Below are positions 1 to 64,000 of a stretch of DNA of 64,000 bases, one piece after another (position 1 is the stretch's first letter; every line of letters begins with the position of its first letter). The stretch covers positions 1 to 64,000 of the forward strand of contig JANQEE010000017.1 of the NCBI GenBank assembly GCA_028278525.1. Direction: 5' to 3'. Origin of the DNA: Minwuiaceae bacterium (GTDB taxonomy: Bacteria > Pseudomonadota > Alphaproteobacteria > Minwuiales > Minwuiaceae). The notes under the pieces were generated by a model. It did no database searches and was not told where the DNA came from. It saw only the letters and a list, made by a program, of their open reading frames with translations. The translations under genes and the position numbers were made by a program.

Positions 1-80
1 AACCAAAAACACTCTAATGCGCAGACGAACGTAAAACCAAAAACGACACAAACCGCCGCCCGCGCATCCCTTCCAATTAC

Positions 81-99
81 AACAATGTCAAAGAACAAA
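81..99 (-). promoter_or_regulatory. boxA-like antitermination site of a putative rRNA operon leader
   Basis: Read on the minus strand this stretch contains TTGTTCTTTGACATTGTT, close to the boxA core (TGCTCTTTGACA-type) found in leaders and spacers of rRNA operons. Downstream on the same strand comes a GGAAGGGATGCGCGGGCGGCGG-like run, which I associate with alphaproteobacterial rRNA leaders or spacers from memory. No tRNA-Ile/Ala is visible upstream on that strand, so a leader before a 16S gene lying left of base 1 fits better than an internal spacer. The rest of 1-372 shows no convincing gene. Confidence 0.45.
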
Positions 100-208
100 T
101 GTGGCAAACCGAAACGCCCGCGCACAGCGCCGCGACACCTCGGTGTCACCACTGGGCGAGCCACGCGGGCTCCCCCAACTCCCTTCATGGAAGGAAACAA
201 GAAGACGG

Positions 209-237
209 ACTATAAGAGCGTTCATTCCCCCATACAA
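209..237 (-). promoter_or_regulatory. candidate sigma-70 type promoter for the rRNA-like leader
   Basis: On the minus strand a TTGTAT hexamer (232-237) is followed, after exactly 17 bases, by TATAGT (209-214). The -10 matches consensus at 5 of 6 positions and the -35 at 3 of 6. It points toward the boxA-like site about 110 bases downstream, so the two together look like an rRNA operon start. The divergent plus-strand gene begins at 373. Confidence 0.4.
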
Positions 238-372
238 GGGCTGAAATCGGGATCGATGACAAAAATCTTAACTTTTTCGGGCCGGGCTGGGAATCGCCTG
301 CCGCCGGCCCGAAGGACCCTGGCAATCGCCGTCAAATCGACGTTAAAGATTAGTATACGGGAAAGGTGAATA

Positions 373-1338
373 ATGCCGGCCGTCACGGCACACCAGAGCA
401 GCAATCGACAACCCATGCCAAACCGCACGAAAATCGGCCTCGCCCTTGGATCGGGCATAGCCCGCGGATGGGCGCATATTGGCGTGGTTCGCGCCTTGGA
501 AGAAGCCGGTATCGTTCCCGACATTATCTGCGGCACATCGATCGGCGCCCTGGTGGGTGGGGTTCATCTGGCGGGGAAGCTGGATGTTCTGGAGGAATGG
601 GCACGCAACCTGACACGCGTCAAAATCCTTCGATACTTCGACTTCCAGCTCAACAGCGGCGGACTCATCGCCGGCCGCCGGTTACAGAAACTGCTGGAAG
701 AGAACCTCAGTGGAGTCCAAGTCGAAAACCTGGAAAGAAGCTTTGCCAGCGTCACCACGGAACTCGCCACAGGCCACGAAATCTGGATCCAGGAAGGATG
801 CGTGGTCGATGCCATAACGGCTTCGTACGCCTTGCCGGGCGTATTCCCGCCGGTAAAGGTGGACGGCCGCTGGCTGGTTGACGGCGCGCTGGTCAATCCG
901 GTGCCCGTTTCGGTCTGCCGCGCCCTTGGCGCCCGTATCGTGATCGCTGTCAATCTGAACGCCGACGTATTCGGAAAAGGCAACGTTTCCGGCGAAATCG
1001 CCGATGACCGCACGGCCGACGAACTGCTGGCCCAGCTTGACAACAACAAACGCAAGACCTTCAGCCCGACCAAAATCGTCATGCGGCAGATCTTCGGTCA
1101 CAGCCGGAACATCCCGAGCATCTTCAGCACCATGGTCGGATCGTTGAACATCGTCCAGGACCGTTTAAGCCGCAGCAGGCTGGCAGGCGATCCGCCCGAC
1201 GTATCGATCGCGCCGCGTCTCGGCCATGTCGGACTGCTGGAATTCAACAAAGCCGAAGAAGCAATCGACGAAGGGTATCAATCGGTCGAAAGGTCGATGC
1301 CCGCATTGCGCGACGCGCTTTCGGTGTTGGCCGGGTAG
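373..1338 (+). CDS. patatin-like phospholipase (RssA/NTE family)
   Basis: A predicted serine lipid acyl hydrolase of the bacterial patatin family. Counting from the internal Met at 415, the glycine-rich oxyanion loop (GSGIARG) is at residues 12-18, the nucleophile elbow GTSIG puts the catalytic Ser at 42, and the DGA motif puts the catalytic Asp at 156, so the Ser-Asp dyad is intact. The total of 321 residues is typical of the cytosolic RssA-like group. There is no signal peptide or membrane segment. A purine-rich GGAAAGG lies 6 bases before the ATG at 373, which favours that start. The ATG at 415 lacks such a site but sits closer to where the domain usually begins. The gene stands alone and its physiological lipid substrate is unknown. 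Confidence 0.85.
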   Translation: MPAVTAHQSSNRQPMPNRTKIGLALGSGIARGWAHIGVVRALEEAGIVPDIICGTSIGALVGGVHLAGKLDVLEEWARNLTRVKILRYFDFQLNSGGLIAGRRLQKLLEENLSGVQVENLERSFASVTTELATGHEIWIQEGCVVDAITASYALPGVFPPVKVDGRWLVDGALVNPVPVSVCRALGARIVIAVNLNADVFGKGNVSGEIADDRTADELLAQLDNNKRKTFSPTKIVMRQIFGHSRNIPSIFSTMVGSLNIVQDRLSRSRLAGDPPDVSIAPRLGHVGLLEFNKAEEAIDEGYQSVERSMPALRDALSVLAG

Positions 1339-1399
1339 CTTCCCGTCCGCCGTTGCCCGATACGGGTTGGCCATCAATCCGCCAACCAAACCGCGGCAA

Positions 1400-1660
1400 T
1401 CACATTCCCGATTCGGGCGGCCGAAGCATGATGGAGTCCTTCAGACTGTCCGGCAGGTCGACACGGCGCGAAGAAACCGATTCATAGATAATCGCGAATA
1501 TCGCACCCCCGACTATCGCGAGCACGAAAACGCTGGGCCAGGAAAAGTCCTCCAGCCGCGGGATCCGTCGAAGCCTCGCCGCACGAAAGCCCGTTAGAAC
1601 AAACAGGCATATCGCCGACGAAGCGACCCAGATCAAGGCAGTCCATACCATTAGTCGCAA
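1400..1660 (-). CDS. small two-helix membrane protein
   Basis: An 86-residue protein with two hydrophobic segments (about residues 3-24 and 40-60) separated by a short basic stretch (RAARLRRIPR). That pattern suggests an inner-membrane hairpin whose loop faces the cytoplasm. The C-terminus is hydrophilic. I do not recognise the family. The gene converges with the patatin gene and no operon partner is visible. The reading frame is plausible, but its reality rests only on composition and predicted topology. Confidence 0.5.
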   Translation of the reverse strand: MRLMVWTALIWVASSAICLFVLTGFRAARLRRIPRLEDFSWPSVFVLAIVGGAIFAIIYESVSSRRVDLPDSLKDSIMLRPPESGM

Positions 1661-1978
1661 CCATATCGATGAGGCGGGAACGGCGCACCGTAACGGCGCG
1701 CCGAATCTACCCCTGACCCGCAGATATCTAGCATGGCTTGTCCTGCACGATCACCAATCGAAATCCGTTTGAGTGGCCGGTCCCGCCCTTCCCACTGCCC
1801 CTTTGTCATTTCGACCGCCGCTGCATGAGGATGTATCCTGATATGGAGCTTTCGGATTGACTGGTCGTACCCGTTGGATTGGCGCGCCGGGAATCGCCCA
1901 AAGTCCGTCTCAGCCAGCGGGCATAGCTTTCATGTGACGAGCAGTTCCGGCGGACCGGCTGTTCGGCGGGAGGATGAA
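1661..1978. other. intergenic stretch without a recognised gene
   Basis: No convincing coding sequence, RNA gene or repeat was seen in this 318-base interval. The frame of the racemase gene stays open back to 1874, but the codons before 1979 give an unconvincing peptide, and the ribosome-binding site lies directly before 1979. The interval probably holds the promoter of the racemase group. Confidence 0.4.
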
Positions 1979-2722
1979 ATGAGACAGCCGACGGTCGGAA
2001 TCCTGATGCTGAAAACCGGCTTCCCTCGCCCGATTGGCGACATCGGCAACGAGGAAACGTGGCCGTTCCCGGTTCTCTACGAGACGGTCGATCCGGCGAC
2101 GGTCGACCGCGTCGTCAATCCGGCTCCACGGGTCGATCTGCTGCTTGAACCGTTCGTTGAAGCGGGGCTGCGGCTGGTGAATGCCGGTGCCGACCTGATC
2201 ACAACGTCATGCGGGTTCCTCATCCTGTTGCAGGCAAATCTGGCCACCCGGTTGCCCGTTCCAATCCTGACGTCCAGCCTGCAACAGATCCCGATGGTTC
2301 AAGCGACACTGCCGGCGGGCCGACGTGTGGGCGTGATATCGGTGAATGCAGCCAATCTGACAGAAAAGCACTTGCGGGCGGCCGGGGCGCCCGCGGACAC
2401 GTCCGTTGTCGGAACGGAAGACGGCCAGGAACTGACCAGGGTGATCATGGAGGACCTGAGAGAGATGGATGTTGCCGCGGCCGAGGCCGACGTTATTCAG
2501 GCGGGAGAAACGCTACTGGCCGGCAGTCCTTCAACTGGCGCAATCGTCTTGGAGTGCACCAACATGGCGCCGTACGCGAATGCCTTGCAGCACCATATCG
2601 GCTTGCCGGTCTACGACATCGTCAGCCTGGTGACTTGGTTCCAGGCAGGCGCCGCCCCGCGGACCTGGGCCGAAACGACGTCATCGGGGCACGAGAAACA
2701 TGTTAGAAATGTGAGGGAATGA
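1979..2722 (+). CDS. aspartate/glutamate racemase superfamily protein
   Basis: A 247-residue member of the Asp/Glu/hydantoin racemase superfamily, which epimerises substrates without a cofactor using two cysteines. Both expected cysteines are visible: Cys78 in the TTSCGF motif and Cys193 in LECTN, each followed by the usual small or Asn/Thr residues. The start at 1979 is preceded by GGGAGG at good spacing. The open frame runs further upstream to 1874 but without family-like sequence. It is followed 57 bases later by a TRAP-type binding protein and then a FAD amine/hydroxyacid oxidase. This suggests a small uptake and catabolic group for a chiral acid or amino acid. The exact substrate cannot be read from the sequence, and a maleate isomerase-like role is the main alternative. 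Confidence 0.8.
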   Translation: MRQPTVGILMLKTGFPRPIGDIGNEETWPFPVLYETVDPATVDRVVNPAPRVDLLLEPFVEAGLRLVNAGADLITTSCGFLILLQANLATRLPVPILTSSLQQIPMVQATLPAGRRVGVISVNAANLTEKHLRAAGAPADTSVVGTEDGQELTRVIMEDLREMDVAAAEADVIQAGETLLAGSPSTGAIVLECTNMAPYANALQHHIGLPVYDIVSLVTWFQAGAAPRTWAETTSSGHEKHVRNVRE

Positions 2723-2779
2723 AGACAGCATGTCGTTTCAGGGCACGACGGCGCAGATAAGACCAAAAAAGGAGCCGAC

Positions 2780-3775
2780 ATGGGAAAATTGTTGTGCTGC
2801 GCGATGTCGGTCGCGTCTTTCTTTACTGGGACGGTCGCTATTGCGGCGGAGAAATGGGACATGCCGCTGGCCTATTCGGCGACGAACTATCATTCGAAGA
2901 ACGCCGCGCTGTTTGCGGACGCGGTTACGGCCGCCACCGGAGGCGAGCTGGAAATCGTCACACACCCAAGCGGCTCCCTCTTCAAGAGCAGTGAAATAAA
3001 GCGCGCCGTTCAGACCGGGCAAGCGCAGATCGGTGAGCGCCTGATTTCGGCACTGGGTAACGAGAACCCGTTCTTCGAAGTCGATGCCCTGCCCTTCGTC
3101 GCGACCAGCTTCGAAGACGCCTGGGACCTTTACGAGGCGAGCAAACCGACCCTTACAAGCATTCTGGATAAACAAAACTTGGTGCTGCTCTACGCGGTAC
3201 CGTGGCCGCCGCAAGGCCTTTATACGAAGGAGCCGGTGCAATCGGCTGCCGATATGAAGGGGGTGAAATTCCGGGCTTACAACGCCATGACAACGAGAGT
3301 CGCGGAGTTGATGGGTTCGATCCCGACACAGATCGAAGCCGGCGAAATAAGCCAAGCCTTCGCAACCGGCGTCGCTGAGAGCATGATTTCGTCAGGCTCC
3401 ACAGGTTACGACCGGAAACTCTGGGAGCATACCAAATACTGGTACGACGTTCAGGCGTGGCTCCCCAAGAACATGGTGGTCGTCAACAAGGGAACGTGGA
3501 ACGGCCTGGACGAAAGGACGCGGGGGATCATTACCGGCGCCGCCGCGATGGCCGAGCAGGCCGGCTGGGCCAAAGCTCGAGAGCTCTCCGAATGGTACAA
3601 AGAACAACTGGCGGCGAACGGCATGACAATCTTGCCGCCCGGGGACACACTGAAGGCCGATTTAGAGACAATCGGGGCGACGATGACGTCTGAATGGCTG
3701 GAGCGTGCCGGCGCCGATGGCAAATCAGTGATCGAGAAATTCAAATCGATGCAGTTAGGGCATGACGAGCCATGA
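2780..3775 (+). CDS. TRAP transporter substrate-binding protein (DctP family)
   Basis: A 331-residue periplasmic binding protein. It starts with a Sec signal peptide (hydrophobic core about residues 4-20, cleavage near AIA-AEKW). The mature part has the hallmarks of DctP proteins: an N-terminal strand followed by the ligand-carboxylate region with KFRAYN (about residues 160-180) and a long C-terminal helix. AAGGAGCC precedes the ATG. In a working TRAP system a small DctQ and a large DctM permease follow. Here no permease gene is present, only the last 46 codons or so of a DctM-like gene, overlapping the end of this one. The protein is therefore either an orphan serving permeases encoded elsewhere, or a decaying relic. 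Confidence 0.88.
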   Translation: MGKLLCCAMSVASFFTGTVAIAAEKWDMPLAYSATNYHSKNAALFADAVTAATGGELEIVTHPSGSLFKSSEIKRAVQTGQAQIGERLISALGNENPFFEVDALPFVATSFEDAWDLYEASKPTLTSILDKQNLVLLYAVPWPPQGLYTKEPVQSAADMKGVKFRAYNAMTTRVAELMGSIPTQIEAGEISQAFATGVAESMISSGSTGYDRKLWEHTKYWYDVQAWLPKNMVVVNKGTWNGLDERTRGIITGAAAMAEQAGWAKARELSEWYKEQLAANGMTILPPGDTLKADLETIGATMTSEWLERAGADGKSVIEKFKSMQLGHDEP

Positions 3776-3902
3776 GATTACCTATGTCGCCCGTGCGACG
3801 GCACCGATGTTCGGCATCATGTGTAATGCGGTTGCGATGATCGTACTGCTGCCAGATATAGCAACCTTCTTGCCGGCTAAGATGTCGGGCCGCCGATTGT
3901 AG
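3762..3902 (+). pseudogene. remnant: C-terminal end of a TRAP large permease (DctM-like)
   Basis: A 46-codon frame opens with ATG at 3762, overlapping the last 14 bases of the binding-protein gene in another frame, and ends in TAG at 3902. Its peptide (one hydrophobic helix, then PDIATFLPAKM and a short basic tail) has the shape of the extreme C-terminus of DctM permeases, which end in a transmembrane helix followed by an aliphatic-P-x-I-x-x-x-LP motif. The remaining DctM sequence and the whole of DctQ are absent. I read it as the scar of a deletion that removed the permease genes. It could still be expressed as a single-helix peptide. Confidence 0.55.
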
Positions 3903-3917
3903 CCAGGTACCACCATC

Positions 3918-5027
3918 ATGGAACAGTTGGACTGCGTCGTCATCGGCGCCGGTGTCATCGGCCTCGCAGTTGCCAGGGCACTCGCCCTGGATGGGCGTGA
4001 AGTTATTGTCCTGGAGGCAACGTCCTCAATCGGCAGCGAGACAAGCTCGAGAAACTCCGAGGTCATCCATGCCGGCATCTACTATCCGACCGGCAGCCTA
4101 AAAGCCCGACTATGCTTGGCTGGCAAGATCGCCCTCTACCGCTATTGCGAGGAGCGCGGCATTGCTCATTCGCGACTGGGAAAACTCATCGTCGCAACCG
4201 CCGACGAGCAGATACCAACGTTGCAAAAACTTCGCGAGCAGGCGCACAGGAACGGCGTCGATGACGTCGACTTCGTCGATACTACCGATCTACACGATAT
4301 GGAACCCGAGCTGACCGCTGTAGCCGCTCTCCGCTCGCCGTCGACCGGAATCATCGACAGCCACGGGTTTATGCTGGCATTGGAAGGCGACGCCGAAAAC
4401 GCCGGAGCAGTACTGGTGTTGAACACACCGTTGGTTGGGGGGAGGATCGAGGCAGGTAAAATTGTCGCGGAGACTGGCGGCAAGGACCCAATGGCTTTTC
4501 GCTGCAACGCACTTGTCAACTGCGCCGGCTTGAAAGCGCCGTCAATCGCCACTCTTATCGATGGATTATCGCCCGACAGCGTTCCCGAGAGCTATTATGC
4601 AAAGGGCAATTACTACACGCTAACCGGACGCAACCCGTTCAAGCATCTGATCTATCCCGTGCCCGTCGATGGCGGGCTGGGCGTGCATGTGACAATTGAC
4701 CTTGGAGGGCAAGCTCGCTTCGGTCCAGATGTCGAATGGATAGACGAGATCAATTATGACGTCGATCCGGCACGCGCGGAAAATTTCTACGAAGCCATCC
4801 GTCGATACTGGCCGGGTTTGCAGGATGATGCGCTCCAGCCTGGCTACGCCGGCGTTCGTCCCAAGCTATCGCCCCGTGGATCGTCGGCAAACGATTTCGT
4901 GATCCAGGACTGGGAAGAGCATGGCGTGGATGGATTGATCAATTTATACGGTATCGAGTCGCCGGGCCTCACAGCTTCCCTGGCAATTGCGGATCAGGTC
5001 GTCGCGAGGCTTCGCGCAGCCGGTTGA
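3918..5027 (+). CDS. FAD-dependent oxidoreductase, L-2-hydroxyglutarate oxidase (LhgO)-like
   Basis: A 369-residue DAO-superfamily flavoenzyme. The N-terminus carries the Rossmann FAD motif [10 protein letters not shown] followed by the acidic end of strand 2 (VLEA) at about residues 9-35. A GNYY stretch near residue 230 and the [10 protein letters not shown] block near residue 312 are typical of the LhgO/YgaF group, which oxidises L-2-hydroxyglutarate or related hydroxy acids and passes electrons to the membrane quinone pool. Length matches the family. It starts 15 bases after the TRAP remnant and is probably transcribed with the racemase and binding-protein genes. An amino-acid oxidase specificity cannot be excluded. 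Confidence 0.82.
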
Positions 5028-5075
5028 CTGCCAGCAGCCGACAGCTCGCAGCAACGATAGACAACACTTTCTCGG

Positions 5076-5831
5076 TCAGACGGGCGCTGGTCTTTCCAAA
5101 GCCGATTCTATTTGTTCGATCTGCTGATCTACGGAAATTGGCATGATCGAGGTGATTTCGAGGTCACGATCCTCGAATACGTCGTTTCCCTGATGCTTCT
5201 CGCCCCAGTCGGCAACAGCCTCGTCACGAAGCCGAAGCAGGTGAGCGATCTGGGGCTGGAACAAGATAAGCATTGCGGAGAGCCACCGGTTCGTTGGCCA
5301 CGAAGGCTGCGCGTGGTCCATTTCGAAGTGATCGACCATTCGAAGCACGTCCCCCGCCTCGAACCAGTTTTCCCCCGTAACCCATCGGTTCGTCGTGAAG
5401 AGATGAGTCGGATATCCAAGCTTATCCATCGAAATGGCGATCAGATGGGTGATGACATCGTCACCTTCCGGCCAGTCGACCTCCCCCTTATGAGCGATCG
5501 GCTCAATTTCAGCCGGCATCCCCTTTTTTCGCAGAAACGTATGGAAGTGCCCGTGCTCTCCGGTCGCGCCTCTATGAGCATGATAATAGTACTGTGAATG
5601 AGTCTCGCTGTCGTAAATGTCACCCTTGGGATAGTGATCCCATTCGTAGAACGTGCCCTGCTCTCTTAGAATTTCACCGACGACATTGAGGTTGGCCTTG
5701 CTAAGAACGCGATAGCATTCCATCACCTCTCGGCCCGCGGCCGCCATTCTTTGGAGCCTTTCGCGAGGTATTGTGGCGAAGTCCGGCTGCTCGTTTCTCT
5801 GATCTTCCGAGATGTCCGAAACATCAGCCAT
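5076..5831 (-). CDS. uncharacterised protein (DUF6969-like) downstream of a SUMF1-domain gene
   Basis: A 251-residue soluble protein with no signal peptide. Its centre is rich in His and aromatic residues (YYYHAHR, then EHGHFHTF at about residues 80-105), which could make a metal site. From memory it resembles the uncharacterised DUF6969 group; that assignment was not checked. The ATG at 5831 is preceded by TAAGGA at good spacing and is preferred over an upstream in-frame ATG at 5867. Its upstream neighbour, the SUMF1-domain gene, ends 39 bases before this start, so the two are almost certainly co-transcribed. Function is unknown. The exported partner and the divergent cytochrome suggest a link to redox or metal chemistry, which is inference only. 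Confidence 0.7.
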   Translation of the reverse strand: MADVSDISEDQRNEQPDFATIPRERLQRMAAAGREVMECYRVLSKANLNVVGEILREQGTFYEWDHYPKGDIYDSETHSQYYYHAHRGATGEHGHFHTFLRKKGMPAEIEPIAHKGEVDWPEGDDVITHLIAISMDKLGYPTHLFTTNRWVTGENWFEAGDVLRMVDHFEMDHAQPSWPTNRWLSAMLILFQPQIAHLLRLRDEAVADWGEKHQGNDVFEDRDLEITSIMPISVDQQIEQIESALERPAPV

Positions 5832-5870
5832 CGATTGTTCCTTACCTGCCTTTACCGCCGTGGTCATATT

Positions 5871-6728
5871 TTATTCTCTGACAAGCCTAAAACCGATCAA
5901 TATATGCTTTATCCCTTCGGGCCGGGAATGCCGTGCCGCGGAGCGGCAGACACCGCACCCTTTGTCGTCCCAGGAGCCGCCCTTAACGATGTAACGGCCA
6001 TCGCCCGCCTTCGTTGACGTCCATTCGAAAACCTGGCCGGCCGCATCAAGAGCGCCGAAAGGACTCGCTGCATCCGAAAAGCCGCCCACGGCAACGGTAT
6101 CGAAAGGGCCTTGATCATGGCTGTTGAGCTTCTCGGCATCGAATTCGTTGCCCCAGGGAAACCAACGACCGTCGGTGCCGCGCGCCGCTTTCTCCCACTC
6201 CAATTCGGTGGGCAGACGCCATGAGTATTTAGAGTTGGCCGACAGCCAGGCTGCGTAAGCGACGGCATCTTCATAAGCCACCAGCACTACCGGATGGTTT
6301 TCGCGGCCCTCTGGAAGTCGCCCTTCCACCCACGCGTGGCGCCGAGTCCGCTCGTAAGGATGCACCAACCGGTACCCTGCCCAAACCGCGGGAGCCACAT
6401 CAGGTGCCGAATACCCGGTTGCGTCGATGAACGCCTGATATTGAGCGTTCGTTATCGGCGTGCGCGTGATCGAGTACGCGCCTGTAACAATTTCCTGTAA
6501 CCGATGTTCGTATTCGTACCACTTTTGATTTCTGGTAGCGCTGTGGCCATACGCAGCCTCATCCAACCGGTACCCGGCTTCCCGCTGCGCCTGGTCCGAA
6601 CCGAAAATGAACTTACCTGCCGGAATGGCAACGACGCTGGGCGCGTTTACTATAATGTCCGCGTCGACTTGCCCGACTGCTACTAGGATTAGCGCACTAG
6701 CGAATGTTACTTTGATTGCTTTGCGCAT
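5871..6728 (-). CDS. exported SUMF1 / formylglycine-generating-enzyme-like domain protein
   Basis: A 285-residue protein with a Sec signal peptide (basic start MRKAIK, hydrophobic core, cleavage near VDA) followed by one SUMF1 fold. Recognisable blocks are IPAGKFIFGSD, PITNAQYQAFI, RLPTELEWEKAARG, FPWGNEFD, VFEWT, KGGSW and GFRLVRE. In true formylglycine-generating enzymes two active cysteines follow the GGS(W/Y) block. Here the stretch reads GGSWDDKGCGVCRSAAR, so the first cysteine is replaced by Asp and only one aligns. It is probably a paralogue without sulfatase-activating activity. It is divergent from the CNPC-repeat cytochrome P460 and in an operon with the DUF6969-like gene. Confidence 0.85.
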   Translation of the reverse strand: MRKAIKVTFASALILVAVGQVDADIIVNAPSVVAIPAGKFIFGSDQAQREAGYRLDEAAYGHSATRNQKWYEYEHRLQEIVTGAYSITRTPITNAQYQAFIDATGYSAPDVAPAVWAGYRLVHPYERTRRHAWVEGRLPEGRENHPVVLVAYEDAVAYAAWLSANSKYSWRLPTELEWEKAARGTDGRWFPWGNEFDAEKLNSHDQGPFDTVAVGGFSDAASPFGALDAAGQVFEWTSTKAGDGRYIVKGGSWDDKGCGVCRSAARHSRPEGIKHILIGFRLVRE

Positions 6729-6769
6729 GTTGAATCGACATCGGGGCTCCGGCAATGAGCTAAATATAT

Positions 6770-6796
6770 GCAGGCTCGAACCTGCTGCGACGCAGC
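6770..6796. promoter_or_regulatory. overlapping dyads in the SUMF1 / P460 divergent promoter region
   Basis: Between the divergent starts at 6728 and 6902 lie two abutting inverted repeats: GCAGG-CTCGAA-CCTGC (6770-6785) and GCTGC-GAC-GCAGC (6784-6796). Such paired dyads in a divergent intergenic region are typical of a shared operator. They could equally be hairpins in the leader of the minus-strand transcript. No regulator gene is adjacent. Confidence 0.4.
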
Positions 6797-6901
6797 ATCA
6801 CACTCTTTTGAGGGGACGTGACTGGTCTTCAATTGCGACAATACCCAGTCTGTCCCGGCCTATGAGCCATGGTCGAATGACTTACTAAAAGGAGGCGTGT
6901 C

Positions 6902-8062
6902 GTGACGTCGCATAAGAACAAGCTCCTCTCAAGCACCGTCGCAAATGCAGTGATTGGCCTTGGCCTTGCGGCGGGGGGCAGCATTGCGCTCGCGCAGATT
7001 GCGTTTGCGGCCACGCCACGTAGTGCGGAAAATCCGCCGGCCGTTGCAAAGTCAGGCCCGGAAGGCATTCGGGTAGCGGCCTGCTCCGCCAAGAATGCCT
7101 GCAATCCATGTGCGGCCAAGGCTTGCAATCCGTGCGCGGCAAGAGCCTGTAATCCGTGTGCTGCCAATGCCTGCAACCCTTGCGCGGCGAATCCATGCAA
7201 TCCTTGCGGTGCGGGCGGCGGAAACGCTTCCGCAAAGTGCACGATACCAAGACTTGTTACGGCCGCGCTGTGCAACCCGTGTGCAGCGAAGGCCTGCAAC
7301 CCGTGTGCAGCGAAGGCCTGCAACCCATGCGCAGCGAAGGCCTGCAACCCGTGCGCAGCGAAGGCCTGCAACCCGTGCGCAGCGAAGGCCTGCAACCCGT
7401 GCGCAGCGAAGGCCTGCAACCCATGCGCAGCGAAGGCCTGCAACCCATGCGCAGCGAAGGCCTGCAACCCATGCGCAGCGAAAGCTTGCAATCCATGCGC
7501 CGCCAACGCATGCAACCCATGCGCGGCCAACCCGTGCAATCCGTGTGGGGCAGGCTCGACAATAGAGATTACGAATGCGGAGGCTCGGGCTGCTTACGAT
7601 TGCTTACTGGACGAGATGGTCGCCGGATACCGGAAGTCCGGCGATAAGACCTCGGGACTGTACAAAGGCTGGAAAGCCTTCAACAACGCGCCCTATCAGT
7701 CAGGCACCCATGGCGGCCGATACGTCAACAACTACGCGAACGCCGTCGCCGAGGTCAATTACGGGAAATATGAGGACGTCGGAAAGATGCCGGTCGGGTC
7801 CGTCCTCGCGAAAGACAGCTTCGCGGTTATGGGAAATGGCCGCACGGCGGCTGGGCCACTCTTTATCATGGAGAAGGCATTCGCCGGCTTCAGCCCTGAA
7901 ACCAACAACTGGAAATACTCGATGGTCATGCCGGACGGTTCTGTCTTTGGAGTCACTGGCGGCAAGGGGGCAAAGAACGTAGAATTTTGCCATCAATGCC
8001 ATGTGGCGGTGGCCGAAGACCAAGACGCTTTGTTCTTCCTTCCGGACGAATTCCGCAAGTAA
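6902..8062 (+). CDS. exported cytochrome P460-domain protein with 17 CNPC repeats
   Basis: A 386-residue protein translated from a GTG preceded by a strong AAAAGGAGG. Residues 1-37 are a Sec signal peptide (cleavage near AFA). Residues 67-102 carry five, and residues 124-215 twelve, tandem units of C-N-P-C-A-A-(K/N/R)-A with a strict eight-residue period. Residues 225-386 look like a cytochrome P460 domain, ending with a single c-type haem site CHQCH (363-367). P460 proteins oxidise hydroxylamine or related N-compounds, or detoxify NO. The cysteine array, 34 Cys in CxxC pairs, could bind metal ions or clusters or act as a disulfide-rich stalk; neither can be decided from sequence. A terminator follows at 8122. 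The divergent SUMF1 gene may act in the same compartment. Confidence 0.85.
   Translation: MTSHKNKLLSSTVANAVIGLGLAAGGSIALAQIAFAATPRSAENPPAVAKSGPEGIRVAACSAKNACNPCAAKACNPCAARACNPCAANACNPCAANPCNPCGAGGGNASAKCTIPRLVTAALCNPCAAKACNPCAAKACNPCAAKACNPCAAKACNPCAAKACNPCAAKACNPCAAKACNPCAAKACNPCAAKACNPCAANACNPCAANPCNPCGAGSTIEITNAEARAAYDCLLDEMVAGYRKSGDKTSGLYKGWKAFNNAPYQSGTHGGRYVNNYANAVAEVNYGKYEDVGKMPVGSVLAKDSFAVMGNGRTAAGPLFIMEKAFAGFSPETNNWKYSMVMPDGSVFGVTGGKGAKNVEFCHQCHVAVAEDQDALFFLPDEFRK
7100..7546 (+). repeat. 24-bp in-frame tandem repeat encoding CNPCAAKA units
   Basis: Unit starts (the first Cys codon) fall every 24 bases at 7100-7196 (five units) and at 7271-7535 (twelve units), separated by a 51-base non-repeat linker. 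The first nine units of the second block are almost identical at the nucleotide level, differing mainly at third positions (CCG/CCA, TGT/TGC). Units of the first block have diverged. This pattern indicates recent tandem expansion under protein-level constraint, and copy number is expected to vary between strains. Confidence 0.95.
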
Positions 8063-8121
8063 ATGAGTTAGTTGTCCGGCATACAGCTGAATCAGCTAGT
8101 CTAAAAAATAGCTTCGTTTTT

Positions 8122-8151
8122 GGGCAGCGCCTTGAGGCGCTACCCTTTTTT
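8122..8151 (+). terminator. rho-independent terminator after the P460 gene
   Basis: GGGCAGCGCC-TTGA-GGCGCTACCC forms a 10-bp stem with one mismatch and a four-base loop, followed directly by six T residues. It lies 60 bases after the P460 stop codon and separates that transcript from the PilZ gene. Confidence 0.85.
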
Positions 8152-8222
8152 GTTGCTGACGCCGCGCTACGCCAGATTTGTTAGGGTGATGTTAACGGCG
8201 CCGAAGCATGATTTGGTAATCG

Positions 8223-8621
8223 ATGGCTGTTCTCAGAGCCGGATTGGCTGAAATGAGTATTATCACCAACATTACAAGAAGAATCCGGCAGTTAAATCTG
8301 CTAGTAAAACCCCCTGAGAACTTGCGGCGTCGTCACAAAAGATACGAGATCAACTTTAGCGTACGAGTAAGCGTGGGCGGCAGAGAACTAAATCAGCAAG
8401 TTGTAGATGTTTCTTCCGGCGGCATGATGGTCACCCCGGGTTTCAACGCCGATCTCAGGGAAGCCGTAAGAATCTCCGTATCCGGATTGTTAACCGACGC
8501 GCCGGCACGGGTTGTCGGCCTGAGACCAAACGGAGTCGCCTTACAATTCGATTCGGATGCCCACGGAGATCTGCTCACACGCTGGCTACTTGAATCAACG
8601 CAAGCTTCAGCCGTTCAATAA
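8223..8621 (+). CDS. PilZ-domain protein, putative cyclic-di-GMP receptor
   Basis: A 132-residue single-domain protein. The PilZ signature is present: an arginine cluster RRRHKRYEI (RxxxR, about residues 36-44) followed by DVSSGGM (DxSxxG, about residues 63-69), which together bind cyclic-di-GMP. The fold ends with the usual GVALQF strand. An alternative start at 8253 (MSIITNITRR) would drop ten residues; neither start has a clear ribosome-binding site. There is no output domain, so it would act by protein contact, often on motility or exopolysaccharide machinery. No partner gene adjoins it. Confidence 0.85.
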   Translation: MAVLRAGLAEMSIITNITRRIRQLNLLVKPPENLRRRHKRYEINFSVRVSVGGRELNQQVVDVSSGGMMVTPGFNADLREAVRISVSGLLTDAPARVVGLRPNGVALQFDSDAHGDLLTRWLLESTQASAVQ

Positions 8622-8904
8622 AGTGCAATCCCTGACGAACCATATAAATCAATCCCAAATAAAAATAAAAAAACTATACAACTGATATTGAAAATAGATT
8701 TTTTGATAGCACGATAATATTTACAATCGCTTTGTCTATTTTTACAATATCTTGCTTTCTATAATAATCATCTGACTCTTTGGCTGCACCCATCGGTGTC
8801 CGGATTGGAAAGTGGTTACGCCCCGGCCAGTTCACCGAGCTTTAACCCCGTATGGCTAGCCTGAACGCTCACCAGAGTAATCGAGCCGGACGAGTATAGA
8901 CGGG
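8622..8904. other. very AT-rich intergenic segment
   Basis: The interval between the PilZ gene and the next small gene has a core, about 8640-8780, built of A and T runs that contrasts with the GC-rich surroundings. No gene, tRNA or clear hairpin was found. Such islands are typical of promoters bound by nucleoid proteins or of insertion boundaries. The phage-derived locus begins about 1.5 kb further on. Confidence 0.6.
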
Positions 8905-9147
8905 ATGCACAATAGAAACGCGGATCTCCGGGCGGTCGCCAGCGCATACCTGCAATCGTGTAAATCGGGGCAGGGCGATCGCGACGCCTTTGAACTTGCC
9001 CTGAATGTCTATAAAACTCGCCACACGGCGATGCCCGACGATGAAGCTACCGTCCGAGTTCGTCGCTTGATTGCCGAGGCGACCGAGCGCTTTGGGCTTT
9101 GGGAGTTTCGAACCAGTACGAGCAGCTACGTCGAGGAAGACGAGTAG
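8905..9147 (+). CDS. small hypothetical protein
   Basis: An 80-residue protein, predicted soluble and largely helical, with an acidic tail (YVEEDE). Codon use resembles the neighbouring core genes and the sequence has the balanced composition of a real protein (RVRRLIAEATERFGLWEF). I do not recognise a family. It stands alone between the AT-rich segment and the convergent LuxR-type regulator. Confidence 0.55.
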   Translation: MHNRNADLRAVASAYLQSCKSGQGDRDAFELALNVYKTRHTAMPDDEATVRVRRLIAEATERFGLWEFRTSTSSYVEEDE

Positions 9148-9244
9148 CAGGCTACGACCCTTGCACCCAACGGATGGGGCATCCTAGCCGACAACCGCGT
9201 GCGTTCGTCTGGACCGCATCGACAGTTCTTTTTTTGAAGCGATG

Positions 9245-9934
9245 TCAGACGCTGTCGGCAACGGCTTCTGGCGCATAGGCGTTCCCGTAGCCGTATCGCG
9301 CGGCCAACAAGGCAGCCTGAGTCCGGTTTTTCACACCCAGGTTTTTGAGAATGGCCGAAACGTGGATTCGAACGGTATGTTCGGATTTCCCGAGGTCTCG
9401 TGCAATATCCGCATTCGACATCCCGTTCGCCAACCGTGCAAAAACTTCATGCTGACGAAGCGTGAGATTCTGTATACGCGATATCTCTGATGGAGACGAC
9501 ACCGTCGGCACCTGGTTCTGTGAGCCGTTGTCATCCAAGCGACCCATGACTTCCGGCGGCACATAGATGCCACCCGAAAGAACGATCTTCAGCGCCTTCA
9601 GGCTTTCATCGAGATTAGCGGTCTTGGACACCACGCCAATGGCGCCGGAGTCTATGGCGCGGAGAACATACCGCCTGTCTACGCCGTCCGAAAACACGAC
9701 GACCGGCGCGTCCGGCGCGTAGCGTCTCAATTGCCCGATTTCGGACAACTCATCCAAGTCCTGGGCGATTACATCGACGAGGACCAGCCCAATATCTGAA
9801 TTCTGGGACATCAACGCCCTCGCATCGCTCAAGCGGCCAATTTCGAAAAACGAAGCGCTTTCGTCGATGCGCGCCACCAGTAACCTGATCCCGGCACGGA
9901 CAACCCATTGATTGCCCGAGACAATCACCTTCAT
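9245..9934 (-). CDS. LuxR/NarL-family response regulator with degenerate acidic pocket
   Basis: A 229-residue two-domain regulator. Residues 1-115 form a receiver domain with the phosphorylatable Asp54 (LVLVDV) and the conserved Lys104 (VSKTA). Residues 165-220 form a LuxR helix-turn-helix (LTLRQHEVFARLANGMSNADIA and HTVRIHVSAIL blocks). The acidic pair that normally follows strand 1 and binds magnesium is missing: the N-terminus reads MKVIVSGNQW. Phosphorylation by the standard route is therefore doubtful. The ATG at 9934 starts the domain exactly; upstream in-frame sequence to 10015 does not look like part of it. No histidine kinase gene is adjacent. Confidence 0.8.
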   Translation of the reverse strand: MKVIVSGNQWVVRAGIRLLVARIDESASFFEIGRLSDARALMSQNSDIGLVLVDVIAQDLDELSEIGQLRRYAPDAPVVVFSDGVDRRYVLRAIDSGAIGVVSKTANLDESLKALKIVLSGGIYVPPEVMGRLDDNGSQNQVPTVSSPSEISRIQNLTLRQHEVFARLANGMSNADIARDLGKSEHTVRIHVSAILKNLGVKNRTQAALLAARYGYGNAYAPEAVADSV

Positions 9935-10280
9935 GTCAATTTGCCTGACGATTGTTTCTAAAACGAGCTCGTCACACCCCTTCGAGCTTGCCACACAAGT
10001 ATATGGGGAGCACAAGATGTGGCGTACCTATAAGATTTTACAGGCTAAGATCAGCTGAAGACTGCTTCTTGCCTTTATCTTTGAAAAAATGATCGCAACT
10101 TGAAAAAGGGCATACTAGGCAAAAAATAGAAAAATATTTAACCTTCAGGCAAAGCGCGTCTACAAATGTCTTCGCACGACGTTTGGCGGCTTTTAGTGTT
10201 GCACGCTTTTTTTACTTGGAACCTTTGATTGAATCTCCGTTGCGCTCCGAGACAAGGATTGTCCGACACGAAACCTTGTT
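9935..10280. other. AT-rich intergenic region before the phage-derived locus
   Basis: No gene is visible here. The middle, about 10070-10140, is A-rich and stands out from its surroundings. This gap separates the last host-like gene from the first phage-like gene and is the likely left boundary of the element. I could not identify an attachment-site duplication by eye. Confidence 0.5.
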
Positions 10281-10550
10281 TCATTCGGAGAGCTCAAGAA
10301 CCGTCATTGTCGAGGTCGCGTTACATAGGTCCGTGTAAGCCTTCGACCTCTCAGGCGAACTGCCGTAGCGCCGTTTGACCGATCCGACGGAAGCTGCTTG
10401 GCAGAGAAACCACTCTGCATTGGTCAGCCCTTCATCCATCGCCAGCGCCCCCTTCTCGGAAACGGCTGCGCGAATGACGTCGCCCTGCGGTGTCAAACCA
10501 CAAGCACAGGTCAGCATGCCAATCCCGGCTACCAGCGCTTTACGCATCAT
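10281..10550 (-). CDS. small phage-type lipoprotein-like protein
   Basis: An 89-residue protein starting at an ATG-ATG pair preceded by AAGGAG. The N-terminus (MMRKALVAGIGMLTCACG) is a short signal sequence ending in two cysteines that roughly fit a lipobox. The remainder has two further Cys residues (WFLCQAAS and DLC), placed as in small proteins found beside phage holin and lysis genes. Its role is unknown. Its position at the end of the virion locus and the membrane anchor are compatible with lysis or spanin-type functions, but no endolysin is present. Confidence 0.65.
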   Translation of the reverse strand: MMRKALVAGIGMLTCACGLTPQGDVIRAAVSEKGALAMDEGLTNAEWFLCQAASVGSVKRRYGSSPERSKAYTDLCNATSTMTVLELSE

Positions 10551-10669
10551 GGGTCTCCTTTGCATATGAGGACATGGAAGTGTTCGGTTTTCTGCCGCCG
10601 AACCGGAAACCGACGACCAGGGAGGCGAAGAGATGAGTAACGACGATGCGCACCCAACGCGGCATGATT

Positions 10670-10930
10670 TCAGTCGGCAATTCGATCGTCGCCCTCTTCG
10701 TCCAACAGGGGAGCGCTGTTCGTCACAGGTGGGAGTCCCACCGCCTCGGCCCACCTGTTCCAAAGCTTGAACGTCGACGGACAGGAAACCCCGGTCTCCC
10801 AATGACAAAGAGACGCCCTATTGACACCAAGGCGAGCCGCAACAACGGATTGCTTGATACCTTTCGCGACTCGGACCGCCCGCAATTTCATAGCCCACGC
10901 CGTCTCCGGCGCGCTGTCGTGTAGCCGCAT
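10670..10930 (-). CDS. XRE-family helix-turn-helix protein
   Basis: An 86-residue DNA-binding protein with a single Cro/C1-type helix-turn-helix: VRVAKGIKQSVVAARLGVNR then SLCHWETG at about residues 18-48, where the recognition helix is followed by the usual aromatic-Glu turn. The C-terminus is acidic. An alternative start 39 bases downstream (MKLRAVRVAKG) is possible. It sits at the end of the phage-derived locus and may regulate it. A role as a host antitoxin-type regulator is less likely because no toxin partner is adjacent. Confidence 0.75.
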   Translation of the reverse strand: MRLHDSAPETAWAMKLRAVRVAKGIKQSVVAARLGVNRASLCHWETGVSCPSTFKLWNRWAEAVGLPPVTNSAPLLDEEGDDRIAD

Positions 10931-11214
10931 GTGTTCGGACTCTCCGGTAATTAAAAACCCGGCAATCGAGTAGTGACGCCCGAGTCAGCCGTGTAACAAA
11001 CTCCAATGAACAATTGGCAACAGGCTGGCGAATTTGCCCCACGGCACCGGAACCTGCGAGCTCTTGGTGCCCAAATACCTCTCCCCCAAAAGGACTGAGA
11101 GATATGATATCCACATCCGATCTCTCGCGACGCACCTCTAATTGAATTTGAGTTCAACGCGATCAGACTGAAAATAGATGCTCTCGTTGTTCTCTAAGGC
11201 GTGTTTGTCGAGTT

Positions 11215-11445
11215 TCACGACGGGCCCCGTAACCACCAGGCCAATACCGCACCGAAGATGCCGCTGGCGAAGATCCCAAGGGCTGTAAGCGTCTTCCAAC
11301 CGCCCTTTGCCTGATTCAGCGTCTTGTCGATCCGGGCTAGACATAGCCCGATTTCTCTCAAACGGTCGTCGATCTTGTTGAAGTCCTCTTCCAGTCTTTC
11401 GATCCGTGCCCCGTGATCTCCTAGGAGGCGTTCCGTGTCGGTCAT
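11215..11445 (-). CDS. coiled-coil protein with one C-terminal membrane helix (XhlA/holin-like)
   Basis: A 76-residue protein made of a heptad-type N-terminal coiled coil (ARIERLEEDFNKIDDRL, about residues 11-27) and one hydrophobic helix (about residues 50-70) ending in a short basic tail. This architecture is shared by XhlA-like holin partners and many podovirus accessory proteins. The chosen ATG at 11445 begins the coiled coil; an upstream TTG in frame at 11466 is possible. The 284 bases upstream of it show no gene. Confidence 0.65.
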   Translation of the reverse strand: MTDTERLLGDHGARIERLEEDFNKIDDRLREIGLCLARIDKTLNQAKGGWKTLTALGIFASGIFGAVLAWWLRGPS

Positions 11446-11553
11446 GGCATTAATAAAGCCGCCCAAATGGCGGCCTTAGAAAAAGCATGGCAAGGCTCCT
11501 TGCGGCTGTGTACTCGCGTGATACACTCAAAACGAGATTCCGGGGGTGCTTCA

Positions 11554-12543
11554 GTGACAATATGGAAGTTGGTTCACTACACTAGGGTTTTCTACAACTG
11601 GCGTATCAAAAAACGCGTTTCAGTCCCCTACATGCCTGAAGATATTGCCGTTGAGATCACGAACGTCTGCAACTTCAAATGCGCGTTCTGTCCACAATCC
11701 GACCCCAATCATCACGAATTGGTTCCGAAGTCTTATCTAGATCCGGAAACGGTCGATCTATTCCTGAGTCGTGTCCGAGACGCAGGTGTGAAAACAAACA
11801 CCATACATTGGACCCACGACGGCGAGCCGTTCATGAACAAGCGCTTCCATGAAATTTGCGCTGTGGGGGGGAGGCACGGCTTCACGAACGCATATTTCGC
11901 AACCAATGGAATGTTGCTAACGGAAGATCGGATAAAACAGCTACCAAGTGACAGCACATATACCTTCACAATCGACTACTGCTCGGACAGGGACTACTTC
12001 GAAACCGTTCGTGGCACCAAAGGCTCTTGGGAAACCGTAAAAACGAACATCGAAAACATCCTCAAAAACCACGACCACATAAATCTGGAAGTCACCGACA
12101 TCTCTGCTTTCAGCATAGAAGACGCTGATATCGTCAAAGCAAACTACGAAGCCCTAATAGACCTCCTCCCAGACAGCGAACGGCTCAAGGTCTGGACGAA
12201 GACGTTCCACAACGCGACAGGTTTTGTATCGAAAAAGATCAAAAAGAACGACCGCTACAATCTCTGTCCATATCCATGGACATCTCTCTCAGTAGCTTCT
12301 AACGGCGACGTAGTAGCCTGTTGCCGCGATCTTCAGCACAAGACCGTTCTCGGCAATCTGAAGTTTCAATCCCTCCCGGAAATCTGGAACGGCACGGCGA
12401 TGCTTGAGTTGCGGCAGAACCTTGTGGATCGAAAACCGGAGTGTTCCGCTGCCTGCGAAGGATGCGATCTGCCCTACGACGCGGACAAATTCTCAATGAA
12501 AAACATTATCAAAACGGTCCGTGGCAGGCTGCAGGTCTTTTAG
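11554..12543 (+). CDS. radical SAM / SPASM-domain protein inside the phage locus
   Basis: A 329-residue radical SAM protein. The CxxxCxxC iron-sulfur motif (CNFKCAFC) lies at residues 39-46, and the C-terminal SPASM region carries CPYPW, ACC and the CxxxCxxC cluster CSAACEGC, so it should bind an auxiliary cluster. Such enzymes modify peptides (thioether bonds, epimerisation, quinone maturation) or other small substrates. The GTG at 11554 is preceded by a G-rich site; the frame stays open to an ATG at 11467, which would overlap the opposite gene. It is the only plus-strand gene in the phage locus, converges with the fibre gene with a 4-base overlap, and is visibly less GC-rich. This suggests a cargo gene. 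No precursor peptide was identified. Confidence 0.8.
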   Translation: MTIWKLVHYTRVFYNWRIKKRVSVPYMPEDIAVEITNVCNFKCAFCPQSDPNHHELVPKSYLDPETVDLFLSRVRDAGVKTNTIHWTHDGEPFMNKRFHEICAVGGRHGFTNAYFATNGMLLTEDRIKQLPSDSTYTFTIDYCSDRDYFETVRGTKGSWETVKTNIENILKNHDHINLEVTDISAFSIEDADIVKANYEALIDLLPDSERLKVWTKTFHNATGFVSKKIKKNDRYNLCPYPWTSLSVASNGDVVACCRDLQHKTVLGNLKFQSLPEIWNGTAMLELRQNLVDRKPECSAACEGCDLPYDADKFSMKNIIKTVRGRLQVF

Positions 12544-13589
12544 GTCAGGCGTAACAGCGCCGCAATGATGGTGCGGTTCGCGCCGCTGGTGTTCTGAATC
12601 GCCACTTGATCTGAGCCATTGATGACGACACTAAGGCCGGGAGCCGCCACGATGGAAATGACATTGTCGTCTGTCCCCCGCCGGTAGATCAGATAGAGGC
12701 CGGGATTACCACTGTTACCGGCGATGCTCTCTTGTGCCGTCAACAAATAGCTAGCATCATCAACAAGTGTGAGTGACAGCGTGAGTGTCTGGCCGGTGGA
12801 GAACGATGTCGAGGCACGCTCGCCAGCAACACGATTGTTGAAAGTCGTTACAGCTGCGCCTGATACGCTGAAGGTCTCAACCCCACTCGAGGCAAAACTA
12901 GACCGCCCAAGGGACCAGAACCAACCAGTATCAACATCAGACCCATGAATTGAGGGCTCAGTCTCCGAGCCGTCAGGGACTTCTACGGGAACCGAAAACG
13001 TCTTTTGAGTGCTGTCCAGCCGCTCCCTTTCTAAACCACCCGTAGATTCCGCAATGGTGTCCGCGGCGGGGAAAAATCTGCCTGTATCCGTATCCCCTCT
13101 AAACCGAATGCTGGGCGCTGTCTCTATTCCATCGTCAACAGTGATAGTCCCAGGCGTGCCTTGGTTGTCTGCTCTTTGCGCCGATAGTTGCACAACTAAA
13201 GCTTCGTTCGCCAATGCCCCAGTGTCAAAGGCCACGGTCACTGTCGTGTCTGGACTGGAGAAGGAACTGGCTGTGATAGTGCCATAAATCGTTCCGGGGG
13301 TAGAGGCAGTAACCTTCACCCGTCGCCCTATATGGTATTCCCCGGTTACGTCCATCGCAGGACTTGATACCACCTTGAATTGGTTCGCTGAGACGAACGC
13401 GTAGGTTCCTGCCTTACCACCGTCGCCGTAGTCAAACCACTGCGCGTCATTCCACTGCCTGCGCACCGCCGCCATAACTTCTCTGGCGGCGTCATTCACA
13501 CCCGATGGGGCCATCCCTTCCGGGAACCCATTGGGAACAGCATCGATGTTTTGCGATGCCGTGGTGGACCAGGATTTGATATCGGTCAT
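12540..13589 (-). CDS. putative phage tail fibre or tail-spike protein
   Basis: A 349-residue protein rich in Ser, Thr, Gly and beta-prone repeats, with an N-terminal block (PSGVNDAAREVMAAVRRQW, about residues 28-46) seen in many phage fibre proteins, where it may fold onto the virion. The body contains alternating TDTGRFF and VDTGWFW motifs, suggesting repeated beta modules, and the C-terminus is a compact beta domain. It is the last gene of the late operon, where receptor-binding proteins usually lie. The receptor is unknown. Confidence 0.7.
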   Translation of the reverse strand: MTDIKSWSTTASQNIDAVPNGFPEGMAPSGVNDAAREVMAAVRRQWNDAQWFDYGDGGKAGTYAFVSANQFKVVSSPAMDVTGEYHIGRRVKVTASTPGTIYGTITASSFSSPDTTVTVAFDTGALANEALVVQLSAQRADNQGTPGTITVDDGIETAPSIRFRGDTDTGRFFPAADTIAESTGGLERERLDSTQKTFSVPVEVPDGSETEPSIHGSDVDTGWFWSLGRSSFASSGVETFSVSGAAVTTFNNRVAGERASTSFSTGQTLTLSLTLVDDASYLLTAQESIAGNSGNPGLYLIYRRGTDDNVISIVAAPGLSVVINGSDQVAIQNTSGANRTIIAALLRLT

Positions 13590-13712
13590 ATCGGCCCCTT
13601 AAAGGTCTGGAACTGATGTGGGATTTCGTGTGGGTTTCATTCGGTCCGCAGTGAAGAGTGTTGGCGGGTGACCGAATCAGTCGACTTTGGCGATTTGTGA
13701 GGACTTTGATCG

Positions 13713-14588
13713 CTACAGCAGGCCTATCAATCCACCAATGCCGCCGCCCACCAGAGCGCCAGCTGGACCCGAACCTACCCCCGCCAGGGCTCCCTTAAGC
13801 ACGTTGCCGAAAAGTCCACCGGAGCTTTTCGGCGCCGGTTGGATCGTGCTGGTGAGCACAGGCCCGCCCAACGTGAAGCTCTGGAAGCGCGCCAGATTCT
13901 CGATTGGCCGGTTCTGTGCGAAGTTGAACCGGTTGATTCTGTCCTGCAATTGCGCGCCGCTGAAAGCCTCCCCTGCGGCGCCGACGTTGGCCAGTTGGCC
14001 AAGATCGGAAAATCTGGCCTGCTGAAAGGTAGGTGCCAGCCCCGTGGCCCGGAACTGCTCGTTGGCAAGCTGCTGGGCGGCGCTCAATTGGTTCGCCCGT
14101 TCCTTGGCGAAGCTCTCACCGAACAACTGGTTGGCGGCGTTACCAAGGCTGTCGGCCAGCACTCGTGTGTTCGCGGCACTGCCGAAACGGCCACTGCCGA
14201 TGAAGGACGAATTGACGTTGTCGCGAATTCCCGGTGCGACCTGCCGTGCAAAAATGTTGCGCAGAAACGGATTGGAATCCGGAGACAAGAATTGTCCGGA
14301 CGCTGTCTCCGCTAGCGATCGGAGTCCCGGCGCGCCCGAAAAATCGCCCCGCAGTTGACTGGCCAGCCGCTGCGAAGCAGCGTCGAATACAGGAGATCCC
14401 CGCCTCGCGGCTTCCGCGATGCCACGCAACGCTTCCAACGTCTCACTCGACTGTGGAACGAACGTCTGAAAACCGGGAAACTGCGGACCGCCTCCGGCGA
14501 AGATGTCCTCGGCCTTGGACAGAATAGTGCGGAACGCTTCTGCCTGCTCAGGGATTGCAAAGCCTGTTGTCGTTTTTGACTTGGGCAT
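13713..14588 (-). CDS. phage virion protein, unknown role
   Basis: A 291-residue protein with a helical, Ala/Gln-rich body (NQLSAAQQLANEQFRATG, about residues 165-182) and a C-terminal glycine/alanine-rich hydrophobic tail (LAGVGSGPAGALVGGGIGG). Phage proteins with such glycine-zipper tails often sit inside the virion and enter the membrane during DNA ejection. It lies just after the tail genes, 4 bases downstream of the small beta protein. Function is inferred only from position and composition. Confidence 0.6.
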   Translation of the reverse strand: MPKSKTTTGFAIPEQAEAFRTILSKAEDIFAGGGPQFPGFQTFVPQSSETLEALRGIAEAARRGSPVFDAASQRLASQLRGDFSGAPGLRSLAETASGQFLSPDSNPFLRNIFARQVAPGIRDNVNSSFIGSGRFGSAANTRVLADSLGNAANQLFGESFAKERANQLSAAQQLANEQFRATGLAPTFQQARFSDLGQLANVGAAGEAFSGAQLQDRINRFNFAQNRPIENLARFQSFTLGGPVLTSTIQPAPKSSGGLFGNVLKGALAGVGSGPAGALVGGGIGGLIGLL

Positions 14589-14591
14589 CTC

Positions 14592-14909
14592 TTATCCTTG
14601 AATCGAATATTTGAAGGTCCGGACGGTGGCGTTCGACAGGTGGGTCACCGTGAACGAGCCGTCCGCATAGGCCGAGACGAATGTCGACGGGAGCTCCGAA
14701 GCCGCCGCCGCATTGAAAGGCGACAGATGTAAAACGCTATCGGCCGCTACGTTTTCGTCGCTTACAACCGTGGACACTTGGTTGAGTGCCAAGTCGAATT
14801 GGCCGACCGCGTTCGACCTGCCCTTGCCCAGCAGGTCGGCGGCCTGGGCAATTTCCCGCTTATCGAGTTCTAGTCCGCGGGACGTTGGTATCGGCGGCGT
14901 GAAACTCAC
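14592..14909 (-). CDS. small phage structural protein
   Basis: A 105-residue protein starting at a GTG that overlaps the stop of the preceding gene (GTGA), indicating translational coupling. The C-terminal half (FVSAYADGSFTVTHLSNATV) is beta-rich and ends in YSIQG, a pattern I have seen in small podovirus virion proteins. The N-terminal half is a helix. The exact role is unknown; it might be a head or tail decoration or connector component. Confidence 0.65.
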   Translation of the reverse strand: MSFTPPIPTSRGLELDKREIAQAADLLGKGRSNAVGQFDLALNQVSTVVSDENVAADSVLHLSPFNAAAASELPSTFVSAYADGSFTVTHLSNATVRTFKYSIQG

Positions 14910-16405
14910 CGCTTTCCACTCGGTTTGATGGCGGGGTCGACACCCACCGCATGAGTCCAACCATCGTCCGATGCGATCATGGTGCGGAACCTGTGGTAGC
15001 GGGCGTCTTCCCTGAAATCCGCCTCGCCGATGTCATTCAACGACTTGGTCGGACCGAACGAAACGGCATCCGTTTGCCGTTGGCGCGTCCCGAGTTGCAG
15101 GGTAACGCTCGCGGCTGACGCGCCGTCGATCAGGGGCCGCACGGACGACACATGCGCCGTTCCACCCGGATTCGCGTTTACCTCCCCGGTCTCGAGTGTC
15201 GCCGGAAGGGCCTCACCGTTGAAGAAGGCAAGCCTGTTGCTCCGGTCGAACGCGGCCAGCAAAAGTGTGTTGCTCATCCACTGGCGACTGTCCAGCGACG
15301 GCATTACTTCATCAAGGCTGGCGAAGAAGTTATCCAGGTTGTCGAGCGTGACGCTGTCGCTTAGCGCTGGGTAGACAAGTTCCAAATCGACTTCGGCTTG
15401 GGCCCAACGATTGTTATTGAAGTCGTATAGAAGAAGCTTGTCCGGATCGCCGTTACCTTTTGAGTTACCGGTCGGGTAAGCCCAAACGACAACGCTCTGA
15501 ATAGGGTCGACAGCTGCCGAGATTCGATCGAAGCGCGACTGGTCGACCTCGCTGTAGAACAGGTTGTTGACCTTGTTTGCCCCTATGGGAACTGATTTCG
15601 CACCATCGAATGCGTAGAACCCGTCCCAACCCAGGTAAAAGAACGTGTTCCCACTCCGCGTTACACTGCCCGGCGCAGGCGTCCCTCGTCCCTCTTCAAC
15701 CTCGGCGAACGAAAAGACGTTCGGCGCGCCGACGAAATCCATGCGCCATATCGAACGCTCCTGCCAAATGACTCCGAACTCTCCGCCGCATACCCTCTGT
15801 ATCCAGCCGCCATTCCCTTGCAGGTCCTGCTGGCCGGCCAGATCCGTCCCGGAAAGCCAGCCTGTTTCATCGCCTGCCGCAGACCACTGCACCCTGTTTG
15901 GCACCAGGCTATCACCGCCGACATCATCGACATTCGCCAGCACAAGAAACGAGTCCTGTTTGCCGACCGAACAAATATGCCGTGCGTTTGGCGGAGACCC
16001 CGCCAGATCGGCAAACTGGGTCCCTCCCAAAGTGACGATCTGAGGCGGGGTATTGATCGCGACCGCGATCAGTTTGTTGCCGAATGCGGCAAATTCCCAA
16101 TTCTCCTGCGACCCCAGATCATATCCCTGGACGGGTAGTCCGGCCTTGCTTTGATCAATTGCGGCGGAACTGGAAACGCGGTAGAGCTTCGATGCGTCGC
16201 CTGCGTAGTTGAACGTGTTTCCATCCTTGTCACGAAGCGAAAAGGCGCCTCGCGCGTAGTTATCAAGTGCGGCCGCTTGCGCGTTCAGTCTACTGAGCGG
16301 CCGGTAAGAGTTGAGTCCGGGAACGACGTTTCTCGCGACCGTTGCCCCTGGATTGTTCAGGCTTGGAAGATCCGGCAGCCATTCGGCGAAAGGGATAACA
16401 GGCAT
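14906..16405 (-). CDS. phage tail hub/needle-knob type beta-propeller protein (P22 gp10-like)
   Basis: A 499-residue protein with repeated beta-blade signatures (FNYAGDASKLYR, WEFAAFGNKLIAV, FLVLANVDD, FFYLGWDGFYAFDG, LLLYDFNNNRWA). This resembles the packaged-DNA stabilisation or tail-nozzle proteins of P22-like short-tailed phages, which build the tail tube below the portal. The start MPVIPFAEWLPDLP is shared by several such proteins in my memory. It overlaps its neighbours by 1 and 4 bases. Assignment to gp10 proper is tentative. Confidence 0.65.
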   Translation of the reverse strand: MPVIPFAEWLPDLPSLNNPGATVARNVVPGLNSYRPLSRLNAQAAALDNYARGAFSLRDKDGNTFNYAGDASKLYRVSSSAAIDQSKAGLPVQGYDLGSQENWEFAAFGNKLIAVAINTPPQIVTLGGTQFADLAGSPPNARHICSVGKQDSFLVLANVDDVGGDSLVPNRVQWSAAGDETGWLSGTDLAGQQDLQGNGGWIQRVCGGEFGVIWQERSIWRMDFVGAPNVFSFAEVEEGRGTPAPGSVTRSGNTFFYLGWDGFYAFDGAKSVPIGANKVNNLFYSEVDQSRFDRISAAVDPIQSVVVWAYPTGNSKGNGDPDKLLLYDFNNNRWAQAEVDLELVYPALSDSVTLDNLDNFFASLDEVMPSLDSRQWMSNTLLLAAFDRSNRLAFFNGEALPATLETGEVNANPGGTAHVSSVRPLIDGASAASVTLQLGTRQRQTDAVSFGPTKSLNDIGEADFREDARYHRFRTMIASDDGWTHAVGVDPAIKPSGKR

Positions 16406-16593
16406 CAGATATCAGTCCAGCTCGTAACAATGGCTGGCTCCTCGTCCCAGCTATCTGCATCGACCTGCTGATCTATCCACAGGTCCGCTGTCGACGGCTT
16501 GTCCAGCCAGGGTTCGCCGATTTCGAGTCCAAGTGTGATAAAGCGTTTCACGTCGCTGCCCGGCCCGATACCAAGAGACAGAAAGCCCGTCAT
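16405..16593 (-). CDS. small phage protein of unknown function
   Basis: A 62-residue acidic protein squeezed between the beta-propeller gene and the next upstream gene, overlapping them by 1 and 4 bases respectively. Tight overlap on both sides supports that it is expressed. The sequence has a GIGPGSDVKRFITLGL block and several Trp residues (four in the second half). No family is recognised. Confidence 0.6.
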   Translation of the reverse strand: MTGFLSLGIGPGSDVKRFITLGLEIGEPWLDKPSTADLWIDQQVDADSWDEEPAIVTSWTDI

Positions 16594-17705
16594 GTTGTCC
16601 TCGAAATGCTTGTCGGCGCGGTGTCGCTGTCCATCGTGAAGGTCATGGCGGTGTTCGTTCCGTCTAGTCTTCGTACCGTTACGGTGGCTCCATTCACCGA
16701 TCGCTCCTGCAGAAACTGCTGGATCGCAAATATCGCCTGGCTAAGCGTCGGCGCACTGCCGTCGGCGGCATAGCTTTCCGACAACGCGGTAGTCAGAATG
16801 TCGGCGGCTGACACGTCGTTCAGCGCGTCCAGCGTTTGCTTGCTGCCGGATAGGGCGTACCCTGTCTTGTCGTTGTTCGTCTCGACGGTCACAGCCTCGC
16901 CGTCCAGAGTCACGTGCAGGTCGGAGTCTGTAAAAACCATGCTGTCCGTCTTGGCCTTCACGTTGTCGAGCGTGCCGCCGCTGGTCGCCGCCTTGGTACC
17001 TGTGATGCCCAAGGCCTGGCGGATCTGCTCCCTTTCACCCGCGGTCCAATCACCCGATCCGCCACCGCCGCCCGCCGGGCTTTGCTCCAGCGCATTGGCC
17101 GAGAATCGCTGTGTTCCGGCATCGTCCTCCGTAAGATCGCCGAGCATCGAACCGACGGCAGGCTGCGCCGCAAGCGCGCTCGCCATCAGCTCATCGAGCC
17201 GAATGTCACTAAGTGCCGTGCTCACGTTTGCCGGTGTTGCGCGCGTGGAAACTGTCGCGTCCAAGTTAGCGATGTTGGTTTCCAGATTGTCGGCTGCGAC
17301 AGTCGAACCCGATATCGCCTCCGCGTCCACCACAGGGCGGCCACCAAGGCCGGAAGTCACGGTACCGCCGTTCCACTGCGTTACGTCGACCCTGATATCA
17401 CCAGCTTCTTCCGGATACAGTACGATCGGCGTCGTCTTGGCCCCTACAGTGCTTGTCTTCACGATCAGCGAGACCGTGTCGGCGTTCATTTCCGCGGGCA
17501 GCAGGTCGAGAAAATACATCCCTGACGCCGCTGCTATTTCCGTTGCTTCGTTGGTGCAGTCGGCAAAGGTTCCTCCGTCCAACGAAACTTCTGAATCCAA
17601 ACCGGCCGCACCTGAAACCAAATCGCCATCGGCATCGAAGATCGGGAACGTAACGCGATAGGCCGCGTTCTTCCTGGGCACCGGCCTTGCGTCTGTTGCC
17701 GCCAT
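16590..17705 (-). CDS. phage tail-associated protein with N-terminal Ig-like domain
   Basis: A 371-residue protein. The first ~100 residues (PRKNAAYRVTFPIFDADGDL, then GTFADC and SGMYFLDLLPAEM) form a predicted beta-sandwich often placed at the start of tail-tip or baseplate-upper proteins. A linker of Ala/Ser repeats and a GGGGGSG stretch follow, then a C-terminal beta domain. It overlaps both neighbours (ATGA- and TAATG-type junctions). It probably decorates the tail or presents a fibre. No enzymatic motif is visible. Confidence 0.6.
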   Translation of the reverse strand: MAATDARPVPRKNAAYRVTFPIFDADGDLVSGAAGLDSEVSLDGGTFADCTNEATEIAAASGMYFLDLLPAEMNADTVSLIVKTSTVGAKTTPIVLYPEEAGDIRVDVTQWNGGTVTSGLGGRPVVDAEAISGSTVAADNLETNIANLDATVSTRATPANVSTALSDIRLDELMASALAAQPAVGSMLGDLTEDDAGTQRFSANALEQSPAGGGGGSGDWTAGEREQIRQALGITGTKAATSGGTLDNVKAKTDSMVFTDSDLHVTLDGEAVTVETNNDKTGYALSGSKQTLDALNDVSAADILTTALSESYAADGSAPTLSQAIFAIQQFLQERSVNGATVTVRRLDGTNTAMTFTMDSDTAPTSISRTT

Positions 17706-18409
17706 TAGAAACCTCTACCTATTCGTGGGAACCATAAGCCGCCGCGTCTTGTCCAAACCGGCTGGCCACTTGCCGGACCGGAAGAGAACTCTTCCAGCTT
17801 GTAGTCGTCTATGACGAAACTGGGACTGATATCATTGCTGCCGACGAGCACGTTGCCCATCCAGATACCGGCCTTGCCAGCTGAAGGCAGGTCGCTATCC
17901 GTCGCCGACATGATTGCCGCGCCGAAGCCGGCTCCGGTGTCGTGGTACACGGCTATGCTGCTGCCCCTGACTTCAAGCTTCAGGCGGTCGCCGCTGCTGA
18001 GGCCGGTGTTCGCTGTACTCAGTTCTGTGACGACACCGCCAACTTTTTTGATCAGACGCTTGTCCGGATTCGAAGAATCCCGGTACGTGCCGACGGCGTA
18101 GTAATTGTCTGTGTCCGTCGCGCGTGCAAACACCCCGCCCGGATCGTCGCCGGAGCCAATGCCGTTGTCACGGACGGTTACGACAACGTCGACGTCTGCC
18201 TCCGTCGGGTCAGGACTGGAGGCGTACATAGCCCGATCTGATGTGTGGACGGCGTTGGATGTGACGCTGTCATTGACTTGTCGGATGCGCAGAAATGCTG
18301 TGCCGGTTTCCTCGAACAGGGTCCATTGACCGCCGGTAATCGTCGCAATGTGGTCGACTAAATTTGCATCGGTCGATCGGGTGAAATCGTCCTCAACGAC
18401 GTCTACCAT
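17705..18409 (-). CDS. phage protein with concanavalin/LamG-like fold
   Basis: A 234-residue beta-rich protein. Its pattern (VEDDFTRSTDANLVDH near the start, GGVFARATDTDNYYAV, DRLKLEVRGSSIAVYHDTG, AGIWMG, IDDYKLEEF) matches jelly-roll carbohydrate-binding or LamG/DUF1080-like domains. In a tail operon this suggests contact with surface glycans or structural decoration. A short Gly/Arg-rich tail follows. The start codon overlaps the end region of the next small gene by only 4 bases of spacing. Confidence 0.65.
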   Translation of the reverse strand: MVDVVEDDFTRSTDANLVDHIATITGGQWTLFEETGTAFLRIRQVNDSVTSNAVHTSDRAMYASSPDPTEADVDVVVTVRDNGIGSGDDPGGVFARATDTDNYYAVGTYRDSSNPDKRLIKKVGGVVTELSTANTGLSSGDRLKLEVRGSSIAVYHDTGAGFGAAIMSATDSDLPSAGKAGIWMGNVLVGSNDISPSFVIDDYKLEEFSSGPASGQPVWTRRGGLWFPRIGRGF

Positions 18410-18413
18410 GATG

Positions 18414-18629
18414 TCATCGGTCGGAGCCGCCTGCCGAGGGAGCGGAACGTGCGATCACTTGGCCTTTCCGTCCCGTGGCGATTGACATCGCTCGCTCCAT
18501 CTCTAAGTCCTGGAGTTTTCCCATTGCCTTTTCGAGATCCCTGGTCAGGCGTTCGATCTGCCGCCCGTGTTTTCGGACTTCCGGAACCCACAGGCTTTCG
18601 AATCTCCGGAGAAGACAAAGAACTCTCAT
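18414..18629 (-). CDS. small coiled-coil phage protein
   Basis: About 71 residues with a strongly heptad-like central helix (EVRKHGRQIERLTRDLEKAM, about residues 16-35) and a basic, Ser-rich tail. It fits exactly into the gap between two phage genes: its stop is 4 bases before the next start, and the previous gene stops at 18684. The start is uncertain; a TTG directly after that stop codon (18683) would add 18 residues. Function unknown. Confidence 0.5.
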   Translation of the reverse strand: MRVLCLLRRFESLWVPEVRKHGRQIERLTRDLEKAMGKLQDLEMERAMSIATGRKGQVIARSAPSAGGSDR

Positions 18630-18683
18630 GCGATCAGAACTATGGCGGGAGCCGCGAAAACAACTGTCTGACAAGACGACCAA

Positions 18684-19319
18684 TCAGACACGCTCATCTT
18701 CCGTGCTGTAGTCATGTTTCATCGCATATGGACCGGGGAAGCGGTCGAACCTGTCCGCGATCTGCAGCCTGGACAAAGCCGACTGAAACTTGGTCTCCCA
18801 AATCTGAATGCGCGCATCGTCCATCAGGAACGGCGCGGCTTCCTTCAAGGCGCCGAACAGGTACACGCTTGGGTGAGAAGCCAATAACCAATTGGTCGTA
18901 CTGGCATCACTCAGTGCCGGAACCTTCCTGAAGTACGAGACCTCCAGCATGTACGCCGCGTCCGGCGTCGGGCCAAACCGGAATTGATTATCTTCCACCG
19001 TATAAACGCTCGGTTGTCCGTTGGCCGCGTCAAGATACCTACGGTCAATGTATTGGGGCGTAACGCTCTCTAACGGACGGGCGGTCCCCCCCGTCACAAT
19101 CATCCGTCTCGCGCCGGCGAAATTATCCGGAACCGTCAAGTAGGCTTCGCCGGCGACCGTCGAAGTCGTCGCCCGGGTTTCCATATCGGCAGTTCTCAAC
19201 AAGTCGTTGATCTCAACTTCCGCCAGTTCAATGAAGTCCGGGGCTCTTACTGTCAGGTTCGACTTGGCGAGCCAGTCGCCGATGGCCGTTTGCAATTCGG
19301 CATACGTGGTTATGGCCAT
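18684..19319 (-). CDS. phage head-tail adaptor protein (SU10-type)
   Basis: A 211-residue protein starting MAITTYAELQTAIGDWL, followed by PDFIELAEVEINDLLR. This opening is characteristic of the adaptor proteins of SU10-like and P22-like podoviruses that attach below the portal. The remainder (VPDNFAGARRM, RFGPTPDA, YFRKVPALS, KEAAPFL) matches the same family in order. The ATG at 19319 overlaps the stop of the preceding gene. This is one of the better-supported assignments in the tail module. Confidence 0.75.
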   Translation of the reverse strand: MAITTYAELQTAIGDWLAKSNLTVRAPDFIELAEVEINDLLRTADMETRATTSTVAGEAYLTVPDNFAGARRMIVTGGTARPLESVTPQYIDRRYLDAANGQPSVYTVEDNQFRFGPTPDAAYMLEVSYFRKVPALSDASTTNWLLASHPSVYLFGALKEAAPFLMDDARIQIWETKFQSALSRLQIADRFDRFPGPYAMKHDYSTEDERV

Positions 19320-19642
19320 CAGATTCTTCCCGGGGTAGTTCGCAGATACTGATATTCGGAACTGTTCAAGCGCTTCTCGGCGACACGTTTCAGCCAGTCC
19401 GGGTCGCAAGCCGCCTGCTGCGGCGATACGCCGTCTTCGACCATCCACCGATAGATCATCGTCACTGGGACGGTGGCCGCGTGATACAGGCCGTCGCCGT
19501 ATCTCGGCGTGGCATTGGCAACGACTTTGTTGCGATCAATGATCGGTTCGGCGTCTTCCACCGTTTCGATGGTGAAAGTCCCGTCCGAATGGCCATGAAA
19601 CATGGTTCGCACGCCGCCGCGCACGTTCAGAAGTCTTTTCAT
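19319..19642 (-). CDS. small phage protein between capsid and adaptor genes
   Basis: A 107-residue protein whose stop overlaps the adaptor start. Blocks of interest are TMFHGHSDGTFTIETVEDAEPI near the N-terminus and RVAEKRLNSSEYQYLR near the C-terminus. Genes in this position often encode head completion or decoration proteins. The frame is open to 19675, but that region contains the terminator hairpin, so the ATG at 19642 directly after the hairpin is preferred. Confidence 0.6.
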   Translation of the reverse strand: MKRLLNVRGGVRTMFHGHSDGTFTIETVEDAEPIIDRNKVVANATPRYGDGLYHAATVPVTMIYRWMVEDGVSPQQAACDPDWLKRVAEKRLNSSEYQYLRTTPGRI

Positions 19643-19646
19643 CGGC

Positions 19647-19673
19647 AAAAAGTTGGGGGCCGAAGCCCCCACC
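19647..19673 (-). terminator. terminator directly after the major capsid gene
   Basis: On the minus strand a TGGGGGC stem closes over a TTCG tetraloop with GCCCCCA, then AC and five T residues. It lies 18 bases after the capsid stop codon and 4 bases before the next start. A partial terminator here would keep capsid mRNA more abundant than downstream tail mRNA, a common phage arrangement. Confidence 0.75.
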
Positions 19674-19691
19674 AATTGAGTTGGCGGCGCG

Positions 19692-20654
19692 TTAGGCCGC
19701 TTCCAGATCGGAAATAATGCCGGACGCCTTTTCGTTCTTGGCGACCAGCGTGTACTCGCTGAGAATCTGGGTCTTCATCGCGTCGCCTGTTTTGGCCAAA
19801 TCGTTCGACTTGAACTGACGCCCAGTCATGAAGGCAACGCCCCACATGTCCATCTGAAGGACCAGCGCGCTCTCGAGATTGTGGAACCGACTTGGTACGA
19901 TCTCCTGAAGGCCGAAATCGCCAGCGTAGAATTCGATCGCCGTTTCCAAGGTGCGTCTATCGGCCGCGATATCCCGCCGTAGGTTGGATCCGCCCGAAAA
20001 CCCTGAAATAACGCCCTTTACATGAGAGCTGACCAGGATTTTGTTCGGCTTCCCACCTTGGTCCCAGCACTGCTTGAGCACATTTTTCAGAATGTTCTCG
20101 GTGATTGCCCGATCGGTCCCCGACGTTCGCGTGTCGGAACCATCGCCCGCAGGCGCAACGCCGCCTGGCGAACCGAGATCCGTGTTCGTGGCAATCCAGG
20201 ATTCGATCCCGGCGAGAACGCGCGCTACGCCGGCGGCCCCAACGACCTTTGCCTTGTTCGCCAACAGGGATGCTTCCATATCGCGCCGAAGTTCAAGGCC
20301 CTTCAAGATCTTCTGATAGGAATGCTCGTTCTTCGTCCGCCCGGCGGAATCGACCGATTGGTTCGTGCCGGACGTAATCGCGACTTTGTCGGAGATCTGG
20401 GTCTGATTGTCGCGGCGCACGGTCGGCGTCGCGGCATCGGCCGTTGCATCGTCTCCTTCGACTACCGCGTTGTCCGGGCTAGGACTGGCAAGGTCCTGAG
20501 TTTGCCATTCGACCTTGGTCGATTTCGCCGTCATCTTGGGCACACCCGTGAGGAAGGGCGTGTCGGTCGGGTCTACCCGGTAGATGACATCCTTCAGGTC
20601 CTCGCGAATGCCTACCGTCTGATAGGTCTGAAAAGTATTGGTTGGCACGGCCAT
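19692..20654 (-). CDS. major capsid protein (SU10 / DUF5309-like)
   Basis: A 320-residue protein with the layout of SU10-type HK97-fold capsids: N-terminal TYQTVGIREDLKDVIYRVDP, PTDTPFLTG, a long helix of basic and acidic residues (LKGLELRRDMEASLLANKAK, about residues 118-137), and the C-terminal ALVLQMDMWGVAFM block. It starts at the stop codon of the scaffold gene (TAATG overlap) and is followed by a terminator. No prohead protease gene is present, which fits phages whose scaffold is a separate protein. Confidence 0.85.
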   Translation of the reverse strand: MAVPTNTFQTYQTVGIREDLKDVIYRVDPTDTPFLTGVPKMTAKSTKVEWQTQDLASPSPDNAVVEGDDATADAATPTVRRDNQTQISDKVAITSGTNQSVDSAGRTKNEHSYQKILKGLELRRDMEASLLANKAKVVGAAGVARVLAGIESWIATNTDLGSPGGVAPAGDGSDTRTSGTDRAITENILKNVLKQCWDQGGKPNKILVSSHVKGVISGFSGGSNLRRDIAADRRTLETAIEFYAGDFGLQEIVPSRFHNLESALVLQMDMWGVAFMTGRQFKSNDLAKTGDAMKTQILSEYTLVAKNEKASGIISDLEAA

Positions 20655-21670
20655 TATTCTGCTCCAGTGTTGAGAAACGCGGCGGCATCGTCGATCGACA
20701 TCGCCCCGCGTTTGCCCGCTCTTTCCAAAATGGCAGCGCGTCGCTCGGCTATATCCGAGCCCGGTTCCGACTTGGTTCCCGGTGCCTGAACTCTCGGCAC
20801 GCCTCTCACCTTCGCTTTCGCCGCGGACTTGTTTGCCTGAAGAATGCCGTAGCGCATGGCGTCTCGGACGAGCAGTTGCAACCGGTGGTCTTTGATCATC
20901 GCGATTTCGTCGATCGTAAAACCACGCTCGGATAGGAACTCGGCGTACCTGTTCTCGATTTGCGGCAGCTTTTCCCTATCGCCGACCTCGGGCCACGCTT
21001 CACGCAGCTTGGCCTGTTGGTCGGCTTCCCAGGCTCTGAAGGTCTGAGCCTGTTGCTCCTGGTACCATCGATTGACCTGGTCCAGTTTGGTCGCTTTCTC
21101 GTTCCACGCGACAGATGCGGCATCGTATCGGCTCTTCAATGTCCGATAGGTTTCCGGATCGTAGGTCGCACTCGCCCTGTCCAACATGGACGGGTCCGGA
21201 GGTGTAGGCTGGGGGCCAAGTTCGGAAACAAGCTGAACATATGCCTGCGCTTGCTGCCGGTGATTGTCGACCTCGCGAGCAGCCTGCTCGTATTCAGTTC
21301 TCAGTGCTTCCTGCTGCCGTGCGAGGTCTTGGGTTTTGCGGGTGTAATCCTGCTGCCTGGAGTATCCTTGTTTCAGCTCGTCGAGGGTTATTCGCTGCGT
21401 CTCGCCATCAATGGTGAGTTCAACGAGTCCCTCTTCGCCGTCATCGGGTTCCGCTTCGGTTTCCCCGTCTTCACCGAGGATCAAGTCATCCTCGGCGACA
21501 TCGGCGTCCAGGGGATCGTCCCCATCCGCCGCTGTTCCGTCCGCCGCCTGTTCATCGTCGCCCAACAGGTCGGCTGCATCGTCCAGATTGATCGCGTTCT
21601 CGGACGTCGCGACCGAATTCTCGTCGCTGATTTCGCTCACGTTGTCGATGTCTTCCACTGCGTCAGCCAT
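20654..21670 (-). CDS. phage scaffolding protein
   Basis: A 338-residue protein with a strongly acidic N-terminal third, a helical coiled-coil centre (QQDYTRKTQDLARQQEALR, about residues 113-131) and a basic C-terminal tail (KSAAKAKVRGVPRVQAPG). This charge layout, together with its place just upstream of the capsid gene, is the signature of podovirus scaffolding proteins, whose basic tail binds the capsid shell. Stop and start overlap with the capsid gene indicates coupled translation. Confidence 0.8.
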   Translation of the reverse strand: MADAVEDIDNVSEISDENSVATSENAINLDDAADLLGDDEQAADGTAADGDDPLDADVAEDDLILGEDGETEAEPDDGEEGLVELTIDGETQRITLDELKQGYSRQQDYTRKTQDLARQQEALRTEYEQAAREVDNHRQQAQAYVQLVSELGPQPTPPDPSMLDRASATYDPETYRTLKSRYDAASVAWNEKATKLDQVNRWYQEQQAQTFRAWEADQQAKLREAWPEVGDREKLPQIENRYAEFLSERGFTIDEIAMIKDHRLQLLVRDAMRYGILQANKSAAKAKVRGVPRVQAPGTKSEPGSDIAERRAAILERAGKRGAMSIDDAAAFLNTGAE

Positions 21671-21914
21671 TCTCGATTTCCTTCAGCCTTCTTTCTGCGT
21701 CCTTACCGTCGGAGACGATGCGCTTTAGATGCCGTTCAAAATCGAGGACGCTCTGATACCGATGCCATATCAGGTCGCGTTCGACGGGATCTCTCTCTAT
21801 TTCCCACTTGCCGATCAAACCTGACCGATACTCATTCACAAAGTCCGCTGCCTGCTCCAAGAGTTCTCCCGCCCTCAGGCCTCTGTCCATCTGGTCCCTG
21901 AGTTTTTTGGTCAT
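21663..21914 (-). CDS. small helical phage protein
   Basis: An 83-residue predicted helical protein rich in Glu, Arg and Lys, overlapping the upstream virion gene by 4 bases (ATGA) and the scaffold gene by 8 bases. These junctions support expression. The N-terminal half contains a RAGELLEQAADFVNEYRSG helix. No family is recognised. A small structural or terminase-accessory role is possible from position only. Confidence 0.6.
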   Translation of the reverse strand: MTKKLRDQMDRGLRAGELLEQAADFVNEYRSGLIGKWEIERDPVERDLIWHRYQSVLDFERHLKRIVSDGKDAERRLKEIENG

Positions 21915-23365
21915 TTGGCCGCTACGTCGAGGTCGCGCTGCAAAAAGCCGCTCGACCGCCCGGACCGGAACCTGCGGTCGCCGATAGATACAGGCAACGC
22001 TTTGAGAACACCCTCCGAAGGACGAAGGAACGGGTTCGGGGGTGGCAAAAAGACCGGTTCTGATTCATTCGGCCCACCGACGAAATTCGGGTTGGGCACC
22101 AATTCAACTGACCTACTTGGCTGCAAGAGAACCGACGCAGGATCGTCAACCTGTCGAATTGCATCAAGGAACAGATTGAGCTTCGGCCTGAACTGCTGGA
22201 AATTGTTCGCGGCACCGATATCGGGAGCCTCGTTTTCAGCAATCGTTCCCTCTCTCTTGAATACCGGAGCCAGCTCGCGGATTTTGGCGTCGATCTTGGC
22301 TTGGTCGCCCTTCAATACACCGGATCGTAAGGCTCCGATCACGAATGCATCCGTGGCATCGCCCAAATCGGAGAATCGGCCGGTCAAGCCTGTCTGTCTG
22401 TCGCCTTTGCCGATGAACCCGGCATCGGTCACAACGAACCGGCCCGGCCTGCCCCCAATAGTCCCGAAATCCCCTACATCGGGATTAAATTTCGCACCTA
22501 GCTCACGTCTGACCTTGTCCAGGGCCATTACGGCCCGTCTACCGAGATTGTCGGCATCGGCGCTGGTCAGATCGCCTTTGGCATCCGCATCCGTAACAGT
22601 GGGTCTGCCTAATCTATTGAAGCCAATCCTCGCCTTGAGGTTGGTCCTCGACCCCCTGGTGAGGTTAAAGATCGCTGGAATAGCGAAGGCGGCCAAAGGC
22701 AGCAGAGGCAGCAGCGCGGCACCAGCCGGAGCAGCGGCAGCCGCGGCACTCGCCCCACTGCCTGCGCCGGTTGCTCCTGCCCCGGCGGCCCCGGCTCCGG
22801 CAGCGCCTAGTCCGGAAGCTGCATTTGTGCCTATGGATGCGCCTACGGGTACCCCCGCAACCGACCCTATTGAACCCCCAGCGCCCAATCCGGAAGCCGC
22901 GCTAGTGCCGATCGATGCGCCAACGGGCACTCCGGCAACAGTACCTATCGAAGACCCGCCGGCGGCACCGCCGCCAAATCCGAAAGCCGATGCGATCGAA
23001 GAGCCGATCTCGCCAAAGGACGGTATCCCCAATTGCTGCGCCAGCGTCCCCAATCCCTCTGACACGAACTCGTTCAGGCCGAGCTTCCCGGCGAGACCGA
23101 CGGCTTGCTCGATCATGTCAGGCGTTGCCGGTTGCGTGACACCCTGCCCGCCACCCCGCGGCTGCAAGAACCCGCCCTGAACCTGCGGCAGCGCCGTTCT
23201 GATCTGCTCCACTGGCGGCTGCAGCAGGCCGAGCGCCCGCTGCGGCTGCCCGGGATTGATGATCACCGGCGGCCTGCGTTGTTCGATCTGCCGGAGCGGC
23301 TGTTGGTTTAAAGCGGCCAGCAGTCGCGCAGTCGCCGTCAGCCGCGGGTCTGTCACCTGCGGCAT
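21911..23365 (-). CDS. large virion protein with Gly/Ala-rich centre
   Basis: A 484-residue protein. The N-terminal 100 residues are Gln/Pro/Leu-rich. The centre (about residues 130-230) is an array of Gly-Ala-Ser repeats with two near-identical copies of a SIGTVAGVPVGASIGT-like unit and a hydrophobic AAPAGAALLPLLPLAAF stretch. The C-terminal half looks globular. The central glycine-zipper and hydrophobic segment would suit a protein ejected with the DNA to form a channel. It starts one base inside the portal stop codon. Confidence 0.6.
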   Translation of the reverse strand: MPQVTDPRLTATARLLAALNQQPLRQIEQRRPPVIINPGQPQRALGLLQPPVEQIRTALPQVQGGFLQPRGGGQGVTQPATPDMIEQAVGLAGKLGLNEFVSEGLGTLAQQLGIPSFGEIGSSIASAFGFGGGAAGGSSIGTVAGVPVGASIGTSAASGLGAGGSIGSVAGVPVGASIGTNAASGLGAAGAGAAGAGATGAGSGASAAAAAAPAGAALLPLLPLAAFAIPAIFNLTRGSRTNLKARIGFNRLGRPTVTDADAKGDLTSADADNLGRRAVMALDKVRRELGAKFNPDVGDFGTIGGRPGRFVVTDAGFIGKGDRQTGLTGRFSDLGDATDAFVIGALRSGVLKGDQAKIDAKIRELAPVFKREGTIAENEAPDIGAANNFQQFRPKLNLFLDAIRQVDDPASVLLQPSRSVELVPNPNFVGGPNESEPVFLPPPNPFLRPSEGVLKALPVSIGDRRFRSGRSSGFLQRDLDVAAK

Positions 23366-25386
23366 CAGTTCGCGCCTTCGGCCGCGTCGTTGAATTCGCG
23401 CAGTTCGGCCTTGATTTCCGCTCGCGTCTCTTCCAGCTCGATACGCTGCTCGTGCTTCTTCTCTTGCTTGATCAGGTCCGCCTGAAGCTCGCTCGCAAGC
23501 CGCCGTTCATCGACCGCCATCTGCGCCTGAGCCAGCGCTTCGGCGTTCTGCTGGGCCATGATCTGCGCCTGCTCGGCGATCAGGCCCTCCAACTCCTGCG
23601 GCGCGATCTGGATCGTATCGTCCCGGGCTTCCGGCACGATCCGGTCGGACGCCTTGATGCCGGCCGCCTCCACGATCCGTCTGAACGTCTCGGCAATCGC
23701 TTCCGGCGGGGCAAGCCGGGTCAGGCCGGGGTCCTGCCGCAACAGGAGCTGCCGGTCCAGCACCGCCGACAGATGCCCGACCTGCTGGTCTTTGTTGCCC
23801 GTTCCCAGGCCGACGCTCGTCGTCAGGTCCATCCGTTCCCGCCAGTCCGAAGGGTCGACGGCGACGAACTTGCTTCTTAGGCGGACAATCCGCGCCCGGT
23901 CCTGGTACTTCCTCACCAGCGCATGAATTGCCAGGAACAGGTCTTTCACGCCCGTCTCCGCGAAGATCCTGGCGATCAGTTCGACGCGCTGCTGCGCGCC
24001 TTCCGTCAGCGCATTCACTTCAACGGCCGTTCTCTGCCCGCTTAGCGCATCGGCGTTGAGGCCCTGGGAAAACCGCGTCACCCCGGTCCGCGCCTCCCGC
24101 TCCTGCAGCAGTTGCTCCAGCATCGGCACGCCGTGCTGCCACATCGCGGGAACGGGAATTTCCCGCATCAGGCCGGGCGCGGCGGTGCGCACCGCACCGC
24201 CGGGAACGTTGTTGTACCAATCCTCCAACGTGTGTTCGCCGATCGCCGGCTCCGGCAGTTCGGTACGGGTGTTGTTCGACAGGTACATGTTATCCAGAAC
24301 TTGCCGCATGATCGTCGACCGGATCTTTTGCAGGTCCATAACGAAATCGGCGATGGATAGGCCGAAGAACTTATGCGGCATCGGAACCGGCGTGATCGAA
24401 CTGAACGGAATCGAGTCCGCCTCCTCGACCTCCAGAATGTCGTTGCCCGTCACGATGACCTTGAGCAACTCGGCAATCTTGTCGCCGTCCCGGTCGACGC
24501 GGATATAGCACTCGAACACGGTTACTTCCTGCATCGGCGCGTCGGTCCGTTCGCTTTCGTCCGGATCCGTACCGTCATGGATGTAGCGAGCGTCCTGTTC
24601 GGTCTCCTGCTCGCCTAACGCCACATGCTGCGGCGCCCGCATGACTTTACCTCTGTCGAACCCTTGCTCAATCAGGTCGGACCGTGTCTTGCGCACGCGG
24701 TGCGCGACGAAAGATGCGTCCTTGATACGTTTTGCTTTCCTGGAAATCAGGAACTCTTCCGGCGGCACGTTTTCCACCGCGACCCTGCCGTCCCGTGTCT
24801 TGCGGCGGATTTTGACGTCATGAATGGCTATGGGCGCAGCCACGCCGGTCACGGGGTCTTCCAGGATCTCCGCGCGTTGCGAATGCTCGGTAACTTCCAC
24901 GTCGTCCGGCGTGACCAGTTCGACAAGCATCTCGTCCAACAGGTTCGTATAAGTCTCCTGTTCGACACGCTCGGTTTCCTGCCACCAATGCTTGACGATG
25001 CCGTTCTTCTGTAGAAGCGCGTCTTTGAACCAAGTGTATAGGATCAGGAACCCCGGATTGTCCTTGGTGAACACCCAATTCACGTAATCGGTCGCCTGTG
25101 CGGCCTGTTCCTCGTCGTTGGGCTCGACCGGATCGAAGCGGACAACCTCGTCGCTGCTCGCGAAAATCCGAAGCAGGCTGGGCAGTATCCACTCGATTGT
25201 GTCTGCCACGTCCGTCAGGACCACTTTCGAACGACCGTCCCGCTCGTCGCCGAACGGCTCGCCCAGGTAGTACCGCATTGCGGTCTCGCGCTGGTCCGAC
25301 AGCCTGCTTCCGGCGAACGTCGACGCGTCGCTCAATTCGGCATCGACGATGGCCTTCAATTCCTTATCCGTCAGCTTACGCGGCAT
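23365..25386 (-). CDS. phage portal protein
   Basis: A 673-residue portal protein of the long podovirus type. Recognisable blocks are YYLGEPFGDERDGRSKVV, IEWILPSLLRIF, a central WYNNVPGG, and the FSQGLNADAL region that precedes the crown helices. The long C-terminal coiled coil (residues about 590-660, Gln/Ala/Glu-rich) resembles the barrel of P22-like portals. The portal forms the dodecameric DNA channel and docks the terminase. The ATG at 25386 is used; an upstream GTG adds five residues. Confidence 0.85.
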   Translation of the reverse strand: MPRKLTDKELKAIVDAELSDASTFAGSRLSDQRETAMRYYLGEPFGDERDGRSKVVLTDVADTIEWILPSLLRIFASSDEVVRFDPVEPNDEEQAAQATDYVNWVFTKDNPGFLILYTWFKDALLQKNGIVKHWWQETERVEQETYTNLLDEMLVELVTPDDVEVTEHSQRAEILEDPVTGVAAPIAIHDVKIRRKTRDGRVAVENVPPEEFLISRKAKRIKDASFVAHRVRKTRSDLIEQGFDRGKVMRAPQHVALGEQETEQDARYIHDGTDPDESERTDAPMQEVTVFECYIRVDRDGDKIAELLKVIVTGNDILEVEEADSIPFSSITPVPMPHKFFGLSIADFVMDLQKIRSTIMRQVLDNMYLSNNTRTELPEPAIGEHTLEDWYNNVPGGAVRTAAPGLMREIPVPAMWQHGVPMLEQLLQEREARTGVTRFSQGLNADALSGQRTAVEVNALTEGAQQRVELIARIFAETGVKDLFLAIHALVRKYQDRARIVRLRSKFVAVDPSDWRERMDLTTSVGLGTGNKDQQVGHLSAVLDRQLLLRQDPGLTRLAPPEAIAETFRRIVEAAGIKASDRIVPEARDDTIQIAPQELEGLIAEQAQIMAQQNAEALAQAQMAVDERRLASELQADLIKQEKKHEQRIELEETRAEIKAELREFNDAAEGAN

Positions 25387-25425
25387 GCGCGAGCACCCCA
25401 CCGTCTCTCGGCTTAATCGACATCG

Positions 25426-26709
25426 TCATACGATCCATCCCGTATTGGGCCTGTTTTGGCCGCGGGGTTTCGGCGTTTCCTTTAGACCGACCGCCAAATA
25501 CCGAAACGCGTCGGCGGAGTGAGACGCCCAGTCATGTAGAGGCCGATCCTTGAATGCTTTCAACGCACTGTCCCATTCGCGCCGATACTGGCGGAGCGAC
25601 TCTATTCCCCGCCTGCATTTGCCGGCGTCTATCCAACACCTCGGCAGAATCAGCCTCACCGCGTTGACGCCGTCGTCCAGCCCCAGCCGCGGGACAACGC
25701 GAACCTTGATACCGAGACCGGCCAGGGTCTCCCGGCGCGAGCGGCCGGTCCCCAACTCCCGCACTTCCACGTCATGCGGCGCAAGATGTTCGCCGTAGAC
25801 GTATGGCTTGTCCTTCAACGCCTTTGCGAAGTGTTCGAGACCCACGCCGCTTGCCTCGTAGTGATCGATCAGCCGAACTTCGCGCCCAACCTGCTGAAAG
25901 AACCAGATGGCGGTGGAATCGCCGATCCCCAGATCCCAGGCCGTATGTACGGGATACTGCGGCTCATAGGGCACATTGCCGATCCGCCCCTCTGCCTCGG
26001 CTTCCGACATCGCTTTCGCGTAATACGCGCCGATCAGCGGCGCATCGAACGAACAGTAGAATTCCTGCTGCACGATCTCGTCCGACATCCCGCCTTCCCG
26101 CTCCTCGTCAATCGCCGTCGGAGGAATCGCATCGGTGTTGTCGACAGTCTGTAGGTCGGCGAACCAACCGTCTCTCTCACGCGCCAGATCGTACAGACCG
26201 GCGCCGTGGTTTCGCCCGCGTGGCGTATAGATGAACAACGCCCAGCCACCGTTCTCAGCCAGGATCGGCCGGATATAGTCCCAGGCGGCCGGGTCGGCGA
26301 CGGCATACTCGGAGAATACGACGCCGACCGGATTGGCGCCGATCAGAGCGTTATAGTTGTCCGAGCCGACCACCTGCCAGATCGAGCCGCATTTCAGCTC
26401 GATCTTCATCTCCTGCTTGTTCGTGGCTTTACGCAGCGACTTCGGAAACACTTGATCGATAACGCGTCTGCCACTTCGGTCAATGCCGTCCCACACCACC
26501 TTTCTTCCTTGGGTCGCGAGCGGCAGCATGTGCCAATACGTCCCAATTCGCTGATGGGCGGAAACCGACGTAAAGTTCAGCGCTGTCGAGTCCTTGCCTG
26601 CCCGCCGATGCCACACGGCAACCGCCCGTTTACCGCCGGCGCTGAGATACCGCCAGAGCGGCAATTGATACTCCCGGGGCTGCCACTCGTACGGTAAGAT
26701 GATTTCCAC
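25426..26709 (-). CDS. terminase large subunit
   Basis: A 427-residue ATPase-nuclease that packages DNA. The Walker A-like motif HRRAGKDS is at residues 34-41 and Walker B VVFSEYA at 130-136. The RNase H-like nuclease domain shows WDLGIGDS (about residue 258) and a late Asp in HDWASHSADAFRY near the C-terminus. Length fits the podovirus family. It is followed after 39 bases by the portal gene and preceded by the small subunit, the standard order. Confidence 0.9.
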   Translation of the reverse strand: MEIILPYEWQPREYQLPLWRYLSAGGKRAVAVWHRRAGKDSTALNFTSVSAHQRIGTYWHMLPLATQGRKVVWDGIDRSGRRVIDQVFPKSLRKATNKQEMKIELKCGSIWQVVGSDNYNALIGANPVGVVFSEYAVADPAAWDYIRPILAENGGWALFIYTPRGRNHGAGLYDLARERDGWFADLQTVDNTDAIPPTAIDEEREGGMSDEIVQQEFYCSFDAPLIGAYYAKAMSEAEAEGRIGNVPYEPQYPVHTAWDLGIGDSTAIWFFQQVGREVRLIDHYEASGVGLEHFAKALKDKPYVYGEHLAPHDVEVRELGTGRSRRETLAGLGIKVRVVPRLGLDDGVNAVRLILPRCWIDAGKCRRGIESLRQYRREWDSALKAFKDRPLHDWASHSADAFRYLAVGLKETPKPRGQNRPNTGWIV

Positions 26710-26769
26710 ATAGCCACCTTGATCAAGTTGTCGGTTGCGGACCTCGCCGCCGCGGCACCCGAAACGCCG

Positions 26770-27198
26770 TCAGTTGCCGTCGTTGTCGAATTTCTGAATC
26801 TTCACCGTGATCGGCACGCCGCCGCGCTCGCCGGCGTCGGCGCGGTCGCGGAACTTTTCCGGGCGGTTACCCCGCAATAAGAGACCTAAGAGCGAATCCG
26901 AATATCTTCGGACAACGCCGATCTTTTGCCCTTGGTAGAACACGGGTTCCTCAACGCCGTCGACAGCGCGGCGGCGCGCTTCTGCCTCAAGCGCAGCGCC
27001 TGCCAGTTCCTCCGCTTCACGCCAACGCTCGGCGAATGCCGGATCTTCCTCTCGTAGGTCCAGTACCGGCTCGACGGAAAGCCCTGCCGTTTTCGCCGCC
27101 AATGGGACGCTGCCGGTGCGGGCGAGCGCTCGAAGGAACTTTCCTTTCTTCTGCGGCGTCAGCCTCGGCGCGGCCGCGGTGCTACGCTGTTTAGACAC
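26770..27198 (-). CDS. terminase small subunit
   Basis: A 142-residue DNA-recognition subunit. The N-terminal half has a helix-turn-helix (LTPQKKGKFLRALARTGSVP, then AAKTAGLSVEPVLDLREEDP) of the type found in terminase small subunits that bind packaging sites. The basic N-terminus and the acidic middle fit. The GTG at 27198 is preceded by GGAGG five bases away; the frame opens at 27210. It is the first gene of the phage-derived operon. Confidence 0.8.
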   Translation of the reverse strand: MSKQRSTAAAPRLTPQKKGKFLRALARTGSVPLAAKTAGLSVEPVLDLREEDPAFAERWREAEELAGAALEAEARRRAVDGVEEPVFYQGQKIGVVRRYSDSLLGLLLRGNRPEKFRDRADAGERGGVPITVKIQKFDNDGN

Positions 27199-27353
27199 GC
27201 ACACCTCCACAGCGGCGCCTCGGCCTTCTGGCCGGCAACCGAAACGGTTACGTCAAGTCTGTTAAGTGATTGGGATCGGGACCAGTTGGCCCTGAAACGG
27301 ACAGCGCCCGGGGCTTGTCGGCCGCCGGGCGCAGTCGTTCTGGATGGCCGGAA

Positions 27354-27397
27354 CATGTGATAGCAGCCGTCTGCTCGTCAAGCAGAAAAATCACATG
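27354..27397. repeat. nested inverted repeat upstream of the terminase operon
   Basis: CATGTGAT (27354-27361) and ATCACATG (27390-27397) are an 8-bp inverted pair. Inside them lies CTGCT-CGTCA-AGCAG and an overlapping AGCAG-CCGT-CTGCT, which can form alternative hairpins. The structure lies 156 bases upstream of the small terminase gene and could be an operator, a transcript hairpin, or the packaging or junction region of the element. Confidence 0.5.
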
Positions 27398-27436
27398 GCG
27401 GTCTCCTGATCTCCTTTTTCCCCGGAATACCGCGAT

Positions 27437-27606
27437 TTATCGATTCTTTCCGAGGAAGCCGACCAGATGCCCGGCGATCTTCCGGATCTGTTTCTCCTCC
27501 GATCCTTCGGTAATTCGGTAGCGGTGGTGCGGCGCGATCTCCGTTTCGAAAATTGATCCAGTTCCTTAAGCGTCGCCTGTATGTCTTGTGGAATCGTAAA
27601 ATCCGT
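27437..27606 (-). pseudogene. remnant: N-terminal end of an acyl-CoA dehydrogenase-like gene
   Basis: On the minus strand, codons starting at 27606 read (T)DFTIPQDIQATLKELDQF. This resembles the extreme N-terminus of an acyl-CoA dehydrogenase subgroup, but the expected ATG is ACG. After DQF the frame must shift by one base to continue as ETEIAPHHRYRITEG and then a short helix ending in TAA at 27437. A single deleted base in a TTTATC-like run would explain the shift. The rest of the enzyme is missing. It lies at the right edge of the phage-derived locus, so the element or its arrival may have disrupted the gene. Confidence 0.4.
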
Positions 27607-27691
27607 TCCCCTGGCCTACCCTTCTCAATCCAACTCGGCGGCCGATGCCGCGTGCCAATTCTGTCAGGCCGTCCACCGCGAAAGGAATGTC

Positions 27692-28180
27692 ATGAAGAAC
27701 CTTATCGACACCGCGCAATTGGCGGCCGATCTGCTGAAGAAAAACGGCCAAACGGTGTCCGTCAGTGAGTCGGCGGCGGGTGGGCTGATATCCGCGGCGC
27801 TGGTGGCGATTCCCGGCGCGTCCGCCTACTACATCGGCGGCACGGTGATATACACGCACGATGCGCGGCGCGGTTTGCTGGGCATTACCGAAACGGATAT
27901 GAGCGGCATGCGGGCAAGCACGGAGCCTTACGCGCTGCTCGGCGCGCAAAAAATCCGCGCACAACTCAACACGACCTGGGCGATTGCCGAGACCGGAGCG
28001 AGCGGGCCGACCGGAAACCGCTACGGCGATGCGCCGGGACATGCCTGTATCGCGGTCGCCGGCCCAATGGAAAGAACCCTAACCATGGAGACCGGCGACA
28101 GCGACAGAGAAGCCAATATGCAGGCGTTTGCCGAAGCCGCGCTGCGATTGCTTGCGGATACGATTGCTCAGTCAGGGTGA
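27692..28180 (+). CDS. pncC: CinA-family nicotinamide-nucleotide amidohydrolase (PncC-like)
   Basis: A 162-residue single-domain protein matching the C-terminal CinA domain, which deamidates NMN to nicotinate mononucleotide in NAD salvage. Motifs visible are VSVSESAAGGLISAAL (catalytic Ser region, residues about 23-38), YYIGGTVIYT, AETGASGPTGNRYG (about residues 107-120) and a final HACIAV strand. An AAAGGA precedes the ATG at 27692. Upstream in-frame codons back to 27581 look non-coding. The gene is monocistronic or heads the small plus-strand group that follows. Confidence 0.85.
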   Translation: MKNLIDTAQLAADLLKKNGQTVSVSESAAGGLISAALVAIPGASAYYIGGTVIYTHDARRGLLGITETDMSGMRASTEPYALLGAQKIRAQLNTTWAIAETGASGPTGNRYGDAPGHACIAVAGPMERTLTMETGDSDREANMQAFAEAALRLLADTIAQSG

Positions 28181-28252
28181 GCCGGCCGCCTGCTTGACAG
28201 GAGATGGGCGCCTATCCAGCATTGCAGGTCCAACAGCCGACGGAGCTGACGC

Positions 28253-28486
28253 ATGTCTCACGTTAGGTACATTGATCGGACTCGCGCGTATTACGAGTCG
28301 CAGGGATACGACAAACCCTACGAGTGGGCGCATTTCGAAGACGTGCCCTTCTCCACGCTCAAGAAGCCGCTTTCGGAATGCCGCGTCGAGTTGGCATCAA
28401 CCAGCGATATTGCGATAAAGCCGGAAAAAGGGGTGACAACGACCCGTAGCGACGGGGACTTCGTCGGAACCGTAAAGCAACGCTAA
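28253..28486 (+). CDS. short protein resembling the N-terminus of glycine/proline reductase B-type proteins
   Basis: A 77-residue protein: YIDRTRAYYESQGYDKPYEW, then HFEDVPF and LKKPLSECRVELASTSDIA. I recognise this as the opening segment of the GrdB/PrdB-like (glycine, sarcosine or D-proline reductase selenoprotein B-type) family found in many alphaproteobacteria, where full-length proteins exceed 200 residues. Here it ends after a short hydrophilic tail, so it is truncated or has become a stand-alone fragment. The gene is 22 bases upstream of a glutaredoxin, suggesting a redox pairing. Confidence 0.55.
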   Translation: MSHVRYIDRTRAYYESQGYDKPYEWAHFEDVPFSTLKKPLSECRVELASTSDIAIKPEKGVTTTRSDGDFVGTVKQR

Positions 28487-28508
28487 GCGGAAGGAGAGCT
28501 TTAGCCGC

Positions 28509-28748
28509 ATGCCCGACAGAGTAATCGTCTATTCGACACCTTTATGCGCGCCGTGCGAGCGGCTGAAAGACTATCTCCGCACAAAGGGCATCGACTTCAC
28601 CGTCAAGGACCTGATGATGGATGAAGAGGCAGCCGAGTTGATGGAAAGCCGCAACATACGAACCTCGCCGGCGCTCCAGGTCGGTGAGGAGATCCTAGCC
28701 GGCGCGGACCTGAAGCCGGAAACGATCGACGCCTTACTCAAGCAATAG
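28509..28748 (+). CDS. glutaredoxin-like thiol oxidoreductase
   Basis: A 79-residue thioredoxin-fold protein. The active site CAPC is at residues 12-15 (YSTPLCAPCERL), and the cis-Pro region is TSPALQVG (residues about 52-59). The size and the YSTP opening match NrdH/glutaredoxin-3 type proteins. It is sandwiched between the GrdB-like fragment and an acyl-CoA dehydrogenase with short spacers, so all may be co-transcribed. Partner substrates are unknown. Confidence 0.85.
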   Translation: MPDRVIVYSTPLCAPCERLKDYLRTKGIDFTVKDLMMDEEAAELMESRNIRTSPALQVGEEILAGADLKPETIDALLKQ

Positions 28749-28761
28749 TCGGCGTTGTCAA

Positions 28762-29916
28762 ATGGACGAAAAAGTCGTCGCCGCCAACGTCGGTGAGGTT
28801 GCTGCGCGTTTCGCGGAACATCGCGCGGAGCGGCTAAACCGTACGAACTTGGATCAAGCCGACTTTGCCGACTTGGCCGGAACCGGCTTCCTTTCGACAG
28901 GCATTCCGGTTGAACGTGGCGGGCTTTGGCGCGACATGCGGCAGTCCACGCGCTTGATTTGTGAACTCGTCCGCACCATCGCCAGAACCGATCCGTCGCT
29001 CGCGCTCGTCTCCACCATGCATACCGCCGTACTATTTTTCTGGCTGCGCAACGATGCCTGTCCTGCCGCCCTGCAAAAATCTTGGGCGGAGCAATGCGAT
29101 ACGATCTTCAGCGGCGTTCAGGACGGGCATTGGTGGGGCACCATCGCGTCCGAACCCGGCAGCGGCGGCGACCTGCTCGCCTCGAACACCGTCGCGGTGC
29201 CGGCCGCGGATGGAAACGACCGGATCACCGGCGACAAGCATTTTGGCAGCGGGTCCGGTGCCCTGTCGTACATGGTCACCACGGCTGTTCCGAAGGGAGA
29301 AGACCTCCCGGATCTTTTCTTCCTGGATACACGAAAGACTGATTGGGACGGTTCCACCGGAATGCGGCTGGTTCGCGAATGGGACGGCATCGGCATGGCC
29401 GCCACCCAGAGCCATGCATTCCGCTTCGATGAGTTTCCAGCGGTGCGCTACGCCCGCCCCGGCCAGGCGCTCGAGTTGGCACCCGCGTCGGCGGCCTTTA
29501 CGGCTTGCACCTTTTCAGCCGTCATCGTCGGCATCATCGACGCGGCTCTCGCCGAAGCACAGGCGCGATTGCGTCCAAGGTCGGACGGTATGCGGCCCTA
29601 CGAAAAGGTCGAATGGTCTACCGCAGTCAACGAATGCTGGCTGATCGAGCAGGCCTATCTCGGCATGTTGCTCTCGGTCGAACAGGACGGCAACCCTGGT
29701 CCGTCGACCGCGCGCGGCAAAGCCGCCATCGCCGGACTAGCCGAACAGGCCATGACCCGGATTTCCAGAGTGATCGGCGGCAGCAGCCTGTCGCGCGGCG
29801 CGCCCTTTGGCCAGTGGGGCCAGGACGTTCGTGCCCTCGGCTTTCTCCGGCCGCCGTGGAGCCTGGCTTATGACGCGCTGTTCGACCACACTTGGACCGA
29901 AACGGAACAGAGGTAG
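28762..29916 (+). CDS. acyl-CoA dehydrogenase family flavoprotein
   Basis: A 384-residue FAD enzyme. It has the N-terminal helical domain, the middle beta domain with a GTIASEPGSGGD flavin/substrate loop (about residues 128-139) and GDKHFGSGSG, and the C-terminal helical bundle ending near GGSSLSRGAPFGQWGQDVR. The length fits the family, including DszC/HpaH-like monooxygenase relatives. The usual catalytic Glu of fatty-acid beta-oxidation enzymes cannot be placed with confidence. The next gene, a methyltransferase, begins 6 bases downstream. Confidence 0.82.
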   Translation: MDEKVVAANVGEVAARFAEHRAERLNRTNLDQADFADLAGTGFLSTGIPVERGGLWRDMRQSTRLICELVRTIARTDPSLALVSTMHTAVLFFWLRNDACPAALQKSWAEQCDTIFSGVQDGHWWGTIASEPGSGGDLLASNTVAVPAADGNDRITGDKHFGSGSGALSYMVTTAVPKGEDLPDLFFLDTRKTDWDGSTGMRLVREWDGIGMAATQSHAFRFDEFPAVRYARPGQALELAPASAAFTACTFSAVIVGIIDAALAEAQARLRPRSDGMRPYEKVEWSTAVNECWLIEQAYLGMLLSVEQDGNPGPSTARGKAAIAGLAEQAMTRISRVIGGSSLSRGAPFGQWGQDVRALGFLRPPWSLAYDALFDHTWTETEQR

Positions 29917-29922
29917 TAGGCG

Positions 29923-30924
29923 GTGGCTGAGAAACGTCTGGATAGTGTGCGTCTGCAAAACATCGCCCAGGCATACGGGCAATCGGCGGCGCTCATGTCG
30001 GCCGTCGAACTGGGGCTGTTCACGAAGGTAAGCCAGGGCGCCGAGACGATCGACCAGATCGCGTCGGCGCTCGATATTCACCCGACCAATGCGGAACGGT
30101 TGGTGACCATGTGCGCCGCCATGGACCTGCTAGCCGTTGAGAACGGCCGCTACCGCAATGCGCCGGACGTGGAGCGGTTTCTCGTCGAAGGATCGCCGCG
30201 ATACGCCGGCGCCTGGATGTTGTTCACCAAACCGGGCTGGGGCGAATGGGGCCGGCTGACCGACCACCTGCGGAACAAAGACCTGTCCGTCATGGGCGAC
30301 ATCACCGACTACACCGTCGACGATGCCCGCCGCTACCACAAGGCGACCTTCAGCATCGGCCTCGGCGCCGGCAGGCGTTTCGTGCGACAGGTCGATTTGT
30401 CAAAGCGGAATAAGATCCTCGACCTCGGCGGCGGCTCCGGCGCCTATTGCATCGCCGCCGCGACGGCGCATCCGCATATCCGTGCCACGGTCTTCGACCT
30501 GCCGCCCGTCGCCACCGTCGCATCCGAATTCATTGCGGAGAACGGCGTATCCGACAGGGTAGCGGCGCAGGCCGGCGATTTCACCGCGGACCCGTTTCCC
30601 ACCGACGCCGACGTCGTGATCATGGCCAGTAACCTGCCGATGTACGGCCGCGATATGATCCAAACGGTTATCGGCAAAGCCTACGAAGCCTTATTGCCGG
30701 GCGGCGAAATGCACCTGATCGGGGAGACGCTGAACGACGACCGCGCCGGTCCGATTGGGCCCGCCTACTGGGGGCTCGGCCAGGCGACGCAGGATACGCT
30801 CGGGCTCGCCCATTCCGAAGCCGACTGCGTCGGGTATTTCACCAACGCGGGCTTCCAAAACGTACAGGTCCATGCCTTCGTGGAAGGCAGCCTCAGCCGC
30901 GTGTGCGGATTCAAACCGGTTTGA
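29923..30924 (+). CDS. SAM-dependent O-methyltransferase (acetylserotonin/hydroxyneurosporene OMT-like)
   Basis: A 333-residue class I methyltransferase. It has an N-terminal winged-helix dimerisation domain (residues about 15-100, TIDQIASALDIHPTNAERLV) and a Rossmann methyltransferase domain with the SAM-binding motif ILDLGGGSGAYCIAAA (about residues 158-173) and the downstream acidic TVFDLPPV. The start is a GTG 6 bases after the dehydrogenase stop. The pair suggests a small modification pathway for an aromatic or polyketide-like substrate, which cannot be named. Confidence 0.85.
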   Translation: MAEKRLDSVRLQNIAQAYGQSAALMSAVELGLFTKVSQGAETIDQIASALDIHPTNAERLVTMCAAMDLLAVENGRYRNAPDVERFLVEGSPRYAGAWMLFTKPGWGEWGRLTDHLRNKDLSVMGDITDYTVDDARRYHKATFSIGLGAGRRFVRQVDLSKRNKILDLGGGSGAYCIAAATAHPHIRATVFDLPPVATVASEFIAENGVSDRVAAQAGDFTADPFPTDADVVIMASNLPMYGRDMIQTVIGKAYEALLPGGEMHLIGETLNDDRAGPIGPAYWGLGQATQDTLGLAHSEADCVGYFTNAGFQNVQVHAFVEGSLSRVCGFKPV

Positions 30925-30935
30925 AGTCGCGCGCC

Positions 30936-31526
30936 TCATTCATCGAACGGCAAGGCCTCGCCCTCCGGCACCGGTACAGCGAAAGCGTTCAGCGTCATCG
31001 CGACCAGGCCGTAGTAGCCAAGCAGGCTGATCAGGTCGACGACTTGCTGTTCGCCGAGTAGCTCAATAGCTCGATTGTAAGTCGCGTCGCCGACCCGGCG
31101 CGTATCCAGCATCTCCCGGCTGAAGTCATAAACCGCCGCGGCTTTTTCGTCCTCGAACGCCGGCCGCTGCCCCGCTTTCAGTGCGGCGATCACCTCTTCG
31201 TCCAGGCCGGCGCGGCGGGCAAGCCTTTCATGCGCCCACCATTCGAACTGCGCCTTCCATTCAAAGGCGGTCATGAGGACCGCGATCTCCAGCAACTGAT
31301 TGGGCAGTGAATTCGAGAACCGCAATGCCTCGCCCAGAGCCTGGACTCGCAAGCCCACCTCGGGACTGTATAGAAACGCATTGAACGGCCCGACCAAGCC
31401 ACCGTCCGGTTTGGTCAGGCTGCCGGCCGCCGTGGCCTCGCTGCGCCGGCCACCGGTGATCCCGTCATAGACCTGCCGCTGGGCATTGGATAGCTGGTCC
31501 GGCCTGAGAACCTGAATTCTGCTCAT
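30936..31526 (-). CDS. carboxymuconolactone decarboxylase-family protein
   Basis: A 196-residue all-helical protein with the CMD-domain pattern: LPNQLLEIAVLMTAFEWKAQ (about residues 76-95), WWAHERLARRAGLDEEVI, then YDFSREML and a C-terminal LLGYYGLVAMTLNAF. The peroxidase-type CxxC of AhpD is absent, so it belongs to the cysteine-free branch. Members act as decarboxylases or as partners in aromatic degradation. It converges with the methyltransferase gene, 11 bases apart. Confidence 0.82.
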   Translation of the reverse strand: MSRIQVLRPDQLSNAQRQVYDGITGGRRSEATAAGSLTKPDGGLVGPFNAFLYSPEVGLRVQALGEALRFSNSLPNQLLEIAVLMTAFEWKAQFEWWAHERLARRAGLDEEVIAALKAGQRPAFEDEKAAAVYDFSREMLDTRRVGDATYNRAIELLGEQQVVDLISLLGYYGLVAMTLNAFAVPVPEGEALPFDE

Positions 31527-31629
31527 TCCTGCACTCCCTGTGAATGATCTGGCAATCTATAGGGTGCAGGACTACTCTACCTGATCCGCTGGCGGCAACC
31601 GCTGGCATCCGGCGCGGGCGTCGCTAGCT

Positions 31630-31836
31630 GTGACTACGGTCTTTATACTCTTGCTCTTGGTTATTGGTTTCGGCGCCGCGGCGGTGGTATTCGCCTATGT
31701 ATTTGCTGCCATCGTCTGCCGATTTGTCGACAAAGACGGCAGGGACGACCTGAAGGTCCGGCAGACCATTCGTTACGGGTTTGCCTATTTGGCCTGTTAC
31801 ACCGGTATCTGGTGGGTAAGTCTGAAAATCATCTGA
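31630..31836 (+). CDS. small two-helix membrane protein
   Basis: A 68-residue protein from a GTG start. The first helix (about residues 3-30) and a second (about residues 48-65) flank a charged loop (RFVDKDGRDDLKVRQ), giving a hairpin topology. The sequence and codon usage look genuine. No known family is recognised. It is divergent from the CMD-family gene and converges with the next minus-strand gene. Confidence 0.6.
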   Translation: MTTVFILLLLVIGFGAAAVVFAYVFAAIVCRFVDKDGRDDLKVRQTIRYGFAYLACYTGIWWVSLKII

Positions 31837-31870
31837 CGGCTGGAATATCCGTCGCCGGGCAGCCCGATGC

Positions 31871-32392
31871 CTACTTGGTCTGAGGCTCCGGCAGGCCATA
31901 GACACGGCTGACCGCCTTGGGATCGGGAATGGCCGGGAATTGCTGATCGATTTCGCTGCAATGGGACGACGACGGGAAAGCGTCGCACCAACGGACCGCG
32001 CCTCGCACCCAGGGCGCCTGGCGCTCCAGGGCCTGCAAGTACGACGCCGGATCGCTGCTGCTGGCAACAATTCTCCGCGGTTTCGGTTCAGGCACGCCAG
32101 CCGGCTTCAGGTCCGGTTTGGTGGCCCGGCTAAGCAGCCCGGAAAGATCGTAGACGCGCTTTTTGGGCGGCTCGGTTTTCACAGGCTCGGATTTTTCGGC
32201 AGCGTCAAAGCCCGGCAGCTTCAGCTTGAACGCCGGCGCCGTCTCACCGCTGCTGCAGCTCGACGGCATCGATCCGCCGGCGCAAACCGTTTCGGAGCTG
32301 ATCACCACAGGGCCGTCATCGGCCATCGCGATAGGCGAGCCTGAGAGCACCAGGGCTGAGACAATCAGCGCTATTTGCCGGGTCTTGAACAT
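31871..32392 (-). CDS. periplasmic protein of unknown function
   Basis: A 173-residue secreted protein with a signal peptide (cleavage near AMA-DDG). The mature N-terminus has two Cys (ETVCAGG, SSCSSG), a proline/lysine-rich linker (EPVKTEPPKKRVYDLSG) and a small C-terminal domain with two more cysteines (WCDAF, HCSEI), probably disulfide-bonded. No family is recognised. The ATG at 32392 starts the basic MFKTRQ leader; a few alternative codons just upstream are also in frame. A palindrome lies 57 bases upstream. Confidence 0.65.
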   Translation of the reverse strand: MFKTRQIALIVSALVLSGSPIAMADDGPVVISSETVCAGGSMPSSCSSGETAPAFKLKLPGFDAAEKSEPVKTEPPKKRVYDLSGLLSRATKPDLKPAGVPEPKPRRIVASSSDPASYLQALERQAPWVRGAVRWCDAFPSSSHCSEIDQQFPAIPDPKAVSRVYGLPEPQTK

Positions 32393-32448
32393 ATCCGCAA
32401 GCATCGGCAAAAAGTCTTTACGGTTCGCTAAAGCCCCGAAACCAATAC

Positions 32449-32471
32449 GTTAACCATTCATCATGGTTAAC
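32449..32471. promoter_or_regulatory. perfect palindrome, operator candidate
   Basis: GTTAACCAT (32449-32457) and its exact reverse complement ATGGTTAAC (32463-32471) are separated by five bases. It lies upstream of the periplasmic protein gene and downstream of the SDR gene stop. TTAACCAT resembles a CtrA-type half-site in alphaproteobacteria, though the spacing here is longer than the usual TTAA-N7-TTAA box. It could be a dimeric regulator site. Confidence 0.5.
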
Positions 32472-32500
32472 AGTGCCCGATGCCGGAAAAACTCAGGGTT

Positions 32501-33286
32501 TTAGCGTCTTGGAACGAATGGATGCGTGCTCGACAGGCCGCCGTCGACGGCGAACGCCTGCCCATTCACATAGGACGCATCGTCGCTGGCAAGGAACAAA
32601 GCCATATTGGCGATTTCGTCCGGCACGCCATGCCGGCGCATGGGGTTCAACTGCCCGATCCGATCCTCGGTTCCCCGGTCTCTGGCATGCTCGAAGATGG
32701 GGCGGGTCATCCCGGTTTCGATCAGGCCGGGGCAAATAGCGTTGATCCTGACGCCGGTGCCCGACAGTTCGTTGGCGACGGTCTGGACAAGGCTGACCAC
32801 CCCGGCCTTGCTGGCGCTATAGGCGCTTGGCCCGGCATGTGCCCTCAATCCGGCAACCGACGCGGTGCAAACAATTGCCCCCTGGCCTTGCTTGATCATG
32901 TGCGGCGCGGCGTGTTTCACCATCAGGAAGGGACCGATCAGATTGACCTGGAGGACACGAAGCCAGTCGTCGACCGTCTGCTCGAACAATGGGACCATAT
33001 CGCCGACGATGCCGGCATTGGCGTATACGACGTCCACACCGCCGAACGCCTCGACGCCACGCTCAACCAGCCCTCGAACGGCCTCTTCATCTCCGGCGTT
33101 AGCGACCGCCTGGATGGCTTCCCCGCCTGCGGCATCGATCATCGCGATAGTTTCCGCCAGACCGTCCTCAGCCAGGTCGGACGCCAGCACCCGTGCGCCC
33201 TCGGATGCGAACAGCACCGCGCTCGCCCTGCCGATCCCGCTCGCCGCGCCGGTTACAATCGTTCTCCTACCCGTCAGCCTTCCCAT
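32501..33286 (-). CDS. short-chain dehydrogenase/reductase
   Basis: A 261-residue classical SDR. The cofactor motif TGAASGIG is at residues 12-19, NAG (YANAGIV) near residue 91, the catalytic Ser in CTASVAG and the YxxxK pair in YSASKAG near residue 157, and PGLIETGM after strand 6. The absence of a basic residue after the first strand favours NAD. It follows the amidase gene on the same strand with 30 bases between, so the two probably form an operon with a catabolic role. The substrate is unknown. Confidence 0.88.
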
Positions 33287-33316
33287 CTTCTCACCCGTCC
33301 TGTTTCTATTGATCTC

Positions 33317-34990
33317 CTAAAGCGGTGGCCGGCGGTCACGGACGGCAAGCGCCGTCTCCAGGCCCATCCCGATACGGCAGAGCGTCCCCTCGTCAAAAAG
33401 GCGCCCCCACAGGGTCACGCCGTGCGGCACGGTACGAACCTCGCCTCGTCCCGTTTCGACCGGCGTAGCGCCACCGATGGACCGCGACTGGCTTTTCCGC
33501 ATCGTCCGCTCGACGAAACCGGCCGGTAGTGTCAGGGACGGATGCCCCGTGAAATTGGTGATCACGTTCATCGACCCGGCGAAACTCGGCCCCATTATAG
33601 CGTCCAGGTCTTCGAACAGATCCGCCATCATCCGCATCACCAGGCGCCTGAAGCGGTCGGTCTGAATATGGTCGACGGCCGACAGAAACCGCGCCTGCCG
33701 GAACATGTTCGGCCACGCTTCGCTGTCCTGACGCACCAGTTGATCGATCCGCCCGTCCAGCGTCAGATCCTCGAACGCCGCGGCCGCTTCCGCGAAAAGG
33801 ATGTTGTAGAGCGATTGATACGGCAAGTCGGGAAGCTCGATTTCCACCAGTTCGAGTCCGATCGACCGCGCGGCCGCCAGCCCGGCGCGGTCGGCCTCGG
33901 TCGCATCTTCGCCCTCGAACCAGTCCGGCGAATAACCAACGCGCAAGCCCTCCAGCTCAGCCTTTGCATCGAAATCGAAAACCACGTCGCGCGAGCCCGG
34001 ATCCCGCTCGTCGTGGGCGTTGATCGCCTTGAGCACCAGTGCGGTGTCTTCGACCGAGCGGCATATCGGACCGATCTTGTCGAGCGACCAGCAAAGCGCC
34101 ATTGCCCCGGTCCGCGGCACGCGCCCGAATGTCGGCCTGAGGCCTGTGGTCCCGCACCGCATGCACGGACTCACGATGGAGCCGAGGGTTTCGCTGCCGA
34201 TACTGAAGCCGACCAGGCCCGCCGCCGTCGCCGATGCCGACCCCGCGCTCGATCCGCTCGATCCTTCGTCCGGGTTCCAGGGGTTTCGCGTTTGTCCGCC
34301 GAACCACACATCGCCGCTCGCCAGCGCGCCGAGCGTCGTCTTCGCGACCAGGACAGCGCCCGCCTCCTCCAGCAGCCTGACGACTTCGGCATCCTGATCC
34401 GGAATACGCTTCCGATAAGGCATAGCGCCCCATGTCGTGGCGACGCCCGCCGTATCCAGCAGGTCCTTGGCGCCCCAGGGAATGCCATGTAAGGGACCGC
34501 GATACCGTCCGGCCGCAATTTCGGAGTCCGCTTGCGCGGCCTGTTTCAGCGCGATTTCCTCCGTCAGCGTTACCACGCATTCCAGTTTCGGCCCGAACCG
34601 CTTTAGCCGATCCAGATAAATCTCGGTCAGCCGAGCGCTCGTAAGGCGGCGATTGCGGACCCAGGCGGAAAGCTCGGTCAGCGGCGCGAACGCGATGTCT
34701 TCGTCGTTATCCGGCAATGGGCCGGCGCGACCGCCGGACCGTCTGAACCGCCCCTTGCGGCGCCGGCTCGGATGGTTCGGATAATCGGGCGTGAAGCCCG
34801 TCGCTGGCGACAGCGCGTTCGGCAAAGGCACCTGGCGGCGATCCAGAACTCTTTCGATCTGGCTGACCACGGTTTCGGACAGCATCGCCCGGTCGCTGCC
34901 GCGATAGGTCACGCCGAACAGCTTTTCGGCTTCGGCGATGGCCGTCGGCGAGATGTATCCAGGCTTTTTGTGACCGGTCAAATTGCTCAC
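33317..34990 (-). CDS. amidase signature family protein
   Basis: A 557-residue amidase. The catalytic triad is visible: Lys in GIPWGAKDLLDT, the cis-Ser in EGSSGSSAGSASATAAGL, and the nucleophile Ser in FSIGSETLGSIVSP. This is the GatA-like amidase signature. An N-terminal extension of about 100 residues, with a basic, proline-containing stretch (RRRKGRFRRSGGR), precedes the core. The start is a GTG with a weak site. It is divergent from the alcohol dehydrogenase and precedes the SDR gene. It probably releases an acid from an amide that feeds the neighbouring catabolic genes. Confidence 0.85.
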   Translation of the reverse strand: MSNLTGHKKPGYISPTAIAEAEKLFGVTYRGSDRAMLSETVVSQIERVLDRRQVPLPNALSPATGFTPDYPNHPSRRRKGRFRRSGGRAGPLPDNDEDIAFAPLTELSAWVRNRRLTSARLTEIYLDRLKRFGPKLECVVTLTEEIALKQAAQADSEIAAGRYRGPLHGIPWGAKDLLDTAGVATTWGAMPYRKRIPDQDAEVVRLLEEAGAVLVAKTTLGALASGDVWFGGQTRNPWNPDEGSSGSSAGSASATAAGLVGFSIGSETLGSIVSPCMRCGTTGLRPTFGRVPRTGAMALCWSLDKIGPICRSVEDTALVLKAINAHDERDPGSRDVVFDFDAKAELEGLRVGYSPDWFEGEDATEADRAGLAAARSIGLELVEIELPDLPYQSLYNILFAEAAAAFEDLTLDGRIDQLVRQDSEAWPNMFRQARFLSAVDHIQTDRFRRLVMRMMADLFEDLDAIMGPSFAGSMNVITNFTGHPSLTLPAGFVERTMRKSQSRSIGGATPVETGRGEVRTVPHGVTLWGRLFDEGTLCRIGMGLETALAVRDRRPPL

Positions 34991-35002
34991 TCTTCAAAGG
35001 GG

Positions 35003-35020
35003 GGCACCCCGGGGGGTGCC
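35003..35020. promoter_or_regulatory. dyad in the amidase / alcohol dehydrogenase divergent region
   Basis: GGCACCCC-GG-GGGGTGCC forms an 8-bp perfect inverted repeat 13 bases upstream of the amidase start. A related GCACCCCGGGGCA block lies about 25 bases further, at about 35046-35058. Two similar GC-rich dyads between divergent catabolic genes suggest a shared operator or a strong leader hairpin. Confidence 0.45.
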
Positions 35021-35126
35021 GTCGGATTCGCGGGAACGAGCCCATGCACCCCGGGGCAGTATTGGCATTGTGCGCCTGCCGGTCCACTATTCACCGCAAC
35101 GAAACTGTCACGCCGGAGGAAGCGCC

Positions 35127-36212
35127 ATGAAAGCCGCGGTTTTACACGAAGTCGGCCAGCCGCTCGAGATCGAGGATGTGGAGATTTCGAAACCGGGCCC
35201 CCGCGAAGTCCTGGTCAGGACCGTCGCGGCCGGCGTCTGCCATAGCGACCTGCACTTCAAAGACGGCACATATCCCTATCGGCTGCCGACCATACTGGGG
35301 CACGAATCCGCCGGCGTGGTCGAACAGGTCGGCTCCGAGGTACGGTATGTCGAACCCGGCGACCACGTTATCACCTGCCTTTCGGCCTTCTGCGGGCATT
35401 GCGAGGCCTGCCTCACCGGACATATGTCGATTTGTTCGAGCACCGAACTGGAACGCGATCCGGATCAGGAACCCCGACTGTCACGCCAGGGCGAACACCT
35501 GCACCAGTTCATCAATCTGTCGTCCTTCGCCGAACAGATGCTGATTCACGAACATGCCCTGGTGAAGATTCGCAAGGACATGCCATTGGACCGCGCCGCG
35601 CTTATCGGCTGCGGCGTCACGACCGGCGTCGGCGCCGTACACAACACGGCCAAGGTCGAGGTCGGGTCGACGGTCGCCGTCATCGGCTGCGGCGGCGTCG
35701 GCCTGTCATGCATTAACGGCGCGGCGATTGCCGGCGCGGGGCGGATCATCGCAATCGACACGGTCGGTTCCAAACTGAACCTTGCCAAGGCTTTCGGCGC
35801 TACCGACGTCCTCGATGCGAGCGACGGCGATGTCCCGAAGCGGATCAAGGAACTGACCGACGGCGGCGTGCATTATTCGTTCGAAGCCATCGGCACCAAA
35901 AGCACCGCCGAACAGGCCTTCAAGATGCTCCGGCCCGGCGGTACGGCCACGGTAATCGGCATGATCCCGGTCGGCACCAAGATCGAGCTGCACGGCGCCG
36001 ATTTCCTTTGGGAGCGCAAAATCCAGGGTTCCGCCATGGGGTCCAACCGCTTCCGCGTGGATATGCCCCGGTATGTGGACTTCTATCTCTCCGGCCGGCT
36101 CCATCTGGACGAAATGGTATCGCAGCGGATCCGCCTGGAGGACGTCAACGACGCCCTCGACGCGCTCAGGAAGGGCGAGATGGCGAGAAGCGTCATCATG
36201 TTCGACCAATAG
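35127..36212 (+). CDS. zinc-dependent alcohol dehydrogenase (class III-like MDR)
   Basis: A 361-residue medium-chain dehydrogenase. Catalytic zinc ligands appear in CHSDLHF (Cys) and GHESAG (His-Glu); structural zinc ligands in CGHCEACLTGHMSIC. The NAD-binding fold shows GCGGVGLSCING (about residues 192-203) followed by an acidic IAIDTV. The start at 35127 (MKAAVLHE) has a clear CGGAGGAAG site; the frame remains open to 34983. Family members oxidise alcohols or hydroxymethyl adducts of thiols. It is divergent from the amidase and probably belongs to the same catabolic region. Confidence 0.88.
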   Translation: MKAAVLHEVGQPLEIEDVEISKPGPREVLVRTVAAGVCHSDLHFKDGTYPYRLPTILGHESAGVVEQVGSEVRYVEPGDHVITCLSAFCGHCEACLTGHMSICSSTELERDPDQEPRLSRQGEHLHQFINLSSFAEQMLIHEHALVKIRKDMPLDRAALIGCGVTTGVGAVHNTAKVEVGSTVAVIGCGGVGLSCINGAAIAGAGRIIAIDTVGSKLNLAKAFGATDVLDASDGDVPKRIKELTDGGVHYSFEAIGTKSTAEQAFKMLRPGGTATVIGMIPVGTKIELHGADFLWERKIQGSAMGSNRFRVDMPRYVDFYLSGRLHLDEMVSQRIRLEDVNDALDALRKGEMARSVIMFDQ

Positions 36213-36233
36213 GCGGGCGGCAGGCGGCAATCG

Positions 36234-37817
36234 TCAGATCGACTTGCCGTGCCCGGCCCAATAGGGCTCGCGTACGATACGCCGGAGGATCTTGCCGGTC
36301 GGCAATCGCGGCAATTCGCTGATGAAGTCAATCGCCCGCGGACACTTGTACCGCGCCAGATGGGCATGGCAATGCTCGATCAGTTCGGCTGCCAGGTCTT
36401 CCGACGGTTCGGTGCCGGGCAGCAGCTGCACGACCCCGCGGACGGCTTCACCCCATTCATCGTCCGGCACGCCAATCGTCGCCACGTCCAGCACCGCCGG
36501 ATGGGTGATGAGAACCGCATCGATCTCGGCGGGATAGATGTTGACGCCGCCGGAGATTATTTGCTCCGCGCTCCGTCCCGTAAGGAAGAAGTAGCCGTCC
36601 TCGTCCACGTATCCTTTGTCGCCCATGGTGTAATAGTTGTCATGATAGGCCGACGCGGTTTTCTCGGTATCCTTGAAGTATGTGAACCGTCCCGACTCCG
36701 GCGCCCGGAAGTATATGGTCCCCACCTCGCCGGGCGGCAGCTTTCGGTGTTCCTCGTCATGCACTTCCGCGACGACGCCTGCTACCGCTCGGCCGACGCT
36801 GCCCGGCTTTTTCAGCCACTCTTCAGACGTGATGAAGATCCCGCCACCCTCGGTCGCCGCGTAGTATTCGTAAACGACCGGCCCCAGCCATTCGATCGTC
36901 CTGCGCTTGGTATCCTCCGGACATGGCGCCGCGCCATGCAACACCCAGCGCAACGACGACAGGTCGTATTTCGATTTGACGTCGTCCGGCAATTGCAGCA
37001 TGCGATGAAACATTGTCGGCACTACATGCGTGTGGGTGACACTGTGACGGTCCACAAGGCGCAGCGTTTCCTCCGCATCCCACCTGTCCATCAGCACCAG
37101 ACCGACACCGTTCGCGAGTGGGAAGGACATGTTCAGCGCCAGCGGCGCGGCGTGATAGAGCGGTCCCGTGACCAAGCCCAGATCCTCCCCGGGACGAAAA
37201 GCCGCCGTTTTGGAAAGTACATCCGTCATCATAGGCGGCGCCGGCGAGGTCCTGTGCACACCCTTCGGATGCCCTGTGGTACCTGACGTATACAGCATGG
37301 GCTGTCCAAGCGACGGGTCTTCAATATTCTCCGCCGGTTGTTCCGCCAGCGCATCACCGTAGTCGAGGAAGCCGTCGATCTTCCCTCCGACGGCCAGGAG
37401 GAACCTGGCATTCGGCGCCTGTTGAACGGCCTCGCGCACCGCCGCCGCGAACCGCGCATCGGCGACCACCGCTTTGGCTTCGCAGTTGTCTACGATGTAG
37501 CCCATCTCCTCGCCGGTCAGATGCCAATTGATCGGCGTCACCCGTATCCCGGACCGCTGACAAGCGCCGATCACTTCGACGAACTCGGGACGATTGGCGC
37601 AGATCAGTGCAACCCCGTCGCCCGCTTGCAGTCCGGCGCTTCTGAAGGCGCGAACAAGTTGGTTGCAGTGGGCGTTCAACGCGCCGAACGTCCGGTCGCC
37701 GGATTGACTTAAAATAGCAGGCCGTTCGGGTGCCGCTTGCGCGTGAAGCGCGATCATCATGCCGCAGGCCGAAGCCTCTTCCGGCGTCCACGTTTTTACT
37801 TTCTCATTCATTCCCAT
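36234..37817 (-). CDS. acyl-CoA synthetase (AMP-forming, ANL superfamily)
   Basis: A 527-residue adenylate-forming ligase. Motifs in order: TSGTTGHPKGVHRTS (P-loop, about residues 171-185), YEYYAATEGGG (A5), MGDKGYVDEDGYFFLTGR (A7-A8) and PTGKILRR with the catalytic Lys at the C-terminus. It activates a carboxylic acid to its CoA thioester. Length and motif spacing match medium-chain or aryl-CoA ligases. The downstream gene on the same strand is absent; the upstream HpcH/HpaI aldolase runs in the same direction with a 77-base gap. Confidence 0.88.
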   Translation of the reverse strand: MGMNEKVKTWTPEEASACGMMIALHAQAAPERPAILSQSGDRTFGALNAHCNQLVRAFRSAGLQAGDGVALICANRPEFVEVIGACQRSGIRVTPINWHLTGEEMGYIVDNCEAKAVVADARFAAAVREAVQQAPNARFLLAVGGKIDGFLDYGDALAEQPAENIEDPSLGQPMLYTSGTTGHPKGVHRTSPAPPMMTDVLSKTAAFRPGEDLGLVTGPLYHAAPLALNMSFPLANGVGLVLMDRWDAEETLRLVDRHSVTHTHVVPTMFHRMLQLPDDVKSKYDLSSLRWVLHGAAPCPEDTKRRTIEWLGPVVYEYYAATEGGGIFITSEEWLKKPGSVGRAVAGVVAEVHDEEHRKLPPGEVGTIYFRAPESGRFTYFKDTEKTASAYHDNYYTMGDKGYVDEDGYFFLTGRSAEQIISGGVNIYPAEIDAVLITHPAVLDVATIGVPDDEWGEAVRGVVQLLPGTEPSEDLAAELIEHCHAHLARYKCPRAIDFISELPRLPTGKILRRIVREPYWAGHGKSI

Positions 37818-37893
37818 ACTACCAATCGATCTCGTCCCGTACCCGCGGGTCTCGCGCCTACAGACGCCCGTTGTCGCGTTGAAGGAGTGAGCG

Positions 37894-38667
37894 CTAGCCG
37901 TCTTGTTTCAGCGCCTCGATGCCGGCTCTCAGCCCGTCGCCGACAAGACCGATATCATAAGAATACGATATCATCCGGAATCCACGCTTCATCCAGTCCC
38001 GGCCCCACGCAACGTTCGGCACCAGACACCCGGCCGCCTTGTCGTTTCGGGCACAGGCTTCCAGGATTTTGTCGATGCCGGCCTGGAGCTCCGGCCGCTC
38101 GAAATCGCCGGGAATGCCAAGCGACAGGGAAAGGTCGAAATGGCCGAGATGCGCCATGTCGACGCCCGGCACCGCCATGATCTCTTCGACGTTCTTCAGG
38201 CCGTTGGCCGTCTCGATCAGCGCCAGCACCAGGGTCCGTTCATGCGCCTTTTCCATCTTGTCCGCGACGTCGCCGGCGGCGTAGTCGTCATGGGCGCCGC
38301 CGAACAGGGCGCCGCGCACCCCATCAGGCGGATACCGGGTCCAGGAGACGATCTCCGCCGCTTCCTCGGCGGACTCGACCATCGGCAGCATCAATCCCAT
38401 GGCACCGATGTCCAGAAGCTGGGACACCAGGTGGTATTGCTTTGCCGACGGCCGTACCAGCGGCACCAGGCCGGCGCCGCGGCAATAGGAGAACTGCCGC
38501 TTCATCTCGGCCATGCCGAAGCCGCTGTGTTCCATGTCGTAGAGTGCGTAGTCGGCGCCGGCGCCGGCGATGATCGCGGGCAGGCCGGGACTCTCGAACT
38601 CGAACACCATGGTCCCGAATACGGTCTCGCCCCTGGCGAGCCGTTCTTTCACCGGATTGCTACGCAT
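37894..38667 (-). CDS. HpcH/HpaI-family class II aldolase
   Basis: A 257-residue TIM-barrel aldolase. The family blocks are present: MVFEFESPGLPAIIAGAGAD, YDMEHSGFG (metal-site Glu), PLVRPSAKQYHLVSQLLDIG, MLPMVESAEEA and ALIETANGLKNVEEI. These enzymes cleave 2-keto-3-deoxy acids such as 4-hydroxy-2-oxoheptanedioate into pyruvate and an aldehyde. It lies upstream of the acyl-CoA ligase on the same strand. The particular acid is not determined. Confidence 0.85.
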   Translation of the reverse strand: MRSNPVKERLARGETVFGTMVFEFESPGLPAIIAGAGADYALYDMEHSGFGMAEMKRQFSYCRGAGLVPLVRPSAKQYHLVSQLLDIGAMGLMLPMVESAEEAAEIVSWTRYPPDGVRGALFGGAHDDYAAGDVADKMEKAHERTLVLALIETANGLKNVEEIMAVPGVDMAHLGHFDLSLSLGIPGDFERPELQAGIDKILEACARNDKAAGCLVPNVAWGRDWMKRGFRMISYSYDIGLVGDGLRAGIEALKQDG

Positions 38668-38825
38668 TGTTCCCGTCCCTGAGCGCTTTGTTCGGCTTTG
38701 CCGTTGTTGGCGCCATGATAGCGCATATCGCCGTCGCGCAAATACGCCCGCCTTACGGCAGTGGCCGGGATCTCAGGGTCGGTCCCACTGCCGGCGCTCG
38801 AAGGCGAAGACCAGGCGGCATGGTC

Positions 38826-38980
38826 CCCTCTCCCGCCGGGAGAGGGACAGGGTGAGGGGCTATCAACAACGCGTTGAGGCCAAACGGCCATGAGATCACA
38901 ATTGAAACGCCTTCAGATGATAGTGCGTCAGCGGAACGGTCGTCTTTTCCCCTCACCCAACCCTCTCCCCAAGGAGAGGG
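38826..38980. repeat. palindromic intergenic repeat pair (REP/BIME-like)
   Basis: Two hairpins, CCCTCTCCC-GCC-GGGAGAGGG (38826-38846) and CCCTCTCC-CCAA-GGAGAGGG (38961-38980), are arranged in inverted order together with flanking GGGTGAGGGG (38850-38859) and CCCCTCACCC (38949-38958). The whole forms an inverted composite of about 155 bases. This CCCTCACCC/CCCTCTCCC motif is a widespread proteobacterial intergenic repeat. The remainder of the 393-base gap has no gene. Confidence 0.8.
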
Positions 38981-39059
38981 CTCTCAGGCGCGGACCGCAA
39001 ACGCCCTGTCTCAAATTGCGGAATTATAGCAGTGGACCGGTCCAGGGACCTTTTGGCGG

Positions 39060-40022
39060 TCAGCCGGCTTTGCTGCAGGACCCGCCGCCCAGCACGCAAA
39101 ACCGTGCGCAATGCGGGTGGTTCAGCTTCACGGCGCCGGCCGCTTCCGCCAGGGTATGGCCCATCTCGAATTCGTCGCCGTAGGGCAGCAACGTGCAGGG
39201 CAACACGACCGGCCGGTCGTCGCCTTTGCGCTTCACGATCATTCGGGAGGACGCGCACATGATCGATTCCGGTGTCACACCCAGAATGCCCCAACACTGC
39301 TCAGTGATCTCCGGCACGTCCAAACGCTCGTCCATCTCCGGAAATATCACCAGCGACTCAGGGTCGCTCGCATCCACGGGATATTTATGTTCCGCGAGGA
39401 ACCGCGCGTAACCGGCGCGGGCATCGGCTTCCGCCTCGCCCCAGCAGCTGCGGCCCGCAAGCCGGAGGTTGAAACCGTTCTCGGCCAGCCAGTCCAACCC
39501 CATCAACAGCGGCTTCCAGCTATTGGGGCCACGCTCAACCTCGTGCAGCGTTTGCGTGTAGTGATCGACCGAGACCCGGATTACCAAACGATCACCATAC
39601 TTGTCTTTCAACGCCAGCAGACCGGCCGCGCATTTCATCATCGGCCGCATGGCATTGGTCAGCACAAGCGCCTGGAAGCCCCGCGACAGGACACTCTCCA
39701 GCATGGGGATGAGGTCGGGGTTCATGAACGGCTCGCCGCCGGTGAACCCGATCTCCTTGGTCGGCAGCCCGTCGGCGGCTATCTCGTCCAGATAAACGTC
39801 GACCTCATCGGCCGCGATGTAGACGAGCTGATCGTTCGTCGGACTGGATTCGATGTAGCAGTTCCGGCAGGTGAGGTTGCACAACGTTCCCGTGTTGAAC
39901 CAGAGCGTCGCCAGGCTGTCCAGCGCAACCTCGGCACGGCGCGTGCCGTCGGCGGTAAAGTCCGGGTCCTTGAACTTTCGCGGATCCAGTATCGGGGATG
40001 CTTCTGCGACGGCTTCCGACAT
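39060..40022 (-). CDS. radical SAM protein
   Basis: A 320-residue radical SAM enzyme. The CxxxCxxC cluster motif CNLTCRNCYI is at about residues 48-57, GFTGGEPFMNPD (the SAM-binding GGE block) follows near residue 93, and the C-terminus carries additional Cys residues (PCTLLPYG, HCARFCVLGGGSC) that could bind a second cluster. It falls in the broad SPASM-like group; no substrate is evident. The 830-base region upstream separates it from EgtB, which runs the other way. Confidence 0.8.
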   Translation of the reverse strand: MSEAVAEASPILDPRKFKDPDFTADGTRRAEVALDSLATLWFNTGTLCNLTCRNCYIESSPTNDQLVYIAADEVDVYLDEIAADGLPTKEIGFTGGEPFMNPDLIPMLESVLSRGFQALVLTNAMRPMMKCAAGLLALKDKYGDRLVIRVSVDHYTQTLHEVERGPNSWKPLLMGLDWLAENGFNLRLAGRSCWGEAEADARAGYARFLAEHKYPVDASDPESLVIFPEMDERLDVPEITEQCWGILGVTPESIMCASSRMIVKRKGDDRPVVLPCTLLPYGDEFEMGHTLAEAAGAVKLNHPHCARFCVLGGGSCSKAG

Positions 40023-40131
40023 TACCTACTCCTGCGCTGACGCATGCCTAAAGCCGTCGATGGCCTGGATACGACGAAGCGGTTGATCTGATCTACACAT
40101 AGCCACCGCGATCCATAAATGGCAATCACGT

Positions 40132-40711
40132 TCACGTTAGGGCCCCGTTCGACGGATTGCCAAGCGTGGCGTCCGCTCCGTCGACCTTGGCCCGGGCGAC
40201 AAGGCTACGCCATTTTCGCAGCTCAATTCGGCCCTTTTTCGTGGCGGCGGCTTCGGCGACGGCCCTGTCGGATACGACACCCTTATTATCAGAGCCTTTA
40301 AGCACAACCAAACCGTGGGTTGCCAAGTCTTCGAAAACACGAAGCCTGCGGCCTTCGCAGACCCGCCTCAGTCCAAGATGCTGTGACAACAGCGTGTCTA
40401 ATTCCGCAAAATGCGCGTTGGTCAGGCGGCACGAAGCGCCGCGTCCGAGACGGTGTTTCTCACCTCTCGTCGGTCCGGTGTGACCAATGCCATAGACCAT
40501 CGGGCGCAAGGTCTCCAAGGTTCGGCCTGTTCAGCCTGATCTTGAAAACGACAATATGGTCCGATTGGGGAATCATCAACACACCACATATTGAGCATTT
40601 GTACCGCCGCATCGTCCGGTTCGCTGTATTCCACCGCAGTTGAGCGATCTTTGTCCGCCGGCGAGGGACTGTTGCGGAACCAGCCTTGGCATAGGTCGAA
40701 AAAACTACCAA
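40132..40711 (-). pseudogene. possible frameshifted gene of unknown function
   Basis: Two minus-strand frames abut. The upstream one (40460-40711) contains RRYKCSICGVLMIPQSDHIV and ends in LWHWSHRTDER-stop. The downstream one (40132 to about 40518) continues naturally as RGEKHRLGRGASCRLTNAHF and on to a helical, basic C-terminus (KKGRIELRKWRSLVARAK). A one-base shift near 40460 would join them into one protein of roughly 190 residues with a zinc-ribbon-like start. It may instead be chance. The flank up to 40850 is AT-rich, unlike its surroundings. Confidence 0.3.
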
Positions 40712-40850
40712 ATATGTAGATTTTTCAAAACATTTCAGGACTATTTACATCACCGGACGCAGAAACTGTTCGATTATGCAGCAAATGTGCACTTGTACAG
40801 CAGATTTCGATTTCTTACTTTGTGGCTGTCAATAGCGGATAGAGGCAGCA

Positions 40851-42146
40851 ATGAGCCTTAGGTCGACTGCGCCCATTTCCACGTCGTCTTTCGCCGATGA
40901 TCGCAACGAAATCGTCGACAGATTTCGCCATGTCCGGGCCCGCACCGAAGAACTCGCGGCGCATTTGCCGCCGGAAGACCAGGTCGTGCAATCGATGGAG
41001 GATGCCAGTCCGGTCAAATGGCATCTGGCGCATACCACCTGGTTTTTCGAACAGTTCCTGCTGGTGCCGAACCTCGCCGGCTACCGGGTGTTCGACCCCG
41101 ACTACGCCTTTCTGTTCAACTCTTACTACGAGGCGATGGGCGCCCGCCATGCCAGGCCGCGCCGGGGCATGCTGACGCGGCCGACCGTTTCCGAGGTGGC
41201 CGAGTTCCGCGGCCACGTCACCGCCGGCATGCTTGAGTTGGCGGAAATCTGCGATGACACCACATGGTCCGAACTGGCGCCCCTGATCGAACTCGGCTGC
41301 AGCCATGAGCAGCAGCACCAGGAGTTGCTGCTGACCGACTTGCTGCACGCCTTCTCCTGCAACCCGCTTAAGCCGGCCTATCAACCGTACCGCTCCGCGC
41401 CCGCCGCGGAACCGGCCGATATGCGGTGGATCGAGTTCGACGGCGGCATTCGTGAGATCGGCCATCGCGGCGACGGGTTCGCCTTCGATTGCGAGGGCCC
41501 GCGCCATCGCGTTCTGATCGAACCGTACCGCCTTGCATCCCGGCCGGTCACCAATAGAGAATGGAAGGCGTTCGTCGCCGACGACGCCTATAACCGCGCC
41601 GATCTTTGGTTGTCGGACGGTTGGGCGACGGTGCAGCGGGAAGGCTGGCAGGCGCCGATCTATTGGGAAAAGCGGGGTTCCGACTGGTGGTCGATGACCC
41701 TTGCGGGCCTGCAGAAGCTGGAAGACGACGCGCCGATCACCCAGATCAGTTTCTACGAAGCCGACGCCTATGCCCGCTGGGCCGACCGGCGCCTACCCAC
41801 GGAAGCAGAATGGGAAGTCGCGTCGGAGAGCGTTGACCTGTCGGGCAACACCGCCGGGACCGGGTTCCTGCGTCCGACCGTCGCCGATGGATCCGACAAT
41901 GGGCTGCTACAGATGTGCGGCGATGTCTGGGAGTGGACGCAGACACCCTACGCGCCCTATCCCGGCTTCCGGCCGCCGGCGGGCGCGGTCGGCGAATACA
42001 ACGGAAAGTTCATGTGCAATCAGATGGTCTTGCGCGGCGGGTCTTGCGTTACCCCCGACGATCATCTGCGCCGAACCTATCGCAACTTCTTTTATCCGCA
42101 TCAGCGCTGGCAGTTCTCCGGATTGCGCCTGGCCGAAGACGCCTAA
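40851..42146 (+). CDS. egtB: ergothioneine biosynthesis protein EgtB
   Basis: A 431-residue non-haem iron sulfoxide synthase that joins hercynine to cysteine or gamma-glutamylcysteine. The N-terminal DinB-like bundle supplies the iron ligands: H61 in KWHLAHTTWFFE and H152/H156 in SHEQQHQELLL. The C-terminal FGE/SUMF1-type domain shows EWKAFV, RLPTEAEWEVA, DVWEWTQTPY, LRGGSCVTP and FSGLRLAED. EgtB usually pairs with the histidine methyltransferase EgtD, but no egtD is adjacent. A repeat element begins directly after its stop codon. Confidence 0.9.
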   Translation: MSLRSTAPISTSSFADDRNEIVDRFRHVRARTEELAAHLPPEDQVVQSMEDASPVKWHLAHTTWFFEQFLLVPNLAGYRVFDPDYAFLFNSYYEAMGARHARPRRGMLTRPTVSEVAEFRGHVTAGMLELAEICDDTTWSELAPLIELGCSHEQQHQELLLTDLLHAFSCNPLKPAYQPYRSAPAAEPADMRWIEFDGGIREIGHRGDGFAFDCEGPRHRVLIEPYRLASRPVTNREWKAFVADDAYNRADLWLSDGWATVQREGWQAPIYWEKRGSDWWSMTLAGLQKLEDDAPITQISFYEADAYARWADRRLPTEAEWEVASESVDLSGNTAGTGFLRPTVADGSDNGLLQMCGDVWEWTQTPYAPYPGFRPPAGAVGEYNGKFMCNQMVLRGGSCVTPDDHLRRTYRNFFYPHQRWQFSGLRLAEDA

Positions 42147-42147
42147 C

Positions 42148-42216
42148 AGGCTTCGAAAAAGCAATCGAGCGTTTGCCCGCCGTTCGAGACGGCCCTTCGG
42201 GCCTCCTGAGAGTCTG
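42148..42216. repeat. partial copy of the AACAGGCT...AAAAAG intergenic repeat
   Basis: Beginning at the EgtB stop codon, AACAGGCTTCGAAAAAG and then CGTTTGCCC...TTCGAGACGGCCC...CGGGC...TCCT match in order the larger element at 56508-56674 read on the other strand. The GACGGCCCTTCGGGCC core can form a hairpin. It lies between two convergent genes and might serve as a bidirectional terminator. Confidence 0.65.
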
Positions 42217-42245
42217 GCCGAAAAAGACGCGAGCAAAGCCGATAG

Positions 42246-43460
42246 CTAGGTAACGGCGCTTTCGGCATCGTAGCCGTACAGGCGTTCCTGCCCGGGTGGG
42301 AAACCATGTGGGTATGCGGACTGGTTTTGGCGCAGCTTTTCATCGCGCCGCCGCCGGGCTTCCGGATCCGACATGTGGAACAACTGCTCGGCGTCGCGCG
42401 AAAACTTCTGGACCCAGTTGGCCCGTTCGATCCTGAGCGCCTGGTAGCGCAACAATGCCTGTTCCGGATCGCTTGGGCCGTCCGCCAGACAGCGCGCCAA
42501 AACCCAGGCGTCCTCAATACTCTGTGCGGCGCCCTGTGCGTGATAAGGCAGCATCGAGTGCGCCGCATCCCCCAGCAGCGCAACGCGGCCATCCACCCAC
42601 GACGCTAACGGCTCCCGGTCGTGCAGCGCCCACTTGAACGGCTGATCCGTCGCGCGTATCAGTGCCAGGATCTGCGGGTGCCAACCGGCGAATTCCCGCA
42701 AGACATCCTCGACCCGCCCGGTCGCAGACCAGGATTCGACGCTGTCGCCGTCCGCCGGCACGATCCCAATCCAATTGATCTCCCGCCCACCGGATACGTA
42801 GTAGTGAACCACGCTTCGGTTCGGCCCCCACCAGACGCTGGTCGTCTTCGGAATATCGAACGCGGCGACACTGGCGGCGGGTATCACGCCGCGCCACGCC
42901 GTTGTGCCCGAAAACCGCGGCTCCTCTATATCGAAAAGCACCTTGCGAACGACGGAGTGAATGCCGTCGGCGCCAATCAGGACATCTCCTTCCACCATCG
43001 AGCCATCCGCCAGCGAAACACTGACGCTATCGCCGATCTGCTCAATACCGACGGCCCGGGCGCCCAGTCGAACCCCTTCTTGTCCCATTGTCTCGACAAG
43101 GGCGGCGAGTAGGTCGGCGCGGTGCGCATGATAGTAAGCGGCGCCGAACCGATCGTATGCCGCCGCGCCCAACGGCGTTTCCAGAATCGACGTGCCGTCG
43201 TAGGAACGGACCACGAGGCTTTCCGGCAAGACTCCGAAAGCCGCCAGGTTTTCCTCCAGCCCCAGCCAGTTGAGTACTCGCACGGCGTTAGGGCTGAGCT
43301 GGATTCCGGCGCCGACCGACGTCAAGGCCGACGCCTGCTCCAGAACGGTCACCGCCATGCCGGATCGTCGAAGGCAGAGTGCGGCGGCCATGCCACCGAT
43401 GCCGCAGCCGACGACGATCACCTTTAGCGGCGAATGCGCCGTTGGGCCTGGCCGTATCAC
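42246..43460 (-). CDS. FAD-dependent aromatic monooxygenase coupled to nitrile hydratase genes
   Basis: A 404-residue class A flavin monooxygenase (salicylate/3-hydroxybenzoate hydroxylase type). It has the FAD fingerprint GCGIGGMAAALCLRRSG followed by VLEQ, the GADGIHSVVR (DG) motif, and GDAAHSMLPYHAQGAAQSIEDA (GD motif). The start GTG overlaps the stop of the accessory gene (GTGA at 43457-43460), so translation is coupled. The open frame extends 82 codons further but reads as non-family sequence over that gene. It is the last gene of nitrile hydratase cluster 1, implying an aromatic nitrile or amide route. Confidence 0.88.
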   Translation of the reverse strand: MIRPGPTAHSPLKVIVVGCGIGGMAAALCLRRSGMAVTVLEQASALTSVGAGIQLSPNAVRVLNWLGLEENLAAFGVLPESLVVRSYDGTSILETPLGAAAYDRFGAAYYHAHRADLLAALVETMGQEGVRLGARAVGIEQIGDSVSVSLADGSMVEGDVLIGADGIHSVVRKVLFDIEEPRFSGTTAWRGVIPAASVAAFDIPKTTSVWWGPNRSVVHYYVSGGREINWIGIVPADGDSVESWSATGRVEDVLREFAGWHPQILALIRATDQPFKWALHDREPLASWVDGRVALLGDAAHSMLPYHAQGAAQSIEDAWVLARCLADGPSDPEQALLRYQALRIERANWVQKFSRDAEQLFHMSDPEARRRRDEKLRQNQSAYPHGFPPGQERLYGYDAESAVT

Positions 43461-43837
43461 GCCCCGTCGGCACCCCGCGCAATCCGGTCCAGCAGGATCG
43501 GCTCGCCATGCGGAGTCGCCTTCGCGGCACGGTCCCAGGCGTCCTTGCGGTCGGAAAGGTCGGCCGCCGTCGTCAGTCCCTTGTCGGTGGCAATGCGTTC
43601 CAGGGCGGTGAGCCAATAGGTGTAGTAGGTCTCGCCGGTGTCGGGCTCGCCCCGGTCGCGCGCCGCCGCGATCTCCGCCGCCAAGTAATCGGCCCATTCC
43701 TTCCACGTGAAATGACCCGCCTCGTAGAGTTTGACGGTCATGGCGAAGGCCTGCGCCTCCCAGGGTTCCTTGAAGACCGGGCCCTCCTTATCGGTCGGCA
43801 GAACCGGAAGAGCATCGAGATCGGGCAATGCGGACAT
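43457..43837 (-). CDS. nitrile hydratase accessory (activator) protein
   Basis: A 126-residue protein homologous to the N-terminal part of the nitrile hydratase beta subunit. Blocks present are FKEPWEAQAFAMTVKLYEAG (about residues 22-41), WADYLAAEIA and GETYYTYWLTALERI. Known relatives are metallochaperones that help insert cobalt into the alpha subunit by subunit exchange. It follows the beta C-terminal gene by 12 bases. The second nitrile hydratase cluster in this window has no such gene, so this one may serve both. Confidence 0.85.
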   Translation of the reverse strand: MSALPDLDALPVLPTDKEGPVFKEPWEAQAFAMTVKLYEAGHFTWKEWADYLAAEIAAARDRGEPDTGETYYTYWLTALERIATDKGLTTAADLSDRKDAWDRAAKATPHGEPILLDRIARGADGA

Positions 43838-43849
43838 GCGAAGGCCTCC

Positions 43850-44206
43850 TTAGCCGTCGGCCGGGTCGAGGTGGTCGTCCCAGAGGTCGATGTAGATCTT
43901 GTCGCGCGGCGATGCGTCGGCGCCCCAAAGCTCGCGCGCCGTGAACAGGACGCTGTAGCAATGCTGCGGTTTCGGATCTCCGGTGTTGGCATGGGTATCG
44001 GGGAAGATAAACACCCCGTGGTCCCGGTCGATGACGCCCTGCCGGCCACGCGCATATCTCGGCAGACGGGTATGGCCCAGCGGATTGATGTTACGCGTCA
44101 CCACCCTGTCGCCCGGTGCGAACCGCGCCGGCACGTCCGCATCGACGCGGGCGCTGCCGCCCCTCCGCAGGGTTTCGGTGACTTTGTCGGCTTGCAGGAC
44201 AGGCAT
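43850..44206 (-). CDS. nitrile hydratase beta subunit, C-terminal half (cluster 1)
   Basis: A 118-residue SH3-like barrel protein matching the C-terminal half of nitrile hydratase beta: FAPGDRVVTRNINPLGHTRL, PRYARGRQG, DRDHGVFIFPDTHA, YSVLFTARELWG and IYIDLWDDHLDP. The HTRLPRYxRG block contains an arginine conserved near the metal site of the alpha subunit. Its ATG overlaps the stop of the N-terminal half (TAATG). The two together equal one normal beta subunit of about 220 residues, the arrangement known from thiocyanate hydrolase and toyocamycin nitrile hydratase. Confidence 0.9.
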   Translation of the reverse strand: MPVLQADKVTETLRRGGSARVDADVPARFAPGDRVVTRNINPLGHTRLPRYARGRQGVIDRDHGVFIFPDTHANTGDPKPQHCYSVLFTARELWGADASPRDKIYIDLWDDHLDPADG

Positions 44207-44517
44207 TACTTGGCGCCTCCCAGGATCTCTTGTTCGCGGCTTTCGATTTCCTCGGCCGTGACGAAGCCGTGCTCGATCAGCAGTTGCTCCAGCCCGTGCA
44301 GCCAATGCTCGTAGTAGCTGGTTCCCAGATAGACGGCAGGATCCGATTTTTCCCGCGCGAGACGGGACATATCCAGGTTCCAGGCGCCGTGCGCGCCCAT
44401 GGCCAACGTAATCGCGAAGGCCCGCCGCTCCCATTCCGCGTGGAAGACGGGTTCGTTCTCCTCCGGGTCGATCGGGCCCAGGCCATGCATACCGCCCATG
44501 TCATGCGCACCGTTCAT
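44206..44517 (-). CDS. nitrile hydratase beta subunit, N-terminal half (cluster 1)
   Basis: A 103-residue protein matching the N-terminal half of nitrile hydratase beta: MNGAHDMGGMHGLGPI, EPVFHAEWERRAFAITLAM (residues about 22-40), and SYYEHWLHGLEQLL (about residues 67-80). The first block and WERR are classical beta-subunit signatures. It stops exactly where the C-terminal half begins, so the beta chain is made as two polypeptides. CGGAGG precedes the ATG. It lies 34 bases after the alpha subunit gene. Confidence 0.9.
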   Translation of the reverse strand: MNGAHDMGGMHGLGPIDPEENEPVFHAEWERRAFAITLAMGAHGAWNLDMSRLAREKSDPAVYLGTSYYEHWLHGLEQLLIEHGFVTAEEIESREQEILGGAK

Positions 44518-44551
44518 CGCCTGATCTTCCTCCGTTCCCCGTGCACGGTCA

Positions 44552-45160
44552 TCATTTCGGCTGAAGGGCCAAACCGGTGCCGATCATGGAATCCCGCGTC
44601 ACAAGCTCGGCCAACGCCTCCTCGCTCATGCCATCGGTCCCGGCCGGGCGTTCCGGCAGGACCAGGTAGCGAAGTTCCGCGGTGCTGTCCCAGACGCGAA
44701 CCTCCACATCGTCGTCCAGAACCAGTCCGAACTCCGCCATCACGCCGCGCGGATCGATCACCGCACGGGACCGGTAGGGGGCCGCCTTGTACCAGACGGG
44801 CGGCAGGCCAAGCACCGGCCACGGGTAACAGGAGCAAAGCGTGCAGACGACGAGGTTGTGCACCGAAGGCGTGTTCTCCAACACAACCATGTCCTCGCCC
44901 TGTCGGCCGGTATAGCCAAGCTCCGCGATCGCCGAGGACCCGTCTTCCAACAGACGCTTCTTGTAATCCGGGTCGGTCCAGGCACGAGCGACGACCCGTG
45001 CGCCGTTCCGGGGCCCGACCTTGTTTTCATAGGTCTCGATCAGGATGTCCAGCGCGGCCGGATCGACCAGGCCCTTCTCGGTCAGCAGGGATTCCAATGC
45101 CTTGACCCGGAGCTCGGTCGGGCTGAGAGAACTGTCATGCTGGTGGTCGTGGCCTGTCAT
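44552..45160 (-). CDS. nitrile hydratase alpha subunit, cobalt type (cluster 1)
   Basis: A 202-residue alpha subunit. The metal-binding claw VCTLCSC is at residues 105-111; Thr in the second position marks the cobalt type, and the flanking cysteines are those oxidised to sulfinic and sulfenic acid in characterised enzymes. The rest follows the family: [61 protein letters not shown]. The His-rich N-terminus (GHDHQHD) might help with metal capture. It heads the cluster 1 operon with a GGAGAGG site, and hydrates nitriles to amides. Confidence 0.92.
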
Positions 45161-45310
45161 TGTCCTCTCCGCGATACTTGGTCTTTCAAGCGTAGCAGAG
45201 ATGACCTATGGACCGAAACCACCCGGGAACAGCCCGGCGGGATTCAGCAATGGCGAGGCGCGTTAAAAAAGCGGCTCGGTGCAAGCTCAGGCCCCGCCGG
45301 CGTGGCTGGT

Positions 45311-46126
45311 TTATCGGAACAGCGCAAGCAGGTTGGTTGGCCCGGCATTGGCGATGGACAGCGATTGTATGCCCAACTGACTCTTGACGCTCAGCGCCTG
45401 GGATCTGGCACTCTCGGCCGCCAAGTCGGCGTCCACCAGGTTACCGATACCCGCCCGCAACCCGTCGCTCAACTGACTGACGAACAGGGAATGGATGTCC
45501 AGGCTCTTGCCGCGCGTTCCCAGTCGGGCAAGCTTCTGATTGACCTCGATCGAGGCCGCTTCGATGGCGGCCAGCGCGATGGCGCTGGCAGTCGTCGAAT
45601 TCAGCGATATCGTTTGAATGTTGAGTTCCGTTACCGTCATCAATTGCGCGGAAACCGTAAAAATATCGCCGTCCGGGTTCGCGATGACGGTGATATCGGT
45701 TGCCGAGACGCCGATCAGGTTGGTGCCCCCGAATTCCGCGTTGACCACGATGTTGTCGATCTGGTCGCGCAATGCGGCGAAGTCCAATTGCAGCGCCGTG
45801 CGGCTGGCCGTGTCCAGGCTTTGGTCCAAAGCGGCCACCGCCTTTTCCTTCATTTCCAGGATCAGATCGGAAATCGAGGTGCCGGCCGCAATGGCGACGT
45901 CGATTATGCTGACCGCGCCATTGAGTCCGGTGGCCACGGCGCCCAGTCCGGAGACCTCGCCCCGCATGTTCTGGGAAATGGAATAGATGGCGTCGTCGTC
46001 GGATGGCCGGCCGACCTTCAACCCGGTGGTTATGCGCGACTGAACCTCGTCGGCTTCGCGCCCGGTGGCGTTGAGCACCTGCAGGGCTGCCAGCGCGGCG
46101 GCATTGGTGTTGACAGACGAAACCAT
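45311..46126 (-). CDS. flagellin
   Basis: A 271-residue flagellin. The N-terminal helix starts MVSSVNTNAAALAALQVLN and continues RITTGLKVGRPSDDDA; the C-terminal helix reads DADLAAESARSQALSVKSQL then SIANAGPTNLLALF, both canonical D0/D1 blocks. The central D2/D3 region is short, as in many alphaproteobacteria. A GGAGG site precedes the ATG at 46126. A sigma-54 promoter lies at 46192-46210. No other filament gene is nearby except fliG across the divergent region. Confidence 0.93.
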   Translation of the reverse strand: MVSSVNTNAAALAALQVLNATGREADEVQSRITTGLKVGRPSDDDAIYSISQNMRGEVSGLGAVATGLNGAVSIIDVAIAAGTSISDLILEMKEKAVAALDQSLDTASRTALQLDFAALRDQIDNIVVNAEFGGTNLIGVSATDITVIANPDGDIFTVSAQLMTVTELNIQTISLNSTTASAIALAAIEAASIEVNQKLARLGTRGKSLDIHSLFVSQLSDGLRAGIGNLVDADLAAESARSQALSVKSQLGIQSLSIANAGPTNLLALFR

Positions 46127-46191
46127 CGTTGATCGCTCCTCCGCAATCGAGGCGGCCGCGAACATCGGTGCGCCTCAAGACAGAGCGAAAC

Positions 46192-46210
46192 ACGCAAATC
46201 ACATGCCAAT
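46192..46210 (-). promoter_or_regulatory. sigma-54 promoter of the flagellin gene
   Basis: On the minus strand TTGGCATGTGATTTGC matches the sigma-54 consensus TGGCAYG-N4-TTGC, with the invariant GG (46206-46207) and GC (46194-46195) separated by exactly 10 bases. Transcription would start near 46181, giving a leader of about 55 bases before the flagellin ATG. Class III flagellar genes in alphaproteobacteria are often sigma-54 dependent, activated by FlbD-type proteins; no such site or gene was identified here. Confidence 0.8.
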
Positions 46211-46281
46211 ATATTACTTTAGGATACCGGTGTAACATATTGATTTTTATAAATTCAATCGAAACGCCGTTATTCGGCAAA

Positions 46282-46315
46282 GTGGGCAGGAAATGCCCAC
46301 TGGGCGATATCCGCC
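46282..46315. repeat. adjacent hairpins between flagellin and fliG
   Basis: GTGGGCA-GGAAA-TGCCCAC (46282-46300) is a perfect 7-bp stem with a five-base loop. It is followed immediately by GGGCG-ATATC-CGCCC (46302-46316). Both lie in the divergent region upstream of fliG and might be protein binding sites or an mRNA leader structure. No T run follows, so a terminator role is unlikely. Confidence 0.45.
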
Positions 46316-46468
46316 CGGTTTCCGCCCGCCATCGAAGGACAAGACAGCGCGCCATTAAGGCGCGATTTACCAAGCCCGGGCATGATCGGCCTCAAGGGTA
46401 GTGTCGGCTGGGATCGGGCCCTCCCGCCCGCTCATCGTCGACCCGACCCACGGTGGTAAAAAAAGATA

Positions 46469-47485
46469 ATGGCGAACGCGATGGAATATCGTGGTCTTAC
46501 GGGGCCTCAGAAGGCCGGCATTCTCATGCTTTCTCTCGGCGAGGATCATTCCGCCAAGCTGTGGGAGATGCTCGACGACGAGGAAATCAAAGAGCTATCG
46601 CAAACCATGGCCAATCTCGGCAGCGTCAACGCCGAGGTGATCGAGAAACTGGCGGTCGAATTCGCCGGCAAGATGACCTCCGGCGGGTCGCTGGTCGGGA
46701 CCTTCGAAAGCACGGAGCGGCTGCTGAGGAAAGCGCTCTCCGGCGACCGTGTCGAGATCATTATGGAGGAGATTCGCGGTCCCGCCGGCCGAACCATGTG
46801 GGACAAGCTGGCGAACGTCAACGAATCGATCCTCGGCAACTACCTGAAGAACGAATATCCGCAGACGGTGGCCGTCGTGCTGTCGAAAATCAAGCCGGAC
46901 CACGCGGCGCGGGTGCTGACCGAGCTGCCCGAGGACTTCACGCTCGAGGTGATCACCCGCATGCTCCGCATGGAGAACGTGCAAAAAGAGGTGCTCGACA
47001 AGATCGAGGACACGCTGCGCCTGGAGTTCATGAGCAATCTGGCGCGCACCAATCGGCGCGACCCGCACGAACTGATGGCCGAGATTTTCAACAATCTGGA
47101 TCGAACCACGGAAAATCGATTCACGTCGGCGCTGGAAGAACGCAACCGCGAGTCCGCCGAGCGGATCAAAGCGCTGATGTTCACCTTCGAAGACCTCGCC
47201 CAGCTCGATCCGGCCGGCGTCCAGACCATGCTGCGGGTGGTCGAGAAGGACAAGCTGGCCATGGCACTGAAAGGCGCCTCGGACAGCCTGCGCGATCTGT
47301 TCTTCTCCAACATGTCCGAGCGCGCCGGCAAGATCCTGCGCGAGGATATGGAGGCGATGGGCCCGGTTCGCCTCAAGGATGTCGAGGGCTCGCAAATGGA
47401 GATGGTCAACCTGGCCAAAGACCTCGCCGCCAAGGGCGAGATTGTGCTGGCCGAGGGCGGCGCCGACGACGAACTGGTCTACTGA
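46469..47485 (+). CDS. fliG: flagellar motor switch protein FliG
   Basis: A 338-residue rotor protein. The N-terminal domain that binds FliF reads [20 protein letters not shown]; the middle domain has [20 protein letters not shown] (an EHPQ-type motif with Tyr, about residues 130-149); the C-terminal domain bears the charged torque helix [20 protein letters not shown] (about residues 275-300). Length equals the family norm. Usually fliG sits between fliF and fliH; here it stands with flagellin only, so the rest of the flagellar operon must be elsewhere or this is a second copy. Confidence 0.93.
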
Positions 47486-47574
47486 CCGGACTGTCGCAAT
47501 TCCACGCTCTTAACGACTTGAGAACGAAACCGAGTTAAACAGGCGATCTAAATCGCCCATAGGTGGAGCAGTTG

Positions 47575-47973
47575 ATGCCGGTTTACGAGCAGATGGACGA
47601 GGGCGAGAAGAGCTTTGTCGACAAGCTGTTCGACACCTGCGCGCCGTTGAGCTGGCGGGAGCGGCATCTGGTATTCAATCATATCGCCGAGACCGCCTAC
47701 GAGCGGCTGTGCCGCGAAGCGGACGCCCAACAGGCGGAAGACCGCCTCAACGAAGCGATGTCGCTGACCATTGCCGCCGTTCTGGAGAAATTCGCGGTCG
47801 ACGCGTGCGCGGACGGCTGGTGCGCCGTGCATCTGATGTTTTCGGCCCGCGAGGACCATCGCGACCTGGGCAAACGCTGGGCCGCCGAAAACGAGGCGCA
47901 GTGGGAAACCGTACTCAAGGAAATTACCGCCGCGGTCGGCGCCAACGCGGCGCACGCCTCTTCCGGCCACTGA
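47575..47973 (+). CDS. hypothetical protein downstream of fliG
   Basis: A 132-residue, mostly helical acidic protein with no signal peptide: VYEQMDEGEKSFVDKLFDTC at the N-terminus, a WRERHLVFNHIAETAYERLC helix (about residues 27-46), and an Ala-rich C-terminus with His. AGGTGGAG precedes the ATG at 47575; a GTG 12 bases upstream is in frame. I do not recognise a family. Following fliG by 90 bases, it may belong to the same transcript. Confidence 0.6.
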   Translation: MPVYEQMDEGEKSFVDKLFDTCAPLSWRERHLVFNHIAETAYERLCREADAQQAEDRLNEAMSLTIAAVLEKFAVDACADGWCAVHLMFSAREDHRDLGKRWAAENEAQWETVLKEITAAVGANAAHASSGH

Positions 47974-47983
47974 CGGAGCCGCT

Positions 47984-48529
47984 CTAGTTCGGCGGGCGTG
48001 GCGCCGGCACGGTCGCGACGCTGGCTTCGCCGGCATCGTCCGTCAGGGACATGGCGATCTTCCAGTCACCGCCATCGCGCCGATAGGCCGCCCGATCCGG
48101 CACTCTGATCTTCGCCAGGGTGCGGCGGTACTCAAGCACCTTGCCGCCCCCGCCGCCCAACGGGAAGCCGAGCCCGACGCCCAGCGAGACGCCGCTTCGG
48201 CTGCCGCCCCCGCCGCCGACGCCGACACCGACGCTGGAGCCGCCGACGCCGGACGTCCGGTCGCGCACGAGTTCGCGCGTAAGCTCGAACGCGGAAACCG
48301 AAACCCCGGCCGGACCCAGCAAGTCAACCTTCTCGACCCGGTAATGCTTGGCGGGATCGCGAACCTCCAGCGTGATGACGTCGCCCGACAACCGGGCGTT
48401 CCAGTCAAGCTGCGGTTGAGCGGCATCGGCGGTCGCCTGTGCGGCCGTCGGCGTCACGGTCTTGGTTTCTTTCGCGGCACAGCCGGCCGCAAGCAACGCA
48501 ATTGCCGCAAGCATCGTCATCGATTTCAT
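47984..48529 (-). CDS. lipoprotein of unknown function
   Basis: A 181-residue putative lipoprotein: lipobox LLAAGC with Cys17 after the hydrophobic core. The mature part has an Ala-rich linker, a LDWNARLSGDVITLEVRDPA strand block, a glycine/valine-rich stretch (about residues 97-120, GGSSVGVGVGGGGG) and a C-terminal YRRDGGDWKIAMSLTD segment. It is probably an outer-membrane-attached protein with a flexible glycine linker. No function is known. It converges with the preceding gene, 10 bases apart. Confidence 0.7.
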   Translation of the reverse strand: MKSMTMLAAIALLAAGCAAKETKTVTPTAAQATADAAQPQLDWNARLSGDVITLEVRDPAKHYRVEKVDLLGPAGVSVSAFELTRELVRDRTSGVGGSSVGVGVGGGGGSRSGVSLGVGLGFPLGGGGGKVLEYRRTLAKIRVPDRAAYRRDGGDWKIAMSLTDDAGEASVATVPAPRPPN

Positions 48530-48763
48530 GGTCGGGCAATCCAGTCAGCAAAACGACAGCCGCCAATGTAACGCGCATGCCGTGCAAACGGTACCAGCGC
48601 TACCGATCAAGTTGGGACCGACACAATCAGTTGCCGTTCAATTCATCGCGATTTCGACGGGAACACTGCAACGCACCGCCCTTTTTCTTTAGGGCCGCTA
48701 TTGAACTCACTTCGGGAAACCGCAATCATTAACGACCTCGTCGATCGCTGGGAGGGAATTCCG

Positions 48764-49372
48764 ATGAGCCACGATCATGATCACGGCAGCTCCATGTCCG
48801 ATACGGCCCTGCGGGTGAAAGCCCTGGAATCGCTTCTTTCCGAGAAGGGTTTGGTCGACACCGAGGCAATGGACGAGCTGGTTGAGACCTACGAGCACAA
48901 GGTCGGACCGCGCAACGGCGCGGAGGTCGTCGCAAAGGCCTGGACCGATCCGGCCTACAAGGATCGCCTGCTTGGCGACGCCACCGCGGCGATAGCCGAG
49001 CTCGGCTATTCCGGCGTGCAGGGAGAGGACATGGTCGTCGTGGAAAACACCCCCGACGTCCACAACATCGTCGTCTGCACGCTGTGCTCCTGCTACCCGT
49101 GGCCGACGCTCGGCCTGCCGCCGGTCTGGTACAAAAGCGCGCCGTACCGGTCGCGGGTGGTGCGCGACCCGCGCGGCGTCCTGGAAGAGTTCGGCGTTAG
49201 TTTGCCGGCGGGTAAACAGGTCCGCGTCTGGGACAGCAACGCAGAGCTGCGGTACCTGGTGTTGCCGGAACGCCCGGCCGGCACGGAAGACATGTCCGAG
49301 GAAGAGCTGGCCGGCCTTGTGACGCGCGATTCCATGATCGGGACGGCAGTCGTCGAGAGACCGGCAGGCTGA
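48764..49372 (+). CDS. nitrile hydratase alpha subunit, cobalt type (cluster 2)
   Basis: A 202-residue paralogue of the cluster 1 alpha subunit, roughly three quarters identical by eye. It keeps the cobalt-type claw VCTLCSC, the [11 protein letters not shown] and [19 protein letters not shown] blocks and the [21 protein letters not shown] end. The N-terminus is again His-rich (SHDHDHG). GGGAGGGAATTCCG precedes the ATG at 48764. It opens a plus-strand operon with the two beta-half genes and an AhpD-like gene. Differences at the surface (DAT vs EDG, AGKQ vs DDDV) suggest a different substrate or partner preference. Confidence 0.92.
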
Positions 49373-49414
49373 TCCGAAACGGACCGACGCCAGAAGTTTA
49401 AGGGGAGGACGACA

Positions 49415-49726
49415 ATGAACGGCATCCATGATCTCGGCGGCATGGACGGCTTGGGCCCCGTTATACGCGAGGACAATGAGCCGGTGTTTCACGAAGAGTG
49501 GGAACGCCGCATGTTCGCGCTGTTCATCTCGGCGTTCGCGGGCGGGCATTTCAATGTCGACATGTTCCGCCACGCGATCGAAAAGATGGACCCGGTCCAC
49601 TACCTGGAATCCAGTTACTACGAACACTGGCTGGCGGCGATCGAAGATATCCTGATCGCCGACGGTTCGATCACAAAAGCCGAACTGGAGGCCAGAATGG
49701 CAGATCTGGCGAAGGAGGCAGCATAA
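49415..49726 (+). CDS. nitrile hydratase beta subunit, N-terminal half (cluster 2)
   Basis: A 103-residue protein parallel to the cluster 1 N-terminal half: MNGIHDLGGMDGLGPVI, EPVFHEEWERRMFALF, SYYEHWLAAIEDIL. It lacks the C-terminal barrel, which is encoded next with a one-base overlap (TAATG at 49724-49728). The same split in both clusters shows the beta gene was divided before the clusters duplicated. GGGGAGG precedes the ATG. Confidence 0.9.
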   Translation: MNGIHDLGGMDGLGPVIREDNEPVFHEEWERRMFALFISAFAGGHFNVDMFRHAIEKMDPVHYLESSYYEHWLAAIEDILIADGSITKAELEARMADLAKEAA

Positions 49727-50073
49727 TGCCGCTGACCAAGGACATGGTGCCCGGTTTGGTCGCAACCGGCGCGTCGGCCCGTGTCGACGCGGACGTGGCG
49801 CCCAAGGTCAAACCCGGCGACACGATATCGGTGCGCAACATCAACCCCGTCGGACACACCCGCCTGCCGCGCTACATTCGCGGCAAGAAAGGAACCGTCG
49901 ATCGCGATCACGGTGTGTTTGTCTGGCCGGACACGGCAGCTCACGGGCAAGGAGAAACGCCGCAACGGGTCTATAGCGTCTATTTCACCGCCCAGGAATT
50001 GTGGGGCTCGGACTACCCCGACAACGATCGTCTCTACATCGATCTTTGGGACAATTATATCGACCCGGCCTAA
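49726..50073 (+). CDS. nitrile hydratase beta subunit, C-terminal half (cluster 2)
   Basis: A 115-residue SH3-like barrel matching the C-terminal half of nitrile hydratase beta: VDADVAPKVKPGDTISVRNI, HTRLPRYIRGKKG, DRDHGVFVWPDTA, YSVYFTAQELWGSDY and LYIDLWDNYIDP. The metal-site Arg region is conserved. An AAGGAGG site precedes the ATG within the end of the upstream gene. With the N-terminal half it rebuilds a full beta chain. The next gene starts 44 bases downstream. Confidence 0.9.
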   Translation: MPLTKDMVPGLVATGASARVDADVAPKVKPGDTISVRNINPVGHTRLPRYIRGKKGTVDRDHGVFVWPDTAAHGQGETPQRVYSVYFTAQELWGSDYPDNDRLYIDLWDNYIDPA

Positions 50074-50117
50074 GCGCCGGACCGGCTGCTTAAGGCCGGC
50101 AAGCAGCGGAGAACATC

Positions 50118-50723
50118 ATGGCACGGGTTCGCGACATCGAGCTTGACGAGGTACCGGAAGACGTCCGGCCGGTATACGAACGCTTCGCCCGGGAGTACGG
50201 ACCGTTCCTCAATCAGGTACGCGTCTTTGCGCACCGGCCCGTCGCGGTGAAGCACCTTATGGGCTTGTTGCTGGACCTCGCGGACGAGGCCGTGCTGTCG
50301 AAACGGTATCTCGAGATCGCCCTCGTCGCGGTATCCAAAATCAACGAATGCACCTATTGCGTCGCCCACCACACGCCGCGCCTCGTCGAGTTGGGTCTGG
50401 CGCCGGAAACCGTCGCCAACATTCTCGAAGAGGACTGCCCAGGTTTGGACGACGTCGACCGCCTGGTGCGCGACTATGCAGTGCAGGTCACCAACAACCC
50501 GCAATATATGCGCGACGCCATCTTCGAACGCTTAAGGCAGCACTTTACCGAGGAACAGATCGTCGAACTGACCCTTCGCACCGCGCTTTGCGGCTTCTTC
50601 AACCGCTTCAACGACGCCATGCAGATCGGCATGGAAGACGGCGCGGTGGCCGATATGCTGGCGGCTACGGGGTCGGGCGAAGGGCTGAAAGAGTCCGCGC
50701 CAGCGACCGCTGCTGGAGACTAG
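50118..50723 (+). CDS. AhpD/CMD-family protein with peroxidase-type CxxC
   Basis: A 201-residue carboxymuconolactone decarboxylase-fold protein of the alkylhydroperoxidase (AhpD) type. The active-site block NECTYCVAHHTPRLVELGL (residues about 75-93) contains the CxxC and downstream His of AhpD-like thiol peroxidases. Its gene directly follows nitrile hydratase cluster 2 and is probably co-transcribed, perhaps protecting the oxidised cysteines of the enzyme or handling a by-product. The other CMD protein in the window (30936-31526) lacks these cysteines. Confidence 0.88.
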   Translation: MARVRDIELDEVPEDVRPVYERFAREYGPFLNQVRVFAHRPVAVKHLMGLLLDLADEAVLSKRYLEIALVAVSKINECTYCVAHHTPRLVELGLAPETVANILEEDCPGLDDVDRLVRDYAVQVTNNPQYMRDAIFERLRQHFTEEQIVELTLRTALCGFFNRFNDAMQIGMEDGAVADMLAATGSGEGLKESAPATAAGD

Positions 50724-51111
50724 GCCGTATACCCATAAAAGGCGACGTCCGGTTTACGAGGCAGACCGGGCATCCGCTCCAACTGCGCAGACTTCCAGGA
50801 TTAGCCAGAAGCGGCCCTTGGGGTAAATCCCGCTATCGGCCCAGAGCTGCCGTTCCTCCGTCTCCGACCGAATGTCCGCATCGCGCTCACCCGGACTGCT
50901 CAGGCTCTTCGGCGCGGATCCGGGAGCTGCTCTTCGATACGGCTGGCGCCGACCGGCAGAAGGATGTGCGAAACAATGGATCTCAGCCCCAACCGCAGGA
51001 GCGAACGCTCACCTGTTCCTCAGAGAACGGCATGAATGATTACATGAATAATTTGCGCTTGCTTTTGTAAAAATCTTCGATATAGATACAGAAAACCGAT
51101 GAGGATTGAGC
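50724..51111. other. intergenic boundary before the accessory island
   Basis: No convincing gene occupies these 388 bases. The frame continuing from an alternative reading of the AhpD gene stays open but gives an unnatural Arg/Pro-rich peptide. The last 60 bases become AT-rich (TTTTGTAAAAATCTTCGATATAG) and should contain the island promoter. No repeat or attachment site was identified at either island edge. Confidence 0.4.
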
Positions 51112-51702
51112 GTGTCGTTCCCCAACCAAACCACCGTGCGCCCCATATTGGACGAAATACGCGATCAGATGGTCTCGGCCATTCTTCAGGCTTGGGACGA
51201 CTGGATGGCTAGCGATTACATTGGCGTCTGGCGGTGTAAACGCAGTCGCGCCAATTTCGTGTGGGAACAGATTATCGATCGTGCGCAAGCCACACTGATG
51301 GACCACGATGCTGTCCACGTGATCGACGGCAACGAGACAATGAAGTTCCTCGTTCGGGATACGGTGTTGTTTCGGTTTAAGAAGGCGGACGAGACGGGCC
51401 GCTCCTCAAATGTCGCAACGCAACTGGCGCTCGCGTTCCACGACCATGAACAGGATTTGCTCGGCCTGCCGGAGGAACAGCGCGTTGAGGTCGTCTACAA
51501 ACTGAATCGGCTGGAGACGCAGATCGTGGACATTTGCGTCGTCGCTCGCGATGGCGATCGGATCGCCTGGGAGTACAGCCTTCTGGATGCGGGCGAGGCT
51601 GCGGTTCCGCTGCCGATGCCCGAGCCGAAACCCGAGCGTGCTGCTGCGGCGATCGTCAAGCTCAAGGGCGCCACGGACGACCATAAGAAGCGTCAAGACT
51701 GA
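51112..51702 (+). CDS. first gene of the accessory island, unknown function
   Basis: A 196-residue soluble protein. A helix-rich N-terminus (PILDEIRDQMVSAILQAWDD) is followed by VWRCKRSRANFVWEQIID, a HDAVHVIDGNETMKFLVRD segment and a proline-rich C-terminus. The GTG at 51112 with GAGG seven bases upstream is preferred; a TTG six bases earlier is in frame. Its stop overlaps the start of the XRE-ImmA/IrrE gene (TGATG), so they are translated together. Such small partners of ImmA/IrrE regulators are often toxins or sensors; this one is unassigned. Confidence 0.65.
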   Translation: MSFPNQTTVRPILDEIRDQMVSAILQAWDDWMASDYIGVWRCKRSRANFVWEQIIDRAQATLMDHDAVHVIDGNETMKFLVRDTVLFRFKKADETGRSSNVATQLALAFHDHEQDLLGLPEEQRVEVVYKLNRLETQIVDICVVARDGDRIAWEYSLLDAGEAAVPLPMPEPKPERAAAAIVKLKGATDDHKKRQD

Positions 51703-52772
51703 TGCCTGCCGGTTTCAACCAGGATCTGCTGCGGATAGCGCGGCAGGCGCGGGGGTGGAGTCAGACAGAGCTTTCGACGCGCTCAAGGGTGTCACAGGCC
51801 AATCTGTCGAAGCTCGAGAACGGGCTGATCGGCCCGACCGAAGACGTGCTAAAAAGCGTCAGCGAAGCCTTGGGTTTCCCCGTCGATTTTTTCTTCCAGA
51901 GCGACCATGTCATCGGCCTGCCAATGAGCGTCCAGTACCGGAAGCGGGCGAGCGTCGGCCAGAAGGCGATTGAGCGTCTTGAAGCCGAACTAAACATCAG
52001 GATCCTGCACATCCGACGGCTGCTTGATGCTGCCGAACTGGAGCCAGAATTGTCCTTGCCGCGTCTTGATGTCGACGAGTACGGCGGCGGCCCGGAGCGT
52101 ATCGCCGATCTCATCAGGCGCACCTGGCTCGTGCCGTCGGGACCGATCCGCGAGCTTGTGGCATGGGTGGAACGAGCCGGGTGCATCGTTGTCCATTGCG
52201 ACTTCGCCGCGCTCAAGGTCGATGGCTTCACGGTTCAGGTACCGGACATGCCGCCGTGCATCTTTCTGAACCGCAACATGCCGGCTGATCGGCAGCGATT
52301 CAGTCTCGCGCACGAGCTCGGGCATGTCGTGATGCACCAGGTTCCGTCACCCGAAATGGAAGACGAGGCGAACGAGTTCGCGTCGGCGTTGCTGATGCCG
52401 GCACGAGGAATTCGCCCCCATCTTTCGGGGCGGCGTCTCACGATCCAGAGGCTCGCCGCCTTGAAGCCGGTCTGGCGCGTGTCCATGGCAGCGCTTCTCT
52501 ATCGGGCCAAAGAAATCGGTGCGGTTACCGAAAACCAGAGCCAATACCTTTGGCGGCAGATGAGCGCGATGGGCTACCGCAGAACGGAGCCACCCGAACT
52601 CGATCTCAAGGTAGAGATGCCTAGGGTACTGCCGGAGATCGTGCGGCTGCATTTGGAAGATCTTGGGTATGGCTTGTCGGATCTCGCCGAGGCGCTCCGT
52701 TCGAGTGAAGAAGATGTGCGGGCCTTACATCCGCTACCATCTACCTCCCCGCACCTACGCCTTGTGAAGTAG
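51702..52772 (+). CDS. XRE regulator with ImmA/IrrE metalloprotease domain
   Basis: A 356-residue fusion of an N-terminal Cro/C1 helix-turn-helix (residues 8-62, RGWSQTELSTRSRVSQANLSKLE-type pattern) and a ImmA/IrrE-type zinc protease with the HELGH motif at 204-208 and a downstream EANEF helix supplying the third ligand. ImmA cleaves phage-type repressors and IrrE controls stress regulons, so this protein may sense and switch the island by proteolysis. It is coupled to the preceding gene and ends 12 bases before the Mrr-STAND gene. Confidence 0.85.
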   Translation: MPAGFNQDLLRIARQARGWSQTELSTRSRVSQANLSKLENGLIGPTEDVLKSVSEALGFPVDFFFQSDHVIGLPMSVQYRKRASVGQKAIERLEAELNIRILHIRRLLDAAELEPELSLPRLDVDEYGGGPERIADLIRRTWLVPSGPIRELVAWVERAGCIVVHCDFAALKVDGFTVQVPDMPPCIFLNRNMPADRQRFSLAHELGHVVMHQVPSPEMEDEANEFASALLMPARGIRPHLSGRRLTIQRLAALKPVWRVSMAALLYRAKEIGAVTENQSQYLWRQMSAMGYRRTEPPELDLKVEMPRVLPEIVRLHLEDLGYGLSDLAEALRSSEEDVRALHPLPSTSPHLRLVK

Positions 52773-52784
52773 CGTCGGCCGACG

Positions 52785-55079
52785 ATGCCGGAGTACGATT
52801 TTCATCAGCTCTCACCTCACGACCTCGAGGTGCTGACCCGTGACCTCCTGCAGGCTCAATACGGTGTTCAGATCGAGAGTTTCAAGACGGGAAAAGATGG
52901 CGGGATCGACCTCCGCTACGCATCGGGGCCGGCCGAGACAATCGTGCAGGTAAAGCACTATCTGCGGACTGGGCTTGCTGGCCTGCTGCGTGATTTGAAG
53001 ACCGAAGCTGCCAAAGTTCGCCGGTTAGCCCCCAGCCGCTACTTGCTGGTCACCTCTGTTCCCCTATCGCCGCTCAACAAGGATGAGATCGTTCGGACTA
53101 TCGGACCAGATCTTCTGCAACTGGCCGATGTCGTCGGGCCTGATGACCTCAACAACTTGCTGGACCAGCACCCGGAAGTCGAGGGCCGCCACTACAAACT
53201 CTGGCTGGCGAGCCGTGGGGTTCTTGACCGGGTAATCAACAATGCAGCCGTTACCCGGAGCGAGTTCAAGGTGCGGCAGGTCTATGAACAGGCCAAGCGC
53301 TACGTGTTAAGCGACGCTTACCCAAAGGCGCTAGATATGCTCGCCGAGGAGCGGGTGGTCATCATCTCGGGTGCGCCAGGGGTCGGCAAAACGACGCTGG
53401 CCGATCTGATCCTCTATTCGCATCTTGAGCAGGGCTATCAGGCCGTCCTCATCCAGCGCGATGTCGAAGAGGCTGAGAAGCTGTTCCAGCACGGTTTACG
53501 GCAAATCTTCTACTTCGACGATTTCATGGGGGCAACGTTTGCTGGCGACCACGCTGGCAGCGGACCCAGCCTCAGCGACCGCGCGCTGCTCAACTTCATC
53601 GCCATGGTCAGGGCAACCCCGGACGCCCGACTTGTGCTAACCACCCGCGAGCACGTCTATGCCCAGGCGCTCGGACGATCCGAACGTCTGCGCCATGCAG
53701 ACTTGAATGACGTGCGGATCTTGCTCGGCATGCCAAGCTACAGCGTGATGCAGCGTGCGCGCATACTATACAATCACTTGTATTTCAGCGATTTGCCCGA
53801 CGCCTATCGCGACGAACTGCTCCGTGACGATTTTTACATGCGCATCGTCAAGCACGAGAAGTTCAACCCCCGCTTGATCGAGTGGCTGTCGTCCTATCGC
53901 CTGCTGAAGAATGTGCCGTTGGAACGGTATCGGAGTTTCATCGACGATCTCTTGCAGGATCCGTCCGAGATTTGGCGGCACGCCTATGAGCAGGAGATTT
54001 CAGAGTCCGGTCGTTCTGTTCTGCTCGCATTGCGATCGCTGGGCGGGAAGTGCGGCGGTAGTGCGCTCGAAAGCGCGTTCAGGGATCTGCACGTCTATCG
54101 GGCGAAGCGGTACAACTTCTCCATACGGTCGGACGATCTACGGACTGGTATCCGCGAAGTCGTCAACAGCTTCATCAAGCCTTGGGGAGCTCAAGGCTTC
54201 GAGGTCATCGATCCTTCTGTCCTCGATCTTCTCAATGGAATATTGAGGAGCACGCCTGATAACGCCGTAGATATATTGGCGAGCGCGGCTACGTTCGATC
54301 AGATCGAGCAGGTATGGAGGCTAGCGAAATCCAACCAGAGCGGTGCTATTATGACCGCGCTAAGGCGTGAGGCCGAACTAATTGCCCCGTCAATCGCGCG
54401 CCAGGCAAAAACAGAGCGACGCAGGGCGCTTGACGGCGGTGGCGTAGGCTATTTCGGGCTCACCTTTGAGCGCCGGCTCACAATCATCGTGGAAATGGCG
54501 CAGCGGCTCCGAGTTCCCGAGATCGCAGGACTGATCGCACCGGTCTACGCACGCTTGATTGAAGAATGGCAGTCGGAACGACCCCAAATTAATGACGCGG
54601 TTGAATTGATCCGCGCAATCGACGCAATGCCAGCTTCGATTGCCGACGGGATGGATGCTCTGCGCGAAGCTGTGCTGGACGCCACCCTATTAGAAGCGCG
54701 AACGGGTTGCCGTTCCGACGAACTGCGCGAACTATTGGCTGTGTTCGACACGCAAGAGGCGGGACGCGAGTTCGCGATCGCGCGGGAGAGCTTCGCGAAG
54801 TACCAGAATGACTACTTCGCGGACGAGCTTAGGGAGTGCCGGTCACACGATGAGTTTTCTGGCTTAATTGAAGATTTGGAGCTGTTCCGTGATCAGCTCG
54901 GCGTAGACGTCGATAGGATGATCCAACAGGTCGACGAGGCTAATGCCGAATTCCAGGAGCAAGAGGACCAGTATGCTGATCACATGCAGGACGAATGGAA
55001 GGAACGATTCCGACAAGAGCGCGACAGCAATCGCAGTATTTCGGACATGTTCGGATCTTTGAGTGGCGACCGCTCATAG
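52785..55079 (+). CDS. Mrr-like nuclease fused to a STAND-type NTPase (defence candidate)
   Basis: A 764-residue protein. Residues 1-130 form a Mrr/restriction-endonuclease PD-(D/E)xK domain: an N-terminal LEVLTRDLL helix, GGIDLR (Asp42) and VQVKHY (Gln55, Lys57). Residues 185-330 form an NTPase with Walker A GAPGVGKTT (196-204), Walker B FYFDDF (about 242-247) and a LVLTTREHV arginine sensor, close to the STAND (nSTAND3-like) class. The remaining 430 residues are helical and probably sense the trigger. STAND proteins with nuclease effectors commonly abort phage infection by degrading nucleic acid. The trigger is unknown. Confidence 0.85.
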   Translation: MPEYDFHQLSPHDLEVLTRDLLQAQYGVQIESFKTGKDGGIDLRYASGPAETIVQVKHYLRTGLAGLLRDLKTEAAKVRRLAPSRYLLVTSVPLSPLNKDEIVRTIGPDLLQLADVVGPDDLNNLLDQHPEVEGRHYKLWLASRGVLDRVINNAAVTRSEFKVRQVYEQAKRYVLSDAYPKALDMLAEERVVIISGAPGVGKTTLADLILYSHLEQGYQAVLIQRDVEEAEKLFQHGLRQIFYFDDFMGATFAGDHAGSGPSLSDRALLNFIAMVRATPDARLVLTTREHVYAQALGRSERLRHADLNDVRILLGMPSYSVMQRARILYNHLYFSDLPDAYRDELLRDDFYMRIVKHEKFNPRLIEWLSSYRLLKNVPLERYRSFIDDLLQDPSEIWRHAYEQEISESGRSVLLALRSLGGKCGGSALESAFRDLHVYRAKRYNFSIRSDDLRTGIREVVNSFIKPWGAQGFEVIDPSVLDLLNGILRSTPDNAVDILASAATFDQIEQVWRLAKSNQSGAIMTALRREAELIAPSIARQAKTERRRALDGGGVGYFGLTFERRLTIIVEMAQRLRVPEIAGLIAPVYARLIEEWQSERPQINDAVELIRAIDAMPASIADGMDALREAVLDATLLEARTGCRSDELRELLAVFDTQEAGREFAIARESFAKYQNDYFADELRECRSHDEFSGLIEDLELFRDQLGVDVDRMIQQVDEANAEFQEQEDQYADHMQDEWKERFRQERDSNRSISDMFGSLSGDRS

Positions 55080-55377
55080 CAAAAAGGGAACTTGAGTAGG
55101 GCGTGCAATTCAGCGTCACGTTTTGCTCGAACGGCTCATTCTCAACTTGGCTATGTAGTGACGGTTCCGGACCTGAACGGGACATTGGTCTTTGCCGCAG
55201 CGAACTTCCGCTTTCCGCCCTTACCGCCGTTGAATCGGATGCACCCAATGACCGCGTAGGGTCATCTTGGGATTGTCGGCCCGCGGAGCGCGGTGTCTGA
55301 TTCCGGCGGCGAGGCAGACGTTGAACAAGGGCCATTCGGCATGATTCAAGCGCCCAAAAGGAGCAACCCGCATGCGA
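55080..55377. other. right edge of the island, no gene seen
   Basis: The 298 bases after the STAND gene show no credible reading frame. A stretch around 55150-55260 (CCGGACCTGAACGGGACATTG and ATGACCGC...) resembles fragments of degraded intergenic repeats common in alphaproteobacteria. No terminator with a T run is obvious. The next host-like gene runs toward the island on the minus strand. Confidence 0.4.
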
Positions 55378-55794
55378 TTAGTCCTCGTCGGGGGTACCTG
55401 TGAATTCCTCTACTTTTCCAAGAAAGTCGTCAATTGAGACAGGCTTTGGCAGGTAGCCGTCGAAACCGGCGTCGATCATTCTCTCCTCGTCACCGCGCAT
55501 GGCGAAGGCGGTCACGGCCACGACGGGGATTCCTTTCAGCCGGTGGTCGCTGCGTATTTCAACGACCGCGTCGACGCCCGAAACCCGACCGTCCAGTTTC
55601 ACGTCCATCAGAATGAGATCGGGTCGGTGCTCTTTGGCCATGGAAAGGGCATCGCTGCCGTTTGCGGCGCAATAGGTCTGGAAGCCGTGCACCTCCAGAA
55701 GGTCGCGAAACATCTTACGTGTGTCGAAGTTATCTTCGACGATGAGCACCGATTTCTGCACTTGATACTCCGACCGCCTGGCCCGAGAGTTCAA
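55378..55794 (-). CDS. single-domain response regulator (DivK-like)
   Basis: A 138-residue receiver domain without output domain. The phosphorylation site is intact: acidic pair VEDN near residue 20, Asp in ILMDVKL (about residue 63), Thr/Ala in AVTAFAM and Lys in PKPVSIDD. DivK-type proteins relay phosphate between histidine kinases and control the cell cycle or development; CheY-like proteins act on motors. A TTAACC-containing AT-rich region upstream (55800-55880) could hold a CtrA-type site. Without neighbours the pathway remains open. Confidence 0.85.
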   Translation of the reverse strand: MNSRARRSEYQVQKSVLIVEDNFDTRKMFRDLLEVHGFQTYCAANGSDALSMAKEHRPDLILMDVKLDGRVSGVDAVVEIRSDHRLKGIPVVAVTAFAMRGDEERMIDAGFDGYLPKPVSIDDFLGKVEEFTGTPDED

Positions 55795-56052
55795 CGCATT
55801 CCTTAGCTTATTCGTAACCTATGTTAATAGGGTCTGGTAAACAGAAAATTAATCTCAAATAAGGCCGAATATCCGTAATTGATTATTAACCATATTTTTA
55901 CTCAACCTATCTGCAATACACTGGTTGCTTTTCACGGCGCCGCCAGGCGTTTTGCGAAAAGGGCTCATTCAAGGGTTCCGGGATCCGAGAAACGGTTCGT
56001 CCCCGGTTTCCTGAAATTGCTTAGCGTGACGGACAGGGGTTTTCGAACGAAC

Positions 56053-56469
56053 ATGAGGCTCGATTTCCACGCTATCGGCGCGAGATTTCGCCAAGCCGCC
56101 GACCCTATTCGGGAAATAGTGCTAAGAAAGACAAGCGGCCGGCTGTTCGCGCAACAGGATCGGCAGGTCGACTGGCCGACCCTGCAGTTCCGGGTCGCGG
56201 AATCGATTGAAACCTTTCTCGAGTACTCCGGCAGCAGGGAGTTGTTCACGGGAGACTGGCATGTCGTCATCGACCGGGAACACGATGTGACCCTCACGCG
56301 GGAGCCGGGCTTCCACAGCGATCAGATCTTCGTCGCCAAGGTCGGCAAGCCGAACAATCTCAGCGCCATAAAACGGCTAATGGACATCGAGGGTCCGCAT
56401 CGGCGCAGCATCGTCGATGCGATTTCGACCGAGATCGTGTCTCGCGCCAAGCTTCTGCACGCCGCGTGA
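56053..56469 (+). CDS. hypothetical protein
   Basis: A 138-residue soluble protein from the ATG at 56053 (MRLDFHAIGARF). It contains RLFAQQDRQVDWPTLQFRVA and a GDWHVVIDREHDVTLTREPG block that look like a compact alpha/beta domain, ending in a helix (IVSRAKLLHAA). Upstream codons open a frame from a TTG at 55879 but read as unlikely protein. No known family is recognised. Its right neighbour is a cluster of hairpin repeats. Confidence 0.55.
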   Translation: MRLDFHAIGARFRQAADPIREIVLRKTSGRLFAQQDRQVDWPTLQFRVAESIETFLEYSGSRELFTGDWHVVIDREHDVTLTREPGFHSDQIFVAKVGKPNNLSAIKRLMDIEGPHRRSIVDAISTEIVSRAKLLHAA

Positions 56470-56507
56470 CCGGCCGGTCCACGCCCGCTTGGATATTTGT
56501 TCTAACA

Positions 56508-56674
56508 GGCTGCTGAAAAAGTCGTCGTTTTGTGGCCTGGATGCTTCGAGACGGCGCTTCGCGCCTCCTCAGCATGAGGGCTAGCCTATTGAAAACACGA
56601 CGACCTCATCCTGAGGAAGCCCGCAGGGCCGTCTCGAAGGATGGGCAAACGTTCACCCGCCTTTTTCAGCAGCC
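56508..56674. repeat. 167-bp MITE-like element with 14-bp terminal inverted repeats
   Basis: GGCTGCTGAAAAAG (56508-56521) and CTTTTTCAGCAGCC (56661-56674) are exact inverted copies. Inside, nested inverted pairs (GTCGTCGTTTTG with CAAAACACGACGAC-like sequence, and CTTCGAGACGGCGC...CCTC with its counterpart near 56620-56640) could fold into one long imperfect hairpin. A partial relative occurs at 42148-42216. No coding capacity is present. Confidence 0.75.
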
Positions 56675-56677
56675 CTC

Positions 56678-56741
56678 TAGAGCATCATCCGATCAAACGG
56701 GATCGCTTCGACGATCCGCTTGATCGGATAAAGATGCTCTA
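56678..56741. repeat. 64-bp palindromic repeat (TAGAGCATC family)
   Basis: TAGAGCATC...ATCCGATCAA (56678-56696) pairs with TTGATCGGAT...GATGCTCTA (56720-56741) except for a three-base insertion, and encloses GGATCG-CTTCGA-CGATCC. TAGAGCATC/GATGCTCTA hairpins are abundant intergenic repeats in alphaproteobacteria. The element lies four bases after the MITE-like repeat. Confidence 0.7.
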
Positions 56742-56754
56742 ACTCTTTAAGATG

Positions 56755-56815
56755 TAGAGCAATTTCATCCGAACGGATTGAACCCCTCGGTTCAATCCGT
56801 TCGGATATTGCTCTA
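56755..56815. repeat. 61-bp palindromic repeat (TAGAGCAAT family)
   Basis: TAGAGCAAT at the left pairs exactly with ATTGCTCTA at the right; a further perfect 16-bp stem (ATCCGAACGGATTGAA with TTCAATCCGTTCGGAT) encloses CCCCTCGG. This is a textbook alphaproteobacterial intergenic hairpin repeat. It lies 12 bases after the cardiolipin synthase stop, where it may also stop transcription, although no T run follows. Confidence 0.8.
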
Positions 56816-56826
56816 GCGCCCGCCCG

Positions 56827-58275
56827 TTATAGATACGGCGCAAAAAGCCGCGCGATGCCGTCACGCACCTTTACCGGCAGGCTTCGGTCTTTCAGTTCTT
56901 CCAGCGTCAGCGGGCGCGCGTTGGCCAGTTTTCCCGAAACCAGGCGCTGCAACCGTTCGGCCAGCTTCGGATCGTAACATTCCACATTGAATTCGAAGTT
57001 GAGGCGCAGGCTGCGCGGGTCCCAGTTCGCCGATCCGAACAGCGACCAGGTATCGTCGACCAGCATCAATTTCGAATGATCGAACGGCGCCGGCGACATC
57101 CAGATGCGGCAGCCTGCCAGCAGTATTTCGTCGACCTGCGCCGCGGCCGCCCATTTGATGAAAACCAGATTGTTGGCGTCCGGCAGAACGATGTCGACCT
57201 GCAGGCCGCGCATGGCCGCCAGCATCAGGGCGGTCGCCAGGGTTTCACCCGGCAGAAAGTAGGGCGTGACGATGACAATGGATTTTCTGGCTTCGGTCAC
57301 GGCGCCGAGCATGGTCCATCGCAGCCGATCGAACTCCAGGTCCGGCCCGTCCACCACGCCGCGCGCAACGACGTCGCCGGCGCGGCCGAGTCTCGGGAAC
57401 CAGGCGTCGCCGGTCAGGATTTCGTCGGTCGTGAAAGCCCATTCCTCGGCGAACGTCTCGGCCAGTTGGGCCACCACCGGCCCGTCCAGGCGAAAGTGGA
57501 TGTCCTTGATCGGCGCGTCGCTGACCAGGCTGAGATATTCCTCGCGAATATTCATGCTCCCGGTGAACCCGATATGGCCATCCACCACCATGATTTTTCG
57601 ATGGTTGCGCAGGTTCAAATACGGCATGCGCCAGGGCACGAAAGAGTGCAGGAACCGCGCGACCGGCACGCCGCGCTTCCGCAGTCGGGAGACCGCCGAC
57701 GGGATCGAGTAAAGCGACCCCAACCCGTCGATCAGGACGCGCACCTCGACACCCCTGTCGACGGCGGCCCCAAGGGCGTCGATGAAGAGCTTGCCGGCCC
57801 TGTCGTTGTTGAAAATATAGCTGCAGAGTCCAATCGAGTGACGCGCGCCGTCGATCGCATCGATCATCGCGGCATATGCGTCGTCGCCGTTGAACAGTGG
57901 GGCAATCGCATTACCCGATGTCAGCGGGGTCGGCGTGACCTTGTCGATCAGGTTGGACAGATAGCTCAATTGCCCGACCGTTTCCGGCAGCGGCTCCGCC
58001 CCACTGTCGTGCCCGATCTGGATCTGGCCGGCCGCGTCGGACGGCCGTTCGCGGTCGTGACGCAAACGGTCGGCCCGGCGCCTGATCCGGTTGACGCCCA
58101 GCATCATATAGAGAACGGCGCCGAGAACCGGAGACAGCCAGATCAGACCGACCCAGCCGACAGCCGCCCGTTCGTCCCGCTTGTCCAGGATCACCCGAAC
58201 CGTCAGCACCGCCGACAGAGCCACGACCAGGGCACCGAACAGCTGTGGCCAGAAGTCTCTGACGATCTCTATCAT
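56827..58275 (-). CDS. cardiolipin synthase (phospholipase D superfamily)
   Basis: A 482-residue membrane-bound enzyme that joins two phosphatidylglycerol molecules. Two N-terminal transmembrane helices (about residues 7-27 and 38-60) precede two PLD HKD domains: HRKIMVVDGHIGFTGSMN (about residues 225-242) and HSKLMLVDDTWSLFGSAN (about residues 402-419). Length fits bacterial Cls. The ATG at 58275 is immediately usable. Its gene is followed by the hairpin repeats and stands divergent to the endonuclease/phosphatase-family gene 216 bases away. Confidence 0.9.
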   Translation of the reverse strand: MIEIVRDFWPQLFGALVVALSAVLTVRVILDKRDERAAVGWVGLIWLSPVLGAVLYMMLGVNRIRRRADRLRHDRERPSDAAGQIQIGHDSGAEPLPETVGQLSYLSNLIDKVTPTPLTSGNAIAPLFNGDDAYAAMIDAIDGARHSIGLCSYIFNNDRAGKLFIDALGAAVDRGVEVRVLIDGLGSLYSIPSAVSRLRKRGVPVARFLHSFVPWRMPYLNLRNHRKIMVVDGHIGFTGSMNIREEYLSLVSDAPIKDIHFRLDGPVVAQLAETFAEEWAFTTDEILTGDAWFPRLGRAGDVVARGVVDGPDLEFDRLRWTMLGAVTEARKSIVIVTPYFLPGETLATALMLAAMRGLQVDIVLPDANNLVFIKWAAAAQVDEILLAGCRIWMSPAPFDHSKLMLVDDTWSLFGSANWDPRSLRLNFEFNVECYDPKLAERLQRLVSGKLANARPLTLEELKDRSLPVKVRDGIARLFAPYL

Positions 58276-58490
58276 GATCCGTCTTGGTGGGTTCTGGGTG
58301 GGTGAATCGGCGCCTTCGGAGCCAACATCCCAGCAAACTACCGTAATCGGACCCTACGGGGGAAGCGAAGGCGGCGCACCCTGAGCAATTCCGTCAACGC
58401 TCTCTATTTGTTTACACAATTGAGGTACTGAAATTGCTATCAACACCGGCTAGTCGTGCCTCAACTTCGGGTTTCCCAGCGGCGTAACAC

Positions 58491-59210
58491 ATGCTCAAAA
58501 TACCGGACCAGAGTTTCAACATCGCCACATACAATGTGCATAGTTGTATCGGCACCGATCGCCGGTTCTCGCCGGACCGGATCGCCGAGGTGATCGAGAG
58601 CCTGGACGCCGACGTCATCGGCCTTCAGGAGGTCGGCTGGCACCTGCGCGGCCGCCGCGACTTCGACCAGTTCGAATTCCTCCGGGATCGCACCGGCTAC
58701 GACGTTCATGCCGGGGTGACCAAGAATCACAGCAAGGCGCATTTCGGCAATGCGATCCTCACCAAATGGCCGGTTCGCGATGTGCGCCAGTTGGACCTAT
58801 CGGTGCCTTACCGCGCGCGGCGCGGCGCAATCGACATCGATGTGGAGATCCAGGGCATTCCGGTCCGAGTGATCAACGCTCATCTGGGCCTCGACCCCAG
58901 GGAGCGCCAGATTCAATTCTCCCGAATCTGTCAGGCAGTCGAGCAGGATAACGACCGGCCGATGCTGCTGATGGGGGACTTCAACGAATGGCGGATGAAA
59001 ATCCCGCCGCTGCGTCAGGTCGAGCGGTTCTTTCCGAACGCGCTGGCGCCGAAGACGTTCCATACCCGCAAGCCCCTACTCCGTTTCGACCGCATATATG
59101 CGACAAACGACCTGCATCTTGGCGATCACGCCGTCGTGCGGACGGATCTGACGAAACGGGCCTCGGACCATTTACCGGTGCGCTGCACCGTGTCCCGCTT
59201 CGCGCAATAG
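58491..59210 (+). CDS. endonuclease/exonuclease/phosphatase family protein
   Basis: A 239-residue EEP-superfamily metal-dependent hydrolase. The four signature blocks appear in order: YNVHSCIG (Asn), GLQEVGWH (Glu), NAHLGLD (His), GDFNEW (Asp-Asn) and a final SDHLPV (Asp-His). Relatives adjacent to cardiolipin synthases are thought to act on phospholipid head groups or phosphoinositides rather than on DNA. Divergent placement next to cls supports a membrane-lipid role, but nuclease activity is not excluded. Confidence 0.87.
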   Translation: MLKIPDQSFNIATYNVHSCIGTDRRFSPDRIAEVIESLDADVIGLQEVGWHLRGRRDFDQFEFLRDRTGYDVHAGVTKNHSKAHFGNAILTKWPVRDVRQLDLSVPYRARRGAIDIDVEIQGIPVRVINAHLGLDPRERQIQFSRICQAVEQDNDRPMLLMGDFNEWRMKIPPLRQVERFFPNALAPKTFHTRKPLLRFDRIYATNDLHLGDHAVVRTDLTKRASDHLPVRCTVSRFAQ

Positions 59211-59362
59211 GCTGTTTCGGCCGCCACGGGGCCGGCCATTCATTTCCAGACACCCCCGCCATCGCCAACGCATAGCCAAACCGTTCGCCCAGCCCTGGCG
59301 GTGCGGAGCCGCCTGCGCTAGCGTTCCTCGCAAGCAGCCGAAGAACGCACAGCGAGGCAACC

Positions 59363-60064
59363 ATGATCGATCTGTACTATTGGCCGACACCGAACGGTCA
59401 CAAAGTGACCATGTTCCTGGAAGAGACCGGGGACGATTACCGGATCCTACCGGTCAATATCGGCGCCGGAGACCAGTTCGAGCCAGATTTCCTGAGGATC
59501 GCGCCGAACAACCGCATGCCGGCGATCGTCGACCACGCACCGGCGGGCGGCGGCGAACCGGTCTCGGTCTTCGAATCCGGCGCGATATTGCTTTACCTGG
59601 CCGAAAAGACGGGGCGCTTCATTCCTTCCGACATATACGGCCGCGCCGACGTGCTGCAATGGCTGTTCTGGCAGATGGGCGGCCTCGGACCCATGGCCGG
59701 ACAGAACAGCCATTTCCACAATTACGCTCCGGAGCCGATGCCCTATGCGATCGACCGCTATGTGAACGAAGTCAACCGTCTGTATGGCGTGATGGACAAG
59801 CGGCTCGCGGACCGTGACTTCCTGGCCGGCGACTATTCGATCGCCGACATGGCGAGCTATCCGTGGGTGGTGCCGCACGAACGGCAAAAACAGAACATCG
59901 AGGATTTTCCCAACCTTAAACGATGGCTCGACGCCATCGCCGCCAGGCCTGCAACGATCGCCGCCTACGAGAAAGGCAAACCGATCAGCGAAGCCAACAA
60001 GGTCGATCCGGCGGAAGCCAGGAAAGTCCTGTTCGGCCAAACAGCGGAAACCATCCGTCGTTGA
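59363..60064 (+). CDS. glutathione S-transferase family protein (YfcG/Ure2p-like)
   Basis: A 233-residue GST. The N-terminal thioredoxin-like domain opens MIDLYYWPTPNGHKVTMFLE, typical of the YfcG/Ure2p disulfide-bond oxidoreductase branch, with PAIVDHAP and VFESGAILLYLAEKTG (the glutathione site Glu-Ser). The helical C-terminal domain has GPMAGQNSHF and YSIADMASYPWV. The full length matches the family. It is followed after 13 bases by a YcaQ-like gene on the same strand. Confidence 0.88.
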   Translation: MIDLYYWPTPNGHKVTMFLEETGDDYRILPVNIGAGDQFEPDFLRIAPNNRMPAIVDHAPAGGGEPVSVFESGAILLYLAEKTGRFIPSDIYGRADVLQWLFWQMGGLGPMAGQNSHFHNYAPEPMPYAIDRYVNEVNRLYGVMDKRLADRDFLAGDYSIADMASYPWVVPHERQKQNIEDFPNLKRWLDAIAARPATIAAYEKGKPISEANKVDPAEARKVLFGQTAETIRR

Positions 60065-60077
60065 TCGATTGCCCGAC

Positions 60078-61286
60078 ATGTCACTAACGGTCAGCAATAA
60101 AGATGCCCGGCGGCTGTTCCTGCATCTGCAGGGACTGTCGCGTCCGCCGCGGCAAAAACTGACGCCCGCTGCGCTGCTCGACTTGATCGAACAGTTGGGG
60201 TTCGTCCAGGTCGATAGCATCAGCACCGTGGAACGCGCTCATCACATGATTCTGTTCTCGCGGAATCAGACCTACCGGCGCGAGCATCTGACGCGACTGA
60301 TCGAGCGGGACGCCGAGTTGTTCGAGCATTGGACCCACGACGCCTCGATCATCCCGTCCCGCTTCTATCCGTACTGGAAGCCGCGTTTCGAGAAGGCACG
60401 GCAGCGTCTGCTGGATCGGTGGCAGGAACGGCGCGGGCCGGACTTCGACGCCGCTTTGGAGACCATTCGCAGCCACATACGCGACAACGGCCCGGCAATG
60501 GCCCGCCATTTCGCCGACGGCAACGGCAAAAAGGGTTCGTCAGGCTGGTGGGAATGGCATCCGGCCAAGACGGCGCTGGAGTATCTCTGGCGCACCGGCG
60601 AGTTGGTCGTCGCCAAGCGGGAAGGCTTCCAAAAGGTCTACGACTTCGCGGACCGGGTGCTGCAAGATTGCCATCGCGCACCGGAAGTGTCCTACGACGA
60701 GTTCGTCGACTGGAAATGCTCGGCCGCGCTGGACCGTCTGGGCATCGCGACGCCGGGCGAACTGGCGGCGTTCTGGGAGTCGGTCTCCCCGGCCGAAGCG
60801 TCGGACTGGTGCGAACGGCAGAAGTCCGACAACCTGGTTACCGTCACGGTGGAAACCGCCGACGGCTCCAAACCTCGAAAGAGCTACGCGCGCCCGGAAG
60901 TCGCGGATCGGATTGCCGACAGTCCGGAACCGCCGAATCGCGTTCGCGTCCTCAGTCCGTTCGACCCGGTGCTGCGCGACCGCAAGCGCGCCCAGCGCCT
61001 GTTCGACTTCGACTATCGGATCGAGATTTTCGTGCCCGAGGCGAAACGCAAATACGGCTACTACGTCTTTCCGATCATGCAACGCGACCGCTTCATCGGA
61101 CGGATCGACATGAAGCATTGGCGCGACAAGGACGCGTTGGTTGTGAAAGGTCTTTGGATGGAGCCCCGCTGCAAACTGACCAAAGGCCGCCGATGCGACC
61201 TGGACGCGGAGTTGGACAGGCTCCGGAAGTTCGTGGGGGCGGACAAAGTCGCGTTCGAGGACCACTACATCAAATCCCCCGCGTGA
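60078..61286 (+). CDS. YcaQ-family crosslink-repair DNA glycosylase (DUF1006)
   Basis: A 402-residue winged-helix protein of the YcaQ/AlkX group that unhooks interstrand DNA crosslinks. Family blocks visible are VQVDSISTVERAHHMILFSR (the QxD-containing QVD motif near residue 37), EHWTHDASIIP, WWEWHPAKTALEYLWRTGEL and the central SPFDPVLRDRKRAQRLFDFD. The final FPIMQRDRFIGRIDMKHWRD matches the C-terminal wing. The ATG at 60078 begins the domain; upstream in-frame codons lie over the GST gene and are not family-like. Confidence 0.85.
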   Translation: MSLTVSNKDARRLFLHLQGLSRPPRQKLTPAALLDLIEQLGFVQVDSISTVERAHHMILFSRNQTYRREHLTRLIERDAELFEHWTHDASIIPSRFYPYWKPRFEKARQRLLDRWQERRGPDFDAALETIRSHIRDNGPAMARHFADGNGKKGSSGWWEWHPAKTALEYLWRTGELVVAKREGFQKVYDFADRVLQDCHRAPEVSYDEFVDWKCSAALDRLGIATPGELAAFWESVSPAEASDWCERQKSDNLVTVTVETADGSKPRKSYARPEVADRIADSPEPPNRVRVLSPFDPVLRDRKRAQRLFDFDYRIEIFVPEAKRKYGYYVFPIMQRDRFIGRIDMKHWRDKDALVVKGLWMEPRCKLTKGRRCDLDAELDRLRKFVGADKVAFEDHYIKSPA

Positions 61287-61532
61287 TTCAGTTTCTGCCT
61301 GATAAATAGTCGATAAGATATTGATTTTACTATTATTCAGAATCCTAACCATCAAAGAAGTTAGCAAAAATTGAGGCCTTGCCGTCGTCCGATACCCGCG
61401 ACAAGGCAGCGAAATCCGGCTCGGTTGCGCCGTCGCGCATCCGACGTAGACTCCTGATGTGAAACAAACAGCCGGAAGACCGGGGCGCGATCCGTTCGGC
61501 CCCGCAGCGGCATCATCGCGCGGGGACGAAAC

Positions 61533-63197
61533 GTGGCAGCAAACAAGATAACCGGCCGGTCGGCCTTCCTCTCTCTCCTGAAGGACGAAGGCGTCACCCA
61601 TCTGTTCGGCAATCCGGGCACCACCGAACTGCCGATCATGGATGCCCTCAAAGAGCACGACGATCTGACCTACGTGCTCGGCCTGCAGGAGTCCGTCGTC
61701 GTCGCCATGGCCGATGGCTTCAGCCGGGCCTCCGGCAAACTGACCGCCTGCAACGTCCATGTCGCGCCCGGCCTGGGCAACGCCATGGGCGCGCTTTACA
61801 GCGCCAAGTTCACCGGTACGCCGATGATTATCACCGCCGGGCAGCAGGAACAGGGTCATGGCTTGACCGAACCCCTGCTCTACGACCCGCTGGTGCCGAT
61901 CGCCGCGCCGCTGGTGAAATGGGCAACCGAGGTGACCCGGCTGGAAGACCTGCCGCGCATCGTCCGCCGCGCCGCGAAGGTTGCGACCACACCGCCGACC
62001 GGGCCGGTCTTCATCTCCCTGCCCGGCGACATCCTGAATGACGAAGCGGGGATCGATCTTGGCCACCGCACCCGCGTCGATGCGGCAACCCGGCCTTCGG
62101 ACAGCGCCCTGGATGCGCTCGCCGCGCGTCTCCTCGCCGCCAAAAACCCCGTCATCATCGCCGGCGACGAAGTCGTGTCTTCAAACGCCTTCGCGGAAGT
62201 CGGCCGCCTTGCCGAGGCGCTTGGCGCACCGGCCTACCAGCAGACCGTGCCGTACGGCGCGCATTTCCCGTCCGAGCACCCCGCTTTCATGGGCGGGCTG
62301 TCGCGCGACCAGAAACAGGTACGCTCGACCCTGGAAGCTTACGATCTGCTGTTGGTTCTCGGCGCCGACGTCCTGCGCATGTCCGTCTGGAGCGAGACCG
62401 ACCCGCTGCCATCGGACCTGCCCATCGTGCAGCTTGGTCTCAGGGACTGGGAAATGGGCAAGAACTATCCGACCGAAATGGCAATCCGGAGCGATCTTCG
62501 GGAAACCATCGACGCGCTGATCCCTGCCCTGGAAGCGCAAGGCGGCGCATCGCACGCCGCACTGGCGCACGCGCGCCTGGCTGCCGTCGAAAGCAGGAAC
62601 TGGACGGCGCAACGCGCGGCGAAACGCCAACAGGCGGAAACCCTCTCCGGCGCCGAACCGATTGCCGGCGATTGGCTGATGGCACAGATCGTCGATACCC
62701 TGCCTGCCGACGCCGTCGTGGTGAACGAGGGCCTGACCACCGCGGGCAAATTGCTGGATTTCCTGCCTTACCGCGACCGATACGGCTACCACGCGCTGGC
62801 GAGCGGCGGGATCGGCTGGGCCATCGCCGCATCCGTCGGTATCCAGCTCGCCCAGCCGGAACGGCCGGTGGTGTCGGTCATCGGCGACGGCAGCGCCATG
62901 TACTCGATCCAGGCGCTGTGGACCGCGGCGCATCTGAACCTGCCGATCACCTATGTGATCGCCAACAACAAGGGCTACCGGATCCTGAAGCAGCGATTGC
63001 TCGCCTTCCACGGCAACGACAATTTCGTCGGCATGGATTTCCTGGAGCCCGAGATCGACTTCGTCGGCCTCGCCGGTTCTCTCGGCCTTGCCGCGGAGCG
63101 CATCGTTTCGCCACATGCGATCAAGCCGGCCCTGGACGCAGCGATCCAGAGCCGCCGGCCGACGTTGCTGGAGGTGATGGTCGACCGAACCGTTTGA
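61533..63197 (+). CDS. ThDP-dependent decarboxylase (benzoylformate decarboxylase / acetolactate synthase-like)
   Basis: A 554-residue thiamine diphosphate enzyme. The N-terminal PYR domain shows FGNPGTTELPIMDAL and the catalytic Glu region; the middle domain binds the nucleotide-like fold; the C-terminal PP domain has the GDG...NN thiamine motif GDGSAMYSIQALWTAAHLNL ending in ANNKG (about residues 449-480). It starts at a GTG with a GGGGACG site. The sequence most resembles MdlC-type benzoylformate decarboxylases, though a different 2-oxo acid is possible. The 246-base gap upstream contains an AT-rich promoter-like region and no gene. Confidence 0.87.
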   Translation: MAANKITGRSAFLSLLKDEGVTHLFGNPGTTELPIMDALKEHDDLTYVLGLQESVVVAMADGFSRASGKLTACNVHVAPGLGNAMGALYSAKFTGTPMIITAGQQEQGHGLTEPLLYDPLVPIAAPLVKWATEVTRLEDLPRIVRRAAKVATTPPTGPVFISLPGDILNDEAGIDLGHRTRVDAATRPSDSALDALAARLLAAKNPVIIAGDEVVSSNAFAEVGRLAEALGAPAYQQTVPYGAHFPSEHPAFMGGLSRDQKQVRSTLEAYDLLLVLGADVLRMSVWSETDPLPSDLPIVQLGLRDWEMGKNYPTEMAIRSDLRETIDALIPALEAQGGASHAALAHARLAAVESRNWTAQRAAKRQQAETLSGAEPIAGDWLMAQIVDTLPADAVVVNEGLTTAGKLLDFLPYRDRYGYHALASGGIGWAIAASVGIQLAQPERPVVSVIGDGSAMYSIQALWTAAHLNLPITYVIANNKGYRILKQRLLAFHGNDNFVGMDFLEPEIDFVGLAGSLGLAAERIVSPHAIKPALDAAIQSRRPTLLEVMVDRTV

Positions 63198-63209
63198 GCG
63201 CGCGTCGGT

Positions 63210-64000
63210 TCAATCGCCCAAAACGACTCCTTCGCGGCGCGGGTCCGCCCCGCCGGTCAGCCGCCCGGGCTCGATGACGATGCCGTGCAGGCCGCTGTTC
63301 ATGTCCCGCACCTGCACTTCGTGCCCCATGCTTTCCAGCGGCCCGGCATAGGCCTCTGCCTCGGTGCCTTTCTCCAGGTCGGTCGCACCGTTCCGATTGG
63401 CGACATGTCCCGACGAGATGGCGTCCTGGATATCCATCTTCCAGTCGAGAACCCCGACAATCGTCTGTGCGACATAGTTGATGATCCGGCTGCCGCCCGG
63501 CGAGCCGATCAGCAGAAACGGTTCGCCGTCCGGGCCGAACACGACGGTCGGCGCCATGGAGCTGCGCGGCCGCTTGCCGCCTTCGACCCGGTTGGCGACC
63601 GGCCGGCCGTCCACTTCCGGCGCGCGCGAGAAATCGGTCAGTTCGTTGTTCAGCAGAAAGCCGCGCACCATGACGCGGCTGCCGAAGCCGGTCTCGATGC
63701 TGGTCGTCATCGATACCGCGTTGCCGTAGCGGTCGCGGATGACGACATGACTGGTGCCCGGCCGGTCTCGGCTGCCGTCCGGCGATCGAAGCACCGCGTC
63801 CTTCCAGGGCGGGTTACCGGGCTTGGCCTTTTCCATCGCGTCGTCCCGCCCGATCGCCTGCGCGCGAAGCGTCAGGTAGGCCGGATCGAGCAGGCCTTCC
63901 GTCGGCATGCGGACGAAATCGCTATCCGCCATGTAGAGGGCGCGGTCCGCGAAGGCCAGCTTTCCGGCCTCGGCCAGCAGATGCGCGGCGTCCGGCCCCG
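63210..64000 (-). CDS. gamma-glutamyltransferase, C-terminal part (truncated by window edge)
   Basis: The frame is open to the right end, so about the last 260 residues of a gamma-glutamyltransferase are visible. The autoprocessing site is GTSHVVIRDRYGNAVS, where the Thr becomes the catalytic nucleophile of the small subunit. Further marks are NNELTDFSR, RPRSSMAPTVVF, and GSPGGSRIINYVAQT (the Ser-Gly oxyanion region). These periplasmic enzymes hydrolyse glutathione or transfer gamma-glutamyl groups. It converges with the decarboxylase gene, 12 bases apart. The N-terminus and signal peptide are outside the window. Confidence 0.88.
   Translation of the reverse strand, partial: GPDAAHLLAEAGKLAFADRALYMADSDFVRMPTEGLLDPAYLTLRAQAIGRDDAMEKAKPGNPPWKDAVLRSPDGSRDRPGTSHVVIRDRYGNAVSMTTSIETGFGSRVMVRGFLLNNELTDFSRAPEVDGRPVANRVEGGKRPRSSMAPTVVFGPDGEPFLLIGSPGGSRIINYVAQTIVGVLDWKMDIQDAISSGHVANRNGATDLEKGTEAEAYAGPLESMGHEVQVRDMNSGLHGIVIEPGRLTGGADPRREGVVLGD

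Follow-up and report, generated by a model that had tools for sequence, protein, structure and literature searches.

The question raised by this locus is what a long, regular array of cysteines does ahead of a small haem domain. Within a stretch of 64,000 nucleotides from a Minwuiaceae bacterium (hereafter the window), one gene encodes an exported c-type cytochrome in which a predicted signal sequence is followed by a first cysteine block, a linker of 21 residues, a second cysteine block and a haem domain ending in CHQCH. An AAGGAGG ribosome-binding site lies closely upstream of the GTG start codon. Two genes in divergent orientation, encoding a DUF6969 protein and an exported FGE-like protein, adjoin it (Table 1). 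The exported cysteine arms together with these two helper genes point to an extracytoplasmic handling of metals or sulfur that has not been described. Our leading reading, to which we assign a probability of roughly 45%, is that an exported multi-thiolate arm next to a haem handles soft metals, with Cu(I) as the likeliest ion, and that both neighbouring genes encode maturation or loading factors. Elsewhere in the window, a 78-base unit is tandemly repeated at 22801-22952 (1.9 copies with 78% matches), and phage-like minus-strand ORFs for structural or tail-type proteins occur at 12540-16405, possibly a prophage remnant.

Table 1. Features of the array-P460 locus and further array peptides of the same genome (positions in the window; for L013, L014 and L015, positions within these loci)
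Feature	Position	Strand	Remarks
DUF6969 (PF22308)	5076-5867	-	no signal peptide seen; conserved His residues
Exported FGE-like protein (PF03781)	5871-6728	-	from ATG; TTG start at 6755 also open
Invariant CGxC (here CGVC) of the FGE-like subfamily	5946-5957	-	44/44
Intergenic region between the divergent FGE-like and array-P460 genes	6729-6901	.	
Array-P460 gene	6902-8062	+	GTG 6902 to TAA 8062; 386 aa; exported c-type cytochrome
Predicted N-terminal signal sequence KNKLLSSTVANAVIGLGLAAGGSIALAQIAFA	6902-7012	+	from sequence; putative cleavage site
Array block 1	7100-7207	+	5 CNPC units, residues 67-102
Conserved linker GGNASAKCTIPRLVTAAL with C113 (7238-7240)	7214-7270	+	predicted strand and helix
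Array block 2	7271-7546	+	12 CNPC units, residues 124-215
P460/c'-beta haem domain	7574-8059	+	Pfam part 7661-8035; AlphaFold, Foldseek
C234, predicted disulfide partner of C113	7601-7603	+	
K304, aligned with the haem-crosslinking Lys (Lys106 of NsP460)	7811-7813	+	kept in 105/105 relatives
CHQCH haem c attachment site, single	7988-8002	+	
Small exported CNPC peptide L013	5110-5388	-	same genome, contig C44
Small exported CNPC peptide L014	5199-5561	-	same genome, contig C50
Small exported CNPC peptide L015	4980-5231	+	same genome, contig C71

The preliminary description of this DNA had proposed an exported cytochrome P460 with a single C-terminal CHQCH site, and both the site and the family assignment hold. 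The Pfam family Cytochrome_P460 (PF16694) matches the window protein with 28.6 bits against a cut-off of 27, and AlphaFold gives a confident domain at about residues 222-386, for which Foldseek retrieved the P460/c'-beta structures 7s5o, 2je2 and 6hih with a probability of 1.00; by its modelled fold, the protein belongs to the P460/c'-beta superfamily. A sequence search of the PDB with the P460 domain yielded 7s5o as the sole match, and a weak one. A cross-linked haem is plausible from the alignment, where all 105 relatives carry a lysine at the position of the haem-crosslinking residue (Lys106 in NsP460, PMC11928373). Hydroxylamine oxidation appears doubtful from the aligned residues: the distal carboxylate of hydroxylamine-oxidising P460 proteins (Glu96 / Asp102) falls opposite a phenylalanine in one alignment of low identity. 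An invariant histidine is aligned near the capping position. Among array-P460 homologues, a lipoprotein-type site replaces the ordinary signal sequence in some (L068, L071 and L118).

The array comprises exactly 17 CNPC motifs with 34 cysteines, as had been described, in blocks of 5 and 12 motifs, and the protein contains 39 cysteines in total, those outside the array being C61, C113, C234, C363 and C366. The motifs recur every 8 residues everywhere but across the linker, where the spacing is 25. CNPCAAKA is exact in 10 of the 17 units, and the others read CNPCAARA, CNPCAANA, CNPCAANP or CNPCGAG(G/S), so that the earlier wording of strictly periodic CNPCAAKA units was slightly overstated. The array DNA has a TRF score of 410 at period 24. 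All 228 differences in CNPC codons over all pairs of units in the window are synonymous and none is nonsynonymous, the pairs being non-independent and recent duplication contributing to this count; the more diverged units of block 1 still retain every Cys, Asn and Pro. The number of cysteines ranges between 10 and 88 among the homologues. In 74 homologous alphaproteobacterial arrays, 1577 of 1584 NP pairs have a Cys directly after them, while the residues between the cysteines vary (CNPC 1196, CGAC 110, CGPC 56, CSPC 40 and CGGC 25). Repeats drifting into cysteine-free sequence beside a retained P460 domain, which the preliminary description had named as the mark of a mere spacer, are absent from the array-bearing homologues. 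Because only the positions between cysteines vary in these proteins, the array cysteines matter and a spacer is unlikely. A Pfam match to Cornifin (PF02389, 48 bits) was rejected as a compositional match to eukaryotic Cys/Pro repeats.

In homologues, the two blocks are likewise separated by a conserved C(V/I/F)(V/I)PRL linker. Structure models, which had been suggested earlier, were built with AlphaFold for 24 full-length sequences; in the window protein, the linker (strand 109-114, helix 116-124) and the haem domain are predicted to be ordered, whereas most of both blocks has pLDDT below 50. The linker cysteine (C113) and the haem-domain cysteine (C234) co-occur in 69 of 69 proteins. Array proteins that lack the linker have Ser or Asn at the position of C234 (L083 and L092), with L045 as the one exception, and array-less paralogues lack a cysteine there with rare exceptions. 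Since the two cysteines co-occur and linker-less proteins mostly lack the second, a C113-C234 disulfide probably pins the linker to the haem domain, which would leave two flexible cysteine arms free.

A scan of genome contigs found 80 homologous alphaproteobacterial loci in Rhodospirillales, Kiloniellales, Sneathiellales and metagenome-assembled genomes, most of them with an array. In a tree built from 105 P460 domains, 3 changes of the array label suffice, compared to 26.5 in shuffles, the array is kept through 75 rows, and the array-less paralogues constitute essentially one separate clade. L105 and L117 each encode a protein that resembles class III nucleotidyl cyclases, has a predicted membrane segment and ends in an array-less P460 domain (2715-3203 and 7001-7489, respectively); it is possibly a haem-based gas sensor. 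In Kiloniellaceae and Pelagibius (L064, L082, L086, L088, L091, L093 and others), an array-less P460 paralogue and an Rrf2 regulator adjoin the array-P460 gene, with SUF-type genes farther upstream.

The preliminary description had suggested a survey of array-bearing proteins for their attached domains. Its frame, limited to P460, was too narrow: arrays also exist without any attached domain and as parts of SoxA/TsdA-type cytochromes, which makes them mobile modules that are not specific to P460. The window genome encodes three further small exported CNPC peptides, two of them adjoining sensor kinases. One of these belongs to a conserved row of a VTT membrane protein, a flavin disulfide reductase, a small array peptide and a histidine kinase (L013 3552-7713, L184, L186, L189, L190 and L194), which spans several alphaproteobacterial genera. 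Fusions of arrays to SoxA/TsdA cytochromes occur in other Pseudomonadota (PF21342; up to 47 bits in the tested L218, L222, L224, L227 and L228, and others look alike); in these fusions, a downstream cysteine resembles the SoxA/TsdA haem ligand. In L234, an array stands on a CxxCH protein without a Pfam match, so that a third haem-type fusion is likely. Finally, arrays of the family f168 contain Met and His (NPCAMKHMKKHNPCSMKKMNPC) and are not accompanied by DUF6969, which rules out that every array needs this protein. Such Met/His-rich NPC arrays were seen in L218, L219, L221 and L229; in L218 and L221, the array adjoins both an array-SoxA/TsdA-type fusion and a CxxCH cytochrome-like protein.

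The two partner genes tend to occur where the array does. A trio of array, FGE-like and DUF6969 genes recurs in another genus at 60% identity, and it is found at many loci in altered arrangements, the genes being co-directional in L099 and L118 and DUF6969 lying downstream in L061, L063 and L074. We searched 289 alphaproteobacterial genomes with two DNA patterns (at least two hits) and found coding arrays in 40, five genomes with apparently non-coding DNA repeats having been excluded by eye. DUF6969 is present in 38 of the 40 array genomes and in 24 of the 249 others (Fisher p ~1e-28, a test that ignores shared ancestry; p ~4e-24 with the five excluded genomes counted as array genomes), and FGE-like orthologues are present in 19 of 40 versus 1 of 249 (again with a Fisher test that ignores shared ancestry). 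In many genomes, DUF6969 adjoins small array peptides without P460, and outside the Alphaproteobacteria this adjacency was found in G353 and G476. Because of these P460-free arrays, and because G089, G267 and G273 keep an array and both partner genes without such a P460 protein, the DUF6969 and FGE-like genes are tied to the array rather than to P460; the same three genomes led us to reject the array as a part of P460 function. In the 23 divergent intergenic regions, no FNR, CueR or Rrf2-like boxes were found, and the commonest shared 8-mer, present in 7 of the 23, is probably driven by related loci. A PHROGs search gave no informative match.

The conserved residues of DUF6969 include H78, H96, H98, E104, H107, H109, H141 and N160, suggesting a metal site. 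Its structure model is confident (88.7), and a fold search returned no PDB match with E below 0.28, the best VIA-align hit having a Z of 5.4 over 46 residues, which by itself is no proof of a new fold; as the fold is not recognised, an enzymatic role for DUF6969 is a guess. The FGE-like protein carries the FGE-sulfatase domain (PF03781, 144.8 bits) and scores below all NCBIfam equivalog cut-offs. Its subfamily has a C-terminal VKGGSWDDxGCGxCR motif with both cysteines invariant (44/44), the spacing of which presumably differs from that of the Cu(I)-binding cysteine pair of FGE. As half of the array genomes lack the FGE-like gene, it cannot be essential.

How these parts may work together can be formulated as follows. 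The arms would serve as periplasmic multi-thiolate ligands: with two thiolates presented on a tight turn by every CxxC pair, a single arm could bind soft metals in large number, Cu(I) being the likeliest ion and Zn, Cd or Hg also possible, in a metallothionein-like or bufferin-like manner. DUF6969, which is predicted to be cytosolic and has a cluster of conserved His residues, would work on the array while this is still inside the cell. After export, the FGE-like protein, itself exported and equipped with two cysteines close to the Cu(I) site of FGE, would load the array or act on it, and the haem would adjust or detect how oxidised the bound metal or thiols are. We place the metal model first because small arrays without haem exist, because some arrays, namely those of f168, add Met and His, and because one partner resembles a cuproenzyme; in FGE itself, Cu(I) is bound by two cysteines (PMC12123546), and the reported bufferin precursors with cytochrome c and FGE-sulfatase fusions (PMC12452194) are a further hint of metal. 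Against it, the window array contains neither Met nor His, and neither a CueR-type box nor a known metal gene was seen adjoining the window gene.

Other observations point to sulfur instead. In 11 loci, genes for YeeE/YedE sulfur transporters occur in the vicinity of array genes, and in G476 (L225, around 2200-6060) a small NPC peptide with DUF6969 is surrounded by YeeE/YedE and two rhodanese genes. The arms might thus be redox-active thiols for electrons or sulfane sulfur, the CxxC pairs passing into disulfides or persulfides and the fused haem taking the electrons, as SoxAX does with SoxY. Fusion to at least two unrelated haem families (P460 and SoxA/TsdA), with the CxxCH type of L234 as a likely third, and the operon shared by small arrays and a flavin disulfide reductase are in line with this possibility. 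This is the main rival of the metal model, and we regard it as the less likely of the two: next to the window gene, we noticed no gene for YeeE, a rhodanese or a Sox protein, the known substrates of P460 proteins are hydroxylamine and NO rather than sulfur, many arrays lack a haem, and the Met and His of some arrays suit a metal better.

We give about the same weight to a proposal that DUF6969 and the CGxC FGE-like protein covalently modify the array cysteines, the array then being a large product of the RiPP type that would need this modification in order to function; this is compatible with either the metal or the sulfur model. Both partner genes are tied specifically to the array, DUF6969 without a signal peptide could act before export, and FGE oxidises peptidyl cysteine in C-x-P-x-R (PMC12123546), the first three positions of which are matched by CNPC. 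However, the array (C-N-P-C-A) lacks the Arg of this motif, the CGAC arrays of L130 and L138 lack the Pro and still have FGE neighbours, and half of the array genomes have no FGE-like gene; the array is not a demonstrated FGE substrate. Tentatively, DUF6969 and the CGxC FGE-like protein may represent a new maturation pair that loads or modifies array cysteines, and the arrays a new class of periplasmic thiol cofactor, used alone or plugged into different c-type cytochromes. Finally, a purely structural element, whether spacer or disulfide-stiffened stalk, would fit a low-complexity array of such variable length that is predicted to be disordered, but it is very improbable given that the cysteines are retained while other positions vary, that some small exported proteins consist wholly of array and that arrays co-occur with specific partner genes, and the predicted disorder also disfavours the rigid form of the disulfide-rich stalk considered in the preliminary description.

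Searches of the open-access literature returned nothing relevant on CNPC arrays, DUF6969 or P460 with Cys repeats, and we found there no published description of this module of tens of ordered cysteines, which occurs across many Pseudomonadota and is attached to haem domains from two or more unrelated families. If the array binds copper, it would constitute a second exported copper-buffering system beside the bufferins, relying on different enzymes; as a carrier of sulfur or electrons, it would be a new kind of haem-thiol redox protein. In addition, a concrete, testable partner is now at hand for DUF6969, whose fold is not recognised and for which no function is known.

Among known systems, the bufferins and other MNIO-modified exported Cys-rich peptides share with the array protein a signal peptide, many cysteines and very long repeat versions, and bufferin precursors fused to cytochrome c and the FGE-sulfatase domain have been reported (PMC12452194). 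Their motif is EGKCG compared to CNPC here, where DUF6969 takes the partner place; because MNIO (PF05114) has no match in the window genome, which is 98% complete, the array-P460 protein is not a bufferin. The array resembles metallothioneins in sequence, with short repeated CxxC, few bulky residues and predicted disorder in the metal-free form; no metallothionein family in Pfam or NCBIfam matched the window protein, nor any in NCBIfam the small peptides. Unlike metallothioneins, the array is exported, fused to a haem domain and built of CNPC repeats. The FGE-like protein has in common with the FGE family (PF03781) the domain and cysteines near the C-terminal GGSW motif, whereas FGE's own cysteine pair is replaced by the invariant CGxC. 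SoxA/TsdA cytochromes (PF21342) carry NPC arrays in other Pseudomonadota, while the window protein has no SoxA/TsdA domain. With the P460/c'-beta superfamily (NeP460, 2je2; NeCP-beta, 7s5o), the window protein shares the fold, the C-terminal CxxCH and the position of the cross-link lysine; the members described in the publications consulted have no Cys array, whereas the window protein combines such an array with a phenylalanine aligned with the catalytic carboxylate and an invariant histidine near the capping position (PMC11928373).
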